In this document: in pieces, positions 1 through 64,000 of the stretch
Layout: each line of letters begins with the position of its first letter
Position numbering within the stretch: the stretch's first letter is position 1
NCBI GenBank assembly: GCA_025716815.1
Contig: JAIXMN010000001.1
Span: forward strand, 2,294,001 to 2,358,000
DNA length: 64,000 bases
Reading direction: 5' to 3'
DNA from: Dichotomocladium elegans
Lineage: Eukaryota > Mucoromycota > Mucoromycetes > Mucorales > Lichtheimiaceae
The notes under the pieces: model-generated
Told to the model about the DNA's origin: nothing
The model's database searches: none
Seen by the model: only the letters and a program-made list of their open reading frames with translations
Position numbers and translations under genes: made by a program

Positions 1-2469
1 ATCCTCTGTACAATCCATTCAATCCAAATATGACATTGCATCGCCTTCTGTATCAGTTAATAATAACTCCACAACGGATGACATCCGTCGGCAGCAGCAG
101 CAGCAGCATCACCACCACCGCCACCATCAACGTTTTGATGCCGATTATGTCCTTGCCCTTCTACATTACCACGGCTTATCCACGTCCGATACACCGTTAG
201 AGAAAAAGCAGCAGCAGCAACAGCAGCCCAACTATGTAAAAGCACGAGAACTCTTTCAGAAAGCTGCTTCTGAGCTGCGGTCTGATCTCCTTCGGTATCC
301 TGAATACAGAACTGAGATCGTGCATATCATTGCCGACGCCTTATATCATCTTGGCGAGATGCACATCACCGGCAAAGGCGTGCCTCACCCCGATTCATCC
401 AAGGCCATGAAATATTTCGAGTCTGCTGCAGACAATGGCCACATGCTTGCGCAGTATATGGTTGGTCACTATAGTCAGCATGCCGACAACCTTCCTCGCG
501 CTATCGACCAGTATCGACGGGCATGTCTCCAGGGTTATGTCAAGGCAATGGCCGCCCTCGGTATCCTCCTTATCAAGCACCACAAGACCTTCCCTGACCT
601 CTTTTCTGAAGCCCAAAAGTGGCTCCAGTGCGCTGCTGAAAAGGTATAGAAGACCTCAACTTTTCCTTCACCAACCCCTACCATGCAAGGGCACATGCGC
701 ATATATCTGACCTTCACCATCATTCACTCTCATGATGCGCTTGAACAGGACGAACCGACTGCCATCCTTCAGCTTGCATATCTCTACGAGGAAGGCAAGC
801 TTGTAGAAAAGAACATCCAACATGCGTTTGTGCTGTACGAAAAGTATCTTGCGCTGTGTCCGCCGTCGCGAGTGGCGAATCATGCCGAGCTTCACCGGGT
901 GATGGGTTTACATTACCGCGAAGGCGGGACCGACCTCAAGACGGACTACCAGGCGGCGCTGAGACACCTGACAATAGCGGCTGACACCGGGCTTGCGTCA
1001 GCCCAGCGATCGCTCGGGTTCATGTATCGGCTTGGGCTCGGCATTCCTGTGGATACTCACGAGGCCCGCCGTCTGTTCCGTCTTGCTGCAAATCAGGGAG
1101 ACGTGCTCGCGCTGGGTGCTCTTGGAAACCTGTATCGCGCCCGCAGGGGAGAGCGCAATGAGGCTCTTGAATGCTACCGCCTAGCAGCCAAGTCTGGGTT
1201 CCCCCCTGCGCTGATGTCGCTCGCCAACCTCCTCGTTGAGCTCGACCGGCCTGACGAGGCTGAGGAGGTGCTCCGGCGTCTGATTGCAGACCCCTCGGGA
1301 ATGTACTACTCAACAGCGTTGCTTCATCTGGGCCTGCTGCGCCGCGACGTGGATCTGCTCCAATCGCTTAACGACCCCACCGCCGATTACAACCTCGGCC
1401 AGATGGCCTCCTCGAGGGACAATGCCCTTGCGCATTATATCCGCGCGGCCAAGGCCGGCCATGTCGAGGCTATGTACCAATGCGCTGACATTCTCGCCAA
1501 CCATCGCAAGGACCCCGCAAGCGCCTATCACTGGTACACGCAGGCGGCCAACCGCGGCCATCCGATGGCCCAGGTATGTGAGGCCTTGTACTACATGAAT
1601 GGTCTTCCCCCGGTGCGCACCAGGGATTATCCTCGCGCAGAAGGGCTGCTGCGCCAAGCCGTCCGAAAGAAACCTAATCAGGCGAACGTACATCTCGCCA
1701 CAGTCCTCATGGAGAAGGATCCGTCCGAAGCACGTAGCCGGTTCTTATCTGCTGCTCAGGCGGGAAATACCACAGCCATGCGACATCTGGCTTCCATGCT
1801 CGATCAGGACAAACATGAACAGCAGCAGGCCTTTCTGTGGCTCCAAAAGGCAGCCGATCTCAAAGATCCACGGGCCATGGTGACCCTGAGTGAGCACTAC
1901 GAAAAGGGCCGCTGGTGTGACAAAGGCGAGACAGGCATTTGCAAGGCACTTGAATGCCTCAAAGAGGCAGAAGCACTAGGTTATACAAGGTACGCAATTG
2001 AGACTGATTTCGTTTTACTTCCCCTCCCCATCCCACTCCAAATATAGTCTACCTCAATTTACTCGTTGAAGAGAGAGAGAGAGAGAGAGAACAGAAGAGT
2101 GCGAAAAAGAAGAATCTAACCCATGTGACCAAAAAAAAAAATCCTTCGAATAGAGCGAGTTTCAATATTGCTACGCTCTATGAGAGACAATCGTTGTGGA
2201 AAAATGCGGCTGACAAGTACGATTCGATTGCAGCGAAATTTCCAATAGAAAACCAATATGGATGGTTTGCTCGACTGTTGAAGCACCGCTTGGTAGTGTT
2301 GCATCAAGTCGGTGATGTGGCCGAATCCTATCGACTGTTGCAGGCAATGATCAAGCACCCACGTACCCCGGAAAGTCTCATTGAACCTTATGAATTGTTA
2401 GGTAATAGAAAAGAGAGAAAAAAAAGAAAGGAAGAAAGCAAGAAGAAATCATTCTAACCCGTTTCCTTT

Positions 2470-2502
<33 letters not shown>

Positions 2503-4756
2503 TCTTTTCAGGCATGTGTTGCGAAAACGATCGGGGAATCCAATGTGACTTGGCCAAGGCCACACAATGGTATGAAAAGGCCATCCAGGTTACTATCAAA
2601 GATGGCGAAGACGCCGATCTCAATCAGGAACGTGTACGGTGCAGACTTGCCTCGCTGTATTTTAAGCAGGGCAAACATGAAGCAGCATTTTCGTGTCTGC
2701 GTGCACTCGAGCCCCATCTCGACAAGATGCGGTCGCACTCATCGTCCGAGACTGTTACACAAGCCCGCGAAGCACGTTTTCTCCTGGGTAAGTTAGTCAT
2801 GCCATTTGTCGCTGCCCAACTAACCCCCATTTCAAATAATGATTTTTATTTTTTCGAAGGCTACCTGCTGTTGCACCAGTCTGAGCCCGACGTATCAGAA
2901 GCAAAGCGCTGGCTGGCTGAGGCAGCTGATCAAGGTCATTTAGAAGCCGACTACGAACTAGGCAAGCTGGCGCTCCGTGAGAATGACCATGCCGAGGCAA
3001 GATACTGGTTCGAAAAGGGGGATTATAAGGGCAATGCCAGTTCAAAACGTGAGATGGCGCTGCTTCTGCTCCAAGATGGCATGGACGACAGTACCGTCGC
3101 AGGGACCATCCGCTGTCTACTAGACGAGGCGATCGATATGGGCGACATGGACGCCTGTTTTGAGCTCGGCAAGCTGTACGAGACCAACCCCAAGGGCCTC
3201 TTTCCTTCGGAAAACCACCGGGCCGCATTCAATTTGTATGTCAAAGCAGGAAAGCAAGGGGGCCATCGTCTAGCTCGGATCGCTGCGGGCGAGGTGCTCT
3301 ACTACGACGACCATCGCGAGCAAGACGCATTGGTCTGGTTTGAGCTTGAATCTGACCACTGGTTTAGCCAGTTCCGCATGTTCATGATAACCCAGGCGCA
3401 CAGCACAAACAACAACAAAATTCAGTATCTGGAGACGCTCCTCCCGCCCGAACCGCCCGAGACGGATACACACGAGCGGCTGTGGTGGTGCAAAGCAGCT
3501 TACTCCCTTGGACAATGTGCGCCTGATGACGAGGTAGCCATCAGATGGTACACACGAGCTGCGGACCTCTTGCACAGGAAATATGTGCCTGCCATGCTGG
3601 CGCTTGCGAATCTTTACTTGGATGGCCGCAAGGACGAGGTGAATGCGCTCGAATGGTATCGCCACGCGGCAGATCAACATGATGTCACGGCGTTGTACAA
3701 GGTCGGTCTCTTTCATCGCGAAGGCAAGGCCGGCCTCGAAAAGAACGTGGTGGCCGCAGCCACTTATCTCAAAAAGGCAGCACTCAAGGACCACCCGGAC
3801 GCCACATTCCGACTCGGCGAGGCGTACTGGGAGATGCGTGATTACAAGAAAGGGTGGAAGGCGTACAAGGACGCGGCTGACAAGCATGGATGCCTTCCTG
3901 CCCTCCAGGCAGTTGGCTTTCTGTATGACCGCGGATTCTCGATGGCCGACAGGGAGAACAAACCCTTCACTATCACTAAAGACAAGAACAAGGCGATCAC
4001 ATACTTTTGCCGCGCAGCCAAAATGGACGATATCGACTCGATGATTATGCTCGGTCAATACCACGAGAAGAACCCCACCAAGGCCCTCGGATACTACCGA
4101 CGAGCGGAAGCAGTCTCCTCCGCACAAGAGACGAATCCCCTCCTCGATTTTGTCCTCGGGCGACTCTTCCATCTGATGGCCAACGACAGCACGAACGAAC
4201 TCCAGCGCAATGAGCATCACAGGACAGCTTATCAAAGCCTTCAACGTGCTGTCACATCAAGTGCGCAGGACGATCGTGGGGTTCGGATACACGCTGAAAT
4301 GCTGATGACACTTTACCACCTGTATGACTGGTACCCACCTGTGCATGATCCTGCCAAAGCCCTCCGCGCACTACTGAAGATGGAACAGGATGCTGATCCG
4401 GAATCCATTGTCAGCGTCAAGGAGAACCTCGCCTACTGTTATGAGAAGGGCGTCGGCACCGAGAAAAATATCCCGCTGGCCCTGGCCCAATGGAAAAGTC
4501 TCTGTGAGCACGGCGTTCGCCATGCTCTGGCCGCGGTCGAGGAGTATCACAGAGACGGATTGGCCACCGACACAGACCTGCAGATTGCGAGACAGGCCTT
4601 CCAAGCCTCACAAGGTAAAAAAAAAATAACCAGACTTCGCGTCCTTGTCCCTTTTGATACAGTAGCTGATGACTTACTCCTGGTGTTTTAGCTGTCAATG
4701 GCTATGCTGATACTCGAACAGAAACAGCCTCATCCGCAGGTTCGAGCTATAGGTAG
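1..4756 (+). CDS. Sel1-repeat (HCP-like) protein, 5' truncated
   Basis: Exons: before 1 to 643, 749-1979, 2048-2401, 2512-2787, 2860-4614 and 4692-4756; all junctions are GT-AG and keep one frame for at least 1440 residues. The product is a long series of Sel1-type TPR repeats (alanine-rich helical pairs such as 'ALYHLGEMHITGKGV', 'AYCYEKGVGTEKNIPLALAQW'). The N-terminal part visible here has a poly-Q/poly-H tract (about 92-130) and another poly-Q tract (about 208-228). Proteins of this family are scaffolds for protein-protein contacts, often in chitin-synthase activation, ER quality control or signalling; which applies here cannot be told. The start codon lies left of the window. The exon starting at 2048 translates a GA repeat into an Arg/Glu run. 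The intron at 1980-2047 uses a weak donor (GTTATA); the stronger-looking GTACGC 10 bp downstream breaks the frame. Confidence 0.85.
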
Positions 4757-5101
4757 TAATCCATTGATACGTCACTCCATTCATCCCGTTGTTCTCCTCT
4801 CCAAATGATCCTTCTATACCCTCCATTTATTCCAAGACCTTTTTCTCCAATGTTACCTTTTTTTTAAATAATATTCGCATCTTTGTCTTTGCATCTGTGT
4901 GTATATGTATGTGTCCAACATGCCTATATACAGGTCATGCCAAGGGATCCTGGATCGCTTTCACATGTTATGAAGACGTAAATATCTCGGAACTATGTCG
5001 CGTCCGCACATTCTTGAAAAGGTGTTGTATAAAAGCACAATGAAGTCAATTATATTTATGGAATAAGAAAGAAACGAAAAGTATGTAAATATATGCGCAC
5101 A
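4757..5101. other. Intergenic, 3' flank of Sel1 gene
   Basis: AT-rich sequence between the Sel1 stop codon and the left end of the Fanzor element. No convincing coding sequence; the short ORFs lack family-like features. Probably holds the polyadenylation region of the Sel1 gene. Confidence 0.5.
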
Positions 5102-5103
5102 TA

Positions 5104-5260
5104 CTTTATTTTCAAAAATAAATGTCGTAAACAAGATAAAATAATGTCGTGCAAAATACAAGAAAAATGTCGCATAGAATTATATAAATTTGTCGTATCA
5201 ATAGGTAAAAAGATTTCGCATCCATGGATGAAACCCTGTTAGTCAGCAGAAAACACTACG
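5104..5260. repeat. Left terminal and subterminal repeat of Fanzor element
   Basis: Begins after a TA with CTTTATTTTC, the same ten bases that begin the elements at 43486 and 11290. Inside are repeated TGTCG(T/C) motifs. The stretch 5138-5256 aligns with 11311-11409 (shared blocks include GCAAAATACAAGAAA versus ACAAAATACAAGAAA, and TTAGTCAGCAGA versus TTAGCCAGCAGA), so this is a dispersed family end rather than unique DNA. Confidence 0.7.
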
Positions 5261-5400
5261 CCTTCTCCAATCCCGTTGACTTACAACACACCGTCCTTCC
5301 AAAGGAAGGGGGCTTGCCCCGAAGGGCTGTGGTTATCCTGGGGTGCGTCAGCGATAACTGACGCGGAAAATTCTTGGTTGGGGTTACGGTCGTCTCGACC
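5261..5400 (-). ncRNA. Candidate Fanzor guide RNA (omega/fRNA) scaffold
   Basis: Immediately 3' of the Fanzor stop codon lie four short perfect hairpins in 113 bp: GGTCG/CGACC with a 3-base loop (5388-5400), GCGTCAG/CTGACGC with a 6-base loop (5345-5364), GCCC/GGGC with a 4-base loop (5316-5327) and CCTTCC/GGAAGG with a 3-base loop (5295-5309). The local GC content is well above the surrounding AT-rich DNA. In known TnpB and Fanzor loci the guide RNA is encoded at and beyond the 3' end of the nuclease gene, overlapping the element end. Position and structure fit; expression, exact ends and guide segment are not visible from sequence. Confidence 0.5.
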
Positions 5401-7583
5401 CGCCAGAGCGTGCACCTCGTGGCCTTCCTGGCCTTGCCCGTCGTAGTCTCACGCTGCGCTGCTCTGGTTCAGGTGACTGTGACCTTCCACCAGCTGCGGA
5501 TGCTTGTGCAGCATTTCTTCTCTGGAACCTTGCTGGGATGATACCATCTTCCCGAAGACCCCGGAGGATATGATGCATGTTGAGAGCCGCCGCCAGATCC
5601 CGGTTCCATAACCTTGGTTGACAAACACCCTCTGCCATGCCTGCTGTACAGTTTTGATTTGTGCATTTATTGAAACATCAAAATACTGTATTATAATCTT
5701 TTGGAAATATAACACAACATGCCCGTCCTTCATACCGTAGCAGGCCATGGCAGATCGTGAGCGGATTGTCGGGTCGTCGATATGGGCGTGGATTAGGAAC
5801 CATTTTAAAGGTAGCAAGGCTTTCATTGTCACATACAGGGCAGCACTTGCTTGTCTTGTACTCGTCGATCAAATAAATATTGCAATTGTTCTTCTTCAAC
5901 AGCCGCCGGAAGCCGACACCACGGATAGGCTCGTGATATCTTGTATGCGGCGCAGACCAATTTCCCATCACGAAAACGGATCTACTGCCAAGCTTGCGCA
6001 TTCAAAGAGTCGAGAAGCTTTTCATCTGCTTGCTGCTTCTTGTAAAACGCTGACAGGCGAAGTTTTCGAAAATGAAATTGCGGGTTCGGGTGGTTCGTAG
6101 TGGTTGTCGCGTAGAAAGACTTGAGAACTACAGAGACCCGATTCTTGGCGGCGAGGTATCCGTCGTAGTTGGGCACGGAAAGCGTATGACTTTGAAATTG
6201 AGATAGATTCTGCTCAGCCAACGCGACCTCGGGTTGCTCTAACTTGAGTCGTTCTCGGAGTCTGCGGTACCGTTTGGTCTTCCGTGTATGATCTTGAAGC
6301 TGCTTTGTATATCGGAAGGTCTGGTGGTTGTCGGGTGACGAGTTCTCATGAACGCAATACAACAGGTCCCTTCTGCCAGGATCAATGGTGACCCATTGTC
6401 CTCTATAGTCTTCGTTCCGGACTATCTGTGGGGTGACGTATTCGATATCTTCGCTCTGGATGCCAAATCTCTGTCCGAAACCCGATTGAAGGCCATTTGT
6501 CTTCTTGAACACAGTAACACCGACGCCGTCAGTGTGAATAGTCCCACGGAATTGGAGCAGCTCGGATTCTTGGGGTTTGAAAGCTCTTGATTTCAGGTTT
6601 ACAACACGTCTCCAGTACTCCATATTGCTTGTGTGGGATTCCATTTTGCAGCCCAGGATATGGTAGCAAAGGATTTTCGTATCGATCTCCATGTAGCATG
6701 GTGACCACGAGCGACAAAGTGGAAAACAGTTGAATCCGCGTATTCCGTTCTGTTGACAAACGCGTGCAAGCTGGAAGAAGGCGTTGAAATGCTTAACAGG
6801 ATTGGCCTTGGCGTCGTAATAGATACTCTGGTGTTGGAATTGGTGGTTTCGGGGGTAAGCGTTTAAGACAGGTTGTAGGATATCGTATGCTTCCCGAAGA
6901 AATCCAGGTTCGGCATTAATGTCTTCCCTCAAAGCACCTCGACGGGCAATTGCTAGCTTGAATCCTGTGGCATGCCGGGTGATGGTTTCATAAAGGTCCT
7001 GGCGTACTTGATCGGGGCTTAGACCCTGTGCGATTAACTCTCGCTTGCGGTCGGCTTTTCGCTGACGAAGATTCAGGATGACATTGATGACACGCCGAAG
7101 GTGTTGCCCGAACCGCATGTGGACATTATTCACGTAAGCAGTATAAATCTTGGTGCCTTCGTAAGAAGAACATTGCTGGGAATAAGGGAACGCAGGCCTG
7201 TTGTATCCGGATATCCAAAGGTACTCATCCTTGTGGCGATTAATTAGTTCTCGGATGCGGGCAGTTTCACCTTGGGTGCGGCGTTCGGCTTTGTTAACCA
7301 TGGAGAGCCAAACTTCTGAAAGAACTTCTCCGTGATGTTTTCCTGGATGTTAAAAGTTGGATCGCGCGCTGCCTCGTTGATGAAAATATATTTGGCGAAC
7401 GCGTACGCCTGTGTTGTGATGTTGTGGACCAAGGTCGACCAACTGATACAGACGTTCACGGTACTGCTGTCGCCAGCCGATGCCCCGTATGGACGATTTC
7501 ACCCCAATTATACGGCCAGTGCGGTCAATGCTGTGGCCAGTGCGCATGCCTTCGGGAATGACGGGGCGGTGGGGTTGGGCCAT
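5384..7583 (-). pseudogene. Fanzor (TnpB-like RNA-guided nuclease), frame broken
   Basis: Fanzors are eukaryotic relatives of transposon TnpB: DNA nucleases directed by an RNA, found in transposable elements and giant viruses. The coding trace is about 700 codons. It starts at a plausible ATG (7583), shifts frame near 7440, shifts again near 7300, runs 439 codons (7301-5982), shifts near 6000, and after an unresolved 60-90 bp stretch (about 5640-5725; small intron or damage) ends at 5384. Catalytic residues are all present: RuvC-I Asp in 'TIDPGRRD' (codon 6381-6383), RuvC-II Glu in 'LIDEYKTSKCCPVC' (codon 5861-5863) and RuvC-III Asp in 'LWNRDLAAALN' (codon 5597-5599). The 'CPVC' and 'CHGLL' cysteines are the expected zinc finger, and 'GNWSAP' plus 'HEPIRG' are Fanzor signatures. 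The tail after RuvC-III is Arg/Ser-rich. Single-base shifts suggest recent decay or assembly errors. Confidence 0.85.
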
Positions 7584-8439
7584 TTGGTGGGTGAAGACCT
7601 AGGGTATATTATTTCTTAGTATCGCAGAGCCGAGTATGAAAGCGGCCGTATTACCTTTCAACCGTAAATGTGGTGCTGTGTTATTTCCTGTAGGCTGAAT
7701 GGGCTCTAGTTTTGTATGTGGATAATGGAAAGGGACAGTTTGCTTGAGCATCACTATTTATAGTGTCAGCAATGATCCATCTCCACAGTGTTTTTCTTTT
7801 TCCCACTGGGTTCTTTAATGAGGTTTTACAGTGGCCGGTCGTTATAGTGATATTCATTATAATGGATAATTCGTTATAGCGATACACTTTATGAAGGACA
7901 AAATTGCCAGGTAGGGCTTATTCCAATTCATTATAGTGATAATTCATTATAGTGATGCGATTTCCTGGAACCGAGGGTATCACTATAACGGGCGGCCACT
8001 GTATCGACGTGAGGGAGGTCTGAAATCAACAATGAAATCCCAAACAATTCCAACAAGTAATTCCAAGAGACCATCTCAAGAATAATCCGATACATATCCG
8101 GCACTTGTGTAGTGTAGGAAGATTGTATTTCTTTTCGTACTCTCTCAGTCTCTTACAACACAACAAAACACGACACTGCTGTCATCCTTATCCATACGTT
8201 CAGGAAGTGTAGGTACATAATGAATAATTTCTCTGAATATTACAATGAGAACACAGGAGTCTCCTGAAAGCCATTACTTCATTATTCCATTTGATAACCA
8301 GCTAAATGGCTCATTGACAAAAGCAACAAGCACATTCTGATAGTTCTTTGTTCTTTCCAAGAATAAACTTACTCTTCTCGATATAGGATTCTTTTGAGTA
8401 CGGCTATTTTTAGCGACAATTGCATTCTAGAACAATAAA
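7584..8439. other. Interior of Fanzor element, non-coding
   Basis: Between the Fanzor start and the transposase remnant. Apart from the nested MITE (7829-8001) I see no coding sequence; if the element is a composite, this is where the catalytic part of the transposase has been lost. Confidence 0.45.
7829..8001. repeat. MITE copy 1 (nested in Fanzor element)
   Basis: A 173-bp element flanked by TA on both sides (7827-7828 and 8002-8003). Terminal inverted repeats start CAGTGGCCGGTCGTTATAGT and end with the complement (ACTATAACGGGCGGCCACTG). The interior repeats GTTATAGTGATA-type units in both directions. The TA duplication and CAGTGG ends fit a non-autonomous Tc1/mariner-pogo superfamily element. 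Copy 2 is at 12149-12305. Confidence 0.85.
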
Positions 8440-8840
8440 TGCTCTTCATTGAGAATACACGATCGGCCCTCTGCTTCTACGTTTCTTAAAATGCTGTCAG
8501 GGTCCTTTTCTTACTGCAATGCCCATCGCTGTGCTGAACGAACATGGAGTCCTAGCTTTTTTGCTGCAACTGATGCACTCAATACCTCCTCAAACACCAG
8601 TTTGAAACATCTGACCTTGCCTTGATCAGTGTATGCTGTGTAACTGCCGTTGATCCCCGCTTCTTTCATCCGAATGTATGTATCCTTTCGCTTGGGAATG
8701 TGTGAGAGAGTAAACTCAGAGTTATCTTTGCACGATATGCTACGCAGATATTCAGTGTAAGAACAAACGGATTGAAGTGAGTACATTTCCTCATCAGCGA
8801 CATGACCTTGGCCATCGTTGTAAAATAATAGATTGCTCAT
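8440..8840 (-). pseudogene. Tc1/mariner transposase, N-terminal remnant
   Basis: An open frame from 8840 to 8511 encodes a helix-turn-helix region ('SASVAAKKLGLHVRSAQRW') after 'MSNLLFYNDGQG', then stops; similarity continues to about 8440 ('EKDPDSI...'). It matches the N-terminal region of the element at 43.5-45.2 kb over its whole length, including the 'YTAYTDQ' block. The DDE catalytic part is absent here. It lies next to the right terminal repeat, as expected for the 5' end of a Tc1-like gene. Confidence 0.75.
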
Positions 8841-8884
8841 TTCAAAATGTAAAAGTTTATAAAAAGAGTCATAAGGATGAGATG

Positions 8885-9030
8885 GATTTGCGACATCTTT
8901 CCGTGTATGTATGCGACTTTTGCTTTGTCATCACGCGTAAAGATTTCCGGGCAAAAATGCGATTTGTATTTTTGCGATCCTGCGACTTCAGAACTGGCAG
9001 GGTGCGATTTTGATTTTGAAAAATGGTGTA
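8885..9030. repeat. Right terminal and subterminal repeat of Fanzor element
   Basis: Aligns with 45017-45158 (shared blocks CCTGCGACTTCAGAACTGGC, AAAGATTTC and GCGACATCTTTCC). On the minus strand it carries about six TCGCA motifs facing inward, mirroring the left end. Both copies finish at a TA. Confidence 0.75.
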
Positions 9031-9105
9031 TATTTATATATGAAAGGGGCAGTAGTGTGAGGCAAACGAAGGGGTAAGGACGATGTCGAAAGAAGGTGTC
9101 TGCAG

Positions 9106-9106
<1 letters not shown>

Positions 9107-9138
<32 letters not shown>
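9107..9138. repeat. (AAC)n microsatellite
   Basis: About ten AAC units just outside the right end of the Fanzor element, in the 3' flank of the mucin-like gene. It forms a spurious poly-Asn ORF on the plus strand. Confidence 0.9.
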
Positions 9139-9214
9139 AGAGATAGATGATTCTCAATATAATATATATATATATATGTATATACGCTTTTTGTTTGTTA
9201 CACGTTATGATTTT

Positions 9215-9282
9215 CTATCGATGTTGCTGGTTGGCATCGGCGAGATCCGGCTTGTAATAGCCAGAGTTATCATGAGGATATG

Positions 9283-9313
<31 letters not shown>

Positions 9314-10405
9314 GTCATAGTAGTACGCCGCGGCATTGGGATCGTAGTGGGTCTGGTAAGCGCCATTGGATGCCATGACCGGTGTCTGGGAATTACCGTA
9401 AGGGTCTTGGTAATAGCCGCCCTGCTGCATCTCCTGATCCTGATAGTAATACTGCTGCTGCTGATGGTCTTGACCGTAGTAAGCGCCGCCCTGCTGAAGC
9501 CCGCCGTCATAGTAAGCATCGTTCATTCTCGGCGACGCAACAGCAGCAGCAGCCGTTGCACCTGTTGCTGCCCCCACGGCCATCCCTCCTGCAGCTGCTA
9601 CCATGGGAGATGCCGGTGCCATGGCAGGAGATCGATGATGAGGGTAATCTGTCTCGGACATGCCGAAGTCTTCGTAATCAGCCTTGTTGGGCTTCGTACG
9701 CTTACTAGTGCATCCACCACGTCGGTTGATGAATGTGATCAAACCACCGATGAGGGCAATACCAACTAAAACGTCATGACGTTTGAGTGAACTTTTTTTT
9801 TTCGCTGACACACTCCATGGGGACAGGCGAAGGGTTGATTCTGATCATCTTCGCAAAATGATATCACCCCACCCTGCTCTTTTCATCCCCCCCCGGTTCC
9901 ATCCTAGATTATTTCGCTTACCTACGCCGCCCACAACAGCACCTGCGATGGTGCCGATGGGCAAACCGTCGTCGTCCTTTTTCGGAGATCCAGTGGAAGT
10001 GGCGGTGGGAGTACCTGTCACGGATCCGCTCTGGGAGGCAGACTGGCTCGTGGATGAGAGCGAGTTGGAAGCAGTGAGAGCGCTGGACGAGGTAGGATTG
10101 GTGGATGTGGAGGCCGCAGACGAAGTGGTTGTTGTTTGCGAGGCAGAGGACGAGGACGGAGGATTCGATGTCGTTGTGGCTGCTGAAGAGGTTACGTCGT
10201 GGGTAGTTGTTGGGGGTGGTGGTGGTGGCGTCGTGGTTGGTGCAGGAGGAGCGGAGGTTGAGGCTGGGGGAGGGGTGGTTTTGGGCGGTTCTGCGGTAGT
10301 GGGAGCAGGTGTGGTGGGAGCAGGAGCGCCCGTGGTGGCATCGCTCTGCGCCACGACAAGGGCAATGAAATGAAGGAGCAGGAAGGCGACGAACCACTGA
10401 CGCAT
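9215..10405 (-). CDS. Mucin-like single-pass membrane protein (Mid2/WSC-like architecture)
   Basis: Two exons: 10405-9922 and 9765-9215, with a GT-AG intron 9766-9921 that splits the membrane segment; 344 residues. Residues 1-19 are a signal peptide ('MRQWFVAFLLLHFIALVVAQ'), followed by about 130 residues rich in Thr, Ser, Pro and Ala (expected heavy O-glycosylation), then a Gly-rich hydrophobic span ('IGTIAGAVVGG...VGIALIGGLITF') stopped by 'INRRGG', and a cytoplasmic tail rich in Gln and Tyr with a run of about ten Gln. This layout is that of fungal cell-wall stress sensors (Mid2, Wsc) and of many uncharacterised fungal surface proteins. No cysteine-rich WSC domain is present, so a sensor role is only an inference. 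Confidence 0.85.
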
Positions 10406-11289
10406 GTGAAGGGAAGGGAAGGGAAGGGAAAGCGAAGCAAGCGGGGAAGAGAAAGGAAGAAGAAAGAAAAGAGAGGGAGGAAGGGAAGGTCAACCTCTGT
10501 TCGACTTCCTGCTCATTGTTGCACTTTAATTCATGGATGCACAGAATCCTTCGAAATTATCACTCGACCCAATCACCGAATGCGTGTATCTTGTGTGCGT
10601 GTCACAACCACTACCAACCCCCACCACCAATTATAGCCAACAGTGAGCTTTGATCTGGGCCTCCATCTTCTCATCCGTTCCTTTGGGATATCTTTTTTAT
10701 TATGAACTCTTGTGCCGGTGTACTATCACACAGAGAGGGAATGTTGATGCCAAATATTTGCTGATGACCCTATCCAGCTATGTTGACCAAGAGGACCGAG
10801 CAAAACGTCAGAAACCGTCGAACAAGCAAATGTCATCCATGGAATGAGTCCCGACTGTCTTGTTGTTAACCAACCGAGGACATTGATCTAACCTCTTTTG
10901 CTGTTGTGCGCGCACATGGAAATGAGCATCCATTTTGGATCACCGCACACACATCACACCCACGCGCCCCGCCGTCGTCAAAAGTTGTACTCCCAGATAA
11001 CCATTCTTTGAGTAACCGAGAAGGACTACCTTTCTGATAATGTACGTACATATTTCACCGTCAGCGAGGGTTGGTCGATGATGAGAGAGAAAAAGAAAAC
11101 TCGCGCGTGCGACACAACTTAATTAAACCAGTACCTGGACATCCATTCAAATTTCGGATCCAGCTCCTGGATAAAAAAAAAAAAAAAATCAGCGAATGTC
11201 GCCCGTGAGCATGCTGAGTTTCGATAAGGTGATGAAAAAAGCCCATACAATAAAGGCCCAAATTTCTGATTACGGGCGGCTGTACTTTA
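10406..11289. other. Promoter side of mucin-like gene and gene-poor DNA
   Basis: 10406-10500 is purine-rich on the plus strand (GGGAA repeats), i.e. a polypyrimidine 5' leader for the minus-strand mucin-like gene. I see no other supportable gene to 11289; the short ORFs look like chance. Confidence 0.5.
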
Positions 11290-11420
11290 CTTTATTTTCC
11301 TATTGCACTATAAAGTAATGTCACACAAAATACAAGAAAGATCGCATAAAATGGCATAACTTCTCATACCAAGAGCTAAAAGAAATTTATTAGCCAGCAG
11401 AGAAAATACAAGTCTCATCC
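11290..11420. repeat. Solo left end related to the Fanzor element
   Basis: After a TA (11288-11289) comes CTTTATTTTCCTATTGCACT and then, with a slightly shorter spacer, the same subterminal sequence as at 5138-5256. It lacks the hairpin cluster and any Fanzor remnant. No matching right end was found in the next 3 kb. Confidence 0.65.
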
Positions 11421-11448
11421 TGCTGCCACCTTTGACACCAAAGACAAT

Positions 11449-11976
11449 TCAGATGTGTACCGATGGCTCATCACGGCAAATATCAGTAGCCATCCTCTGA
11501 TGAGTAGATGCGTTGTCACTACCACCCTTAAGAAAGCTGAGATAATTCTTGGAAATCGCTGTGCTAGCCTCAGGCCACGTTGAATAATCCCTAATGGTAA
11601 AATTATTCCCAAGATCGCCGTCGTCTTCGTTGTTATGTTTGGTACAATAGTCGCTGCGATAGTCTCTACTTTGGAACACTGCTATGTTGCGCTTCTTGCC
11701 GAATATGAAGGGACCTAGAACCCTCAAGAAAACAAACCGAGTCAAGTACCGTTGGCAGACCCAATCAAGCTTTTTGGATTTTTGCATCCACCGCTCTATA
11801 TATCTATTACCCTGGAAATCGTGTCCGATTTTAATGACAGTTTGTAGTCGACTTTCATGTATACATCGGCGGAGCATTGCTTGATAGCCAAGGTCCTTCA
11901 AATCTCCGGAGATACCTCTTAGACAGAAGATGTAGGTTCTTGTCAGTGCATTCGGATATAGCATGAGTGCACACAC
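11449..11976 (-). CDS. Unrecognised ORF next to a transposon end
   Basis: 175 codons, rich in basic and aromatic residues ('YIERWMQKSKKLDWVCQRYL', 'FGKKRNIAVFQSRDY'). I do not recognise the family. Its stop codon lies about 160 bp from the terminal repeat at 11290, in the same orientation and relative place as Fanzor in the element at 5.1-9.0 kb. It could be element cargo, a degraded gene fragment or a chance ORF. Confidence 0.3.
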   Translation of the reverse strand: MCALMLYPNALTRTYIFCLRGISGDLKDLGYQAMLRRCIHESRLQTVIKIGHDFQGNRYIERWMQKSKKLDWVCQRYLTRFVFLRVLGPFIFGKKRNIAVFQSRDYRSDYCTKHNNEDDGDLGNNFTIRDYSTWPEASTAISKNYLSFLKGGSDNASTHQRMATDICRDEPSVHI

Positions 11977-12148
11977 TTCATGGAGAATGTGTGGATGATC
12001 CGGATCCTATATACATTCAGCTTGAAAACCCTGGCCTTGTCATGGACAGTGTGGTTGGTGCACTCATTTCATATGCTTTTTTCGAAACTCCTAGTCGCAC
12101 ATGTTTCACCATACGAACATCTACATTCGCTCTTTATTCTCGCATTTA

Positions 12149-12305
12149 CAGTGGACGCCCGTTATAGTGATATGATTTGGTGGGAACCAAGAGTATCACT
12201 ATAACGGGTTGGGATAAGCCCTGCCCGGCAAATATGGTTCCGTAAAAGCGTATCACTATAGCGAAATATCCTTGTAACGGATAACATTATAGTGGGCGGC
12301 CACTG
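12149..12305. repeat. MITE copy 2
   Basis: 157 bp flanked by TA (12147-12148 and 12306-12307). Ends CAGTGGACGCCCGTTATAGT and its complement form (ATTATAGTGGGCGGCCACTG); interior similar to copy 1 at 7829-8001 (TATCACTATAACGGG blocks, GGGAACCAAGAGTATCAC versus GGAACCGAGGGTATCAC). Confidence 0.85.
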
Positions 12306-14142
12306 TATACTGAAATGTTGGACAACGTTATGGAAATCATTCAGCCTGAGATTGTAACAGTTCTCAGCAACACTTGTCATTGATGTCTCATGGCTCAAAC
12401 ATTTTAGGGTTTTAAGTTCAAGGAATTTTCAATGTCTCCATCAGGGTACGTTCTGCGTTGTCCTTAGGTTTTCATTTTTCCTTTCTGCAATCCTCTGCCA
12501 TCTGCAGTGCTTTGCTCGTGATCGTTGAACTCTTGCACCTGAGTAATTCCCTGCATAATAACCCGTTTAATAGAAGGTCATATCAGCGACATCCTTTAGA
12601 TAGAAGACAAGCTGCTAAGGCCTGATCAGGGTTTTGCAGCAACTATCCATTCTGACACATTTTGACGTGCCTGCTAGGCAGAGAAAATTACTGTCCACCG
12701 AGGAAGCCCAAAATCTGAGAACTTTCGCTGATTTTGCCGCAAAGCAATAAAGCAGAGGTATATTTACGCATTTTTATTGGCTATTTCCTATACCGAAAGG
12801 GTTGGGAAGTTCAGGTATAGAGAATACCGAAAAGCGTCTGTCCACGAAGTGAGCGGACGCAGAATTCATTCCGGATAGCGAATCTTCGGTTTAACGGCAT
12901 CCATTATAAAGAGCGCTTGTTGTAGGCGCAATTATTGCTGAGAGGCGTGTGAATAATGGAATAAGTATTAAATCCATGATCCTTGTTTCCTATTGTTCGT
13001 ATGGAGGGAAAGCCTTTTGTTGCTGTGGTTGTTCAGTTATGCAGGCTGTATAAGTATCTACCTTCAGTATTAAGGTTCAACTGAAGTGCATCAGTGCACT
13101 TAATACTGTGTTCATTTGTTATAATGAGGAGCAGCGTATGCGAGGCCGTTTACTGTCTTTAGTACTGGATCCGTTTTTTACCACAATCCCTATATTTTAT
13201 GCACCGTTATAGTTAAAACGTCGTTAAGAGGCGAATACAACGGCAACCATTATTCAGTAATAACTTGGTCATATGCCACGAGATGGCGTATTATATTAGC
13301 TTTTAACCCAAGATGACTATTCCACGACGTCTCTACTGATACAAATCTTTTGCAAAGCGAACTTCTGCTGGGCATTCATGAAGGCAGCTTTGAGACGCAG
13401 TAAAGCAATAAATCCGGGAGAACTGTGATCGGCTGTGACTTTGCTTTAGTACATGCTTGTCTATCAAAGTCGTGTTTACACTCAATTCCACAGTGCTGAG
13501 ATGACTCTTTTTAAGCAACACTTCCTAAGCGGCTTGATATTCTGGGAAAAGAGCACCTAAATTTTTCTCGCCGGGCGAGCATTAAAACCTGAGGAGCACC
13601 GAAATCCTCCTCGTTTTCAGCCCCGTTCGACTGATACCGATACTGGATCATCTTGCAGTATAGTACATTTGACTTGACTATGCGCAGCAGTTTAACCTGA
13701 TGAGTCAAATAATAACAATACTAACTGGCTCTATTCTTCCTATGCTGCTCATTTGCTATCGAAGCCCTATTGACTATGACTAGAACAAGTATGGCATATC
13801 TTTTTACATTGTACAGTACAATTCCTCTTCTTCACAAGGAGTAGCATCTGACCCATGATCAGTGAGAGGCCTTTGCAATTCTGATAGAAATTGCAACCAT
13901 AGGAAAACAGATTGTCCAGGTTAGAGAAATGGTTATGCCCCGATGCTAAATGCTTCCAAGGGAGGATGGGCAAAACATCGTACGTGTTTGGTGAAACCGT
14001 CTCCAGCTCCGAAATACATGCATTTGGGACCCAGCACATGGACACAAATGTGAGGTGGGGGAGATGAAATCCTGCAGACAGAGAGAGAAAGTTTGTTCGA
14101 CCTCCTCCCATTATTGCAATCAACTTTTTGAGATACGACACC
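12306..14142. other. Gene-poor region
   Basis: AT-rich, many stops in all frames, no recognisable protein. It contains one clear inverted repeat at 13065-13108. The longest ORF (13767-14144, minus) has no family-like features and overlaps the start of the downstream plus-strand gene. Confidence 0.5.
13065..13108. repeat. 44-bp imperfect palindrome
   Basis: Arms CAGTATTAAG (13065-13074) and CTTAATACTG (13099-13108) are perfect complements; an inner stem AAGTGCA/TGCACTT (13084-13090 with 13095-13101) overlaps the right arm, so alternative hairpins are possible. Function unknown. Confidence 0.6.
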
Positions 14143-14598
14143 ATGCTCCGCAGAAAAAAGAGTCAGGAAACCATGGTACGGGGCCACCGGAAACAGTCGG
14201 TACTATTGACCTTGACAGAGTTACAAGATTTACGAGGTACATTGAGGGAAAGAGGGTGGGGAGAAAAAGGAAAAACACAGTAATATACGGAGAACTTTTC
14301 CTCGTCATTAGCCCGCCAGCGGACGTTTGAGGGTGCATACTGGCGTACGGCACTCGCAGCATTTTCAACTGGATTGCTCATTCTAAAAGTGTTCACTCGC
14401 GAATTTTACAAAATTGGGATTACATTTTTTGTATTTGGCCTCGCCATGTTGGCGATTGCGGTATGGCGCCGACGCACGGCCGGAGACGTTTTTGACCTTT
14501 CTATACCGTTCAAGACAAGTGGTGACTGGGTGATCTTAACCACTGCAGTGACCATGGCAACATACATTGTCCTTCTTGTTCTCTTGTTTAAGCTATGA
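14143..14598 (+). CDS. Small DUF202-family membrane protein
   Basis: The core exon 14293-14598 encodes 'SSLARQRTFEGAYWRTALAA' followed by three hydrophobic helices (about 'FSTGLLILKVF', 'GITFFVFGLAMLAIAVW', 'VILTTAVTMATYIVLLVLLF'). The LARQRTF block followed by transmembrane helices is the DUF202 signature (bacterial YidH, fungal Vtc1-like proteins). My model for the 5' end is 14143-14175, an 18-nt micro-exon 14219-14236, then 14293-14598, giving 118 residues; introns of 43 and 56 bp with GT-AG borders keep one frame. The core is secure, the first two exons are less so. Function is unknown; Vtc1-type members act in vacuolar polyphosphate synthesis, but similarity here is only at domain level. 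Confidence 0.65.
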
Positions 14599-14905
14599 TT
14601 GTTTCGTCGTCCCGCACGGTGTTTTCCATGGATTGTTCATAATTTTATTATATTTCAGTATTTATTTCTATTTACACTACTCCACCATGCCCTATCTTTG
14701 TTTGAAAAGCTATCATTCACAAGCATGCATCATCGAATAAGTAAACCTTTTGAGAAATTAAAAAAAAAAAGTTGGTATCGCTTCAGGCGCCACATCTGAT
14801 CACGTGATACGTCGGGAGAAGCGAGTGACGGGCATATTTTTTTTTAATCAGAAGCCCTTGTGAAGTTTGTTTTTAAGCCGAGACCTCTCCGTTTACCTAA
14901 CAAAA

Positions 14906-15211
14906 ATGAACGACTCGACCAAGGAATCCATCTGGAAGGTGAGCATTGCATTACCTGGGCCTCTTGCGATCTTGCGCAGTTCACTCATCGGGGAGGCTTT
15001 TCTTCTACATTCTTGACGGATGGTAGGTGATTGACATTTCCAAGCAAGTCTTGCATTGGGGCTTCATTCCCGTTGTCATTTATCTTGGCATGACTCGCAG
15101 TAACCCCAGACCCTCGTTGCTCAAGTAAGAAAAAAATAAGCGGCGGGATATTGCATAACTTGCTTAAACATATGTTTCTTTTATTACAGGCTCATCAGCC
15201 CACTTGCTTAA
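14906..15211 (+). CDS. TOM7: Mitochondrial import receptor subunit Tom7
   Basis: Three exons: 14906-14938, 15027-15124 and 15190-15211, GT-AG introns, 50 residues. The product contains the Tom7 core: 'VIDISKQVLHWGFIPVVIYL' (amphipathic start and the single membrane helix) followed by 'GMTRSNPRPSLLKLISPLA' at the C-terminus, where the NPRPS-L-x-LISPLA ending is diagnostic. Tom7 is a small outer-membrane subunit that modulates assembly of the TOM complex, through which mitochondrial precursors enter. It is too short and split to appear as a long ORF. It converges on asparagine synthetase, with 312 bp between stop codons. Confidence 0.95.
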
Positions 15212-15523
15212 ACACGATACTAGTAGTTCAATAAAATTTTGTACATTGTTTTCAGCGCGTTGGTACGTACGTGAAACAACAAACACTGTTGATTGACAAT
15301 AGCATGAGATGCTGTCTAGAATGCAGCAAGGTGAACGGCGTATGGTTGTAGTCCTTTAATATAGATGGAATTGGGAAAAGAAACAACGATGATATCTACA
15401 ATGGATTGTGCATTTTTCTTTATCTTGTTTGTGACAACATAAGAGCATGTGTGCGTGTAACGTATGTATATGTGTGGGTGTGGTGTATGATGTGGTGAAG
15501 ATAAGAGCACTTCCTCCCCGCAA

Positions 15524-17428
15524 TTATTTCTTCGTATAAGCCGCATCGTGTGCCTTTTGGGCACGGCCGGATGGATCTTCAGGGCAGCCCCAGTCTGCGC
15601 GGGGGATCCATCGCACAACAGAAGCAGTGCAGGCTTCTTGAGGGAACCACTCCTCAAACATGACACGGTACATGTAAGCCTCCTTGGTGGTGGGGGTGTC
15701 CTTCGTCCATCGCTCGCCGGCCTTGGCGAAATCCTCATCAGAGACCTTCTGCAAACTGACCTCCTTGAGGGTATCAATCCAACTGTATCCGACACCATCC
15801 GAGAACTGCTCCTTCTGGCGCCACAAGATAGAGTCAGGCAAGTAGGGCTTCACACCAGGCTCGTCAGAGGTATCAAATGCCTTGCGAAGGATGTACTTCT
15901 CCATGCGGCCTTCGGCAAGGTTGGGACGCTTATCCTTGGGGTCGATGTTCATGGCAACTTCGAGAAGAGCCTTATCAAGGAAAGGCACACGGGCTTCAAG
16001 ACCCCAAGCCATGGTCGACTTGTTGGCACGAAGGCAGTCAGCATAGTGAAGGTTCTTGACACGAGACACGGTCTCGGCATGGAAAGAGGCATCATCAGGA
16101 GCAGAGTGGAAGTACAGGTAGCCACCAAAGACTTCGTCGGCGCCCTCGCCGGAAAGCACCATCTTAACACCCATGGCCTTGATCTTGCGAGATAGCAGGT
16201 ACATGGGAGTAGAAGCACGGATGGTGGTCACATCGTAGGTCTCGAGGTGGTAGATGACGTCGGAAACAGCATCGAGAGCTTCCTGGATAGTGAAGGTGCA
16301 TTCATGGTGAATGGTGTTGAGGTGTTTAGCCACCTCACGGGCAGCAATGAGATCGGGCGAACCCGGGAGGCCGATCGAGAATGAGTGGAGACGAGGCCAG
16401 AGGGTCGGGCCGCTCTCGTCAAATCGATCATCATCCGCAACGCTGCTGATTTGTCCGGACGCAATCTTCTCGGTCTCGCGCGCAGCAATAGCGGCGATCA
16501 AGCTCGAGTCAAGACCTCCGGACAGAAGCACACCGTAGGGCACCTCGGCCATCAATCGCTTACGGACAGCCTTCTCGAGCGAGTCGCGCAAAACCTTGTA
16601 GTCAACAGGGTTATGGGGCACACGCTCACCATCCCACCAGGTGGGGTTGAACCAGCGGGTGGTCTGCTGAGTCTCCGAGTCGTAGATATGACCAGGAGGG
16701 AACGCAAGGATCTTGTCACAGTCCTCGTTAAGCGACTTGAGCTCGGAGGCAAAGTAAACCGTGCCGGGCATCTTCGAATTCCAGCCGTAGTAAAGGGTTG
16801 TGATGCCAATGGGGTCACGTGCAGCAATCACACGGTTGCGCTTGACATCCAGAAGAACAAACGAGAACATACCATCCAATTGCTGGACAAGCTCTGTGCC
16901 CATCTCTTTGTACTATAGAATTCCCGAGACCGATGAGTCCCTGGATCCCTTATAACTATCTTTCATATATCTTACCATGTGCATGATGACTTCACAATCA
17001 GAGTGGGTTTGGAAGTTGTGCTTCTCCTTCAAGTTCTTTCTCAACTGCTTGTGGTTGTAGATCTCGCCGTTGACGCAAAGAACAATGCTTTCATCGTCAC
17101 TCACAAGGGGCTGAGCACCGGTATCTACCCATACTTTAATCAGACATGCTCTAAAAAAAACCTCCCAGTAGCAGTCAGCAACTTACCGACACCAACAATA
17201 GCAAGACGCTCATGGCTAAAAATGTGGTTGCCAGTGACGTAGCAGCCAGACCAATCAGGACCACGATGTCTGATTCTGAAGAAAGAACGCGGCATTACAA
17301 TGTCAATTCTTTGTCCATTCCAACCACAGTCACGCAGAATAGACGTACTTCTTTGACAAGTAGAGGGCACGTTGGCGGTAGCTTTCGGCATCGCCCTGGT
17401 AGTTGTAAACGGCAAAAATACCACACAT
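15524..17428 (-). CDS. ASN1: Asparagine synthetase (glutamine-hydrolysing)
   Basis: Four exons: 17428-17349, 17275-17187, 17124-16976 and 16912-15524; 568 residues, the usual eukaryotic length. It converts aspartate, glutamine and ATP to asparagine in the cytosol. The protein starts '[20 protein letters not shown]', where Cys2 is the nucleophile of the glutaminase domain after removal of Met; 'RHRGPDWSG', '[16 protein letters not shown]' and 'NGEIYNH' are the following class II amidotransferase motifs. The synthetase half shows the ATP-pyrophosphatase loop '[13 protein letters not shown]' and '[11 protein letters not shown]'. All three introns fall in the N-terminal third. The reverse strand has a long spurious ORF (15548-16195). 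Confidence 0.97.
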
Positions 17429-18543
17429 GGCTTTTTTTGTTTTGTAAAAGAAGAAAAGGGGTGCTAGAAAAAACAAAAATAAATGGGGGTTTTAAAAATT
17501 GATTTTTGGGAAGACTTGCATCCGATCAAAACACGATAAAAACACCGCTCGCCTTCCCCGCTTCTTTTGTGCGGTTTTTACGTTTCTTTTTCCATCTGTA
17601 AGCACGTACCCCAGAGAAGTCAACATAGGATGGCAGGAAAGAGAGCCAAATTTCATTCATCTATTGTTCTCTGGCATACCTTCTCCCTTTTTATTCTTAC
17701 CAGATCAAAAAATCGTAGACGTTATTCTAATCTGATGTTAAAACTGAGTGACTCACCGTGACGGAAAAGTAAACTTTCAAACTGTAACTCGAGGTCACGG
17801 GAGAACCAAACCAATTTGGGGGGTAGGCAGTACGTATTCCCGGTGCGGACATTTGAGTGTGACATGCGACTTACTTCCTAAAAAAAAAATTAGCCTGTCC
17901 CTTTTCTTCACGCCCAAGCAAATCCTCCATCAAACGCCACCACCGCCCATCAAGCCTTGTCGTCGTGGCTTCACTTCAAGGAGGGCCATCACACACACAC
18001 ACAATTGCATATCATACATCCTTCCATGATATGCTCAACACCTGCTTGCTCATTATCCATTCCGAAACGTAGACAACCATGCAGAAAGGATGAGTTACCA
18101 TGGCACATGGCGGACAGGGCGCCCTACGATAAGGTTCTGCTTATCAAAACCGTTGTGTAAGGAATTACTTTTACGCTGCTTGTCGACCTGTTTACGAGGA
18201 GACACATAGACACTCCCTCGTGAATTCCGCTTTTTCTTTCTTTAAGTGCATATATTTATTGTGACGCCATCATCACCACTGTGTCTTTACTCTTTATCAG
18301 AATGGCAAGCTCCAGATGAACCAGCGAAAAGCGAGAGATACACAGAGAGAGAGAGAGTCACTCACACATGCACCCCCAGAAAAAAAAAAAACCTATGAAA
18401 CCCATTTCCAAACCAAAACCACCAATCAATTTAGACAATTCATCGGAGTATATGTGGCGCCACCGCCACACTTGCCTTATTCATCCGGGCCATTTGGACT
18501 CTTCCCTCATTCCTTTCTTCCTTGCGCAGATTATAGAAAGTCA
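17429..18543. other. Divergent intergenic region, ASN1 and BAR-SH3 gene
   Basis: Shared upstream region of two divergently transcribed genes. Simple-sequence tracts (CACACA near 17990, GAGAGA near 18345) but no supportable gene. Confidence 0.5.
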
Positions 18544-20140
18544 ATGAGCTGGTATCTTGACCATGAAACTGGGAGGAATAATGATAAGGGTAGCTTGATT
18601 AACATAATCTTGATCCGAATGCAGGAAAGGTTTTTCAAAAGCCCTATCACGGATACCATATCGAATCAAATCCAAGACGAATGATGCGGAAGGCAAAAAT
18701 AGAGCACAGATCAATTTATCTTTAACGCGGTAATGAGGGACTGATCGACTTGTGCGCGCGCGCGTGTGTGTGTGTATTTAGTCTCCATGGACGAAGCATA
18801 CCTCAAGCTACAACTGCACTTTAACGAACTCGCCTATCATCTGCCAAAGATGAACAACGATATTATGGTATACAAGAACGCTGTCCAAGGTCTGTAGATC
18901 TCCCTCTCCTACCTTCCAACCATGGCGAATGTGTACGGTGTCATGGCGCTCAGGCATGTATACATAGATGCGATTCTTGCACAATGCGATTTCCTCGACC
19001 GGTTCAGGAATGTATATCATGATCCCCAACTGCCTGGAGCACGCAATTTGGAAGAATACTTGACAGACGCGACAAAAACCCGTGACCAGATCCGGGCTCA
19101 GATGGTGAGTTTTAAGGCATTCATTCGCTGAGGAGGTTCCCTCTCTCTCTCTCTCTCTCTCTAGCGTGCGATGATAATGCAGAGGGCTCATTGGGACTGG
19201 AACATCCCCCGGGAGGGGTGGACTTTTGTTAGGATGCAGCCAATAACGTCCTTCTCGCATCATTGAATGAGTTAGGCCAGGTATTAGCTGAGGCTGAAAA
19301 AACAATGGCAACGCGGTCAAGAAAGAAGTCGGATTACGATCGCTGCAAGGGCGATGAGAAGGTATAGATCATCTCTCCCGATCCTCACAATCCTCTGCGG
19401 AACAGCTATATTTGACAGAAAACGTTGTACGTATTTCAGGGTACAGCTGCGCGGGACTACGAAGAACAGAACATAAAGCTCAAGAACGAGCTGCCTGTGC
19501 TCTTCAGCTACGTCGATCAGATCATGCAAATACTATTAGCGCAGCTGCTTGGACTGCAATGTACAATACACAGGCTCTTTCTGGACCATGTTTCCTCCCA
19601 GATATCACACTTGCCGTCCATCCGTCGAAATAGTATGGACGATTATTGCGACCGCGTGACTCCTGTTTCAGAGATCATCGAATTGCTTGAACTATCCCAC
19701 CACCAGAAGTCAGGTAAATGAAGGAAGACGCGTTAGAAGCACAGCGACAGCCCGCCTGAGCCTCTTTTTATGCTGAACCTTTTTGAAAAGAAACCACTCC
19801 CATTCCCCCACCGAAATTTCTAGATGACGCTCAAGAAGACCCAAGCATCTCAGGCCTGTCATCCAACCGTCGAGAGGGCCTCGGTATCATCCCAAACACG
19901 TACGAACACCAAGACATCTCACTCTCAAACGACCGCATGTCGCCTTGCTTCGGCATCGCCATAAGCACTTACGAAGCCCAGGGCATCGGCGACATTAGCT
20001 TTCGTAAGAACCAGCCCATTGAAGTCCTCGCATCAGAAGACAGTGAAGACGGATGGTACATAGCAAAAATAGGTCGCGAGATAGGTCTTGTTCCCTCAAG
20101 TCACATTAGGCTTCTTAAGCAAGAGCATGTAAATACATGA
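18544..20140 (+). CDS. BAR-SH3 protein, amphiphysin/Rvs167 family
   Basis: Seven exons: 18544-18551, 18625-18692, 18782-18889, 18968-19104, 19233-19361, 19440-19713 and 19824-20140; 346 residues in one frame. The N-terminus 'MSWKGFSKALSRIPYRIKSK' is the amphipathic helix H0 typical of Rvs167-type N-BAR proteins; the three-helix BAR domain runs to about residue 230 ('ATRSRKKSDYDRC' matches the family 'MATKRNHKKLDLDR' region). The C-terminus is an SH3 domain ('GDISFRKNQPIEVL...DGWYIAKIGREIGLVPSSHI', about 290-342). Such proteins bend membranes at endocytic sites and link them to actin. The first coding exon has only 8 nt, and exon 2 is best ended at a GC donor (18693-18694): the only GT nearby breaks the frame. 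Confidence 0.85.
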
Positions 20141-20234
20141 CATTTCATGTTGGCTGAAACAAGGGGATGGCGTGGGGTTTTATTTAAATGCGTATCGATT
20201 AGAGAGAGAGACAGAGAGAGAAGGAAGGTATTAA

Positions 20235-23200
20235 CTAGGCACTTTTTGCTTCTGAAATGAAGCTCTGAATAACACCAGTATGTGTTAAAAATATTAGCTA
20301 TAATAATATTATAAAAACCATCACACTTATATTACCTGGAAATACTTTTTGAAGGCTCGTGCATCGAACTGTTGCAATGCTTGGCAGTAGCTAGATGCAG
20401 TTTCCGCCGGACATTGGATGGATGGCAAGTACACGTTATTCATATATTCCAAGAATTCAGGTCCATGCTTCTCATAGAGTGATTTTTGAATGCTTGTAAT
20501 TTCGCTGAATACCTATTAGATATCGTGCATACCGGTGAGATACCATCTCATCGGTTGGGAGATAGTAACCATCACTTACCAAGAGAGATTGCCCGTCCGT
20601 CAAGTTGAATGATACTTGCATTGGTACAGTGAAGGTAGCAGGAACAACCTCTTTATACATAAAATGTTCAAAGCCAGGAACACCTCTCCCAGCAGCCCAC
20701 GAAGTAACCATCTTGAGAAACACACCAAATGCCATCTTCTGGGTTGTTGGATCATTGTTATCCTTGGCAAAATGCAAGATTGTCTGCATAATGGTATCCA
20801 GATATCCAATGTTACGTTCACTAATTAGCACGCCCTCCATGTCGGCATTGAATAAACTCATGAGAAAATTCAGGTAGGCCTTGCGAAGATCAATCAAGAG
20901 TACTGCTTCATCTGTTCCACTTGGCGTAGTATTAAGGAAGTCAAAAACTCGTTTAACCAAAGGTAAAAGCAGCTCATCAACAATCGATTGGATCATCGGC
21001 TATTAAATAGTTAGCAGATATTCGTTTAGCGAAGCATAAGGAAGCATACCTTGAATCTGAACGCAGCCAACCCAATGAACGGAAGAAAATCGATCAGTTC
21101 GGATAACTGACATTCCGTCAAAAGACTGTTAATCAACGCTGGAAGATAGGGGAGAACTTCTGAGCCAAGACAGTTGATCAATCTGGCAAAGGAGAATCTC
21201 GCAGCATCCCGAATCTGGACGAACTGATTATAGGTGTGAAGGACGGTAAGAATGATTTCAGTCGCTTGCTTGAATACAACAGCCCAGGGTCGGACACATG
21301 CGCTTTCTTTAGGCGCGTTTGGAAATCCTACGCAATGCAATAAATAATCGGTGTGACTCATGTGCCTTTTCCGTTACCTTTTGCTACACTGCCAATAGCC
21401 ATAATATAATGATGTAATTGGAGTAGATAGAGTTCATCTTCTGGATTGTAGCCTTGCTCCATGGATTTTCGGATACCGTCAACTAATGGCTCCAGTACAA
21501 TCTTCAAATACTCCGTCTGTTTCATCTCATCCATTCCTTCTAGGGAAATCAGCATGCCCACAGTCTCAAAAAGATACAATTGGGTGTCAAATGTGGATGC
21601 CGCCGGGATCGGAAGGCCGTCCGCTGTGCTGATTTGCACAGGAGGCTCAGCCTGGATCATCAGAAGATCCCCCATCGAATTAAGGATCGTATCGACATAT
21701 TCACCCATTTTGGATTTCAGGTTCTTTACAAAGCGATGGAAGAGGTACCAACATCTGGTTCGGATAGGCTTTGAAGGGTGATGAAGACCTTGGGCATTGA
21801 CAAATGCCGCCAGGGCTTGGGGAAGATGATTGGGTCTATGTTCAAAGAACTGGTAATACCGCGAAATGTCTTCGAAAAACTGGAGGGAGGCGGATGGGTG
21901 AGGGTAGGTGGATATATCTATTTTGGATCATTAACATTTCCCTCTTCCTCGGCTCAAGAAGACAGGCTTACTTGATGTGACGATCTCTAAGACCATTTCG
22001 CCCAATGGAGATAGTGTGTTCGGGTCGTTCTTGTTAACGAACTGCATAGCAGCCTTCGGTAATGCTTCGCCATATGTGTAAAGAACATATAAGCAGAGCT
22101 CAACCGCACGCCAGTCCAATTCGGCCCCTGACTTGTATTGGGACAAAGTATCCATCACAATAGAATGAACATAGTTGACGTACAGTGGTTCATTGATCGC
22201 TGCAATGTGATCAGCAAATATCCGGAGGTTCTATCATACATCCTTAGTTTACACGCTGCTCCCAACGAATAACACCACCCTTACTTTTCTGAGCTCCATG
22301 AACAACGCTTCTTCCTCCGGCTCGTCTTCATCATTGCCCCATTCCGATTCTTCATCATATTTCATTTTCATAATAATGACATTCAATAGCGAACCCAAAA
22401 ATTCCTGCTGTGATTGGGTGTAGGACGGCATTGTCTTCTTCTGCTTCTTGAGCTTTTCGAGGATATTAGTTATCATGAGGTCATCTTATCAATATATACT
22501 CTCCAAATTGTACTTACAATAGTCAGAATGTCATTGACAAACGGGAAAACGGCTGTGCACGTGTCATCATACTCATCCGCTAAAAACTTGAGCAGATACG
22601 GAAGCGCGTGCTCGATCAAAGCATAGGTAGTTGCTACAAACGACAATGATGTTAAATATAATATTCAAATGGAAATAACACCTCTTCCTGACATACCCTT
22701 TGCATCAGCAGGCAAAGAGTTATCCGCATATATTTTGCAAAGCTCAATTCCCAAGGCGTTGACGAGACGGGCGACATGCTCGGCAAAATTCTCATCGGAC
22801 TGACAGTTATATTAATAGCACGATCTACTTTTCATACCAAATCTTTCCATTACCATATCCAAGCGGCTCAGCGTATCCGTGATATTGAGCATCTGCAGCA
22901 TCCTGAGCTTATCCAACGGGAGCATACCTTTGCTCACTACCTTTTTCCATTCCAAGGTATTCAGTCTCGATATCAGACAAAAAATCCAACTCATATTTTA
23001 CCTCGGCCAAGCATTCACATGCAGGAATACACAAATTTCGATCAGATAAGAGCTCATATAAAGCGCTCATCACTTGGTCGTTCACAACGAGCGAGATATC
23101 CATCCAAGCAACGTACGCACCAATGTTCTGCAGTGCAAGCGCTGCAATAGTCGGTTGATGCGACCTAAATTCCTGGAGGAGTTCAAACCAGAATGATGCC

Positions 23201-24148
23201 AACATCTGAATATCTCCCAATCGCATATTGTCTTTGATCGAAGTATTCCGAACGACTTCATCCCGGTTGCGAGGAATATCAAGACGTGCAATTTCTTCGT
23301 CGATACTGATACAGAGCCGAAGGAAAAAGTCAGCAGCCTTCTCATGACTCTGTGTACCAGATGGAGTTTGCACAAGCGCTATCATGTCCTTGAAAAAGTT
23401 CGGCCAGACCGCAGGGTATACGTGAGCAAAAAGAAGGGTTATAGACTGCGCTGCCTTGTTGCGTATGACTATGTGGTAGTGGTCGATCTGTTAGAGCTAT
23501 ACGTACGCACATGAATGGATGAAATGCGGTGGTAGGGGGCATACATGATTCCTCAGATGCGCTATCTGTGTTCTCCACAAACTCTCTGCGGAGATACTCC
23601 ATCATCGTCTGCCGAATATATTCTACTGCATTACTATCCAAGGACTCGTATCTATAATATGCGCATGAATCTAGTTAGGCATCCATATTCGGCTCATCCG
23701 ATCCCATCGCTTGCTACAGTCCAACGGTATGTTTATACCCACCGATTTTGAAGCGTGTTTTCGAGCACCTGTAAAGCAAAGAAACGAGCCTCGGCGACTC
23801 TATTTCCGTCATGAAAAATCTTGAGACGCCTCCCTTTCCGTACGCGTTTTTTAGATTCCCCATTGTTCACTTACGCCTTAGGTTGCTTCATAAAAAGCTG
23901 CAAGCACATTTGCCAACCTTCCGGTGCATTTTTGACTTGCTCACAATAAGCGTTTGCCTAGAAGCTCCAATAATTAGCATGCGATATCACCTGGTATCAT
24001 GGACCCCTTCGATTTATCAGCTCGCGGCAACACAATCGCCTTCGTTTCATGGCGCGCGTGCTGATGAAACCAAATCTACCTGTGCTTTTAAATTAGGATC
24101 CACCTGAGGTCCTAAGGCATAAATCACGGCTTGTTCTATTTGGTCCAT
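20235..24148 (-). CDS. LOS1: Exportin-T (tRNA exporter)
   Basis: A multi-exon gene from 'MDQIEQAVIYALGPQVDPNL' (ATG 24148; first exon ends 24080) to a stop at 20235. It is of the importin-beta superfamily and carries mature tRNAs out of the nucleus with Ran-GTP. The start matches Los1/XPOT, and blocks such as 'VLENTLQNR', 'IRDAARFSFARLINCLG', 'FGVFLKMVTSWAAGRGVPGF' and 'HFMYKEVVPATFTVPMQVSF' follow in the right order across about ten short introns. Later exons are 21361-21026, 20996-20525 or so, one to about 20338 and the last from about 20297. I have not fixed every splice site. The stop is only 95 bp from that of the convergent BAR-SH3 gene, so their 3' UTRs probably overlap. Confidence 0.9.
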
Positions 24149-24335
24149 GCTGAATTGAAGTTCGGAATCTCTTTGCAGCGTTGCTGAGTCGAATTAATTT
24201 GTATAAGTTCGAATGCAAGCTGACGAATGGGAAGGAACAGGCCGATGTACCGTATGTGCGCGTGTACGTGTGTGTGCGTGTTCGTGTGTGCTTGTAGGTG
24301 TTGTCGTATGTATGCAGTATATACTGTAAGATATT

Positions 24336-24551
24336 ATGGAAGCAGGTCTTTTTGTCCAGAGACGATCAACAGAAAGAAATAGATCGATTGAGCGGGACAG
24401 TAGTGTGTCTCGGGTGAGTGATATTCTAGTGGTGGATCTTTATCAAAATGAAGACAGCCTCTCTAAGGATAGTTGCAATGATCTGTTTTGTCGCTTCGAG
24501 ATGCCTTTACCGCCGGAACTGGTCAGAAAAGCAAAAGACGGGCAGGACTGA
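24336..24551 (+). CDS. Short hypothetical ORF
   Basis: 71 codons ('MEAGLFVQRRSTERNRSIER...'). A possible later exon at 24679-24747 reads 'DIILDKWLSSGQLRNAHLRI' between AG and a GTGAG donor, so a small multi-exon gene is conceivable between exportin-T and the alpha-galactosidase. No family recognised; it may be noncoding. Confidence 0.25.
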   Translation: MEAGLFVQRRSTERNRSIERDSSVSRVSDILVVDLYQNEDSLSKDSCNDLFCRFEMPLPPELVRKAKDGQD

Positions 24552-24840
24552 GAGAACAAAAAAAAATGGACACCTTGACGTGGATTTAACCACAAATTTT
24601 TTTTTTGAATTCCGCAGCTAGTAAGGTCAAGCTGCGAGAAGGATCATGGGTTCATCTCCTCTCTCTCTTGACTCATAGGATATCATACTCGATAAGTGGC
24701 TATCTTCCGGGCAACTGCGCAACGCCCACTTGAGGATCCAGATGTTGGTGAGCCGAAAAAAATAAACGGAAGAGTTCGTGACGTGCTGACTGGATAGATT
24801 TGACAACCTTTTACTCGGGGTAGTTCAAGCAAAGATGCTA

Positions 24841-26073
24841 TTATATCCAATTCTTTTGCAGATACACAACAGCACTTCTAAAGAATGCAAAATTCAGGCC
24901 ATCAAGTTTAATTCCCTGACTCATTATCAGGGAACCGGACAATTCATATTCTTCTGCTGGTGCATCTGGACTTGTGTACCACACCTGTACTTTATACGCT
25001 GCTTCTTGATCCAAATTCCGCAGTCGAACTGGGCTCAACACGTCTGAGAAAGGGCTGCCCTGCCGAAATCCAAGAACCACCGCCTTTGATTGGTCATGAG
25101 ACGTGGTCTGAGAGACAGCCAGGAGCTCGCCCACACGTGACGGCGGAACAAGCCAGTCCAGATCGCCGTTCTGGATCACAGGTCGCAGCTGCTTGTACAA
25201 CTTGATCCATGCTGCGGTCTCCTCGAGTTCTTCCTCCGTGAATCTGTTCAAGTTGGAGCCGATGCCAAGGCCACCCATATAAGAGATATGGAAACGGAAT
25301 GACAAAGGAATGTTGACTGTGTTGTCTGTGCCTGAGTCGGTGACCCAACCATACATGGTGCGAGGTGGAAGGAACAGAGATGCACCGTACTGAATCAATA
25401 TGCGAGCGTCTGGACGCGTGTTATCGCTCGTCCAGACTTGATCGACATACTCGAGGACGCTTAAGTCCATACGGCCGCCTCCGCTGGAGCAGCTCTCGAT
25501 CCAAAGCTGGGGGTACTTTTTCTTGAGCTTGGAAAGCAGGGTGTGATAGCCTCGCGCAGCCAATACCCACGCTTCTTTTGGATTGCGATCATAGTTATGC
25601 ATCGTGACACCCTGGTAAGGGCGGTTCATATCCCATTTGATATAATCAACACCGACTTCGGCGATGATGGTGCTCACGCGTTCATATATATAATCCTGGA
25701 CTTCCTGGAGGCCAAGGTTTAAAAGAAGTTGATTCCGCGACTCGTATCTGGATATATTTTCCATTTAGCGAGAGTCATTCTGTTTCGGCGTTTTGGTTTG
25801 GTGCACATACCGGGGAATTCCATCATAGTAGAAGACCCAGTCAGGATGCTCGCGATACAGATTAGAATTGGGATTGACCTTTGGAAAATTCAAGAACCAG
25901 TAAGTCTATGTATGTCAATGGCCATTCAGGGAGAAGACGACTCACCGATTCAGGTTCGAACCACAACCCGAACTTCATACCAAGTGTGTGGACACGGTCG
26001 GCTAAGGGCTTCATACCTTCAGGGAACTTGTTCGGATTAACAAACCAGTCGCCCAAGCCAGCGCTATCGTTGT

Positions 26074-26108
<35 letters not shown>

Positions 26109-27379
26109 TATGAGGTTAACCTACATGTCACATATGGACTAAAGAAAATATATACCTCGTGCCCCGAACCAGCCATCATCAACGACGAAGAGTTCAACCC
26201 CGAGAGATGCAGCCTTCTCCGCTAATGCCATTTGCTTCTCAGCGGTCACATCAAATGCAACAGCTTCCCAAGAGTTATAGAGGACAGGGTTATGCACTGT
26301 GTCCTTCTTCTGGGTCGCAAGGCTTTCTTTCTGAACCATGCGCGCATGGCGAGGAAGACGTTTGCGAGCACCAGGCATGCCTTCGTCGGTGAAACCAGCA
26401 ATGAACCAAGGTGTATTGAAAGATTCTCCTGGTTCCAGAGTCCAGCCAAAGTCAAGATGATGAATGCCACCGGTGATCCGTGTATAACCATAGGTGTTGG
26501 TATGTATTGCGATTTCCCAACTGCCACCCCAAGCAAGTGCACCAAAATACACTTCTGTGCCGGGGTTGACGTCGCTTGGAACTTGTCGGATGGCAAAATA
26601 AGGATAGGAGACATGATCCGTGAATCCACGAGGGCTTTGAATGGTATGGGTTACACCCGGATGAAGTGTAGTCCAATGCACTTGCGCTTCGTGTGCCCTG
26701 AACCGTCGTTCATATCAGTTTTCATCATTCCCAGGACTTTGTTTCCACCCCCATATGCCTCATACCATTCGCCAGCCAATGTGAGCACTTCGCGCCTCTC
26801 GTCTACATTCAATGCGGTTGGTGGGTGCCAGGCGGCTGAGAAGGCTCGCTCAAGGTTGATGCAATCCTTCAAACCGTTGTAGACTGTGTAGGATCGCCGG
26901 ATGATGTCGTTTTCGACATCAAGGTCATAATGAAGTGTCACCGAAAAGCCCGTCCGGTTGCTGTCTCTCAGCTTAATATCGAGCATTGTGCTTCCAATCT
27001 GTTTGTAGCCAGAATAGAGTAGATTAAGCTCACGTACACCATCCACAAATTCGACCTTAAGCGCAGCTTCGCGGTATCGCAGGCCACCGAAGACAGGGAT
27101 TTCTTCCGTCGCATAACTGATGGGTGGAATCTGGGAGAGAGTGATTGGCGGTACAGTTGCGTTTAGATTCTCAAGACGAGTCAGCCGTTTTCCCCAGTGA
27201 AGGTTGATTAAAAAGCCATCCGTAGACGCTCCCACAACATAAGTCGATTTTTCGGTGACCAGGAACCATGTGTCCAGTGAGGGATGCTTGTGAACACCAA
27301 CATCTAAGGCTGCTTCAGCAACTATCTGTGGAGTTGCAAGCAGTAAAAATATAACCCATATGGAAAAATATCGTATCAT
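24841..27379 (-). CDS. Secreted alpha-galactosidase, glycoside hydrolase family 36
   Basis: Five exons: 27379-26766, 26697-26156, 26073-25946, 25878-25811 and 25747-24841; 752 residues, normal for GH36. It removes terminal alpha-1,6-galactose from raffinose-type sugars and galactomannans. Residues 1-22 form a signal peptide ('MIRYFSIWVIFLLLATPQIV'), so it acts outside the cell. An N-terminal beta-sandwich precedes the catalytic barrel ('NSWEAVAFDVT', 'VVDDGWFGARDNDSAGLGDW'). The nucleophile is the Asp in 'YIKWDMNR', the acid/base the Asp in 'WTSDNTRPDAR', and 'ESCSSGGGRMD' binds substrate. The second intron has an (AT)n tract next to its acceptor. The apparent frame break near 26.7 kb is explained by a 69-bp intron (GTATGA...TTCAG), so the gene looks intact. 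Confidence 0.95.
26076..26106. repeat. (AT)n microsatellite in intron
   Basis: About 15 TA units inside intron 2 of the alpha-galactosidase gene, directly next to the acceptor (AG at 26074-26075 on the minus strand). Length changes would move the polypyrimidine/branch region. Confidence 0.9.
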
Positions 27380-27435
27380 ACACGTCCGTTAAATTGTCCT
27401 CGTATAGGTTTTGATGATCATTTTCGACAACGTGG

Positions 27436-27450
27436 AATATTTATATAAGG
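27436..27450 (-). promoter_or_regulatory. Likely TATA box of alpha-galactosidase gene
   Basis: On the minus strand CCTTATATAAATATTCC lies about 60-70 bp upstream of the ATG at 27379, a usual place for a TATA element in fungal genes. Confidence 0.45.
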
Positions 27451-29975
27451 ACCACGCATCACACTCACTCACAGGTATGTTTGGCGTGTGAGTGGAACTG
27501 CAGCTCGAAATGGATTACATAACCAGACCCACACTCCCTGTCCTACCATTTATACAAACTCGTCACGCATGTGAACGATGATACGACTAGTCCAAACACA
27601 GTGGATTTACATCTGTCTATCTGTAGCCAGACATACCCACTCATTCAATCTGACCTTCGTTAGTCATTTCTGCAAAGCAGCACATACCTTACTGCACTAC
27701 TTTTCTTTAATTGCCTCATCGGCTGCAGGTATTTTGCAGGCTCTCCGGGATACACCGACGTTCTGCATAGGTAGCACACGAGTATTAGATAATCTTGATG
27801 TTGATAAAAGGGGCAAATTTAATATTGATCGATTCTGTGCCCATGAAAGACGAGCTCGAGTTTTGCAACAGGTTAAATTGTGCAAATAGAGTCACTTGTA
27901 GTTATGTAGAAGATACTGCTGGCCGTATGTCAACCACTGATTCCTGCACTATTAGTTTTTATGCAAGGGGTACAGAGGATGTAAGGTGGGAGGCGGCGGC
28001 TGATGTTGATCACGCCCCCTCTCCATCCAGTACCGTACAACTAATATATTCGCTTGCACAAATTCTGTATTCTCCGAATAAGCTTTCAACGAAAGAGATC
28101 TTTCACCTTTTAATTATCGCCGTTATGTGTTCGATACCTCCTTCTAGAGCAGGTGTTAGTTGCAGATCTCAATAATATCTCAATCGCTCGCTTAGGTGTA
28201 GGCTCACTTAATATCACGATGGTCTCCGTTCAGTGCAGACTATGTCAAGGTAAGACTTTTACGTTCAGGTGTATTGGCAAAAGGATGCACTCTTTTTCAA
28301 AAGAAGGGTTGGGAAGTCTGCAGAACAGTTTATCCAGCAAATGTAGTCGCCGCGATACGTCTAACTATCTTCTATAAAACTGTTCCTCATCTACACGACC
28401 TCCACGACATGCGTATGATTAAGCACATAGGAACCCATTATGTTGTGTCTAGAATCTTATTAAAAAGCTTCCTGTGACTGAAATTTACTTCTGTGCTGTG
28501 TGATAAAAAAGACACGGGATATATGCTTTATCCAGGGCGATCCGAACTGGAATAAACGCTGTGAGCTTTTTTTTTAAAGTTACAGGTTATTTTTCAGCGT
28601 CATTATTGAACTTTGCAGCTATGTGACTATAGCCAAGACCACTAGTCCCTGTCATATGTTCAAATGCTTGCATAAAGTGGTAGGTCTACTATCCCAAAAG
28701 AGGATGCGATATATCAACGCACCTTTCATAGTGCAGTTTGGAATTCATGCAACAAATACGTAACCTCGCAACAATCTGGAGACTCGGCAAAAGATCTACT
28801 CTTGTTTATCAATGGGATATTATCTTTTCCCCAACGAAGTAAGTGCATGATCTGTAGAGTCAGCAATACGAATGAAAACCATAATGATCATAGTCCGGCG
28901 AAATTCGCTCGAGATAGTTTGTTTTGCAAAAAAGAAAAAATGTGACAAGCAGTTCTGACGCAATAATCCGCCATTGAGTAACTGGGTGTCTTCAGATTTG
29001 CTTCGCTTTGAACAAGACTTAGGGGTGGAAATCGCCTTCAGTTTCTACCAGAGGACATACATAACATAATTTTGGTATGGTTTACAGTATATTGCGGTTA
29101 AATCAAAGACGACGAAACGGTAATCTGGAGAGGGAAAGTAAAGAAAGATGGAGACTGCTAATAAGTAGCCATGTTATCAACCTCTATATATAAGGTAGTG
29201 CGCTTGGTCTCATGCATGCTAGTGCATCAACTAATATTTCATGCAGATACTACGATAGTTTGGGGGATATTTCTTCTTATGCTATTACTTTGTCTATCAT
29301 TGTATTTGGAGACTGATAAGACATATATACATATACATTCCAGATCAGAACTGTGAGGTGATTTCCGCATGTAACTCGGTTGACTTTGACATTATGCAGC
29401 CTAATGGTCGGAGCTGTATTTTCCAATAAAAATTATGCGACTCCACGGGAGACATGCGTCGAAGGCAATATTGATGATATTCATCCCTCAAAGCCCGTGC
29501 TCCGGCAATGTCTAGTCATCAGGGTATGACGGTTTCATGAAGCCACATGGTCTTGTGACCTTTTTCTCCCCGGAAAAAGAATACCTGTCCCAATAGCGTA
29601 TAAGTATCTACTTCAACCGTAATTGGGCCATTACATGGATAGGTCACATCTTTATTCTTCCACCACTGCCCTAGTAACAGTTAACGGTGTATAGAGATAC
29701 AATCCATTCCAAATGGTGGTAAATGGCTTGCTGGAGAACTGAAACTAATGTCATGTCTCATCAGCGGGGTTACACAATGCAAGGCGCGAGGAAAAGGTAA
29801 AATAGCTCAGGCGTCGTCATACCTTTTCATAAAATAATAGCAGGGAAAGCTTGGCAGGTGGGTAGAATAGCTGTCTGGGATATGGTCCAATAAATAGTCA
29901 ACCGCAATAACTCGGCCGATGGTTATGTTTCTTTTCCCTAAATACAAACGTTCCTCTATTTTCTCTTGATCTACA
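27451..29975. other. Gene-poor region
   Basis: AT-rich DNA with scattered short ORFs (longest 27795-28175, plus, 126 codons, not recognised). No transposon ends, tRNA-like or repeat structure that I can support. Confidence 0.45.
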
Positions 29976-32033
29976 ATGCTTTCTCGCATTAAAAAGTTTT
30001 TGCGGGCGCGTCGAAAAGGAGGCCACAGACGTACATCTCATCCTCATGCCAATATCCCAGATTGCATAACGCGCACGAACCGTACCATAGATAGCATGCA
30101 TGATGAGGAAAATCAAAACGTCTATTTAGAAAAGCTGCCGCCGCGTGTGCCAATTCAGGATGTTTTTAGGCTGATCGACAGCGAGGAGAAACAGAAGGCG
30201 TCTGAGCGTCCAACTCAATTGATTGAAGATAAACAGGCAAAAGATTTACCGTACTATACAGCTCTGGACTCGTATGAAATCGAGAAAAAGCTGGGGGAGT
30301 AAGTGTCTGGACTGAAACGAAATAGACCAGGAGTTCATGAGATTGTTTCTGTTGATGGGGATCCGTTTAATACAGAGGTGCTTTTTCAAACGTTTACATG
30401 GCTCGTGACAAAACAAACGGGAGAAAAGTCGCGATTAAAGTAGTCCAGAAGCGCGAATATGAGGTATGTCTATCATCCAGCACAGCGTTAGGATGGATCG
30501 CTTAAAGACACACGTTCTCTCACTTACACATTATATTTAGCAATCCAAGGAGAATTCGCATTTACATCCTAGCGTGAAGAGAAGGCCACTGGCGACTGAG
30601 GCAAGTGAATTTGTCTCTAGATTAAAAATGTCAAACTCGAATTCCTAACTAGCACTCCCAGCGAGCGAACATATTGAAGGAGGTACAAATTATGCGCAGT
30701 GTGGATCATCCGAATATAGTCCAACTGGTGGAGTTTATCGAGTCCGAGCAGCAATACTTCTTGGTTCTCGAACTCTGTGAAGGTGGGGAGCTCTTTCACC
30801 AGATTGTAAAACTGACCTCCTTCAGCGAAGCGCTTGCGCGCCATGTTATAACGCAACTGGCCCAAGCAGTTCGATATCTACACGAGGAATGCGGAGTGGT
30901 GCATCGGTGAGTAATAATACAGCAATCTAAAATACGTCAAGGTGTGAGGAAGGGGATACTCCTGGTGGGCAGAAGGCGTGTGCACCAAGTACTTCATACG
31001 TACGTTCGAATCAGCTCATGTGCTATATAGAGACATCAAGCCCGAAAATATTTTGTATGAGCCGATTCCATACATCCCAGTATGCACACAGACGCGAAAA
31101 CCCAGTAGAAGTGAGGTTATTGAGGGCATGTTCCTCAAAGGAGTCGGAGGTGGCGGTATCGGCAGGGTCAAGCTAGCCGACTTTGGACTTTCAAAGGTGG
31201 TCTGGGATAACTCCACATACACGCCGTGCGGAACGGTGGGGTATACTGCACCTGAGATCGTGTGTGACAGGCGCTACTCCAAGTCTGTAGACATGTGGGC
31301 TATGGGATGCGTACTTTACACATTACTTTGCGGCTTCCCGCCTTTCTACGACGAATCGATCAGCTCATTGACAAACAAGGTGGCACACGGTTGCTATGCT
31401 TTTTTGAGTCCCTGGTGGGACCCGGTCTCGGATGCAGCCAAGGATCTGATCATGCATCTATTATGTGTTGACCCCTCGAAGAGGTACACCATCAATCAAT
31501 TTCTGAACCATCCTTGGGTCACTGAGAAGAAGCCGCCCCGGCATCCATCGTCGTATCTTTCGGCGTTAATCCGGTCCCCTCCCACGACTGCCGTTTCAGA
31601 TAGCATCAAAGACTTCGACCACATTGATGGAAGCAGAAACGGACACATGGACGCATTCTCCCCAGGATCTCCGTTCATCAAAGAAATCATTGATGTCACC
31701 TATGCGGTGCAGCGAATGGGTGAGGAAGGAACTTGGCGCGGTGCTGTTATTGAGAACCCAAACGCAGATCCACGGTACTGTTATACCCAAGATGTTGACG
31801 ATGACGATGACGACGACATATTGTTTGCTGAGCGTGCACAGGAAATGATCAATAACAATACGCACCGTCATCGATCTGCTGAGCAACAGCGTCTCCAATC
31901 ATTCTCACTGGAGCCAACATCGACACCCGCGCTTTTTCGCAACCGGGAATATAGCCCAGAGAAGATGTCTTTTCGTCTTGACATCAGTAATGCCACCCTT
32001 TTGAAAAACAGGCGCCAGCAGGTAGCTTTCTAA
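29976..32033 (+). CDS. CaMK-group Ser/Thr kinase, Rck2/Srk1-like
   Basis: Five exons: 29976-30298, 30376-30463, 30541-30600, 30662-30906 and 31031-32033; 572 residues. Kinase motifs in order: Gly loop 'LGEGAFSNVYMA', VAIK lysine ('KVAIKVVQK'), catalytic loop 'HRDIKPENIL' (made by joining exons 4 and 5), 'DFGLSKV' and activation segment 'CGTVGYTAPEIV', then 'DMWAMGCVLYTLLCGFPPF'. The CGTVGYTAPE sequence and 'TFLSPWW'-like 'AFLSPWWDPVSDAAKDLI' are shared with the yeast Rck1/Rck2 and fission yeast Srk1 kinases, which act under stress MAP kinases; that role is inferred. The intron after exon 3 has the donor GCAAGT (30601), a canonical GC-AG intron. An insertion at 'PVCTQTRKPSRSEVIEGMFL' lies after the catalytic loop, and an Asp run occurs near residue 490. 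It converges on PEX4 (142 bp between stops). Confidence 0.9.
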
Positions 32034-32175
32034 TTTCTCCTCTTTTCTCTAAACATTTAGCGCATGGATTGCATACATATTGAACCTTCGAATCTGTGGC
32101 ATGAACCCCCAGAATATGCAATATGCACCATGTCCTCTTCCCCGAATATGTGATAGCAAAAATAAAAAAGGAAGT

Positions 32176-32810
32176 TCATTTCCCCATTGCGTATAGCTGG
32201 GTATACATTCTGATCAAGCTTTCGTATGCTAAATGATCGCCACAGCGTAGCAAATTGGCAGCATCGCAGTTGAGTGGGGAAGATGGTTCAGGATTGGAGA
32301 GAAGAAGTGATATAGCCATCACCGTTGACTTGAGCGTCCACGCAGGAGACCATTCTGTTTTGAGAATATCCAAGCAAATTTCACCAGTCTATAATGGTTC
32401 TCTTAGTTTACACTGTATTGGAATAGTCGGACCATTCGTTTTTTGAGAGTCTTGCCTTAAAGTGAACGTTTGGATGGCAAATCTTCGTTGTGAATTTCAT
32501 TGTAGGTGGGTGAATAGGATAGTTTGGGGGAACCTGAATGACGAGATCAAATACACCGCCTTGGGAAACTTGAATGAGCCCTTGTTATGGCAGAAGGGCG
32601 CGCATTGCCGCAGATATGGCCCACTTTTCTTCCCCTTCTCACGTCTTGCCTACCTTCGTAAGGAGTGCCTGGTAAACCTTTCAGCTGCGCTTTCCATCGT
32701 GTCAGGTCATGATCAGATTCGGGTGTAAGTTCAATAATTTCAGGGTAAGAGCCCCGCTCTCGATCGAAATCTCGTAGTTCTTTTATTAATCGTCGGGAAA
32801 CTGTGTCCAT
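32176..32810 (-). CDS. PEX4: Peroxisomal ubiquitin-conjugating enzyme Pex4
   Basis: Three exons: 32810-32654, 32580-32456 and 32388-32176; 164 residues, a full E2 fold. E2 motifs: 'PPNYPIHPPTMKF', 'CHPNVHF' (HPN) and the active-site cysteine in 'TGEICLDILKTEWSPAWTL'. The ending 'SPLNCDAANLLRCGD...LIRMYTQLY' is typical of Pex4/Ubc10, which mono-ubiquitinates the import receptor Pex5 at the peroxisome so that it can be recycled. The second intron starts with GC (GCAAGA, 32455-32454); the conserved HPN-to-Cys spacing leaves no GT alternative. Confidence 0.92.
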
Positions 32811-34981
32811 AATAAAGCTGACAAAACGGAGAAAGGCAAGGATTCGATTTCCTCCCAGATGAAGACCTTAATTCGGAGCTGGAATGGGTTGGCCGCATTT
32901 GTCTAGTTGCAAATGAATGTTCATACAAGGAGCTTGCCATTCCGCCATCTCTGTGTACAGCCAACAAACTAGAACAAGCAATGAGTTGTTTTACGAAAAT
33001 GTGCAGGAATATGTTGTTGATAAGCGGGACTGTCCTGAGCTTGTTGACTATGTCGTTGATGAGGAAGTCTATAAATTCTATTCAAGTTCTTTGTTCATGG
33101 GGATACCTTCATAGTCTAATTTGTAATGGCAACCCTGGACCTACTGGAGCGCATATCCCCAAGCGAGGAGATACAGATTTTCCGGTGAACGATGGTGGGT
33201 TTTAGCACAGCACAAAAAAGCTATACTGGCTAATGCAGCGTCTGATTTTTCTAGCTTGCTGTCTGAGAAACGTTTGAGTACATCAAAGCAACTACAGTAG
33301 CACTACAAATTAGATCAGCACAGCGATGAATATTAATTTATAAAAAGACACAGATGGCTCTACTATAGTATACATCTAAGAGTCGTTCGTGTATTCTCAG
33401 TAAAGAACATAAAAGTGTTGCTTACGTTTGTAACTTGCGAAGCAACCGCTCTAGAGGTTTGGGTTAGAAAACCATGAAGTTGCGATATTGCCGACTTGTC
33501 AGATTCAGATAAGAGGTTTCATAAGGAAAGCTGATTAGGTTTTCACGGGATGATGGTGGATTCAGTCGATGCTACCAAAAGAAGTATTTGATGAATTTGC
33601 GATATTATCAGGTCAGATCGTTGTTTACGCCTCGGATTATTCTGTTCTAGAACCCCTTACAAGGAAGAAATTCCTGTCTCATGGGTATCTCCACTCGCAA
33701 AACTCATTGTTTGACTCTTTTAGCTATTCGAAACTTTCAACCGGTCTAGTCAGACTGCATTATCTATTAATCTAGAAGTGGCAGTATATCGCTGGGTTTT
33801 CAACAAAATATTCATATATACTGTCAGAATAACGATCGACAAGATATCACCATAGCGTCGTGCAATAAACACAAAAATCTATGGGTTTTTCTCGGCTATT
33901 CAGTCAGTGGAACTTTTTTGTTCGCAGAATATGAGTATAGCTTAGCAGTGGAGTAGTCTATGAAATTGGGCGACGTCGCAAATGGTTTTGCATTGTGTCT
34001 TGCCATTATTGCTGCCAGCCGCTGCTGGCTACGTCGTCATTATCCTCACATCAAGAGAGACATCGAAGTCAGCGCGTGCCTCAGAACGCATCATCGTCAG
34101 CAGCGAAGGCAGTGTTTCTTTGTGCTTCGATGACTTCTCATTGCATGCTTTGTTATTAGGAACATTGTTCAGCCGATATGTTCACACCACACAAATAAGG
34201 GCTTTCCTCCATTGATCACGATAGACGGAAGTTCCAACGCAGGAAGATCTTTATTATGTAATATTATACTGCACTGTACCTGGGATGGCACTTCATTCAT
34301 CAGTAACGTATACTTGATATTGATCCAAGTTGTATGCTGCTCAGCTTGTTGCTTAATGAAGGCAGAGACTACAGGTAGAATTTTTTCGCAGGCAGCCTGC
34401 TGGCAGGGAAGGGGATTAAAACACTATATGCGCTTTGTTATATTTCAAGAGAATCGCAGTATGAGGACTCTCGAGTTCTTTGTTAATAATAAACGCATTG
34501 GAATGCTTAGCAGAAGACACAACAAGTCATGACTCCCGCAATCCCCATAAAGAGCTTTCCAGCCCTGTTATCGCAGAGTTAAGATGCGGTAAGCAAGATA
34601 CTTGGGCTACTCTCCATTCAATGAATGGAGGGAGGCATCCCATAGATGGGCTGGATGGGAATAGAGCAATACAGCCTGCTATGTGACAGCAAATAGGCTC
34701 GACCTAACATCATTTCATTGTATGTTCATCGGCGCACACGCAAACTGCTCGGCTTATTACACGTACAAATTGCCTCTATTGAACCACAAATACTATGTAC
34801 TGGTGGCGTGATATCCATGATCGCATGACGCAAACTTGATTGAAAATAAAAGAGTGCTGCTCAAAAGTAATGTGTTATTGCAATCTGAGTTTGTAGCTGG
34901 GGTTGGTGGATAATATTTTTTATTGTGTCCTGTGATGGCTATCGATGGGTAGGTCTTAAAAGAGACGTACAGTACAGCATC
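32811..34981. other. Gene-poor region upstream of PEX4
   Basis: AT-rich, only short ORFs without family resemblance. The immediate upstream part is the PEX4 promoter. Confidence 0.45.
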
Positions 34982-35500
34982 ATGAGCTGCCAAACCTGTG
35001 CAGGTTGCTTCACAGGCAAAAGCTGTGATGACACAAATCCACCCAAGTCACAAAAAGCAGGCGAAGCACAGTACTTTTATTCGTTGCTTGAAAAGGCATC
35101 AGCAACGATCAACAAAAGCAGCCTTGACAATGATTTGGCACAACATGATCATACCATTCCCACCATTGTGGGCTTCTTGTCGAATAATGTATATGCATCG
35201 CAAGTAGCACTTTTCGAAGCCTTCAATCGCATCGACCTTGTGGATTTCCTTGAACTCTCCCGAAGATGCTACAATCATGGTGTGATGGGAATGCTTATTG
35301 CTTGGGCATGGGAGTTCTGCCAAGGGGACGCAAAGACTCTGCTGGGAATACTATCGTCGGGGTCGTTGCCAAACGATGACTCACCGAGAAAGCTGGCGCT
35401 TTGGGACCATCTGGATGAGCAGGCGGAAGTGTACGAGGTATTCAACGGCCTGGATCGAGGGTCGGCTGGACGCGTGCACCGATCTGAAGCTTCAATATGA
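34982..35500 (+). CDS. Orphan protein, Cys-rich N-terminus
   Basis: 172 codons from an ATG at 34982 ('MSCQTCAGCFTGKSCDDTNP'). The start is cysteine-rich (six Cys in 31 residues); the rest is a helical-looking segment ('DFLELSRRCYNHGVMGMLIA'). Not recognised. The reading frame is open a further 57 nt upstream. A downstream stretch (35666-35782) is also protein-like ('FESEIKFAVWIQKGSVTITN') and could be joined by an intron 35461-35664 in a consistent frame, but the donor (GTCGGC) is weak. Lineage-specific gene or transposon-derived fragment are both possible. Confidence 0.4.
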   Translation: MSCQTCAGCFTGKSCDDTNPPKSQKAGEAQYFYSLLEKASATINKSSLDNDLAQHDHTIPTIVGFLSNNVYASQVALFEAFNRIDLVDFLELSRRCYNHGVMGMLIAWAWEFCQGDAKTLLGILSSGSLPNDDSPRKLALWDHLDEQAEVYEVFNGLDRGSAGRVHRSEASI

Positions 35501-35533
35501 GAATTCCCTTTTTATATCGCAATCGCGATTTTG

Positions 35534-35555
35534 TTATTATTATTATTATTATTAT
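35534..35555. repeat. (TTA)n microsatellite
   Basis: Seven TTA units downstream of the orphan ORF. Confidence 0.9.
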
Positions 35556-35970
35556 ATTCATGGGTCTACCTATTGTTTACCGAGAGAAGGAAAGAGAATA
35601 AATGTGATCATAAGAAGAAGCCATGTGACGTTGCGGGTGGAAGAAAAACATTCGAAAGCAACAGGTTTGAAAGCGAGATAAAGTTCGCAGTGTGGATACA
35701 AAAGGGCAGTGTCACAATAACAAACATCGAAGAAGCTGTAACCGACTTGACAAGGTGGGTGGCACATGCGCACCCAGTGTAATTTTCCCTTTTCCCATTT
35801 CGGTGTTGCTTTTACTTCGCACTTTTATGGCAAGCCTCACGCCATTTTAGGCACATTGGACCAAAAGCAATGTTTATTGTTTTAAAAACCCCAAAGGAAC
35901 GAAGCCCGTAGGTGCCTCCCCTCTCCTCGAAACAAAAGTATAGTCTTCTTTCTATTTCCACTCATACAAC

Positions 35971-37679
35971 ATGTCATTTCAACCTGAATTCACGTCGAAG
36001 GAGTTGTCCATAGCCAAGCCATTCGCTCTCGAAATCGTAATGGCAGAAGCATCTCCAGTTCAGCGATGCTCTCGTCCGCAGCCACACCCGGTGTACTTCA
36101 CAGAAGCTCCCGGGCTGCAATTATCTGTTGCAACGCCCAAGAGAGGGAGTTACGAGCAATACGGGAAGAGAGTAGGTAAGTAGAAAAACTAAAAAAGAAA
36201 AGCCTACTTCTCTGCACCTCACGCATACATCAGGGGGGCCTGCGATATAACTAATAAGGGCCATCTTCAACGTTACCAGATTTTCTAAAACGCTTGCCGT
36301 TTGAGCTCTCATCCCGCATCCTAGCTCTCCTTGACTTCCATTCATTACTTGCGGTATCCGTGGTATCTCGTCACTGGCGCGCACTTTATCATGACAACGA
36401 TTTGTGGCGGCATCTGATGGCTGAGCAAAATTGGCAAGTCGAGCCGCCTTTCCCTTCCCGAGATCTTTGCGTTTGGAACGAGCGACAATACAACTGGCAT
36501 TATCTTTATAAACAAAAATACCAGCTCATGAATCGATGGAAGACAGGCCGTGTGTCCACGCATATGCTCATCGGACACCAGAAAGCAGTCTACTGCCTTC
36601 AATTTGACCAAAATATGCTCGTAACAGGCAGCCAAGACCGAAAGATTAAGATATGGGATCTTAAAACATATCAATGCATCGGTACACTCAAGGGTCATCA
36701 GGGCAGCGTCTTTTGTTTGAAATACAAGGATAACATCCTTGTCTCTGGATCGTCAGACTCGACGGTTGTTGTATGGGACATCAATCACCTTCGACCGATC
36801 AAACAACTTAAGGTAAAGGAGAGAAAAATGCCTGCGCTCTATCTCTGTAGAAAAAAGTCTTATTTGGTGGACTTTGACCGTTAGGGACACACCAACGGAG
36901 TCACTGCTGTTTGTTTTGACGATCAGCACATCATAAGTGCATCAAAGGACAAGACCATCCGTATATGGGATTTTGCGACTGGCCAGCTCGTTCGCATAAT
37001 CACCGGCCATGATGGCCCTGTAAATAGTATCGAGCTTGAGGGCGACCGCCTTGTTTCTGGTTCGGGTGATTCTACGCTTCGAATGTGGGATATTCGTACC
37101 GGAACTTGCATAAGAAAGTTTGTGGGCCATGAGCACGGTGTGACCTGTATTCGCTTTGACGGGACACGCATTGTGAGCGGGTCAAATGACCAGACGATCA
37201 AGGTCTGGGATGCAGAGGTAAATACGAATATATGCCTGCTATGGAAAGCAATGGTTGTCTTATTCAATATATCTCTAGACAGGGTTGAATACGATGACAT
37301 TGTATGGGCACACCGGTCTTGTTCGCTCCCTTCAGTTTGACCACGAAAAAATTGTAAGCTCAGGATATGATCGCACCGTCCGCGTATGGAGCATCAGGTA
37401 AGGCAGGAATAAAGGTGGCTGTCGTCATTTTGATATTCATGCGTCCGTTCATAGCACCGGTGATTGCCTTCTTAGCTTTGAGTCGTCACAATCCAGTTGG
37501 GTATTCGACGCCAAGTTTGACAAGAGCAGGATCATAAGGTAAATAATTATATGGTTTGAATAGAGAAATATGATGAACACAGCTGACGCTCTTATTGAAC
37601 ATTATGCAGCGCACGACAAGATAGCGCTGTGCTTGTTATGGATTTTGCTGATGGGGTTGACACACGGCAAATTACATAA
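35971..37679 (+). CDS. F-box/WD40-repeat protein (SCF substrate receptor)
   Basis: Six exons: 35971-36175, 36280-36812, 36885-37217, 37279-37397, 37455-37538 and 37610-37679; 447 residues. After about 70 unstructured residues comes an F-box ('LKRLPFELSSRILALLDFHS...VSRHWRALYHDNDLWRHL', about 70-115), then seven WD40 blades, each with the GH...WD pattern ('GHQKAVYCLQFD...IKIWDL', 'GHQGSVFCLKYK...VVVWDI', 'GHTNGVTAVCFD', 'GHDGPVNSIELE', 'GHEHGVTCIRFD', 'GHTGLVRSLQFD'). F-box/WD40 proteins recruit phosphorylated targets to SCF ubiquitin ligases through Skp1. The overall shape resembles Met30/Cdc4-type receptors; the substrate is unknown. Splice junctions fall at blade borders, and every junction is GT-AG and in frame. 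Confidence 0.93.
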
Positions 37680-40540
37680 ACCAAAGATGTGGTCATCCTC
37701 AACGTCATATTTAACATCCTGTCCTCCACTCGCATTTCTTCATCTCATGCTCACCAGCTTTATACATACATAATTATTTGTTTGCATTCCCCTTCAACTA
37801 GCATTTCACTCCTGTAATTAATAATCTCTTATTACATAGCACTCATTAAAAAGCATACCATCAGATGGTTAATGAATCTCTATTTGTGTTTTTTTGTCCA
37901 TTAAATGTGTAACCTACTGTCAAAAAGTGCTCTAGGCGAACAACTTATTAGAGCTGATAGACCGCAACGTAAAGAGTCATAAGCGTAGCACAGCACTGCC
38001 CACCCCGTTTGTTCTTGCTATGTATCATTCAGCCTAGCACCATATACTTTTATCTTCAATCAAGTTTGCGATCATGAACATCACGCTGTCAGTGTAGAGT
38101 ATTTGCATTTCGACAGACGTAATTTGTGCATGTGATAAGCCGAGACGTTTGCGTGTGCACCGATGAACGTATCTTCATGTATCCCGCGAACAAAATCCAG
38201 CAGTAACCGTAATGATGAGAGGACACCTTTTATGGGAAAGATGTTAGTTTATACCCCAATAGTATTCTATGTCCCTTGAGCAATAAACCTGGTACAACAC
38301 TCTGAAGCTTAAAGGCTAATTGCGGAGACAAGCTTTACGTTTTTCTCAGCAACTGCAAACGATGGTGTGTATACCTGCTATGCGCTGTTCTGTGTGTATT
38401 CTGTAGACAGGTGCATTGGTTTTTCGCTTTAGCTCTCTTCGGGACTGTCACCCTCGAATGCTTTCGAACAATATGATCTTGTGAGTGAGCGGGTCCAGGG
38501 TTCGATCGGGAAGACGAAATGATCAGTACAACATGTCGAACTTTAATCCAAGTCCGTCGTTCCCTCCTTCCCTCCTTCCCCTTCCTCCCACACGCGATCG
38601 GATAGCGAAGGTGTATAATCTTCAACCCTATCGCCTTGCTTAAAGATCGACCGACAAAATATCTATATACAATCTGTACTACCTTTTCTTCTCAACGTGA
38701 TTTTTTGACTGTTCCTCATCTGGAATCTGCAAGATCTACGATATGACCCCAAATGGAGTTGTGCAGTATCTGTAAAAAAAAGGGTACCATATTGCCCGCT
38801 TATTACGGGTACACATTGCTTTTAAAGGAATCGAGAGAAGTGCATCTCTGACTCGTTTGAAGGGAAGCTAGTCCGATTTATTATTCATATCCGGTGGGCC
38901 TTGAAACGCTGTACACTATGGATGGAACAACTGGCCAGGGCCATGGTTGAACGGGCTAGCAGCAAGGCTTTCAAGACTGTATTGTAATGATGAATGCAGG
39001 CGCATTGGGAAAAACGTTACGTCCGATGGGACAGGAGAGCTGGGAAATATTGATGGTCATTGCGGATAGTTGTAAGTAAAATCCTTTCCCGCCGAGAACT
39101 CGGAATGCCACATGCTCTAAAAAGTGGGAAAAAAATGAGGCTACACTGTGAAGGAAAAAAAGTCGTCTTGTCAGCATAATCATGCGTCTTATTTTATCTA
39201 ATTCGAGCATACATTTGGTTATCCTTTAAAGACCAAATGGAGAAAGAAATAGCAAAATCGATCGACAGCAAGATCTCAAAGCCTTTCCAGTCAACGGGCA
39301 ATCCTATCGCAGTGCAAAACCTTGTTATCTAAAGCACTATACACTGTACTCCGCGGCCGCAGGGTACATGGGGCTTACCTTGTGCATGTATGACGTTCCA
39401 CAGAGCATCACTAACAGGAACTTTCTTTGTTACTAGCAACTCCAATAGCTTGACCAGGGGCAGAACGCGGGCAGGGCCGGTGTCAGTTTAGTAGTGGGGA
39501 GGCGGAAGGCAAAGAAGCGATCGATGGATCGACTAAATTAATAAATGAAATGCGGTTCCCCTCGAGGCCTTTTTCATTTTCACTATTCATGGTTTTCGTG
39601 CACTGAATCCTTGCCAAAGGAGGGAATGAAGACAACAAGGAAAAAAGAAGACAAATCCTCGAAAAAGAGGATTCGGTGTGGCCTAGACTCCACTCATTCT
39701 CTAAATCCAATATATTTCTGTACGCTCTTGTTTCTACCATGCATTCGATGCAGGATGTTTTGCGAGCCCATTCCACATAAGCGACAGCCTTCCCTATTAT
39801 TTTACATGGACACACGCTCTATTTCTTTTCTCCTCCTCCTCGTTCTCTGGATGCCTGTCTGTCTCTCGTTTGCTCGCCCGCCCATTCCCTCGGGAGATAT
39901 GTGATACGAAAAATGGCGGGTTTCAAAGTTTATGTGTTTTATCAACACAATAGAAGGCCCGCTTGGCACTATTTTTCATTCTTAAATGTGTATGAACCTA
40001 TATCCGTGAAGCAATAAAGCATAGGAGATAGAGACCCATACACCAATAGCACATTGCTCGCTTGACGACTGTACGGCGTTGCACTAGACTGATATCCCTT
40101 GAGGTAGCATCCATGCGATGTCCACGCATTTGTCCTGCGTTGCAATCCGGTTTTACATTGGCTTGGAAATGCATGAGTGCATTCTTTCTTACCATCGTCA
40201 TTGCCTTTTATCGAGGGATGGAATATAGTCCACCGCCTTTCCTAACGCAGCTGAGATCCGAGACTTTATGCCATTCGCTTCACGAGGTCTCCTTGCAAGT
40301 GATACAGCGTTTGACAGCATTATTTTACATCCTCTCGTTCTTCTCTCTCAATTTCACCTCCAACTTAATCCTCTCCCTCGCCCCCTCTCCCTCTCCCGTT
40401 CCCTCTCCTTCTTCCTCGCACTTTTATTCGTGTCAAATCCTCCGAACGTTCCCGATCTTTGTCTTTCCTCGCCGCGTGACTACTTCAGTGTTGATCAGCT
40501 CCCATTAAAGCTCGATTGCACAACCTTGCCATGATTTTCC
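37680..40540. other. Gene-poor region
   Basis: About 2.9 kb without a supportable gene. Pyrimidine-rich stretch (CCCTCTCCCTCTCCC) at 40370-40420 looks like the long 5' leader or promoter of the next gene. ORFs at 38335-38625, 39483-39904 and 40062-40508 have low-complexity or chance-like translations. Confidence 0.45.
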
Positions 40541-40543
40541 CAT

Positions 40544-40550
40544 TTATAAA
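40544..40550 (+). promoter_or_regulatory. TATA box of DUF4451 gene
   Basis: TTATAAA 50 bp upstream of the ATG at 40600, after a pyrimidine-rich region. Placement fits a short 5' UTR. Confidence 0.45.
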
Positions 40551-40599
40551 GACCCGTTCTCCCTTCGAAACACCCGCCTGCTCTTCTTTTTCCCGTTAA

Positions 40600-41879
40600 A
40601 TGTATTACACAGTTGATCAAGAAGTTACACATCAAGTATGGGCCGATATGTCGCTCTGGCAAGAGCACTCACTACCTCCATCACCAGCAACATCCCAAAG
40701 TCATTCATGTACGAACCTCGCCGACCTATGCTGGAATACCTCAATACCAGTAGCAGTAACTGAGCCAACGAGTAACATAGCCGTATCTCAGCAACAGCAG
40801 CAACAACAACAAGAAGATGCATTTGGACCCGGTCATGGACGTTTTCTTAATAATCATAACCGCGTATCTCAGAATCAAGGTCGGTTAATTCTATATGTCT
40901 TGTCAACTGTCCCTATATTTAATAACCGGAAAAACCATTGCCCATTACATCCATACGCGTATAAACATATAAATATGCACACGTTATTAATGTATACGTA
41001 TTTATCGCATATAGGTTCGTGGCTCAACTATGAGCCGCAAGAACCAGTGACATTTGACGATACTCTACGTGATTGCATCAACATGCTCTCTGGCCGGAAG
41101 CCGGCTCTGAGTATTGAAATTCCATTGGCGAGCAGCAATAACTTGGTGGTTGAATCGTGTCAAAGCGCACCTCTCTCAACTCCAATCACAACACCGTCTC
41201 CTTCTTCTTCCTCATATCAACCAACTATGACAACTACACCGCCTCTTCCTAGTCATCAGCTTCAACACGTAACACAGCATGGAAACTACCATTCTCCACT
41301 TGCTCATCCCACTTTCTCTATGCAGCAACAGCCCCAGCAACGGAGTAACCAGTTTAAAGGCGAGATATGGTCCCAGCCGCAAGGACCCATGGTCGGACTA
41401 GAGGCAATTCCTCGTCGCCAAAAGCCTCGTTACAATGACGATGAATATAGCCCCAAGTGGGTGCGCTACTCCGGGCAACTCAAGGAAGGGTACTGCGATA
41501 CCTGCACCGAAGGCCGTTGGTTGCAGCTGAAAAATTCGGCTTATTGGTACCACAAACAATTCTATCATGGGATATCATCCGTGTCTGGAAAACGCTTTGC
41601 AGAACCCCTGGAACAACGGCTGAGCCCAGATGGGGTCATCGAAGGTCTCTGCCACCAATGTGGATATTATGTACCAATTTGTAACGGCAAACGAAAGCGA
41701 AATAATATATTATGGTATAAGCATGCTCACAAGGTATGGATAAAAGAAGTATGGGTTTATAATTTCAATAACTCACTCACTAGCACTTATCAACTGCTAT
41801 TCTTTTTTTTTTCTTCGCTTTATAGTGTCATATATATAACAAACCTGAAAAGTTCAGCCCAAGTTATCGAATATTCTAA
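40600..41879 (+). CDS. DUF4451 domain protein, possible transcriptional regulator
   Basis: Three exons: 40600-40879, 41015-41733 and 41826-41879; 350 residues. Residues 1-230 are low-complexity (Gln, Ser, Thr, Pro). The C-terminal 110 residues form the Cys/His-rich fungal DUF4451 domain: 'WVRYSGQLKEGYCDTCTEGR', 'LKNSAYWYHKQFYHGISSVS', 'EGLCHQCGYYVP' and 'LWYKHAHKCH', the last cysteine coming from exon 3. Paired CxxC motifs suggest metal binding. Gln-rich N-terminus plus a zinc-binding C-terminus suggests a nuclear regulator, but no DNA-binding role is proven for the family as far as I know. Confidence 0.85.
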
Positions 41880-43483
41880 GTCTGCATCCTCGAATCCCTA
41901 TTCTAATACTCTCTTTGCACTGTTGTTGCTTTCCTGAATCTCCTACCATAGCCTCATTCTATAGGTCATTCTATGTATACATACATACGTACAAACATAT
42001 ATACATATATATATTCATGTCATCTACTTACTCAATACCGTCGCTAATTATACATACATAAGGCCGTTTGCAATCAATGATTTTATCTTCTTCCAATTGC
42101 AATTGATCCTTTCTATTTATCGGCTATCTTTTACCGATTGCTGAGTACAATGCACATACGCACGATTCCTTATTTTTAAGGTAAAAAAGGGCAAAAACTC
42201 ATATAAGCACAAAGACAAAATCTTGCCGCGTGATACGATTGTCCATCTCATTTTAGATAGTTACATCATATATAAGACACTAGACGGGTATTACAAGTCT
42301 GTAGCAGAATCATTAAGTGTACTGAGTACAATGACAGGGTCCCCACAGCAGCAAATTGCATCTAAAGCACCTGATGCATTTACGTATATCTATATGAGTG
42401 TATGTGTGAGGCACATCACGTACATGATGTGCTCCACACATGACAGTAGAACGAAATATTATGTGTCACGGTTTAAGCTACTGCAGTTGGTCAATGCGGA
42501 TCGTCTCACCGTTGCAAAAATATTTGCACCTGAAAAAAGACAAGTGATAGCGCGAATACATTCATTATACTCTCTATCAGTTCGTTGTGTACCCTTCTAT
42601 CCGCGTACTCTCTCTCCCACGTTCGGCAGTCGGTCGAGTACAGGAATGTAACATATGTAACGATTGGTATTAGTCTAGTTCTGTGTGGGAGCAATATCGA
42701 CGTATTTCCTTGCGCAATGCTCCATCATGAGATGTTTTTTCTTACCTATATGCTCTCTCCCACAGTTGAGCAGATTTTACGTACCAGTTGACCAGTAAAT
42801 GTACCACGATTCAAAAGATAAATCGAACAAACTTTACCTTATCTGTAGCGAATTTTTAAAATTTTATTATTTTAGGGTTGCTCTCATCATCACGTTTTAG
42901 CATGCCCAATTACATTTCCGGCAGAATAATAATAAAAAAAGGAGCTAGTGTGCTCGGTACCTGTTGTAAGAGGTATACGATTTCTTCACATGTTTGTTAC
43001 TGCGTTCTACAAGTCCTACAAAACTGAATTCCTGGTCTGCAGCACATTTGATTTAAATCCCAAAAAGGACATAATGGGATTCAAAAAGTCAAGCAAACGT
43101 GCCGCCCAATCATCAACATTCCAATGGACTGGTTTAAAGAAAAGAATCGATAACTTTCGAAGCACAACTGTCTTATAAAGCGTAATTTGGCCCTGTTCAG
43201 TCTAATCTATTTTACCACAAGAAGAGTCGAGTATTACATGTATCATCGTATGTACTGAAAACCTTGTTTCATCCTGGAGCCAACGTATAGCAAAACATAT
43301 CAAACAGCGCTACAGTACGCACAACCAGTATTTTCAAATCAGCGTATTAGAAGAGATAGAGAGCGGGAGAGGGAGGAGTGTGCAGTGCGTGCGCGTATGC
43401 CTGGGTGTTGATAATAGGACCATAAGCAGCTGCCGTCTGAAATAACCCTCAAGGAATATCAGAATTAAGCGGTGATGGTTTAA
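41880..43483. other. Gene-poor flank of mariner element
   Basis: AT-rich with ATACATAC-type runs (41970-42060). No supportable gene. Confidence 0.45.
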
Positions 43484-43485
43484 TA

Positions 43486-45156
43486 CTTTATTTTCGAAAA
43501 ATAATATTGCCAATATCAGCTCCTTCTTATTCTTTAACTTACCGCGAAGGTAGCCAGGTGTGTGCCGACGGTAACCGGCGCGGAAGAGGGATGAAAGGAA
43601 GGATCTGGATCTGTTGAGCGTTGATGGCGGATGTCATGGCGGAAGGGCTGGAGGAAAGAATGAGGAGGGACGACGATGGACCAATAACAATACCAGCGGC
43701 AGAAGCATTGGGGGAAGCAATGGAAGAAGCAGTCGAAGACAAAAGCACCTCGACGAAGTCATGGTGGGAGACCTGCGCAGGTGCAGCCAAATCACGGTCT
43801 CACCTAAAGGCCACATCCTCTCCTCTCGAGGCACTTGAGTTAGGCTGGTATCATTATCTACGGAGGATCCGGAATATTAGAAGATTACAGTATGGAACAA
43901 GTCGATATGATAGGTTAACCTATTGCATTTTACTTTGCTCTTGATAACTGACAAGAACTGCTCAATCGGGTTGAGCTCAGGCGAGTGTGGATGGTGATAA
44001 GCACATCGATATCCTCAGCCTTATGGATAGGTTCATACTTATCCATCCCGTCCATCATAGCCTTAAGGAAGCGGGGATAATGTCCAGTTACAGTTCCTCT
44101 GCTCGTAACTGCAGATTGACCTGCCCTCTTTTTTTTTCTTGGTTGGCAACTGCGCGGATCCCAAGCTACAATTATTATGATGCCTAATGCTGAGGTCGCA
44201 CCCAAGATTGTGGTTGACTTTGCTCTTGTCTTTGGTATTGTGACCACTGCAGGAGTCCCTTTCTTGGACCACGCCATGCTGCGTTTCATATTAATATGGA
44301 ATCCATACCCGTCAAGGAAAACGCAGTTTTTTTCTAAAGTCGATGTCGGTCCTATCCCATCTGCGCACCCAGTCAAGGCGCTCTCGGATCTTCCCAGTAC
44401 TATTAAAGTTTACATGCTGAACCATTTTCAATGAAAAGCTACATTCGATTTGCATAATTCGATAGAGCGCCGTTTCAGATATTTTAGACCCTCAAATCTT
44501 TGTAACAGTTGCTCCATCAGCTGCTCTAGGGACAATGGATGGATTCTCATCAACACATTCAAATAACGCTCTTATGCTCTTCATTGTGAATACGCGAACA
44601 ACCCTTTGCGTTAGGTTTCTTAAAGATGCTGTCAGGGTCCTTCTCGTACTGTAGTGTCCATCGTGGGGCTGGACGAACATGGATTCCTAGATGTTTTGCA
44701 GCAGTCGATGCAGTCCAAACCTTCTCAAACATCCGTTTGAAAAATTTGACCTTGTCCTGGTCCGTGTACGCTGTGTAACTGCACTTGATCCCTACTTCCT
44801 TCATCCGAATGTCTGTATCCTTTCGCTTGGAAATGTGCGTGGTAGTAAGATCAGAGTTATCTTTGCAAGATAATGCTACTCAGATATTTCAGTGCGAGAA
44901 CAAGCGGATTGCAGAGAGTACATTTCCTCATCAACAACAAGACCTTGCCCATTATAAAAAAACTGATTGCTCATTGCAGAATGTAAAAAGTGTATAAAAG
45001 AGAAAGCTTTCTTGTGCGACATCTTTCCATGTATGCATGCGACATTCGATTTGTCATCACGCATAAAGATTTCTGGGCTACATGCGATTTCAGTTTTGCG
45101 ACCCTGCGACTTCAGAACTGGCAGGGGTGCGACTTTTTGATTTTGGGAAAATAATG
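43486..45156 (-). mobile_element. Tc1/mariner-type transposon, degenerate
   Basis: 1671 bp, flanked by TA (43484-43485 and 45157-45158). Left end CTTTATTTTCGAAAAATAAT, right end on the minus strand CATTATTTTCCCAAAATCAA, imperfect terminal inverted repeats. The right 150 bp carry repeated TCGCA motifs and match 8885-9030. The size and single transposase gene are typical of Tc1-like elements. Confidence 0.85.
43880..44974 (-). pseudogene. Tc1/IS630-like DDE transposase, broken
   Basis: N-terminus 'MSNQFFYNGQG' (ATG 44974), helix-turn-helix 'ASTAAKHLGIHVRPAPRW', then shifts of frame; the catalytic region reads 'FLDGYGFHINMKRSMAWSKK' and 'GTPAVV', typical of fungal Tc1-like transposases around the first Asp. 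'MDKYEPIHKAEDI' corresponds to the second Asp block (normally DNAPIH). 'HSPELNPIEQFLSVIKSK' (near 43940-43995) carries the third acidic residue, reached only by another frame change. Several shifts and a deletion between the second and third blocks make it inactive. Confidence 0.8.
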
Positions 45157-45158
45157 TA

Positions 45159-45846
45159 TGTCTGCGCAAGTTCCGAGGCACCATTCCTCATGTGGCCGCC
45201 CAGAGTGAGTATGTGTCTTGATATTTGATAATATGACACTCTTGCTTTTGTCATGTTTATATATATATAAAGGAAGTTCAGATGGGAACAACAACAGTCA
45301 TATTTAATAGAAATGTCGCTTTATGATTCAGATAGCTTCACCGATTCACCTTGCCACTAAATACCAGCATTCGGAAAAAAACAAGCAGCAATAGCGGGTT
45401 CCTGACAAGGACATAGACCGATATTAAAAAGTAAGGGGTAGAAGCAGGGTTTTTTCCCCTGGCGCAGACTGCGATGGCGATGTCCGGTCCTCAAAATGAA
45501 GTTCGTCCCCGTTGCTAAGCGGACAAGTAGGCAAATCTGTATCGCTGTATCCGTGCAACAGTCGAACCCAACGTATGGTCGAGTAGAACCAACGGTAGTA
45601 TTAAAACGATGACAGCTTGTATGAATTCGACATCAGGGGTCATCATTTCCGAGCGCCCTCTGTCGAGCGCCCGCATCCCCCTTTTTTTACCTATAAATAA
45701 TGCAAAGATATGAGTAATGAAATGGTTTCTTCTTCTTCCCTGCAAAAAGATTTCAAAGCATTGTCTTCAGCCGTATACAAACACATTCTCATTTTGTAAA
45801 AAAGGACGTTCAACGACCTTTGCAAGTATATTGCCTTTCCGTAGTG
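45159..45846. other. Upstream region of ceramidase gene
   Basis: No supportable gene. TATATATATAAAGG at 45257-45272 is a possible promoter element but lies about 580 bp from the start codon. Confidence 0.4.
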
Positions 45847-48687
45847 ATGCATCGCGACCTCCAATACGCCTTTATTTTATTTATATTGCTTACAAGCAGC
45901 CTTGCCTGGGCTCAGTCGTTAATGATTGGCACGGGGATTGCCGATATCACTGGGCCTGTTGTAGATGTGATGCTTATGGGTTATGCCGATTTTCGACAGA
46001 CGGGTAAAGGTCTACTTCAGCGTATCTTTGCTCGGGCTTACGTGGTGGTCTCCGGTGACCAGCGCGTGGTTTTTGTGAACACCGATACGCAATCCATGGG
46101 CGATATTGTCAAGAAACGAGTCATCCGGAGATTGCGAGACAAATATGGAGACCTTTACACCGAGGAAAACGTGATGCTTTCAAGTGCTCATTCGCATAGC
46201 GGTATGGGCGGCTATTTACAATATGGTAAGATCAATGGCCCCAAAGCAACGAATGAGGGGTACGGAGGGAGCGAGTGGGCTTGGAGAAATGTCCCTGTGG
46301 AGCGGGTGTCACCTATTTATTTGTTCCATGGGAAATGGGTCTGCAGAGCTCTATGAACTTTCTGCTCTCGGTTGGATTGAGGAAACAACATCTCCGATGG
46401 TTGAAGGTATTGTCAATGCTATTGAGCGCGCCCATCGTAACATCACGCCCGGCAGCATCACGGTTTCGAGAGGAGAGCTTCTGGATACCAATATCAGCAG
46501 GTCCCCGCAGGCATATGTACTCAATTCAGAGGAAGAGCGGGCCCAGTATCCATATGATGTTGACAAGGATATGACTGTCCTTGAATTCCGTGATCAAGAC
46601 GGTGTTGGCATGGGGCTCATCAGCTGGTACGTAGTGTGTGCCGCAGGCCTCAGGGCATATCGGATCCGCCGAAGCCTTCATTTGCTTAACAAAGAATGGA
46701 ACTTATTTCGTGACTAGGTTTGCCGTACACGGCGTTTCTATCAACAACACCAATCGTCTCATCAATGGTGACAACAAAGGATATGCAGCCTACGCTACTG
46801 AGAAGCACTACAATCCGGAAAGTCTGCCCGGGAAAGGCCCGTTCGTGGCCGCGTTCGCACAAGCAAACGAGGGGGATGTGAGTCCAAACACGTTGGGCTC
46901 GTACTGCACCGGCACCGACATCCCTTGTGACGGAACGTATGCGACAAAATGCCCCGGAACATCGGCTTGCAGAGGAAGGTAACTGACGAGTTTGCTGCGA
47001 TCTCACTTGAATAATATATATATCTTCTCTCATCTTCCTGTTCTTAGGGGCCCTGGATGGGAAATTGGCGATCTTGAGTCGAACCGCATTATTGGTCAAA
47101 ATCAGGCAGACAAGGCTATATCCTTATTTGATGAGACGTCTTCGGATCTCATGACCTTAACAGGCCCGGTCGACTTCCGACAAAAACTGTGGGATATAAC
47201 CTCAACGGTCGTCCGGCGCCCTGATGGGACTGGGGCAGCTCTGTGCATGCCTGCCATGGTAACTTAACTACTACCACTGCAGAAACTTTTTGCTAACTAT
47301 CATATGTGTGCTTCGTTGAAGGGCTACGCTTTTGGTAATTCTTACCTGGGACTTCCCCCAAAACATATCTTTATTTACCATGATGTCTGTAGGTGCAGGT
47401 ACGACGGATGGGCCTGCAGTGAGTGGGCTCTATCAAGTATGTCCTTGTTATTTGAGTTCCACCTTCATCTCTATGGGGGCATGTGCGGAAGGACGAGAGC
47501 GCGCGCGCGCCGTGTAGAAGTGAGGAGGAAGATGATTCACATTTGCTCTTTTTAATAACAGAATACCACAAACGGCACTTTTTTCTGGGACGCGCTTTCA
47601 GGTTTTCTAAATATGCCAAGCGCTGAGCAAAAGAAATGTCAGGCCCCAAAGCCTATCCTTATTGACACCGGGAATATCAAGGAGCCATACGAATGGCAGC
47701 CCAGCATTATTGATGTCCAACTTTTCAGGATTGGAAACCTATACATTGCAGGTGTACCATCAGAAATGACCACAATGAGTGGCCGTCGCCTCAGGAAAAC
47801 TATCAAGCGCACTCTAATTAAACATGGGCTCGGAAACGAAGACACTATTGTGATCCAGACGGGCCCTGCGAACGGATACGCAGTAAGCGCATGATAGGGC
47901 GGTTTCCCAGAGAAAAATTATGCACGGCAACTAAAGATTAGCCCGTTGACCCTCGTCATAGTCCTACTGTGCGACGTATGAAGAATATCAGATGCAGCGC
48001 TATGAAGGCGCATCGGTAGGTAGCCCTCTGATTAGAAATATCCCGTTGTTCCTGCTAAAGACCAAAGGAACGCATTTCGCTGATCTCCAGACGCCTTACG
48101 GGCCCCACACGCTGGAGGCGTATCTGCAGGTCTTTACCGAGCTCTCTACCGCCATGGCAACCGGTCGAGCCGTTTACAGCTCGGAGCATATTCCCGACTA
48201 TACGCACGACGCGTTCAACTGGTCTCCCTCGCATGGACCGGACTTTGCACCCCTAGGTCGCGATTTTGGGGACTGCACGAATGATGTCGATGATGTTTAT
48301 TCTCGAGCAGCGAAGCCGATTGTCACAGCCACGTTTGTGGCAGGCAATCCGCGAAACAACGTCATGCTTGACCGAACCTTTTTGACTGTCGAGAAAAAGC
48401 AGCCAGACGGTACATGGAAGGTCGTCAAGAACGATCATGACTATGACACGCGTTTTCACTGGACCTATATCGCAAAACTTTTTGGGTTGTCGCAGGCCAG
48501 AATTGAATGGTATCTCGACAAGGACACTGAAGGCAAGTGAATTGCTCATCAGGATGCATGGGGACAGGGAGGCGGCTCTGTCTGCGTGCCATTCAAAAAG
48601 CGGGACTTATGCGCATTTCGCGTTTCTACAGAAGGAACCTATAGACTGGGTTACTTTGGACATCATATGCTCCCCCATTCGAGGTAG
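45847..48687 (+). CDS. Neutral ceramidase (secreted or membrane-associated)
   Basis: Ten exons: 45847-46225, 46347-46626, 46718-46978, 47048-47258, 47322-47334, 47393-47436, 47562-47882, 47962-48015, 48091-48532 and 48635-48687; 685 residues. It hydrolyses ceramide to sphingosine and fatty acid. The start 'MHRDLQYAFILFILLTSSLA' is a signal peptide. Family motifs: 'GTGIADITGPVVDVMLMGYA', 'SSAHSHSGMGGYLQY' (zinc-ligand His region), 'NISRSPQAYVLN' (the active-site Ser is in the N-x-x-RSP motif), 'GPFVAAFAQANEGDVSPN', 'GPANGYASYCATYEEYQMQR' and the C-terminal beta-sandwich ending 'GTYRLGYFGHHM'. Exon 5 is only 13 nt. The last intron begins GCAAGT (48533), a GC donor; without splicing the protein would stop at 48540 and lose the last strand. 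The acceptor may be 3 nt upstream (48632), adding one residue. Confidence 0.92.
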
Positions 48688-49063
48688 ATAGAAAACCTTG
48701 TTGCGCGCTTCGCATTAGAGACTCAACAATGACCTTAGGAGGATCGAGCCCCATCATGGCTATTCATCGGAATTCAGTGTCATACGATAAACCGCCACCT
48801 CTTTCCGGATATCTTCCATTGTCAGCTTTATACGTAAGGCCCCACACATATTAAAAGAGTCAGTGCCATCTACCCAACCTTATAACGTCATCATCCTTCC
48901 AAAGGCTTGCCTAGAGCTGCGCCGGCGTGGAAACAAAAAAGTAAAGCGTCAACGGCAATCTTCAAGTTTTACTTAGGTATTAGAAATTGTATAAAGGGAT
49001 CGATCATGTGCACTGCGTAAAGTGGCTTCTGGACTACCGTTTATTTCCCATGCAAACTATATC
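48688..49063. other. Convergent intergenic spacer
   Basis: 377 bp between the ceramidase and nucleoporin stop codons; 3' UTRs only. Confidence 0.5.
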
Positions 49064-52000
49064 TTAAGTTCGCGCATACATTTTCTGGTGTTGTATGTGT
49101 AGCTCTTTCTGTCTCTTGACCTGTTCCTCCAGCAGCGCAACTCGGTTAGCCAATGCTATGAACGCATGATTCTGCTCTCTCATAATTCGTCCAATATCTA
49201 AAGGTACATATTAGAAATGAAGATGTAAAATAAACTTGCATGAAATTCTGTTTCGACAAACCTTGGGGTGTATGTATGTTATGTTTGGACCAAGACTCCA
49301 CTGTCCGCTCAATTTCCTATGTGATTGGCAAATGTTATGAGTCTCACTGATATCTCTCTGCTATAACTTCTTTCAAAGGGAAAAAAAACTCACCCATACG
49401 GTTTTGTAATAGTGCTCAAGTCGCTCTCTCAGTTGGTTGGTAAGGTTGGCAAAATAGCTAAGATGCACGAGTTAAGTCTTTCCTCATTAAAATACCAGTA
49501 CGTCGTTCGCTCACTTACTCATCATCCGTGCCATATCCAAAAAGCCAACGACCGGAACTTCCAGGATTTTTGCACGCCTCAATAACGCTGCTCGCATCTG
49601 CAGCATGTCGTAATTGGCTGCCTGATTTATCAAATAGTCTCTCGGTCGCTTCTATTTGACCCTTGAGATTACTCGACAGTGCACCAAGTTCCTATGGATA
49701 AGCCGCACATGAGAAAGGAACGTTTTATATTCAATCTGTTGTTACCCCGTACCCTGATTAGCGCGTCGGTTTGGGTTTTGGCAGCCTCTATAGCATTAAT
49801 CTGTTGCTTGGCGCCACGCTTCACAATCGAATCGCAGCGTTGGCTTTCTAGACGGATATATTGGTGTAACTGGTCCAACTCTCTTTGCGCCTCTTCTGGC
49901 AATTCAGAAAACCGGGTGGTTGCCAAGATATTATCAATCCGAAAGTTGGTTGAGGTTACAACTTGATTTTGTCTATGAAACGTCATGCCGTGAGCCAGAA
50001 TCCGTCGACATTTATACCATACCGTCGGACTTACTGTAAACCCATCAACGCCGGTGTCATCAGAGACGCGTGCATCTGACTGGGGGGTTGCGATGCAATC
50101 TTTTCCATATCCTCCAGCAGCTTTGTGAACGAAAAGACATTCTGCTTTGCAGCAGGCGCAGTACTTGTAGAAAATGAAAAGCCACTTGATGTGGGCGCAG
50201 CCGAAGCTGAAGTGCTGGTTGAGGATGGTTGGGATAATGCAAACGACACCCGCTTATCGTCTTTCTTTTCCGCATTGCTGTTTGCTGCTTTCGGATCTAG
50301 TGCGATTCCGCCGGAGGATGTGATGTTGAGCGAAAATGGAGATGTCCCTGAAACAGGAGTTGCTGTAGAGCTCGTGCTCGATGGGAAGCTAAATGTTGGA
50401 TTCGTCGAGTCACTGCGCGCAGTGGTGCCAGTAGATACCGTATTGGCGGCGCCAAACGGGCTACTCGAGATGGGCGCAGTGGATGGAGCGAAGGAAAATA
50501 CAGGTTGGGAAGTCATTACGGAGGATGACGTTGTACCCGTAGATAATGACTCAGGCTGGAAAGATTTAGGAGCGGCTATTTTTTTGATAGGGATGTAATC
50601 ATTGGACGCAGATAGTAAAAATGAGTATTAGTTCGTTTGACTACATGACCAATTGACCAATTCACGTACCTTGAGACATGCCTGATTTAGAGGTGCTATC
50701 CATTGATTGCGAAGATCCAGTTGGCGAGGAACCAAATGTAAATGTTGAGTTTCCTTTTTGTGTTACAGCTGATGGAGATCCCATTGATGCCGAGGTGGAG
50801 AGTAACGAGCCTCCTGTCACTGTTGAAGGCTGGGATCCGGCAACGCTATTAGGGGCAACTGCTGGCTTCGATGTTACAATACTCGTCTGTGTCGACGAAA
50901 GGAAGTTGAACGAAAAATTGATGAGCCATGGGTCCCAAAAGTAAAAGTCAAATTGCCTGGGCTACTTACTGATGCAGGACTGCTGGTTGGTGGTCCGAAT
51001 GTGAAGGATGACTGAATTTTATTATCAGTTGCTGTAGCTGCGTTCCCGGGCGTTCCAAACGTAAAGGTTGGTTTTGTAGCGCTATCCGCTGGTGCAGACG
51101 AGCTGCTCGGCGTTCCAAACGCAAAGGCTGGTTTTGTAGCGCTATCTGCTGGAGCAGACGTGGTACTCGGCGTTCCAAACGTAAAGGCTGGTTTTGCAGC
51201 GGTATTTGCTGGAGCAGACGAGCTGCTAGGTGTCCCAAACGTAAAAGCTGGTTTTGTAGCGCTATCTGCTGGAGCAGACGAGCTGCTCGGCGTTCCAAAC
51301 GTAAAGGCTGGTTTTGCAGCGGTATTTGCTGGAGCAGACGAGCTGCTAGGTGTCCCAAACGTAAAGGCTGGTTTTGTAGCGCTATCTGCTGGAGCAGACG
51401 TGGTACTTGGCGTTCCAAACGTAAAGGCTGGTTTTGCAGCACTATCTGCTGGAGCAGACGAGCTGCTAGGTGTCCCAAACGTAAAGGCTGGTTTTGTAGC
51501 GCTATCTGCTGGAGCAGACGTGGTACTTGGCGTTCCAAACGTAAAGGCTGGTTTTGCAGCACTATCTGCTGGAGCAGACGAGCTGCTGGGTGTTCCAAAC
51601 GTAAAAGCTGGTTTTGTAGCGCTATCTGCTGGAGCAGATGTGCTTGTTGGGGCCCCAAATGTAAAAGAGGGTTTGGTGGCGTTATCTTGTGGAGTAGAGA
51701 TGTTGCTAGTTGCACTGGATGAAAAAGGAAATGCATTGGCTGTTTCCGTTCGTAACGACGTGTTAGTTGCGTCAAACGTAAGGGCCGGTTTGGTGCTTAT
51801 ATTCGGCGGTGTAGAGGTGGGACTTGATGTGCCAAATATGAAGGATGTATTAGTCGTGATGTCAGCCGATGCAGGAGTGCTGTGAGAAGCACCAAGCGAA
51901 AAAGATAGCTTAGCAGTGTTATTTTTGGTATCAGAGCTATTGCTCGATGAACCAAACGTCAAAGAGGACTTAGAAGTGCTGTCAGTCGGCAAAGAAGAAC

Positions 52001-53153
52001 CGCTGGGTTTCCCAACTGTAAATGATGTCTTAGTGGAGGTATCGACTGGTGCAGAGTCCTTCGATGTCCCGAAATTAAAGGAAGGCTTGCTACTATTATC
52101 CATTGGTGCGGAGGTACTGAAGGGGAATAACGGTGTACTGGATCCATCACCAGAGATAGAAGGGCTGTTAGATGCGCCAACTTGAAGAGTAGGCTTGGTT
52201 TCGCCATCTGTCGTCCCAGGTTTACTTGAGGTTTCTGTCGGGAGAGAAGGAGCGATAGTCGATGTAGGTGTGGCGTCAGGATGATTCAAAGCAAATACTG
52301 TCTTTGACGGTGTGTTAGTGGATGAAGCAGACGGAGCCACAAAGGAAAACGGGCTCTTGGCAATGTCACTCTTGGTTGTATTCTTATTCAAAGGGGCCCC
52401 AAAGGTAAACGACGCTTTCGAGGCAGAATTTGATGAGCTTGTTTGTACAGAAGCGACGCTTCCTGTAGGCGAGCCAAATGAAAAAGGTTTTGCAGTAGTA
52501 CTCTCCTCATCCTCAACAAAAACAAAGGAAGCACTGCTCGGTGCTGGAGATCCTGCTGCACTGTTGCCGCCTTCATTTGCGACAAAGCTAAAGGGACTGC
52601 TGCTTAATGTTGGGGATTCCGCGTCGCGAGTGGTAGGACTTTCAGAAATAGACGTAATTGCGGAAGTGTCAGCAAGTGAAATAGCAGATGCGCTGGAGCT
52701 GGGTACAGAAAATTGGAACGTTTTCGAAGATGTATATGTTGCAATGTCTTCTGTGTTCTGCTCTGTTCTCAATGGGGCCGTCGACGTTTTGTCAGCCTTA
52801 CTATGGCTCGAATCGCTGGCCGAGGCAACAGCTTGAGTTTCTTCCTTTGAGGGCGAGTTCGTTATTAATACTTCACTCGTTTCGCTTGAGCTAAAATCGC
52901 TTGCGGTGACATCTGTGTTGCTTCTAATTGCGGATTTTGTCGAATCAACTGTGACGACCTTTATCTCCTTTACCGAAGATTGTTGTTGGGATTGCTCCTC
53001 AGACGTAGAGATTTCTAGCGTTTCATCTCTTTCAATGACGGCACTCTCTTCAGTTCGAATCGCTGACTCGGGTGCTCCCGTTGAGGGATTGGAATCAGAA
53101 ACGTTCTCAGGAGTGCTCACTTCTGGACTACTTGAATCAAAAGAGTTAGGCAT
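49064..53153 (-). CDS. FG nucleoporin, Nup49/Nup58 type
   Basis: Eight exons: 53153-50970, 50886-50670, 50575-50035, 49972-49753, 49691-49519, 49457-49394, 49316-49262 and 49197-49064; 1195 residues. The first 970 or so are Ser/Thr-rich FG repeats, mainly FTFG and FSFG, including ten or so near-identical 20-residue units with the core 'KPAFTFGTPSSSSAPADSA'. The C-terminal 220 residues are coiled-coil and resemble fungal Nup49 and animal Nup58: 'TTRFSELPEEAQRELDQLHQ', 'RERLEHYYKTVWEIERTVES', 'LANRVALLEEQVKRQKE'. In the nuclear pore this segment pairs with Nsp1/Nup62 and Nup57/Nup54 in the central channel, and FG repeats bind transport receptors. The protein is about twice the length of yeast Nup49, mostly from FG expansion. 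Exon 3 uses an AG at 50577-50576. Confidence 0.85.
51040..51660. repeat. 60-bp coding minisatellite in FG domain
   Basis: About ten tandem copies of a 60-bp unit in phase with the minus-strand nucleoporin frame; each encodes 20 residues with one FTFG (or FAFG). Units alternate in two versions (Thr-Lys and Ala-Lys before PAFTFG), so there is a 120-bp higher-order period. Antisense frames across it are also open. Confidence 0.95.
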
Positions 53154-53660
53154 AATTACTCTAACCGTGCATTGGCTTTTAAATTGTTTCTTGGGCCGAA
53201 CCTGTCTAGTTTTTGGCTTCCAACATTGTTGTTAATATTATACGCGATGCATTACTTGCCGCTGTTCTTACCTCATATCGAGGACGAAGCTTGGTGGCGC
53301 GAGAAAGGTACTTGGATGGAACTTCAATGCCAACCTGATCGCGTTGGTTAGGCCATAGCAGTCACTCCCAATTCTCGCATCATTTCACTCCCGTAAACCC
53401 ATATGGAACAGCAAATAACCAAATTACACTTAATACTCTAAGAGTTTATAATCCTTTGTACTTCGTCTACATTATACTATAAAACTCTGGATATTCTCTT
53501 CTCGCAGAAAATAAAGAGACGACACACAAGAAATCAGTATTGTCAATCAGACCGCACTCTTACTTGAGAAAAACGCAGACACCAACGCAATTAGGCAAGG
53601 ATAACTAGTGAAAAAAAAAGCCAAGTAGTGACGGTGCATATTCATGTATTCATCGCAAAA
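53154..53660. other. Nucleoporin promoter / WW gene 3' flank
   Basis: 507 bp between two minus-strand genes; no coding sequence seen. Confidence 0.5.
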
Positions 53661-54710
53661 TTAATCACAAAGCCACTCGCGCGTTCGTTTCATCTTCTTT
53701 TCCTGTTTGTTCTTCTTGAATCGATCGATTTCCTTCTTTGTTAGTCGCCGTTTCGTACCCTTCATTGAAATTCCCATTCTTTTTTCCAGGTTCCTTTGCT
53801 CCATGTAGGCATCGACATCAAAATAATATTGCATCTGTCGTGTGGCCCGATTTTCTATCGACATACGCTCCGGATTGATGCGATTAATATCGACGGTCGT
53901 TTGAAATTTGCCTGTTCTGGCATTGAAATGGGCATAAAATGTATGCGTACTATCTGCCAGCTGCGGAGGAAGGTCATCGCGGTAGCGGTAGATGCTTGTA
54001 TGGGGAGCATAATAAGAGTAGTTGCTGTTATAGGGGTAAGTCTTGGACACCAGCGGAGAGGCAGCAACCGCAGCAGCAGGTACGGAGGAAGTAATAGAAG
54101 GAGTAGGAGGGGCATCCGCCGAGTCAGCAGCAGCAGTAGTGTCAAGAGTTGCATCGACGGCAGAAGTAGCGGTTCCTTTGCTTTCTTTTGTTGATACCTC
54201 ATGTGGCTGCGGCTGTGGCTTTTGAGACGGATTCTCCCAAGTAGTTTCGTTCGTGACCGTATTCCACCAGTAGTAGGCTTGTGATGTCGCATCCCATGCA
54301 ATAGCCCAGGAAGAGAAGGAAGGCTCATTGGCATTTCCAGTTGTGACAGTAGAAGGATCCGATGATGCGGTAACGCGATCGCCTTCATCCTCAATCTTCA
54401 CATTTGAAGGCTGGCTCGTACTATCAGCGACATTTTTCTCAGTTTGAAAATTCTCCAAACCTGAGGATTGCTCTTTCTCAGGAGCATTAATGGCCGGCTT
54501 CGCTTGATTTTCAGTCTTAATGTTCGTAGAGTTTGGTACGGCTACTGTTTCTAGAATATTCATTGGGAAGCAATATTGAAAAGCAAAGGAGCTTGTGGAT
54601 GGGAGCAACGTACTAAATTTTGGGGATTTCCGCGGAAACTCCGAACACTTAGCTGATATGCCTTTTTGAAGAACAGAAATTACTACCGTCGTCCGTGAGA
54701 ATAATGCCAT
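53661..54710 (-). CDS. WW-domain protein, probably nuclear
   Basis: Single open frame. The WW domain is at about residues 134-163 of the long form ('SWAIAWDATSQAYYWWNTVT', then 'NETTWENP'), followed by an Ala/Ser/Thr/Pro linker and a conserved C-terminal block ('YAHFNARTGKFQTTVDINRI', 'NRATRQMQYYFDVDAYMEQR') ending in a basic tail ('KRRLTKKEIDRFKKNKQEKK'). WW domains bind Pro-rich peptides; this C-terminal block occurs in fungal WW proteins linked to RNA processing. Two starts are possible: 54710 (349 residues) or the internal Met at 54563 (300 residues, 'MNILETVAVPNSTNIKTE'). The first 49 residues are unlike the rest, so the shorter form may be right. Confidence 0.8.
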   Translation of the reverse strand: MALFSRTTVVISVLQKGISAKCSEFPRKSPKFSTLLPSTSSFAFQYCFPMNILETVAVPNSTNIKTENQAKPAINAPEKEQSSGLENFQTEKNVADSTSQPSNVKIEDEGDRVTASSDPSTVTTGNANEPSFSSWAIAWDATSQAYYWWNTVTNETTWENPSQKPQPQPHEVSTKESKGTATSAVDATLDTTAAADSADAPPTPSITSSVPAAAVAASPLVSKTYPYNSNYSYYAPHTSIYRYRDDLPPQLADSTHTFYAHFNARTGKFQTTVDINRINPERMSIENRATRQMQYYFDVDAYMEQRNLEKRMGISMKGTKRRLTKKEIDRFKKNKQEKKMKRTREWLCD

Positions 54711-57318
54711 TGTAGTTGCTTGTTCAATTGTTGTAATCTCATCATAGGCGCAAAAACTCCTTTTCTCTGCTGCACGCGATAGCTAAGAAGCTCGGATTCA
54801 AAGGAGGCACCATCAATCCTGGCGTCGCCGATATTGACAAGCGTCGGGGCGCACCCATCATATTTCTTACAGTATCAACACCTCCGGAGACAGGTTCTCC
54901 TGTCCTTAGGATTAAGACTCTCCTGCACTCGGAAGCGTAACTCTCTTCTGATTGAAAGCAATATCATACTCAAACCGACTGTCCTTCCCTTTGTTAAATG
55001 CCTCATGTGATGTTGTTTCGACGCAGTCAACCTATAGATAGATACATGTTGGATTGGGAAACCGTAGAACCATGCCAGACGCTCATTGAGACATCAGTCT
55101 CATGCAGTGTAAGTTCTGCCGACGGCCAGGTTCTTTTCATATATTGGATCGCCACCTCATAATAGATCCAACAGTCTAAATACTTTGCCAGGATGCCCAA
55201 GTTGAACCTATTTGCTGCCATCAGCAATTTGTCCCGTGCAATCTGCAATAGGGGTACTTTACCTATTTCCAGAAGTTTTGGCGGTTCTGGTGTAGTACTT
55301 TTATCGAAATGCCTGAAGCACGTGGACAAATCTTTACAAAAAATTGCACGGTTAGTCTTAAAACTACTAATGTGACCATACCATTCCTTGAATGCAATCT
55401 ACCCGTTCTCTGATTTGTTTCTCTTCTCATATATTGAACATGAAAATGTATATTCATGTATATCTATTCGCAAGGCCTTACATTAACCGCAAGTCCATGT
55501 ATTAAATCTATACAGTAATGTCTCTACACCTGATTGATGCCCTTGCCAAACCGTACCAGACTCCATGTAACTTGGTCTGCAAGGATGTGTCCACCCGCTC
55601 ATGTGCGTAGTATCAAAAATGAACTTAGTCTTGAACAATACCTTGGTTTCCTGACAAATAAAACCAGTGGTTTCCTACATTATGTTAATGGTGACTGACA
55701 CCAGTCTATTGACTAATTTTTCTACCTTGTCATTCATCTTATTCTATGTGAGAGATGGAGAGACGAGGTCATCCGAGATACCAAAGTCAAACGACAGTCA
55801 TAAAACAAGCGCCAAACAATCGTTCTCTTTGGCCTTTCGGCCTTATCCATGTTCAAATAGTGTTTGTTCCTTATTGAGCGAGCCGTCGAACAATTTTCTT
55901 AGTCTCGATTAGATGGCTCTTTAAAACTAAATTTACAAATCGGGAGCAGGAGAGTACTGTCGTAGCCCTAATGTCTACAGACTTCAATCAATGAAAACAT
56001 CTGTCCAATCGTTGATTTCTTCCTATTGATATCTGAAAGAATAGAAGCCCACAATAACAATAACAGATGAGTAATAAAGGAGAATCAACACCGAATGGCT
56101 AACATTTGTGTTATTTCATGCAGAGGATCCTGCCACAGACACTCAATTTTTGCCTCCTTGGTTTTATATCTAGCTCCCAATTCTCTATGTACTAACCACC
56201 ACAAATGCCTACAGCAATTGATGATTCTGTAGGAGTTTCTTATTGTTCAAAACCAATTTATAATATAACTCAAACGTCAGTAGGGTACATACTGTATTAA
56301 ACCCTCGTCCTCTCGAAGACCTGAAGTTTCGTATAGAGGAACGGCATTAAGGCTAATATGCAAGGAGTAGGTAGTTGTGTTAGGGGCTTATGATGAAAAA
56401 ATATTGTTTTTTCTCGCTAGCTGCATGAGCCTACAGGTAACCAACAGGATACATACTACAATTTAAAGTAAAAGCTGGAGACCAGATTAATCAAACTGGT
56501 TCGACAACATATCTTCTGGAAATGGATGTTGATGATGATACAGGAAGCTATGATCACAGACACCCGGTATTAGCCGATGATTTCCTGTAAGAAAAGATCG
56601 TCCAACAATATTGTTCAGTCGTCATCGTCATCTTCACACTGTATTTAACAAAACCCTTTATCGACCTAGAATGTCTGTATGGGTATATAATTGCTAAGCA
56701 TTGGCTTTGGATAATGGAAAGATAGTTCGTATTCTGTTTTAGGTCTGAATTCCATCACAAGTCCTTATATTCTCAGAAAATTTATATGACCATTGCTCAC
56801 AAGCTATCCCAACTTCTTTTACGATACTTAACCATGGATGGTTCCAAGGCGGCACAGCAAAACGCCCATACACTTCCACGATATTGTTCCACAATGACTC
56901 TATTTTAGGTTCGACGACCGTCCGTAAAAAATTCTAACGAGAAATACCATACACTATGCGTGAGAAAAAGAGGAGGTTGGCGTAATTTCGATTACCTCTT
57001 TGATCTCAATGCTGCCTTGGGTATTCATATTAGCCTATTATCGATCTGCAAGCAGGTTATACATATCGCGGTCTTTGTAGATAAGCATATAACAGATACA
57101 CAGCGCCAAAGGACGTTTGGTGAGGCTAGTCCATTTTGCAGTGGTAATAAGACAGGAAAACGGAATCGGAAGCAGCATGTGACCTGCAGCAATATGCGAA
57201 CTAGTACAGACGACTTTGGGATACATGATATAAACACCTTTTTGTTTGTATTTAAACCGGTCGTAGCGTTTCGTATATCATCCTTCTTTTTCAACCGCAC
57301 CTTCTTCCTTTACAAAGC
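54711..57318. other. Gene-poor region
   Basis: 2.6 kb, AT-rich. A minus-strand stretch at 55027-55329 ('LCWIYYEVAIQ'-like helical text) might be a decayed gene, but no family can be named. The rest shows nothing supportable. Confidence 0.4.
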
Positions 57319-58723
57319 ATGGGCCTTCTTGATATCGTGCCTGCTGGCGTTATCACTGGTGATAATGTTCGCAAACTCTTTCAATACGGTAATAGTAAAA
57401 CAATAGGCTCGGTGTTTCCCCTGGCTCTTTATCTGAAGGGTTTATGCTATCCTCCTCTATATAGCTCGCGAGCATGGTTTTGCCATTCCTGCCATCAACT
57501 GCACTTCTACCAGGTAAGGAAAATGAGGGGAAACAGGGGTACAGAAGGGGGAGTGTGAAAAAATGACGGGCTTCATGTCTGAGAGACAAGTGTGTTAACT
57601 TACCTGTACCAACCACGCAAAGTACCGTTAACGCGGCACTAGAGGCTGCCCGTGATATCAAATCACCAATCATTATCCAGTTTTCCAACGGTGGTGCTGC
57701 CTTCGTAGCTGGTAAAGGTCTCAGCAACAAAAATCAAGAAGCGTCTATTATCGGCGCCATTGCCGGCGCGCAGGTATGCGTCTTCCTTTCGTCAATATTA
57801 TTCCAATAAACCCGTTTTATACGTACAATTGACCCGCCTTCCAAAAGTATGTACGGACAGTTGCCAAATCTTATGGTATTCCCGTTGTAGTCCACTCTGA
57901 CCACTGTGCTAAGAAACTGTTACCATGGTTTGACGGTAAAAATTGAGAGGAAGGTGATAAACGCAGTCCCATAACAAGTTGTTCTTTTGTTCTACTCATT
58001 GTAGGGATGTTAGCTGCAGACGAAGAGTACTTTAAGGCGAATGGCGAGCCCTTGTTTTCTTCGCATATGCTTGATCTTTCGGAAGAGCCCAAAGAGGAGA
58101 ACATAGAGACATGTCTCAAGTATTTGAAACGTATGGCAGCCATCAACTGCTGGCTTGAAATGGAAATTGGAATTACTGGTGGTGAAGAAGATGGCGTGAA
58201 CAACGAAAGCGTAGACAACGCTGCTTTATACACCCAGCCTGAAGATATCTGGGATATTTACAAGGCATTCAGCAAAGTGACAGATTTGTTCTCGATTGCC
58301 GCAGCTTTTGGGAATGTCCACGGTGTCTATGCGCCTGGCAACGTGAAGCTACATCCAGAACTTTTGGGCAAGCACCAAGCTTACGTCAAGGACCAGCTCA
58401 AAACTACAGACCCGAAGCCAGTATTTTTTGTCTTCCATGGTGGGTCTGGTTCTACTGCCGATGAGATCACGACTGCAGTTAGCCACGGTGTTATCAAGAT
58501 GAATGTCGACACCGACACACAGTGGGCTTACTGGGTCGGACTTCGGGATTTCTACGAATCCAAGAAGGATTACTTGCAGGCCCAAGTGGGCAACCCTGAA
58601 GGCCCGGGCAAACCGAACAAGAAATACTACGACCCTCGCGTTTGGGTACGCGAGGCCGAGAAGACCATGAGCAATCGCGTGCAGCAGGCATGCAAGGACT
58701 TGGGGAATGTGAACATCCTATGA
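57319..58723 (+). CDS. FBA1: Fructose-bisphosphate aldolase, class II
   Basis: Five exons: 57319-57388, 57465-57513, 57623-57773, 57848-57935 and 58005-58723; 358 residues, as in other fungi. It splits fructose-1,6-bisphosphate into dihydroxyacetone phosphate and glyceraldehyde-3-phosphate in glycolysis and gluconeogenesis, with a zinc ion. Zinc ligands and active site: 'VVVHSDHCAKKLLPWFDG', 'EMEIGITGGEEDG', 'FGNVHGVYAPGNVKL' and 'FFVFHGGSGSTADEI'; 'KMNVDTDTQWAYWVGLRDFY' binds phosphate. Four introns are packed into the first third, including a 49-nt exon 2 ('AREHGFAIPAINCTST'). Confidence 0.97.
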
Positions 58724-59549
58724 GCATAATAAAGTCATTTTTTCTTGCTGGAGAAAGACGCCTCTTACAGTATATGCTTTGAATGGCAAAATGTCAATTG
58801 AGGTAAACCTTCCTCGTGTCCTTTAAACGGAGCTCAAAGCACTGTGAATATGCGCATTTGGCAAGGCTAAACGATAGTCCATATAGCGAGATCGACAAAC
58901 GTGCTCCTACCTCAAATTTCAATCCCAGACGCAGGATTTCTCGGGGTGAAAGGAGAACGATGGAGAGTACATTGTACCAAACGCATCCGTCTAAGCCATG
59001 GAAAGTCATTGGTATCCGATCAATTTAAGTGTAAAGCCACACAAATTAACTGCGGCAGTGAATTTGGGGGGGGGGAGCGTCTGTCGGTGGTCGTGTTGTA
59101 AAGATCAGTCGGACAGGAAACTTATATTCGAGGGGGTTGATCATTTTTGAATGCGGGGGCAACCTCCTGACTACAAAGAGCAACAGATGAACATGTACAT
59201 TGATTGACAGGCGTGGGTAACCTTATAAGCCATCATTACTGACGGTGCATTAAATGAACTTCAATGGATTAGTTTATCGTCCCGTTGTATGAGGTCTCTT
59301 ACTTTCCGTCCATAAAAATAACTGCTCATCGAGGGATTGGATGGCATTGTTCAATTCCTTTGTTGCCCACCGGACATGGACACAGAAAATGCACGTGGCC
59401 AGATGCTCAAAGTGGCCTATTGGCTCTGATTTTTGATTTGCAACCATTTCTTCCCGCTTCTTTACTATATTTCGGTCGTGCACAAGTAGCAACGGCAGTT
59501 GCCTGTTGTAGGAATAATAATAGCTCCCCTCCCCTTTTCACACAGCCCA
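58724..59549. other. Intergenic
   Basis: Aldolase 3' flank and lipase promoter. A short G run at 59067-59075. No gene seen. Confidence 0.45.
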
Positions 59550-62500
59550 ATGGTACCATCCTCATTTGCCCCTTCTCGCTCCTCTACCATCGCTCACAAA
59601 ACTAAATCGCCACTCCCAAACCAGCGATCCGATTCTCTTCATGCCGATCCACCTGTTCCCATTCGTTCCAATGTCCACGCCAGACGGTTGTCCATGCCAG
59701 ATCTTACAAAATTGAGAAATGAAGCCGCCATTCGTGAGGCAGTACAGATAAATACACTGCCTTCCGGAAAGCTTCAAGTAAGCTTCACGGGTGAAGAGAG
59801 GGGGAGGAATGATATTGTACGATAGCATCTAAGCCTGAATTAGATCGATCTACTCAATGTACGCTCTGATGTCAAACTCAAACGACCGTTTGTGCGTCTT
59901 CGGATGGGTCCTCAGCGTTACTTTTCATCAAGTTCCAAAGACGCCCACGGCAACTGGAACGAGGGGTTCTTGTTTACGATATCTTTCCATAATCAGCTCT
60001 TTGATATGATTGAGGTAAAACCCATACGCATTGTTCTCCGCCCTGCCCCCTATTTGCAACCAATCTAGCACCTCTGACACTTTCTCGAGATCACAGCTCG
60101 ACCTCTTTGATAAGCGCAACGGTTGGCGTTCCAAAACAAGGCACATTGGTAAGGCGAAACTACGGATGTCCGCTCTCGGAAATCGCGACGACGTGTTCCT
60201 CACGTAAGTCAGGGTGAAATTGGTCGAGTAGGAAAAAACTGGATGATCCTCACAATAATAATGCTAGCTTCCTTCCAATGTACGAATATCACACACGTCG
60301 TTATCTCCCGGCACATATTCAGTTACCACATAACTTTTTGAAATCCCATATACCCCGTTTCCGTACTCAAGAACAAGCATACTATCAGGAACAACATCCC
60401 AGTCACCGGAGACACTCAATGACACCACTTGTCGGCTCTTTTCAAATTCGTGTCCGCTACGTCTATCAGCGCCCGGCAGATGCACAGACTCATGACATAC
60501 AGGCCTCTGTTTATAAAGATCCGGATTCTTACAGCGTCATCAGCAGTGTCTTGGATCATAGCACAGTGGCATCCTCACAAAGTGGCAGAAGTCGGAGTAG
60601 TGGCAACAGTCTCGTTAGCCTTAGTTCCTCTGTCAATACGAACAACACCGCTCTGAGCAGCGTTGACAACGCTGATACGGATGAAGGCAGTGACGAAGAG
60701 GTCGGCGACGAAAATGAGTCAAACCTCAACGAAGGTCCTGATTTCCATGACGCTATGGAGCCCGATGTTATCCTCGTCGACAGCCTTCCGGGTAACACAT
60801 CCTCCTCCTCGTCATCATCATCAGCCAACGCCTCGGGTTTAAATCGAGCCAATAGCCGTCTGAATACACCAGGGTCTATCCTTACCATCGACAGACAGTC
60901 GTCTGTTGATCTTGCCTTCAGGAGGCAGCTTGAGAACAAGCTTGCCCGCCGCACAGAAAGTACTCGCCACATGAACGTCGATAATGGGGGAGGATATGGG
61001 TTTTCACGGTCGGATATGGAGACCAGGAAGCGTGTGCGACGCAAAAACTCGGAATCCAGTATTATGAGCAACAACTTTGGCGACAAAAACTTTGCTTTCC
61101 GCTGGATCAATGAGTCCTTTGAAGAGGTCGCACTGGCGCATCCCAGTCTAGATCGCATGATCGGATTTGTTGTCAGCCCTCAGACAAGGATTCTAGTTCG
61201 TGCTGTGGTCAAGATTTTCACAGGGTTTGTAAGTACCTGATGAACTGCGATTTCAAAGAGATATGCTCATCGCATTCATCGCTTCACAGGGGCAGGGATT
61301 CCGGATCACAGCCATCCAGCTCTTGGCATGTCTCTCGTTACTGCAAAATTTTTATGCCGACATTCCACGGTGAGCAAACCCAATCTTTGTTCGTAGAATA
61401 TAGACTAATAATACTTTCTGACAGACTTCCGCCAGCAGAAAAGGTGGTAAATTTGCGATTTTTGGACAAAGCAAATTACTTTTTAGGACATGCAATTATC
61501 GCATATGTAAGCACTACGAGTGAGCAGGAAATATACCTCAATGGCTAAAAAATTGCCTGACAGGGATGGCGTGGTCTCTCATATCTCGGCGATTATGCGA
61601 AATATCTTAAAGGTAACTTGAAAAAATCGTCTGTGTTTTATCCACAAATTCATGGACATTCAATAGATGTCATGAAGACACGATCAAATAAGGAGGCTAT
61701 CGTTCGCTATCTCAAGATTCCACCAGAGGACCTTCTCGGCTACGAATACGGTTTACGTAAAGGCGCTGTCTTCCAACCAAGTTATTTTGTTGCTATTGAC
61801 CGTGGCTATGAAGCCATTGTCCTGGGGATCCGTGGCACATGGAGCCTTTACGACTGTATCACTGATCTTGTTTGCGAGTACAGGCCATGGAAAGGGGGGC
61901 TTGTCCATTCAGGTTTGCTTGCATCTGCGCAGTGGTTCTTCACGAGAATCATCCCCCAGATCTTCCACTACGTTCATGAGAACTCCAAATCCAAGCTGCG
62001 GCCCATCAAGTCATTTATTATCACTGGGCATTCTCTTGGAGCAGGAGCGGCAGCGCTTCTCACGATGATGGTTTTAGACCACCTCGAGGAGTTACGAAGG
62101 CTTTCTGAGAACCCGGAATTTGACGTACACTGCTATGGCTATGCGCCCGTCGCCTCTGTATCTTTAGATATCAGCGAAAAGTACAAAGAACACATTGACA
62201 GCTTTGTATGCCAGGATGATTTGGTCGCACGTCTATCATACGGTACAGCCAGTTGCGCCAAAGAGCTTATCATGGACGCGATGATAGCTGTGGACGGTTT
62301 GGGAGGTAGTAGCAAGATCACCTCGGATGGCAAGGCCCGCAAGGCATGTTATGACATCATAGAGACACGTCGTCAAGAGATCTTTTATGCAAACGAGCCA
62401 CGGTATCCTCTTCTCTACGTACCTGGCCAAGTATACCAGTTTCAGAGGCTATCTACAGAGACCAAAAAGACGGCGGCAACCACCGATGATGCCATACAGA

Positions 62501-62964
62501 CCAGACGTCCACTATTCCCTCTTGACCGGAATGCTTCTTCAAGAAGCTTTTTCTCCGATGATACTCGTTCGGGTCACTTTGAGCCAACCATGGCGAGACG
62601 AGCGTCTTCGGCCTCTCACGGCCGTAGAGACAGCATTGGTGCAGGAGAAGAAAGCGCTTTTACCCTCCACAAAGGGACAGCACTTCTGTCGAAAGAAATG
62701 CTGATTTCCAAAACCTGCCTTGAAGACCACATGCTAGTGACCTACTTGAATGCATTCCAGGCTGTTCGACAAAGCTGCATGCGAGAGATAAAAGGAAAAA
62801 AGCAGCTGGCGTCGGAGGGACCGATTGTACCAACTAGTCCAACATCCGCATCCGCATCCGCATCCACACACGACATCAGCACGCGGCCGTTATCGCCAGT
62901 TCCAAGTATACAAATTGAAGACCCTGAAGGCAAGGTAGAAATGGCGAATGTGATTAACGCATAG
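59550..62964 (+). CDS. C2 and lipase_3 domain protein, diacylglycerol-lipase-like
   Basis: Exons: 59550-59777, 59844-60014, 60097-60203, 60268-61228, 61290-61369, 61425-61506 and 61564-62964; about 1009 residues. A further 54-bp in-phase intron (61616-61669, GTAACT...ATAG) may be spliced out, giving 991. Residues about 75-170 resemble a C2 domain ('IDLLNVRSDVKLKRPFVRLR', 'LFDMIELDLFDKRN'), followed by a long Ser-rich acidic linker. The alpha/beta-hydrolase half has 'VLGIRGTWSLYDCITDL', the nucleophile elbow 'ITGHSLGAGAAAL', the Asp in 'FVCQDDLVARL' and the His in 'CLEDHMLVTYLNAF': a full Ser-Asp-His triad as in animal DAGL-alpha/beta and related fungal lipases. It probably acts on membrane glycerolipids. 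The tail contains a (GCATCC)n Ser-Ala repeat (62846-62870). Confidence 0.88.
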
Positions 62965-63314
62965 CCAATATTCCCAATTTTTGCATGACTATTTCATCTA
63001 CCCCTCTTCTTCCTCTCCCCCTCCCCGTCCCTTACTTCACAGGCCGGGCCATGCATGTCCAACCCTCTTTACCCTTCCCATCCCATTCCTGATTTATCTG
63101 AATTTTTGTTAGTTCTATTCTCTTGTCGTCTCGGGTGAGAATAAAATCAATGCTCCTGGTGTGCAACCGCAGATATTGAGAATTGATGCAAACTGGTACA
63201 CATCAAGCTTGCTTCCAAGACTTAGAATGAGGTTTCTGAAAATTCAGTGACCGCAGAAGTAAAGCTTTCCTGCTACCCTTCTCTTTGCAGTTTTTGTCCT
63301 CTACTTCAACTGAA
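62965..63314. other. Intergenic
   Basis: 350 bp; pyrimidine-rich 3' UTR of the lipase gene followed by the upstream region of the LisH gene. AATAAAA at 63140-63146 could serve as polyadenylation signal. Confidence 0.45.
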
Positions 63315-64000
63315 ATGGAATATCGCAAAACCGCAAGCGATGTTCCAATATCGGATACCACTCGTCAGCTCAGCGATCTCGCCATTAATGTGACCGAGGT
63401 TTCCAACGACGATGACCATGCCACGCCCTCGACCTTAGAAGAACCGCAATCGCCTTTGTGGAATAGGAGCAGCGTGTCCCATTCATCTTCTGCACGGCGT
63501 CGACGAAGGTAGTTTTTAGCCCCATTCCTCTTGCGATCGAAAAGACTCTTTATGGCGGCGGACATGTGTGTGTGTGTAATGAAGGATGTGGATGCTCACG
63601 CGATGCATTCTTTTTTTTTCTCTCTCTGCTGAAAAAGAATGGCTGCTAACACACAGCAAGTGGGAATGCACTCGTCTTACATTCGACCAACCGAGGACAT
63701 TTTCAATGCCAATGACCCGCGAATCAAAGAAGTACGAGAAATGGGGTTGGAGGAAAAAGACTACCGCTATGAGCCACCCTATCTGTTTTTCTTTTTCTAC
63801 CTTATGGCTGACAAGTGGAACAGGATATTCTTGGGATTATCATGCAATATCTCGCGGACGAAGGATTCCACGCGTCGCAGGCCGTCCTCTATGATGAGAC
63901 GAATGTCAAATGGAAGGAACGGGAAGAACGGACGATCGAAGTCAAACGGTTGAGGAAGGCCATTTTAGGTGCGAAAAAAAAAAAACAATCCAGATAGATG
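63315..64000 (+). CDS. LisH-domain protein, 3' truncated by window end
   Basis: Exons seen: 63315-63508, 63638-63731 and 63824-63968, followed by a GT donor, so the gene runs on to the right. The N-terminal 65 residues are acidic/Ser-rich and end in an Arg run ('SARRRRR'). Exon 3 encodes a LisH dimerisation motif ('DILGIIMQYLADEGFHASQA') continuing 'VLYDETNVKWKEREERT' and a basic helix. LisH motifs occur at the start of WD40 and CTLH proteins (Lis1-like, WDR26/RanBPM types); which one cannot be told without the missing part. Without the 92-bp intron at 63732-63823 the frame also stays open for a while, but the spliced form gives the continuous LisH motif. Confidence 0.75.

Follow-up and report, generated by a model that had tools for sequence, protein, structure and literature searches.

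The Fanzor1 gene at positions 5384-7583 (minus strand) of the window, as we call the whole stretch of 64,000 nt of Dichotomocladium elegans DNA that was analysed, is a dead and in itself unremarkable copy, but the family to which it belongs is of interest, Fanzor1 having been captured there by a mariner-type transposon. The earlier note had described the gene only; a 3.9-kb transposon of a mariner-derived family surrounds it. Taking all the evidence together, we consider it probable that the locus is a copy, dead in its protein-coding part, of a non-autonomous mariner-derived family whose cargo is Fanzor1 and a candidate right-end guide RNA, and which would be mobilised in trans and kept by homing or retention. 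Comparison at the sequence level established the identity of the gene as Fanzor1, its intron, the ends of the element, the loss of the transposase core, the existence of intact sister copies, a signal of selection on the protein and a covarying hairpin. The gene itself is composed of:

5736..7583, minus strand: Fanzor exon 1, with RuvC-I DPGRRD, RuvC-II DEYKTS and the first zinc-finger pair, and with three private one-base length changes
5667..5735, minus strand: intron, donor GT kept and acceptor site changed in the window copy, boundaries set by alignment
5384..5666, minus strand: Fanzor exon 2, with the second zinc-finger pair and RuvC-III WNRD

The central frame of the gene (window 5985-7349, minus strand; 455 aa) matched the Fanzor1 protein of P. 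parasitica (PpFz1, PDB 9cf0) with an E value of 2.1e-67 and SpuFz1, the Fanzor1 of S. punctatus (8gkh), with an E value of 1.1e-20, while the C-terminal piece matched 9cf0 with an E value of 1.5e-29. The spliced intact sister copy L002 matched the P. parasitica protein end to end (E = 8e-129). The earlier note had read a Fanzor with its catalytic and zinc-finger blocks on the minus strand and had proposed an alignment with characterised Fanzor1 proteins. These motifs were confirmed: in an intact sister copy the RuvC-I DPG, the RuvC-II block with DE.KTS and the C4 zinc finger, and the RuvC-III RD align to both 9cf0 and 8gkh, and the pieces of the window copy contain the same blocks. Of 5.8 billion proteins searched, 48 matched at E ≤ 0.001, the named ones belonging to Mucorales, Umbelopsis, Syncephalis and other early-branching fungi; two of the 48 are from D. 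elegans itself (contigs C29 and C31 of the genome of the window). Homologues from this search carry PF26935, a family that the Pfam scans of the present sequences did not report, and no Fanzor family was named in those scans above cut-off. In the window, Rfam gave no match at gathering scores and ARAGORN no tRNA. We identify the gene as a Fanzor1, with RNA-guided DNA cleavage as its predicted activity.

The window copy is unable to make a whole Fanzor protein. It carries one-base length changes near 7430, 7322 and 5996, common to none of the other 28 aligned copies, which bears out the three single-base shifts placed earlier at 7440, 7300 and 6000. The interruption that had been noticed at 5640-5725 turned out not to be simply damage, as most of an intron (5735-5667) lies inside it, and what is damaged there is the acceptor site, which is changed in the window copy. 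Plain decay of this segment was rejected, since the intron is found there in all 29 aligned copies, always after CHGLLR and ahead of the remaining zinc finger and WNRD, with a length of 64-69 nt (64, 65 or 69 nt). The spliced junction CHGLLR-C aligns with the solved P. parasitica protein. GT-AG ends are present in 26 of the 29 copies, the others being the window copy and, with a changed donor, L009 and L023. Introns are shorter in L021 (65 nt) and L023 (64 nt), and the exons remain open in both. L022, the 3′ part of which is missing, was excluded from the frameshift alignment.

The damage had been ascribed to recent events or to assembly errors, and the frame damage is indeed private to the window copy. 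Taken alone, the three shifts, all of them private and of single bases, could be sequencing errors. However, an assembly error of the one-base kind is insufficient, because the window copy also has a changed splice site and 17 exon substitutions, which are not one-base length errors, and the same assembly yields 16 intact copies among the 28 others. That the window copy is truly intact and only appears broken through assembly or sequencing errors is thus very improbable.

The existence of intact copies elsewhere in the genome, supposed earlier together with the proposal of a host-genome search, was borne out by the sister copies. The protein query gave at least 101 matches in its own genome, in a search in which 93 of 676 candidates were scored, and the 26 best other copies (L002-L027) showed 93-98% identity over almost the whole query. 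An open frame together with a GT-AG intron was found in 16 of the 28 aligned sister copies (L021 with an in-frame deletion), and in L009 and L023 the frame alone is open, without GT-AG. The element that surrounds the gene in the window has the following features:

5104..9028, minus strand: Fanzor-carrying mariner-derived element, 3925 bp, ends set by the limit of homology between copies and by end patterns in the window
9029..9030, no strand: TA, presumed target duplication on the left side (element orientation), TA duplication being supported by the natural empty site of L008
5102..5103, no strand: TA, presumed target duplication on the right side, adjoining the right end
9012..9028, minus strand: left terminal inverted repeat, CACCATTTTTCAAAATC
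5104..5122, minus strand: right terminal inverted repeat, TTTATTTTTGAAAATAAAG
8439..8864, minus strand: transposase N-terminal (helix-turn-helix) remnant, with a premature stop, DDE catalytic part absent
7829..8001, minus strand: nested short inverted-repeat element with CAGTGGCC ends and TA on both sides, 26-base arms and tandem 16-mers

Tens of copies at different sites have common ends, so that the element is a eukaryotic transposon carrying Fanzor, and the terminal inverted repeats of the window element are common to transposase-coding elements. A DDE transposase of its own is absent from the window element, which has a truncated N-terminal part only, whereas an intact frame exists in relatives; we therefore describe the element as mariner-derived and non-autonomous and not as an autonomous mariner. 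Its left 0.6 kb shows 79-89% identity to decayed mariner elements (L042, L043, L044 and the second element of the window). The helix-turn-helix naming of the remnant is weak by Pfam (HTH_23, 0.061) and comes from the match to the transposase of relatives. Its premature stop is common to 27 of the 29 loci with a match among L001-L030 (the exceptions are L006 and L027; L024 gave no remnant match and is outside this count), and the remnant is frameshifted in seven loci (L004, L005, L008, L010, L020, L021 and L030). These stops and frameshifts led us to reject the idea that the remnant encodes a retained protein or an exon fused to Fanzor. Fanzor is intact in L004, L005, L008, L010 and L021 despite the frameshifted remnant. 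As to the nested element at 7829-8001, its arms are present in many family A copies, and in L018, L025, L026 and L027 the Blast alignment is interrupted here.

Relatives of the element occur in the genome in several arrangements. In L082, L083 and L084 a broken transposase and Fanzor lie on the same strand, with open Fanzor frames of 648 aa in L082 and 649 aa in L083. In L081 the two genes lie on opposite strands, as an intact transposase frame of 475 aa and a Fanzor frame of 609 aa; a convergent order is also seen in L109 and L110, with Fanzor found in part only, and L111 is a deletion form without Fanzor. L045 is a copy with an internal deletion, and in L044 and L046 a mariner left part is joined to a similar right end, without Fanzor. 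The transposase of L085, a near-identical twin of that of L081, has a DDE_3 match (1.8e-30), and the full 475-aa frame is present in two of 115 genomic transposase matches, namely L085, the query itself, and L081. The window element would be moved in trans by a transposase from relatives with matching ends, for which this intact frame is a candidate source; the left end of its sub-family is only about 74% identical to that of family A.

Two further loci are of mixed composition. L023, together with L105 (C79), is an apparent hybrid with the Fanzor and right end of family A and a C-type left end, which suggests exchange between sub-families. L083 (C40:581000-587500) is a family B element beside or nested in another mariner copy, near the left end of the latter; read by eye, no clear duplication was seen for a nested insertion.

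The window itself holds another member of this group, with the following features:

43486..45156, minus strand: second, decayed mariner-type element with similar ends, right-end hairpin present
43930..44409, minus strand: DDE transposase relic in the second element, Pfam DDE_3 6.9e-5, below the curated cut-off
43495..43587, minus strand: right-end hairpin RNA of the second element, 69.8 bits, E 2.8e-16, a match by construction as the sequence itself is in the model

The genome-wide protein query gave no Fanzor match in 43486-45156. Elsewhere in the window, two adjacent frames on the plus strand (650-2047 and 2409-4691), the second of which ends some 400 bp from the right end of the Fanzor element, presumably encode Sel1-like repeat proteins. 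A 785-aa open frame on the minus strand (50874-53231), with 60-bp tandem repeats (51049-51642) reading KPAFTFGTPSSSSAPADSAT, resembles an FG-repeat nucleoporin.

Selection on the Fanzor protein was tested on 23 copies ungapped in the exon columns, leaving out the window copy and codons with more than one base difference, against a neutral nonsynonymous to synonymous ratio of 2.24 derived from the observed mutation spectrum. Among these copies, the ranking of which by protein similarity to the window copy biases the test towards conservation, variants shared by at least two copies comprised 18 nonsynonymous and 37 synonymous changes (omega ∼0.22; binomial P = 3e-8). Single-copy variants comprised 133 and 94, respectively (omega ∼0.63), and the two classes differed significantly (Fisher P = 0.0008). 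Because shared variants are so strongly biased towards synonymous changes, the protein was probably under selection while the family spread, though the element lacks a transposase of its own.

The same data bear on whether Fanzor is a neutral passenger that hitch-hikes on a mariner element, its intact frames only marking recent amplification. Over most of its length the element is 97-98% alike in many of the best copies, which points to a young burst, and the window copy and others decay freely. A 17-copy core departs from neutrality in its shared variants (7 nonsynonymous and 12 synonymous; P = 0.005) but lacks a significant contrast with its single-copy variants (39 and 44; P = 0.46). In the 23 copies, however, shared variants are more synonymous both than neutrality predicts and than single-copy variants, and the adjoining transposase remnant is frameshifted in several copies where Fanzor is intact; we regard a neutral passenger as improbable. 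A Fanzor domesticated by the host would likewise give a selection signal on the protein, yet tens of copies lie at unrelated sites with transposon ends at their borders, making domestication extremely improbable.

The reading of Fanzor1 as cargo of a mobile family includes a candidate guide RNA at the right end, where the window element has two features:

5104..5370, minus strand: candidate omegaRNA scaffold region of the right end, with the flanking sequence past 5102 as its putative guide
5345..5364, minus strand: covarying hairpin with a 7-bp stem and a UUAUCG loop, directly after the Fanzor stop

This hairpin, with variants of the loop, lies 96-261 nt ahead of the right end where both were found, and occurs in members of families A, B, C and TC as well as in mariner-only elements; a strict hairpin pattern gave no match in L022, L035, L038, L039, L040 and L043. 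Covariation was analysed in a sequence alignment of 13 right ends with 500 shuffles. Paired cells made up 95.6% of the hairpin compared to 75.8% in the shuffles, double-change cells numbered 18 compared to 5.4, and the covariation score was 0.679 compared to 0.284, values that none of the 500 shuffles reached; slid controls gave scores of at most 0.139. Less clear are the compensatory double changes in five of the seven pairs, which 38 of the 500 shuffles reach, and the count of further pair types, reached by 117 of the 500. Genome wide, the pattern TCCGNNNNNGTTATCGCNNNNNY occurs 240 times and its reversed control once. Among 100 of the 240 matches listed, 68 pair fully and 45 distinct stems are found; in the latter, 80.9% of cells pair compared to 55.9% with shuffled partners (largest value 67.6%), and 15 of the 45 pair fully. 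The whole right-end fold hardly beats shuffles (z = -1.46; 20 of 200 as good), the support for the RNA being one hairpin only. The region lies where an omegaRNA scaffold is expected and we consider it a candidate for one. In convergent sub-families, the right-end RNA is located away from the 3′ end of the Fanzor gene. A weak match to the right-end RNA model was also seen at 34555-34619 of the window (plus strand; 15.6 bits, E 0.12), with a stem AGCCCTG-TTATCG-CAGAGTT that resembles one in L036; this may be what is left of another Fanzor-type family with a different right end.

The insertion sites are asymmetric. TATA is the left flank in 25 of 26 paired family A copies as aligned, the exception being L002, where it is displaced outwards by one base; as right flank it occurs in 15 of the 26 (left-right difference P = 0.002). 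Outside this set of pairs are L020 (left end disrupted), L022 (right end missing), L023 and L025 (left flank not in the set) and L026 (left TATA, unpaired). TA adjoins both ends in 24 of the 26 pairs as aligned, a one-base indel shifting L002 on the left and L029 on the right. A left-end pattern that required TA and looked for A or T at -5 gave 168 matches genome wide, and among 100 of these listed, the bases at -4/-3 were TA in 79, CA in 17, TG in 3 and CG in 1. Right-end matches numbered 363, and among 96 exact ones listed +3/+4 varied (TA 25, TG 15, AT 11 and others). Some flank rows represent duplicated loci: L044, L046, L071 and L073, on four contigs, have one left flank in common, near the contig end in C39, C36 and C33 and also in the small contig C121; a subtelomeric segment may have been duplicated here.

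Duplication of the TA target is supported by one natural empty site. A search with 26 joined flank pairs left one usable case, L008, for which repeats at C36 and C45, some 80% alike, served as the comparison; these empty sites have T at -4 in the target and differ from the filled site at -3. A paralogue of L009 at C35 was not used as an empty site, some 46 extra bases lying between its flanks. Shifted boundaries were tried as well: in 24 pairs of family A and 8 of TC type, longer target duplications were not clearly more frequent than with shuffled pairing (L002 and L029, which have indels in their ends, were left out).

The YATA left flank might be set by gating through the Fanzor target-adjacent motif (TAM) or might, instead, be set by the transposase or belong to the left end of the element. 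The base at -4 tracks the left-end type, being T with the CACC and CACTCTTTTTC ends and C with the CACTCTTTTCC end (7 of 7); left flanks are CATA in families B and C, and L023, which combines a family A Fanzor with a C-type left end, also has CATA. Against an origin in the transposase, a TA-duplicating enzyme with two alike subunits should favour equal bases on both sides, which is at odds with the left-right difference in TATA, and at the empty sites of L008 the T at -4 is present in the target. YATA also agrees with the published TAMs of SpuFz1 (CATA) and PpFz1 (ATN) (PMC11423790, PMC10432273); as given in these texts, the TAMs of SpuFz1 and GtFz1 stand in opposite order in the two papers, and we followed PMC10432273, in which CATA is that of SpuFz1. 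Because the -4 base follows the left-end type and L023 has CATA, we weigh TAM gating and transposase preference about evenly as causes of the left flank.

In the mechanism that we favour, the right end would be transcribed into an omegaRNA with the flanking genomic sequence after TA as its guide. The Fanzor of an intact copy and this RNA would cut the same site when the element is absent, and repair would copy the element back. Such retention or homing through cutting and repair copying is a model known from studies of bacterial TnpB. With its ends and hairpin intact, the window copy could still supply guide RNA to the proteins of its sister copies. A further idea, which we hold only tentatively and think rather doubtful, is that insertions persist only where the left flank equals the Fanzor TAM (TATA or CATA), that ghosts such as 43486-45156 survive through their guide RNA and a borrowed sister protein, and that convergent sub-families have an RNA promoter of their own. 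If true, insertion sites would carry an imprint of Fanzor, and the guide RNA of the convergent sub-family would be uncoupled from the Fanzor transcript. The genome is a natural experiment: it contains Fanzor copies both intact and dead, elements that lack Fanzor but have the same right-end RNA, genes arranged on the same strand or convergently, hundreds of insertion ends and one covarying hairpin. It lets one ask whether the nuclease gates the persistence of insertions and whether guide RNAs act in trans, and makes it easier to study why jumping genes retain a DNA cutter. The biological function of Fanzor is described in the text of PMC10711439 as little known.

Among the papers listed in literature searches on Fanzor and on the Dichotomocladium elegans genome, none dealt with Fanzor in Dichotomocladium. 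Compared to PpFz1 (PDB 9cf0; PMC11423790), the intact sister copy has DPG, DE[YF][KR]TS, the C4 zinc finger and WNRD aligned, and differs in that some 93 residues of PpFz1 between aligned blocks (chain 1002-1094) are absent from it. We take these to be part of the cyclophilin-binding FRI insertion described in PMC11423790. The family resembles SpuFz1 of Spizellomyces punctatus, as presented in PMC10432273, in its many copies (42 loci for SpuFz1) and in the presence of Fanzor-less ghosts with related ends (134 for SpuFz1), and families B and C have CATA as their left flank, like the TAM of SpuFz1; the protein match of the intact copy is weaker, however (E = 9.3e-51), and the word mariner is absent from the main text of PMC10432273. 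With the Fanzor1 reRNA of SfAV, as described in PMC10711439, the window element has in common that it is non-autonomous and that the target duplication lies, in its case by prediction, inside the RNA scaffold, ahead of the guide. Unlike it, the SfAV element is viral (insect) and its transposon family is given as unknown, and its RNA was sequenced whereas that of D. elegans is predicted.

The family also resembles the Mariner Fanzor1 elements PUl-4, PGv-1 and others (Bao and Jurka 2013, PMC3627910), which have mariner ends and TA duplications and also come both in Fanzor-only and in Fanzor-plus-transposase forms. Unlike those elements as described there, the D. elegans family retains a truncated piece of transposase, and its host contains versions of both the same-strand and the convergent kind, their right ends being similar. 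Mucorales Fanzor cases described in that paper are classed as MuDr or left unclassified. Fanzor in mariner elements has been in print since 2013 (PMC3627910); what is added here is a right-end RNA that covaries across sub-families, whether same-strand or convergent, a selection signal and an asymmetry of the insertion sites.
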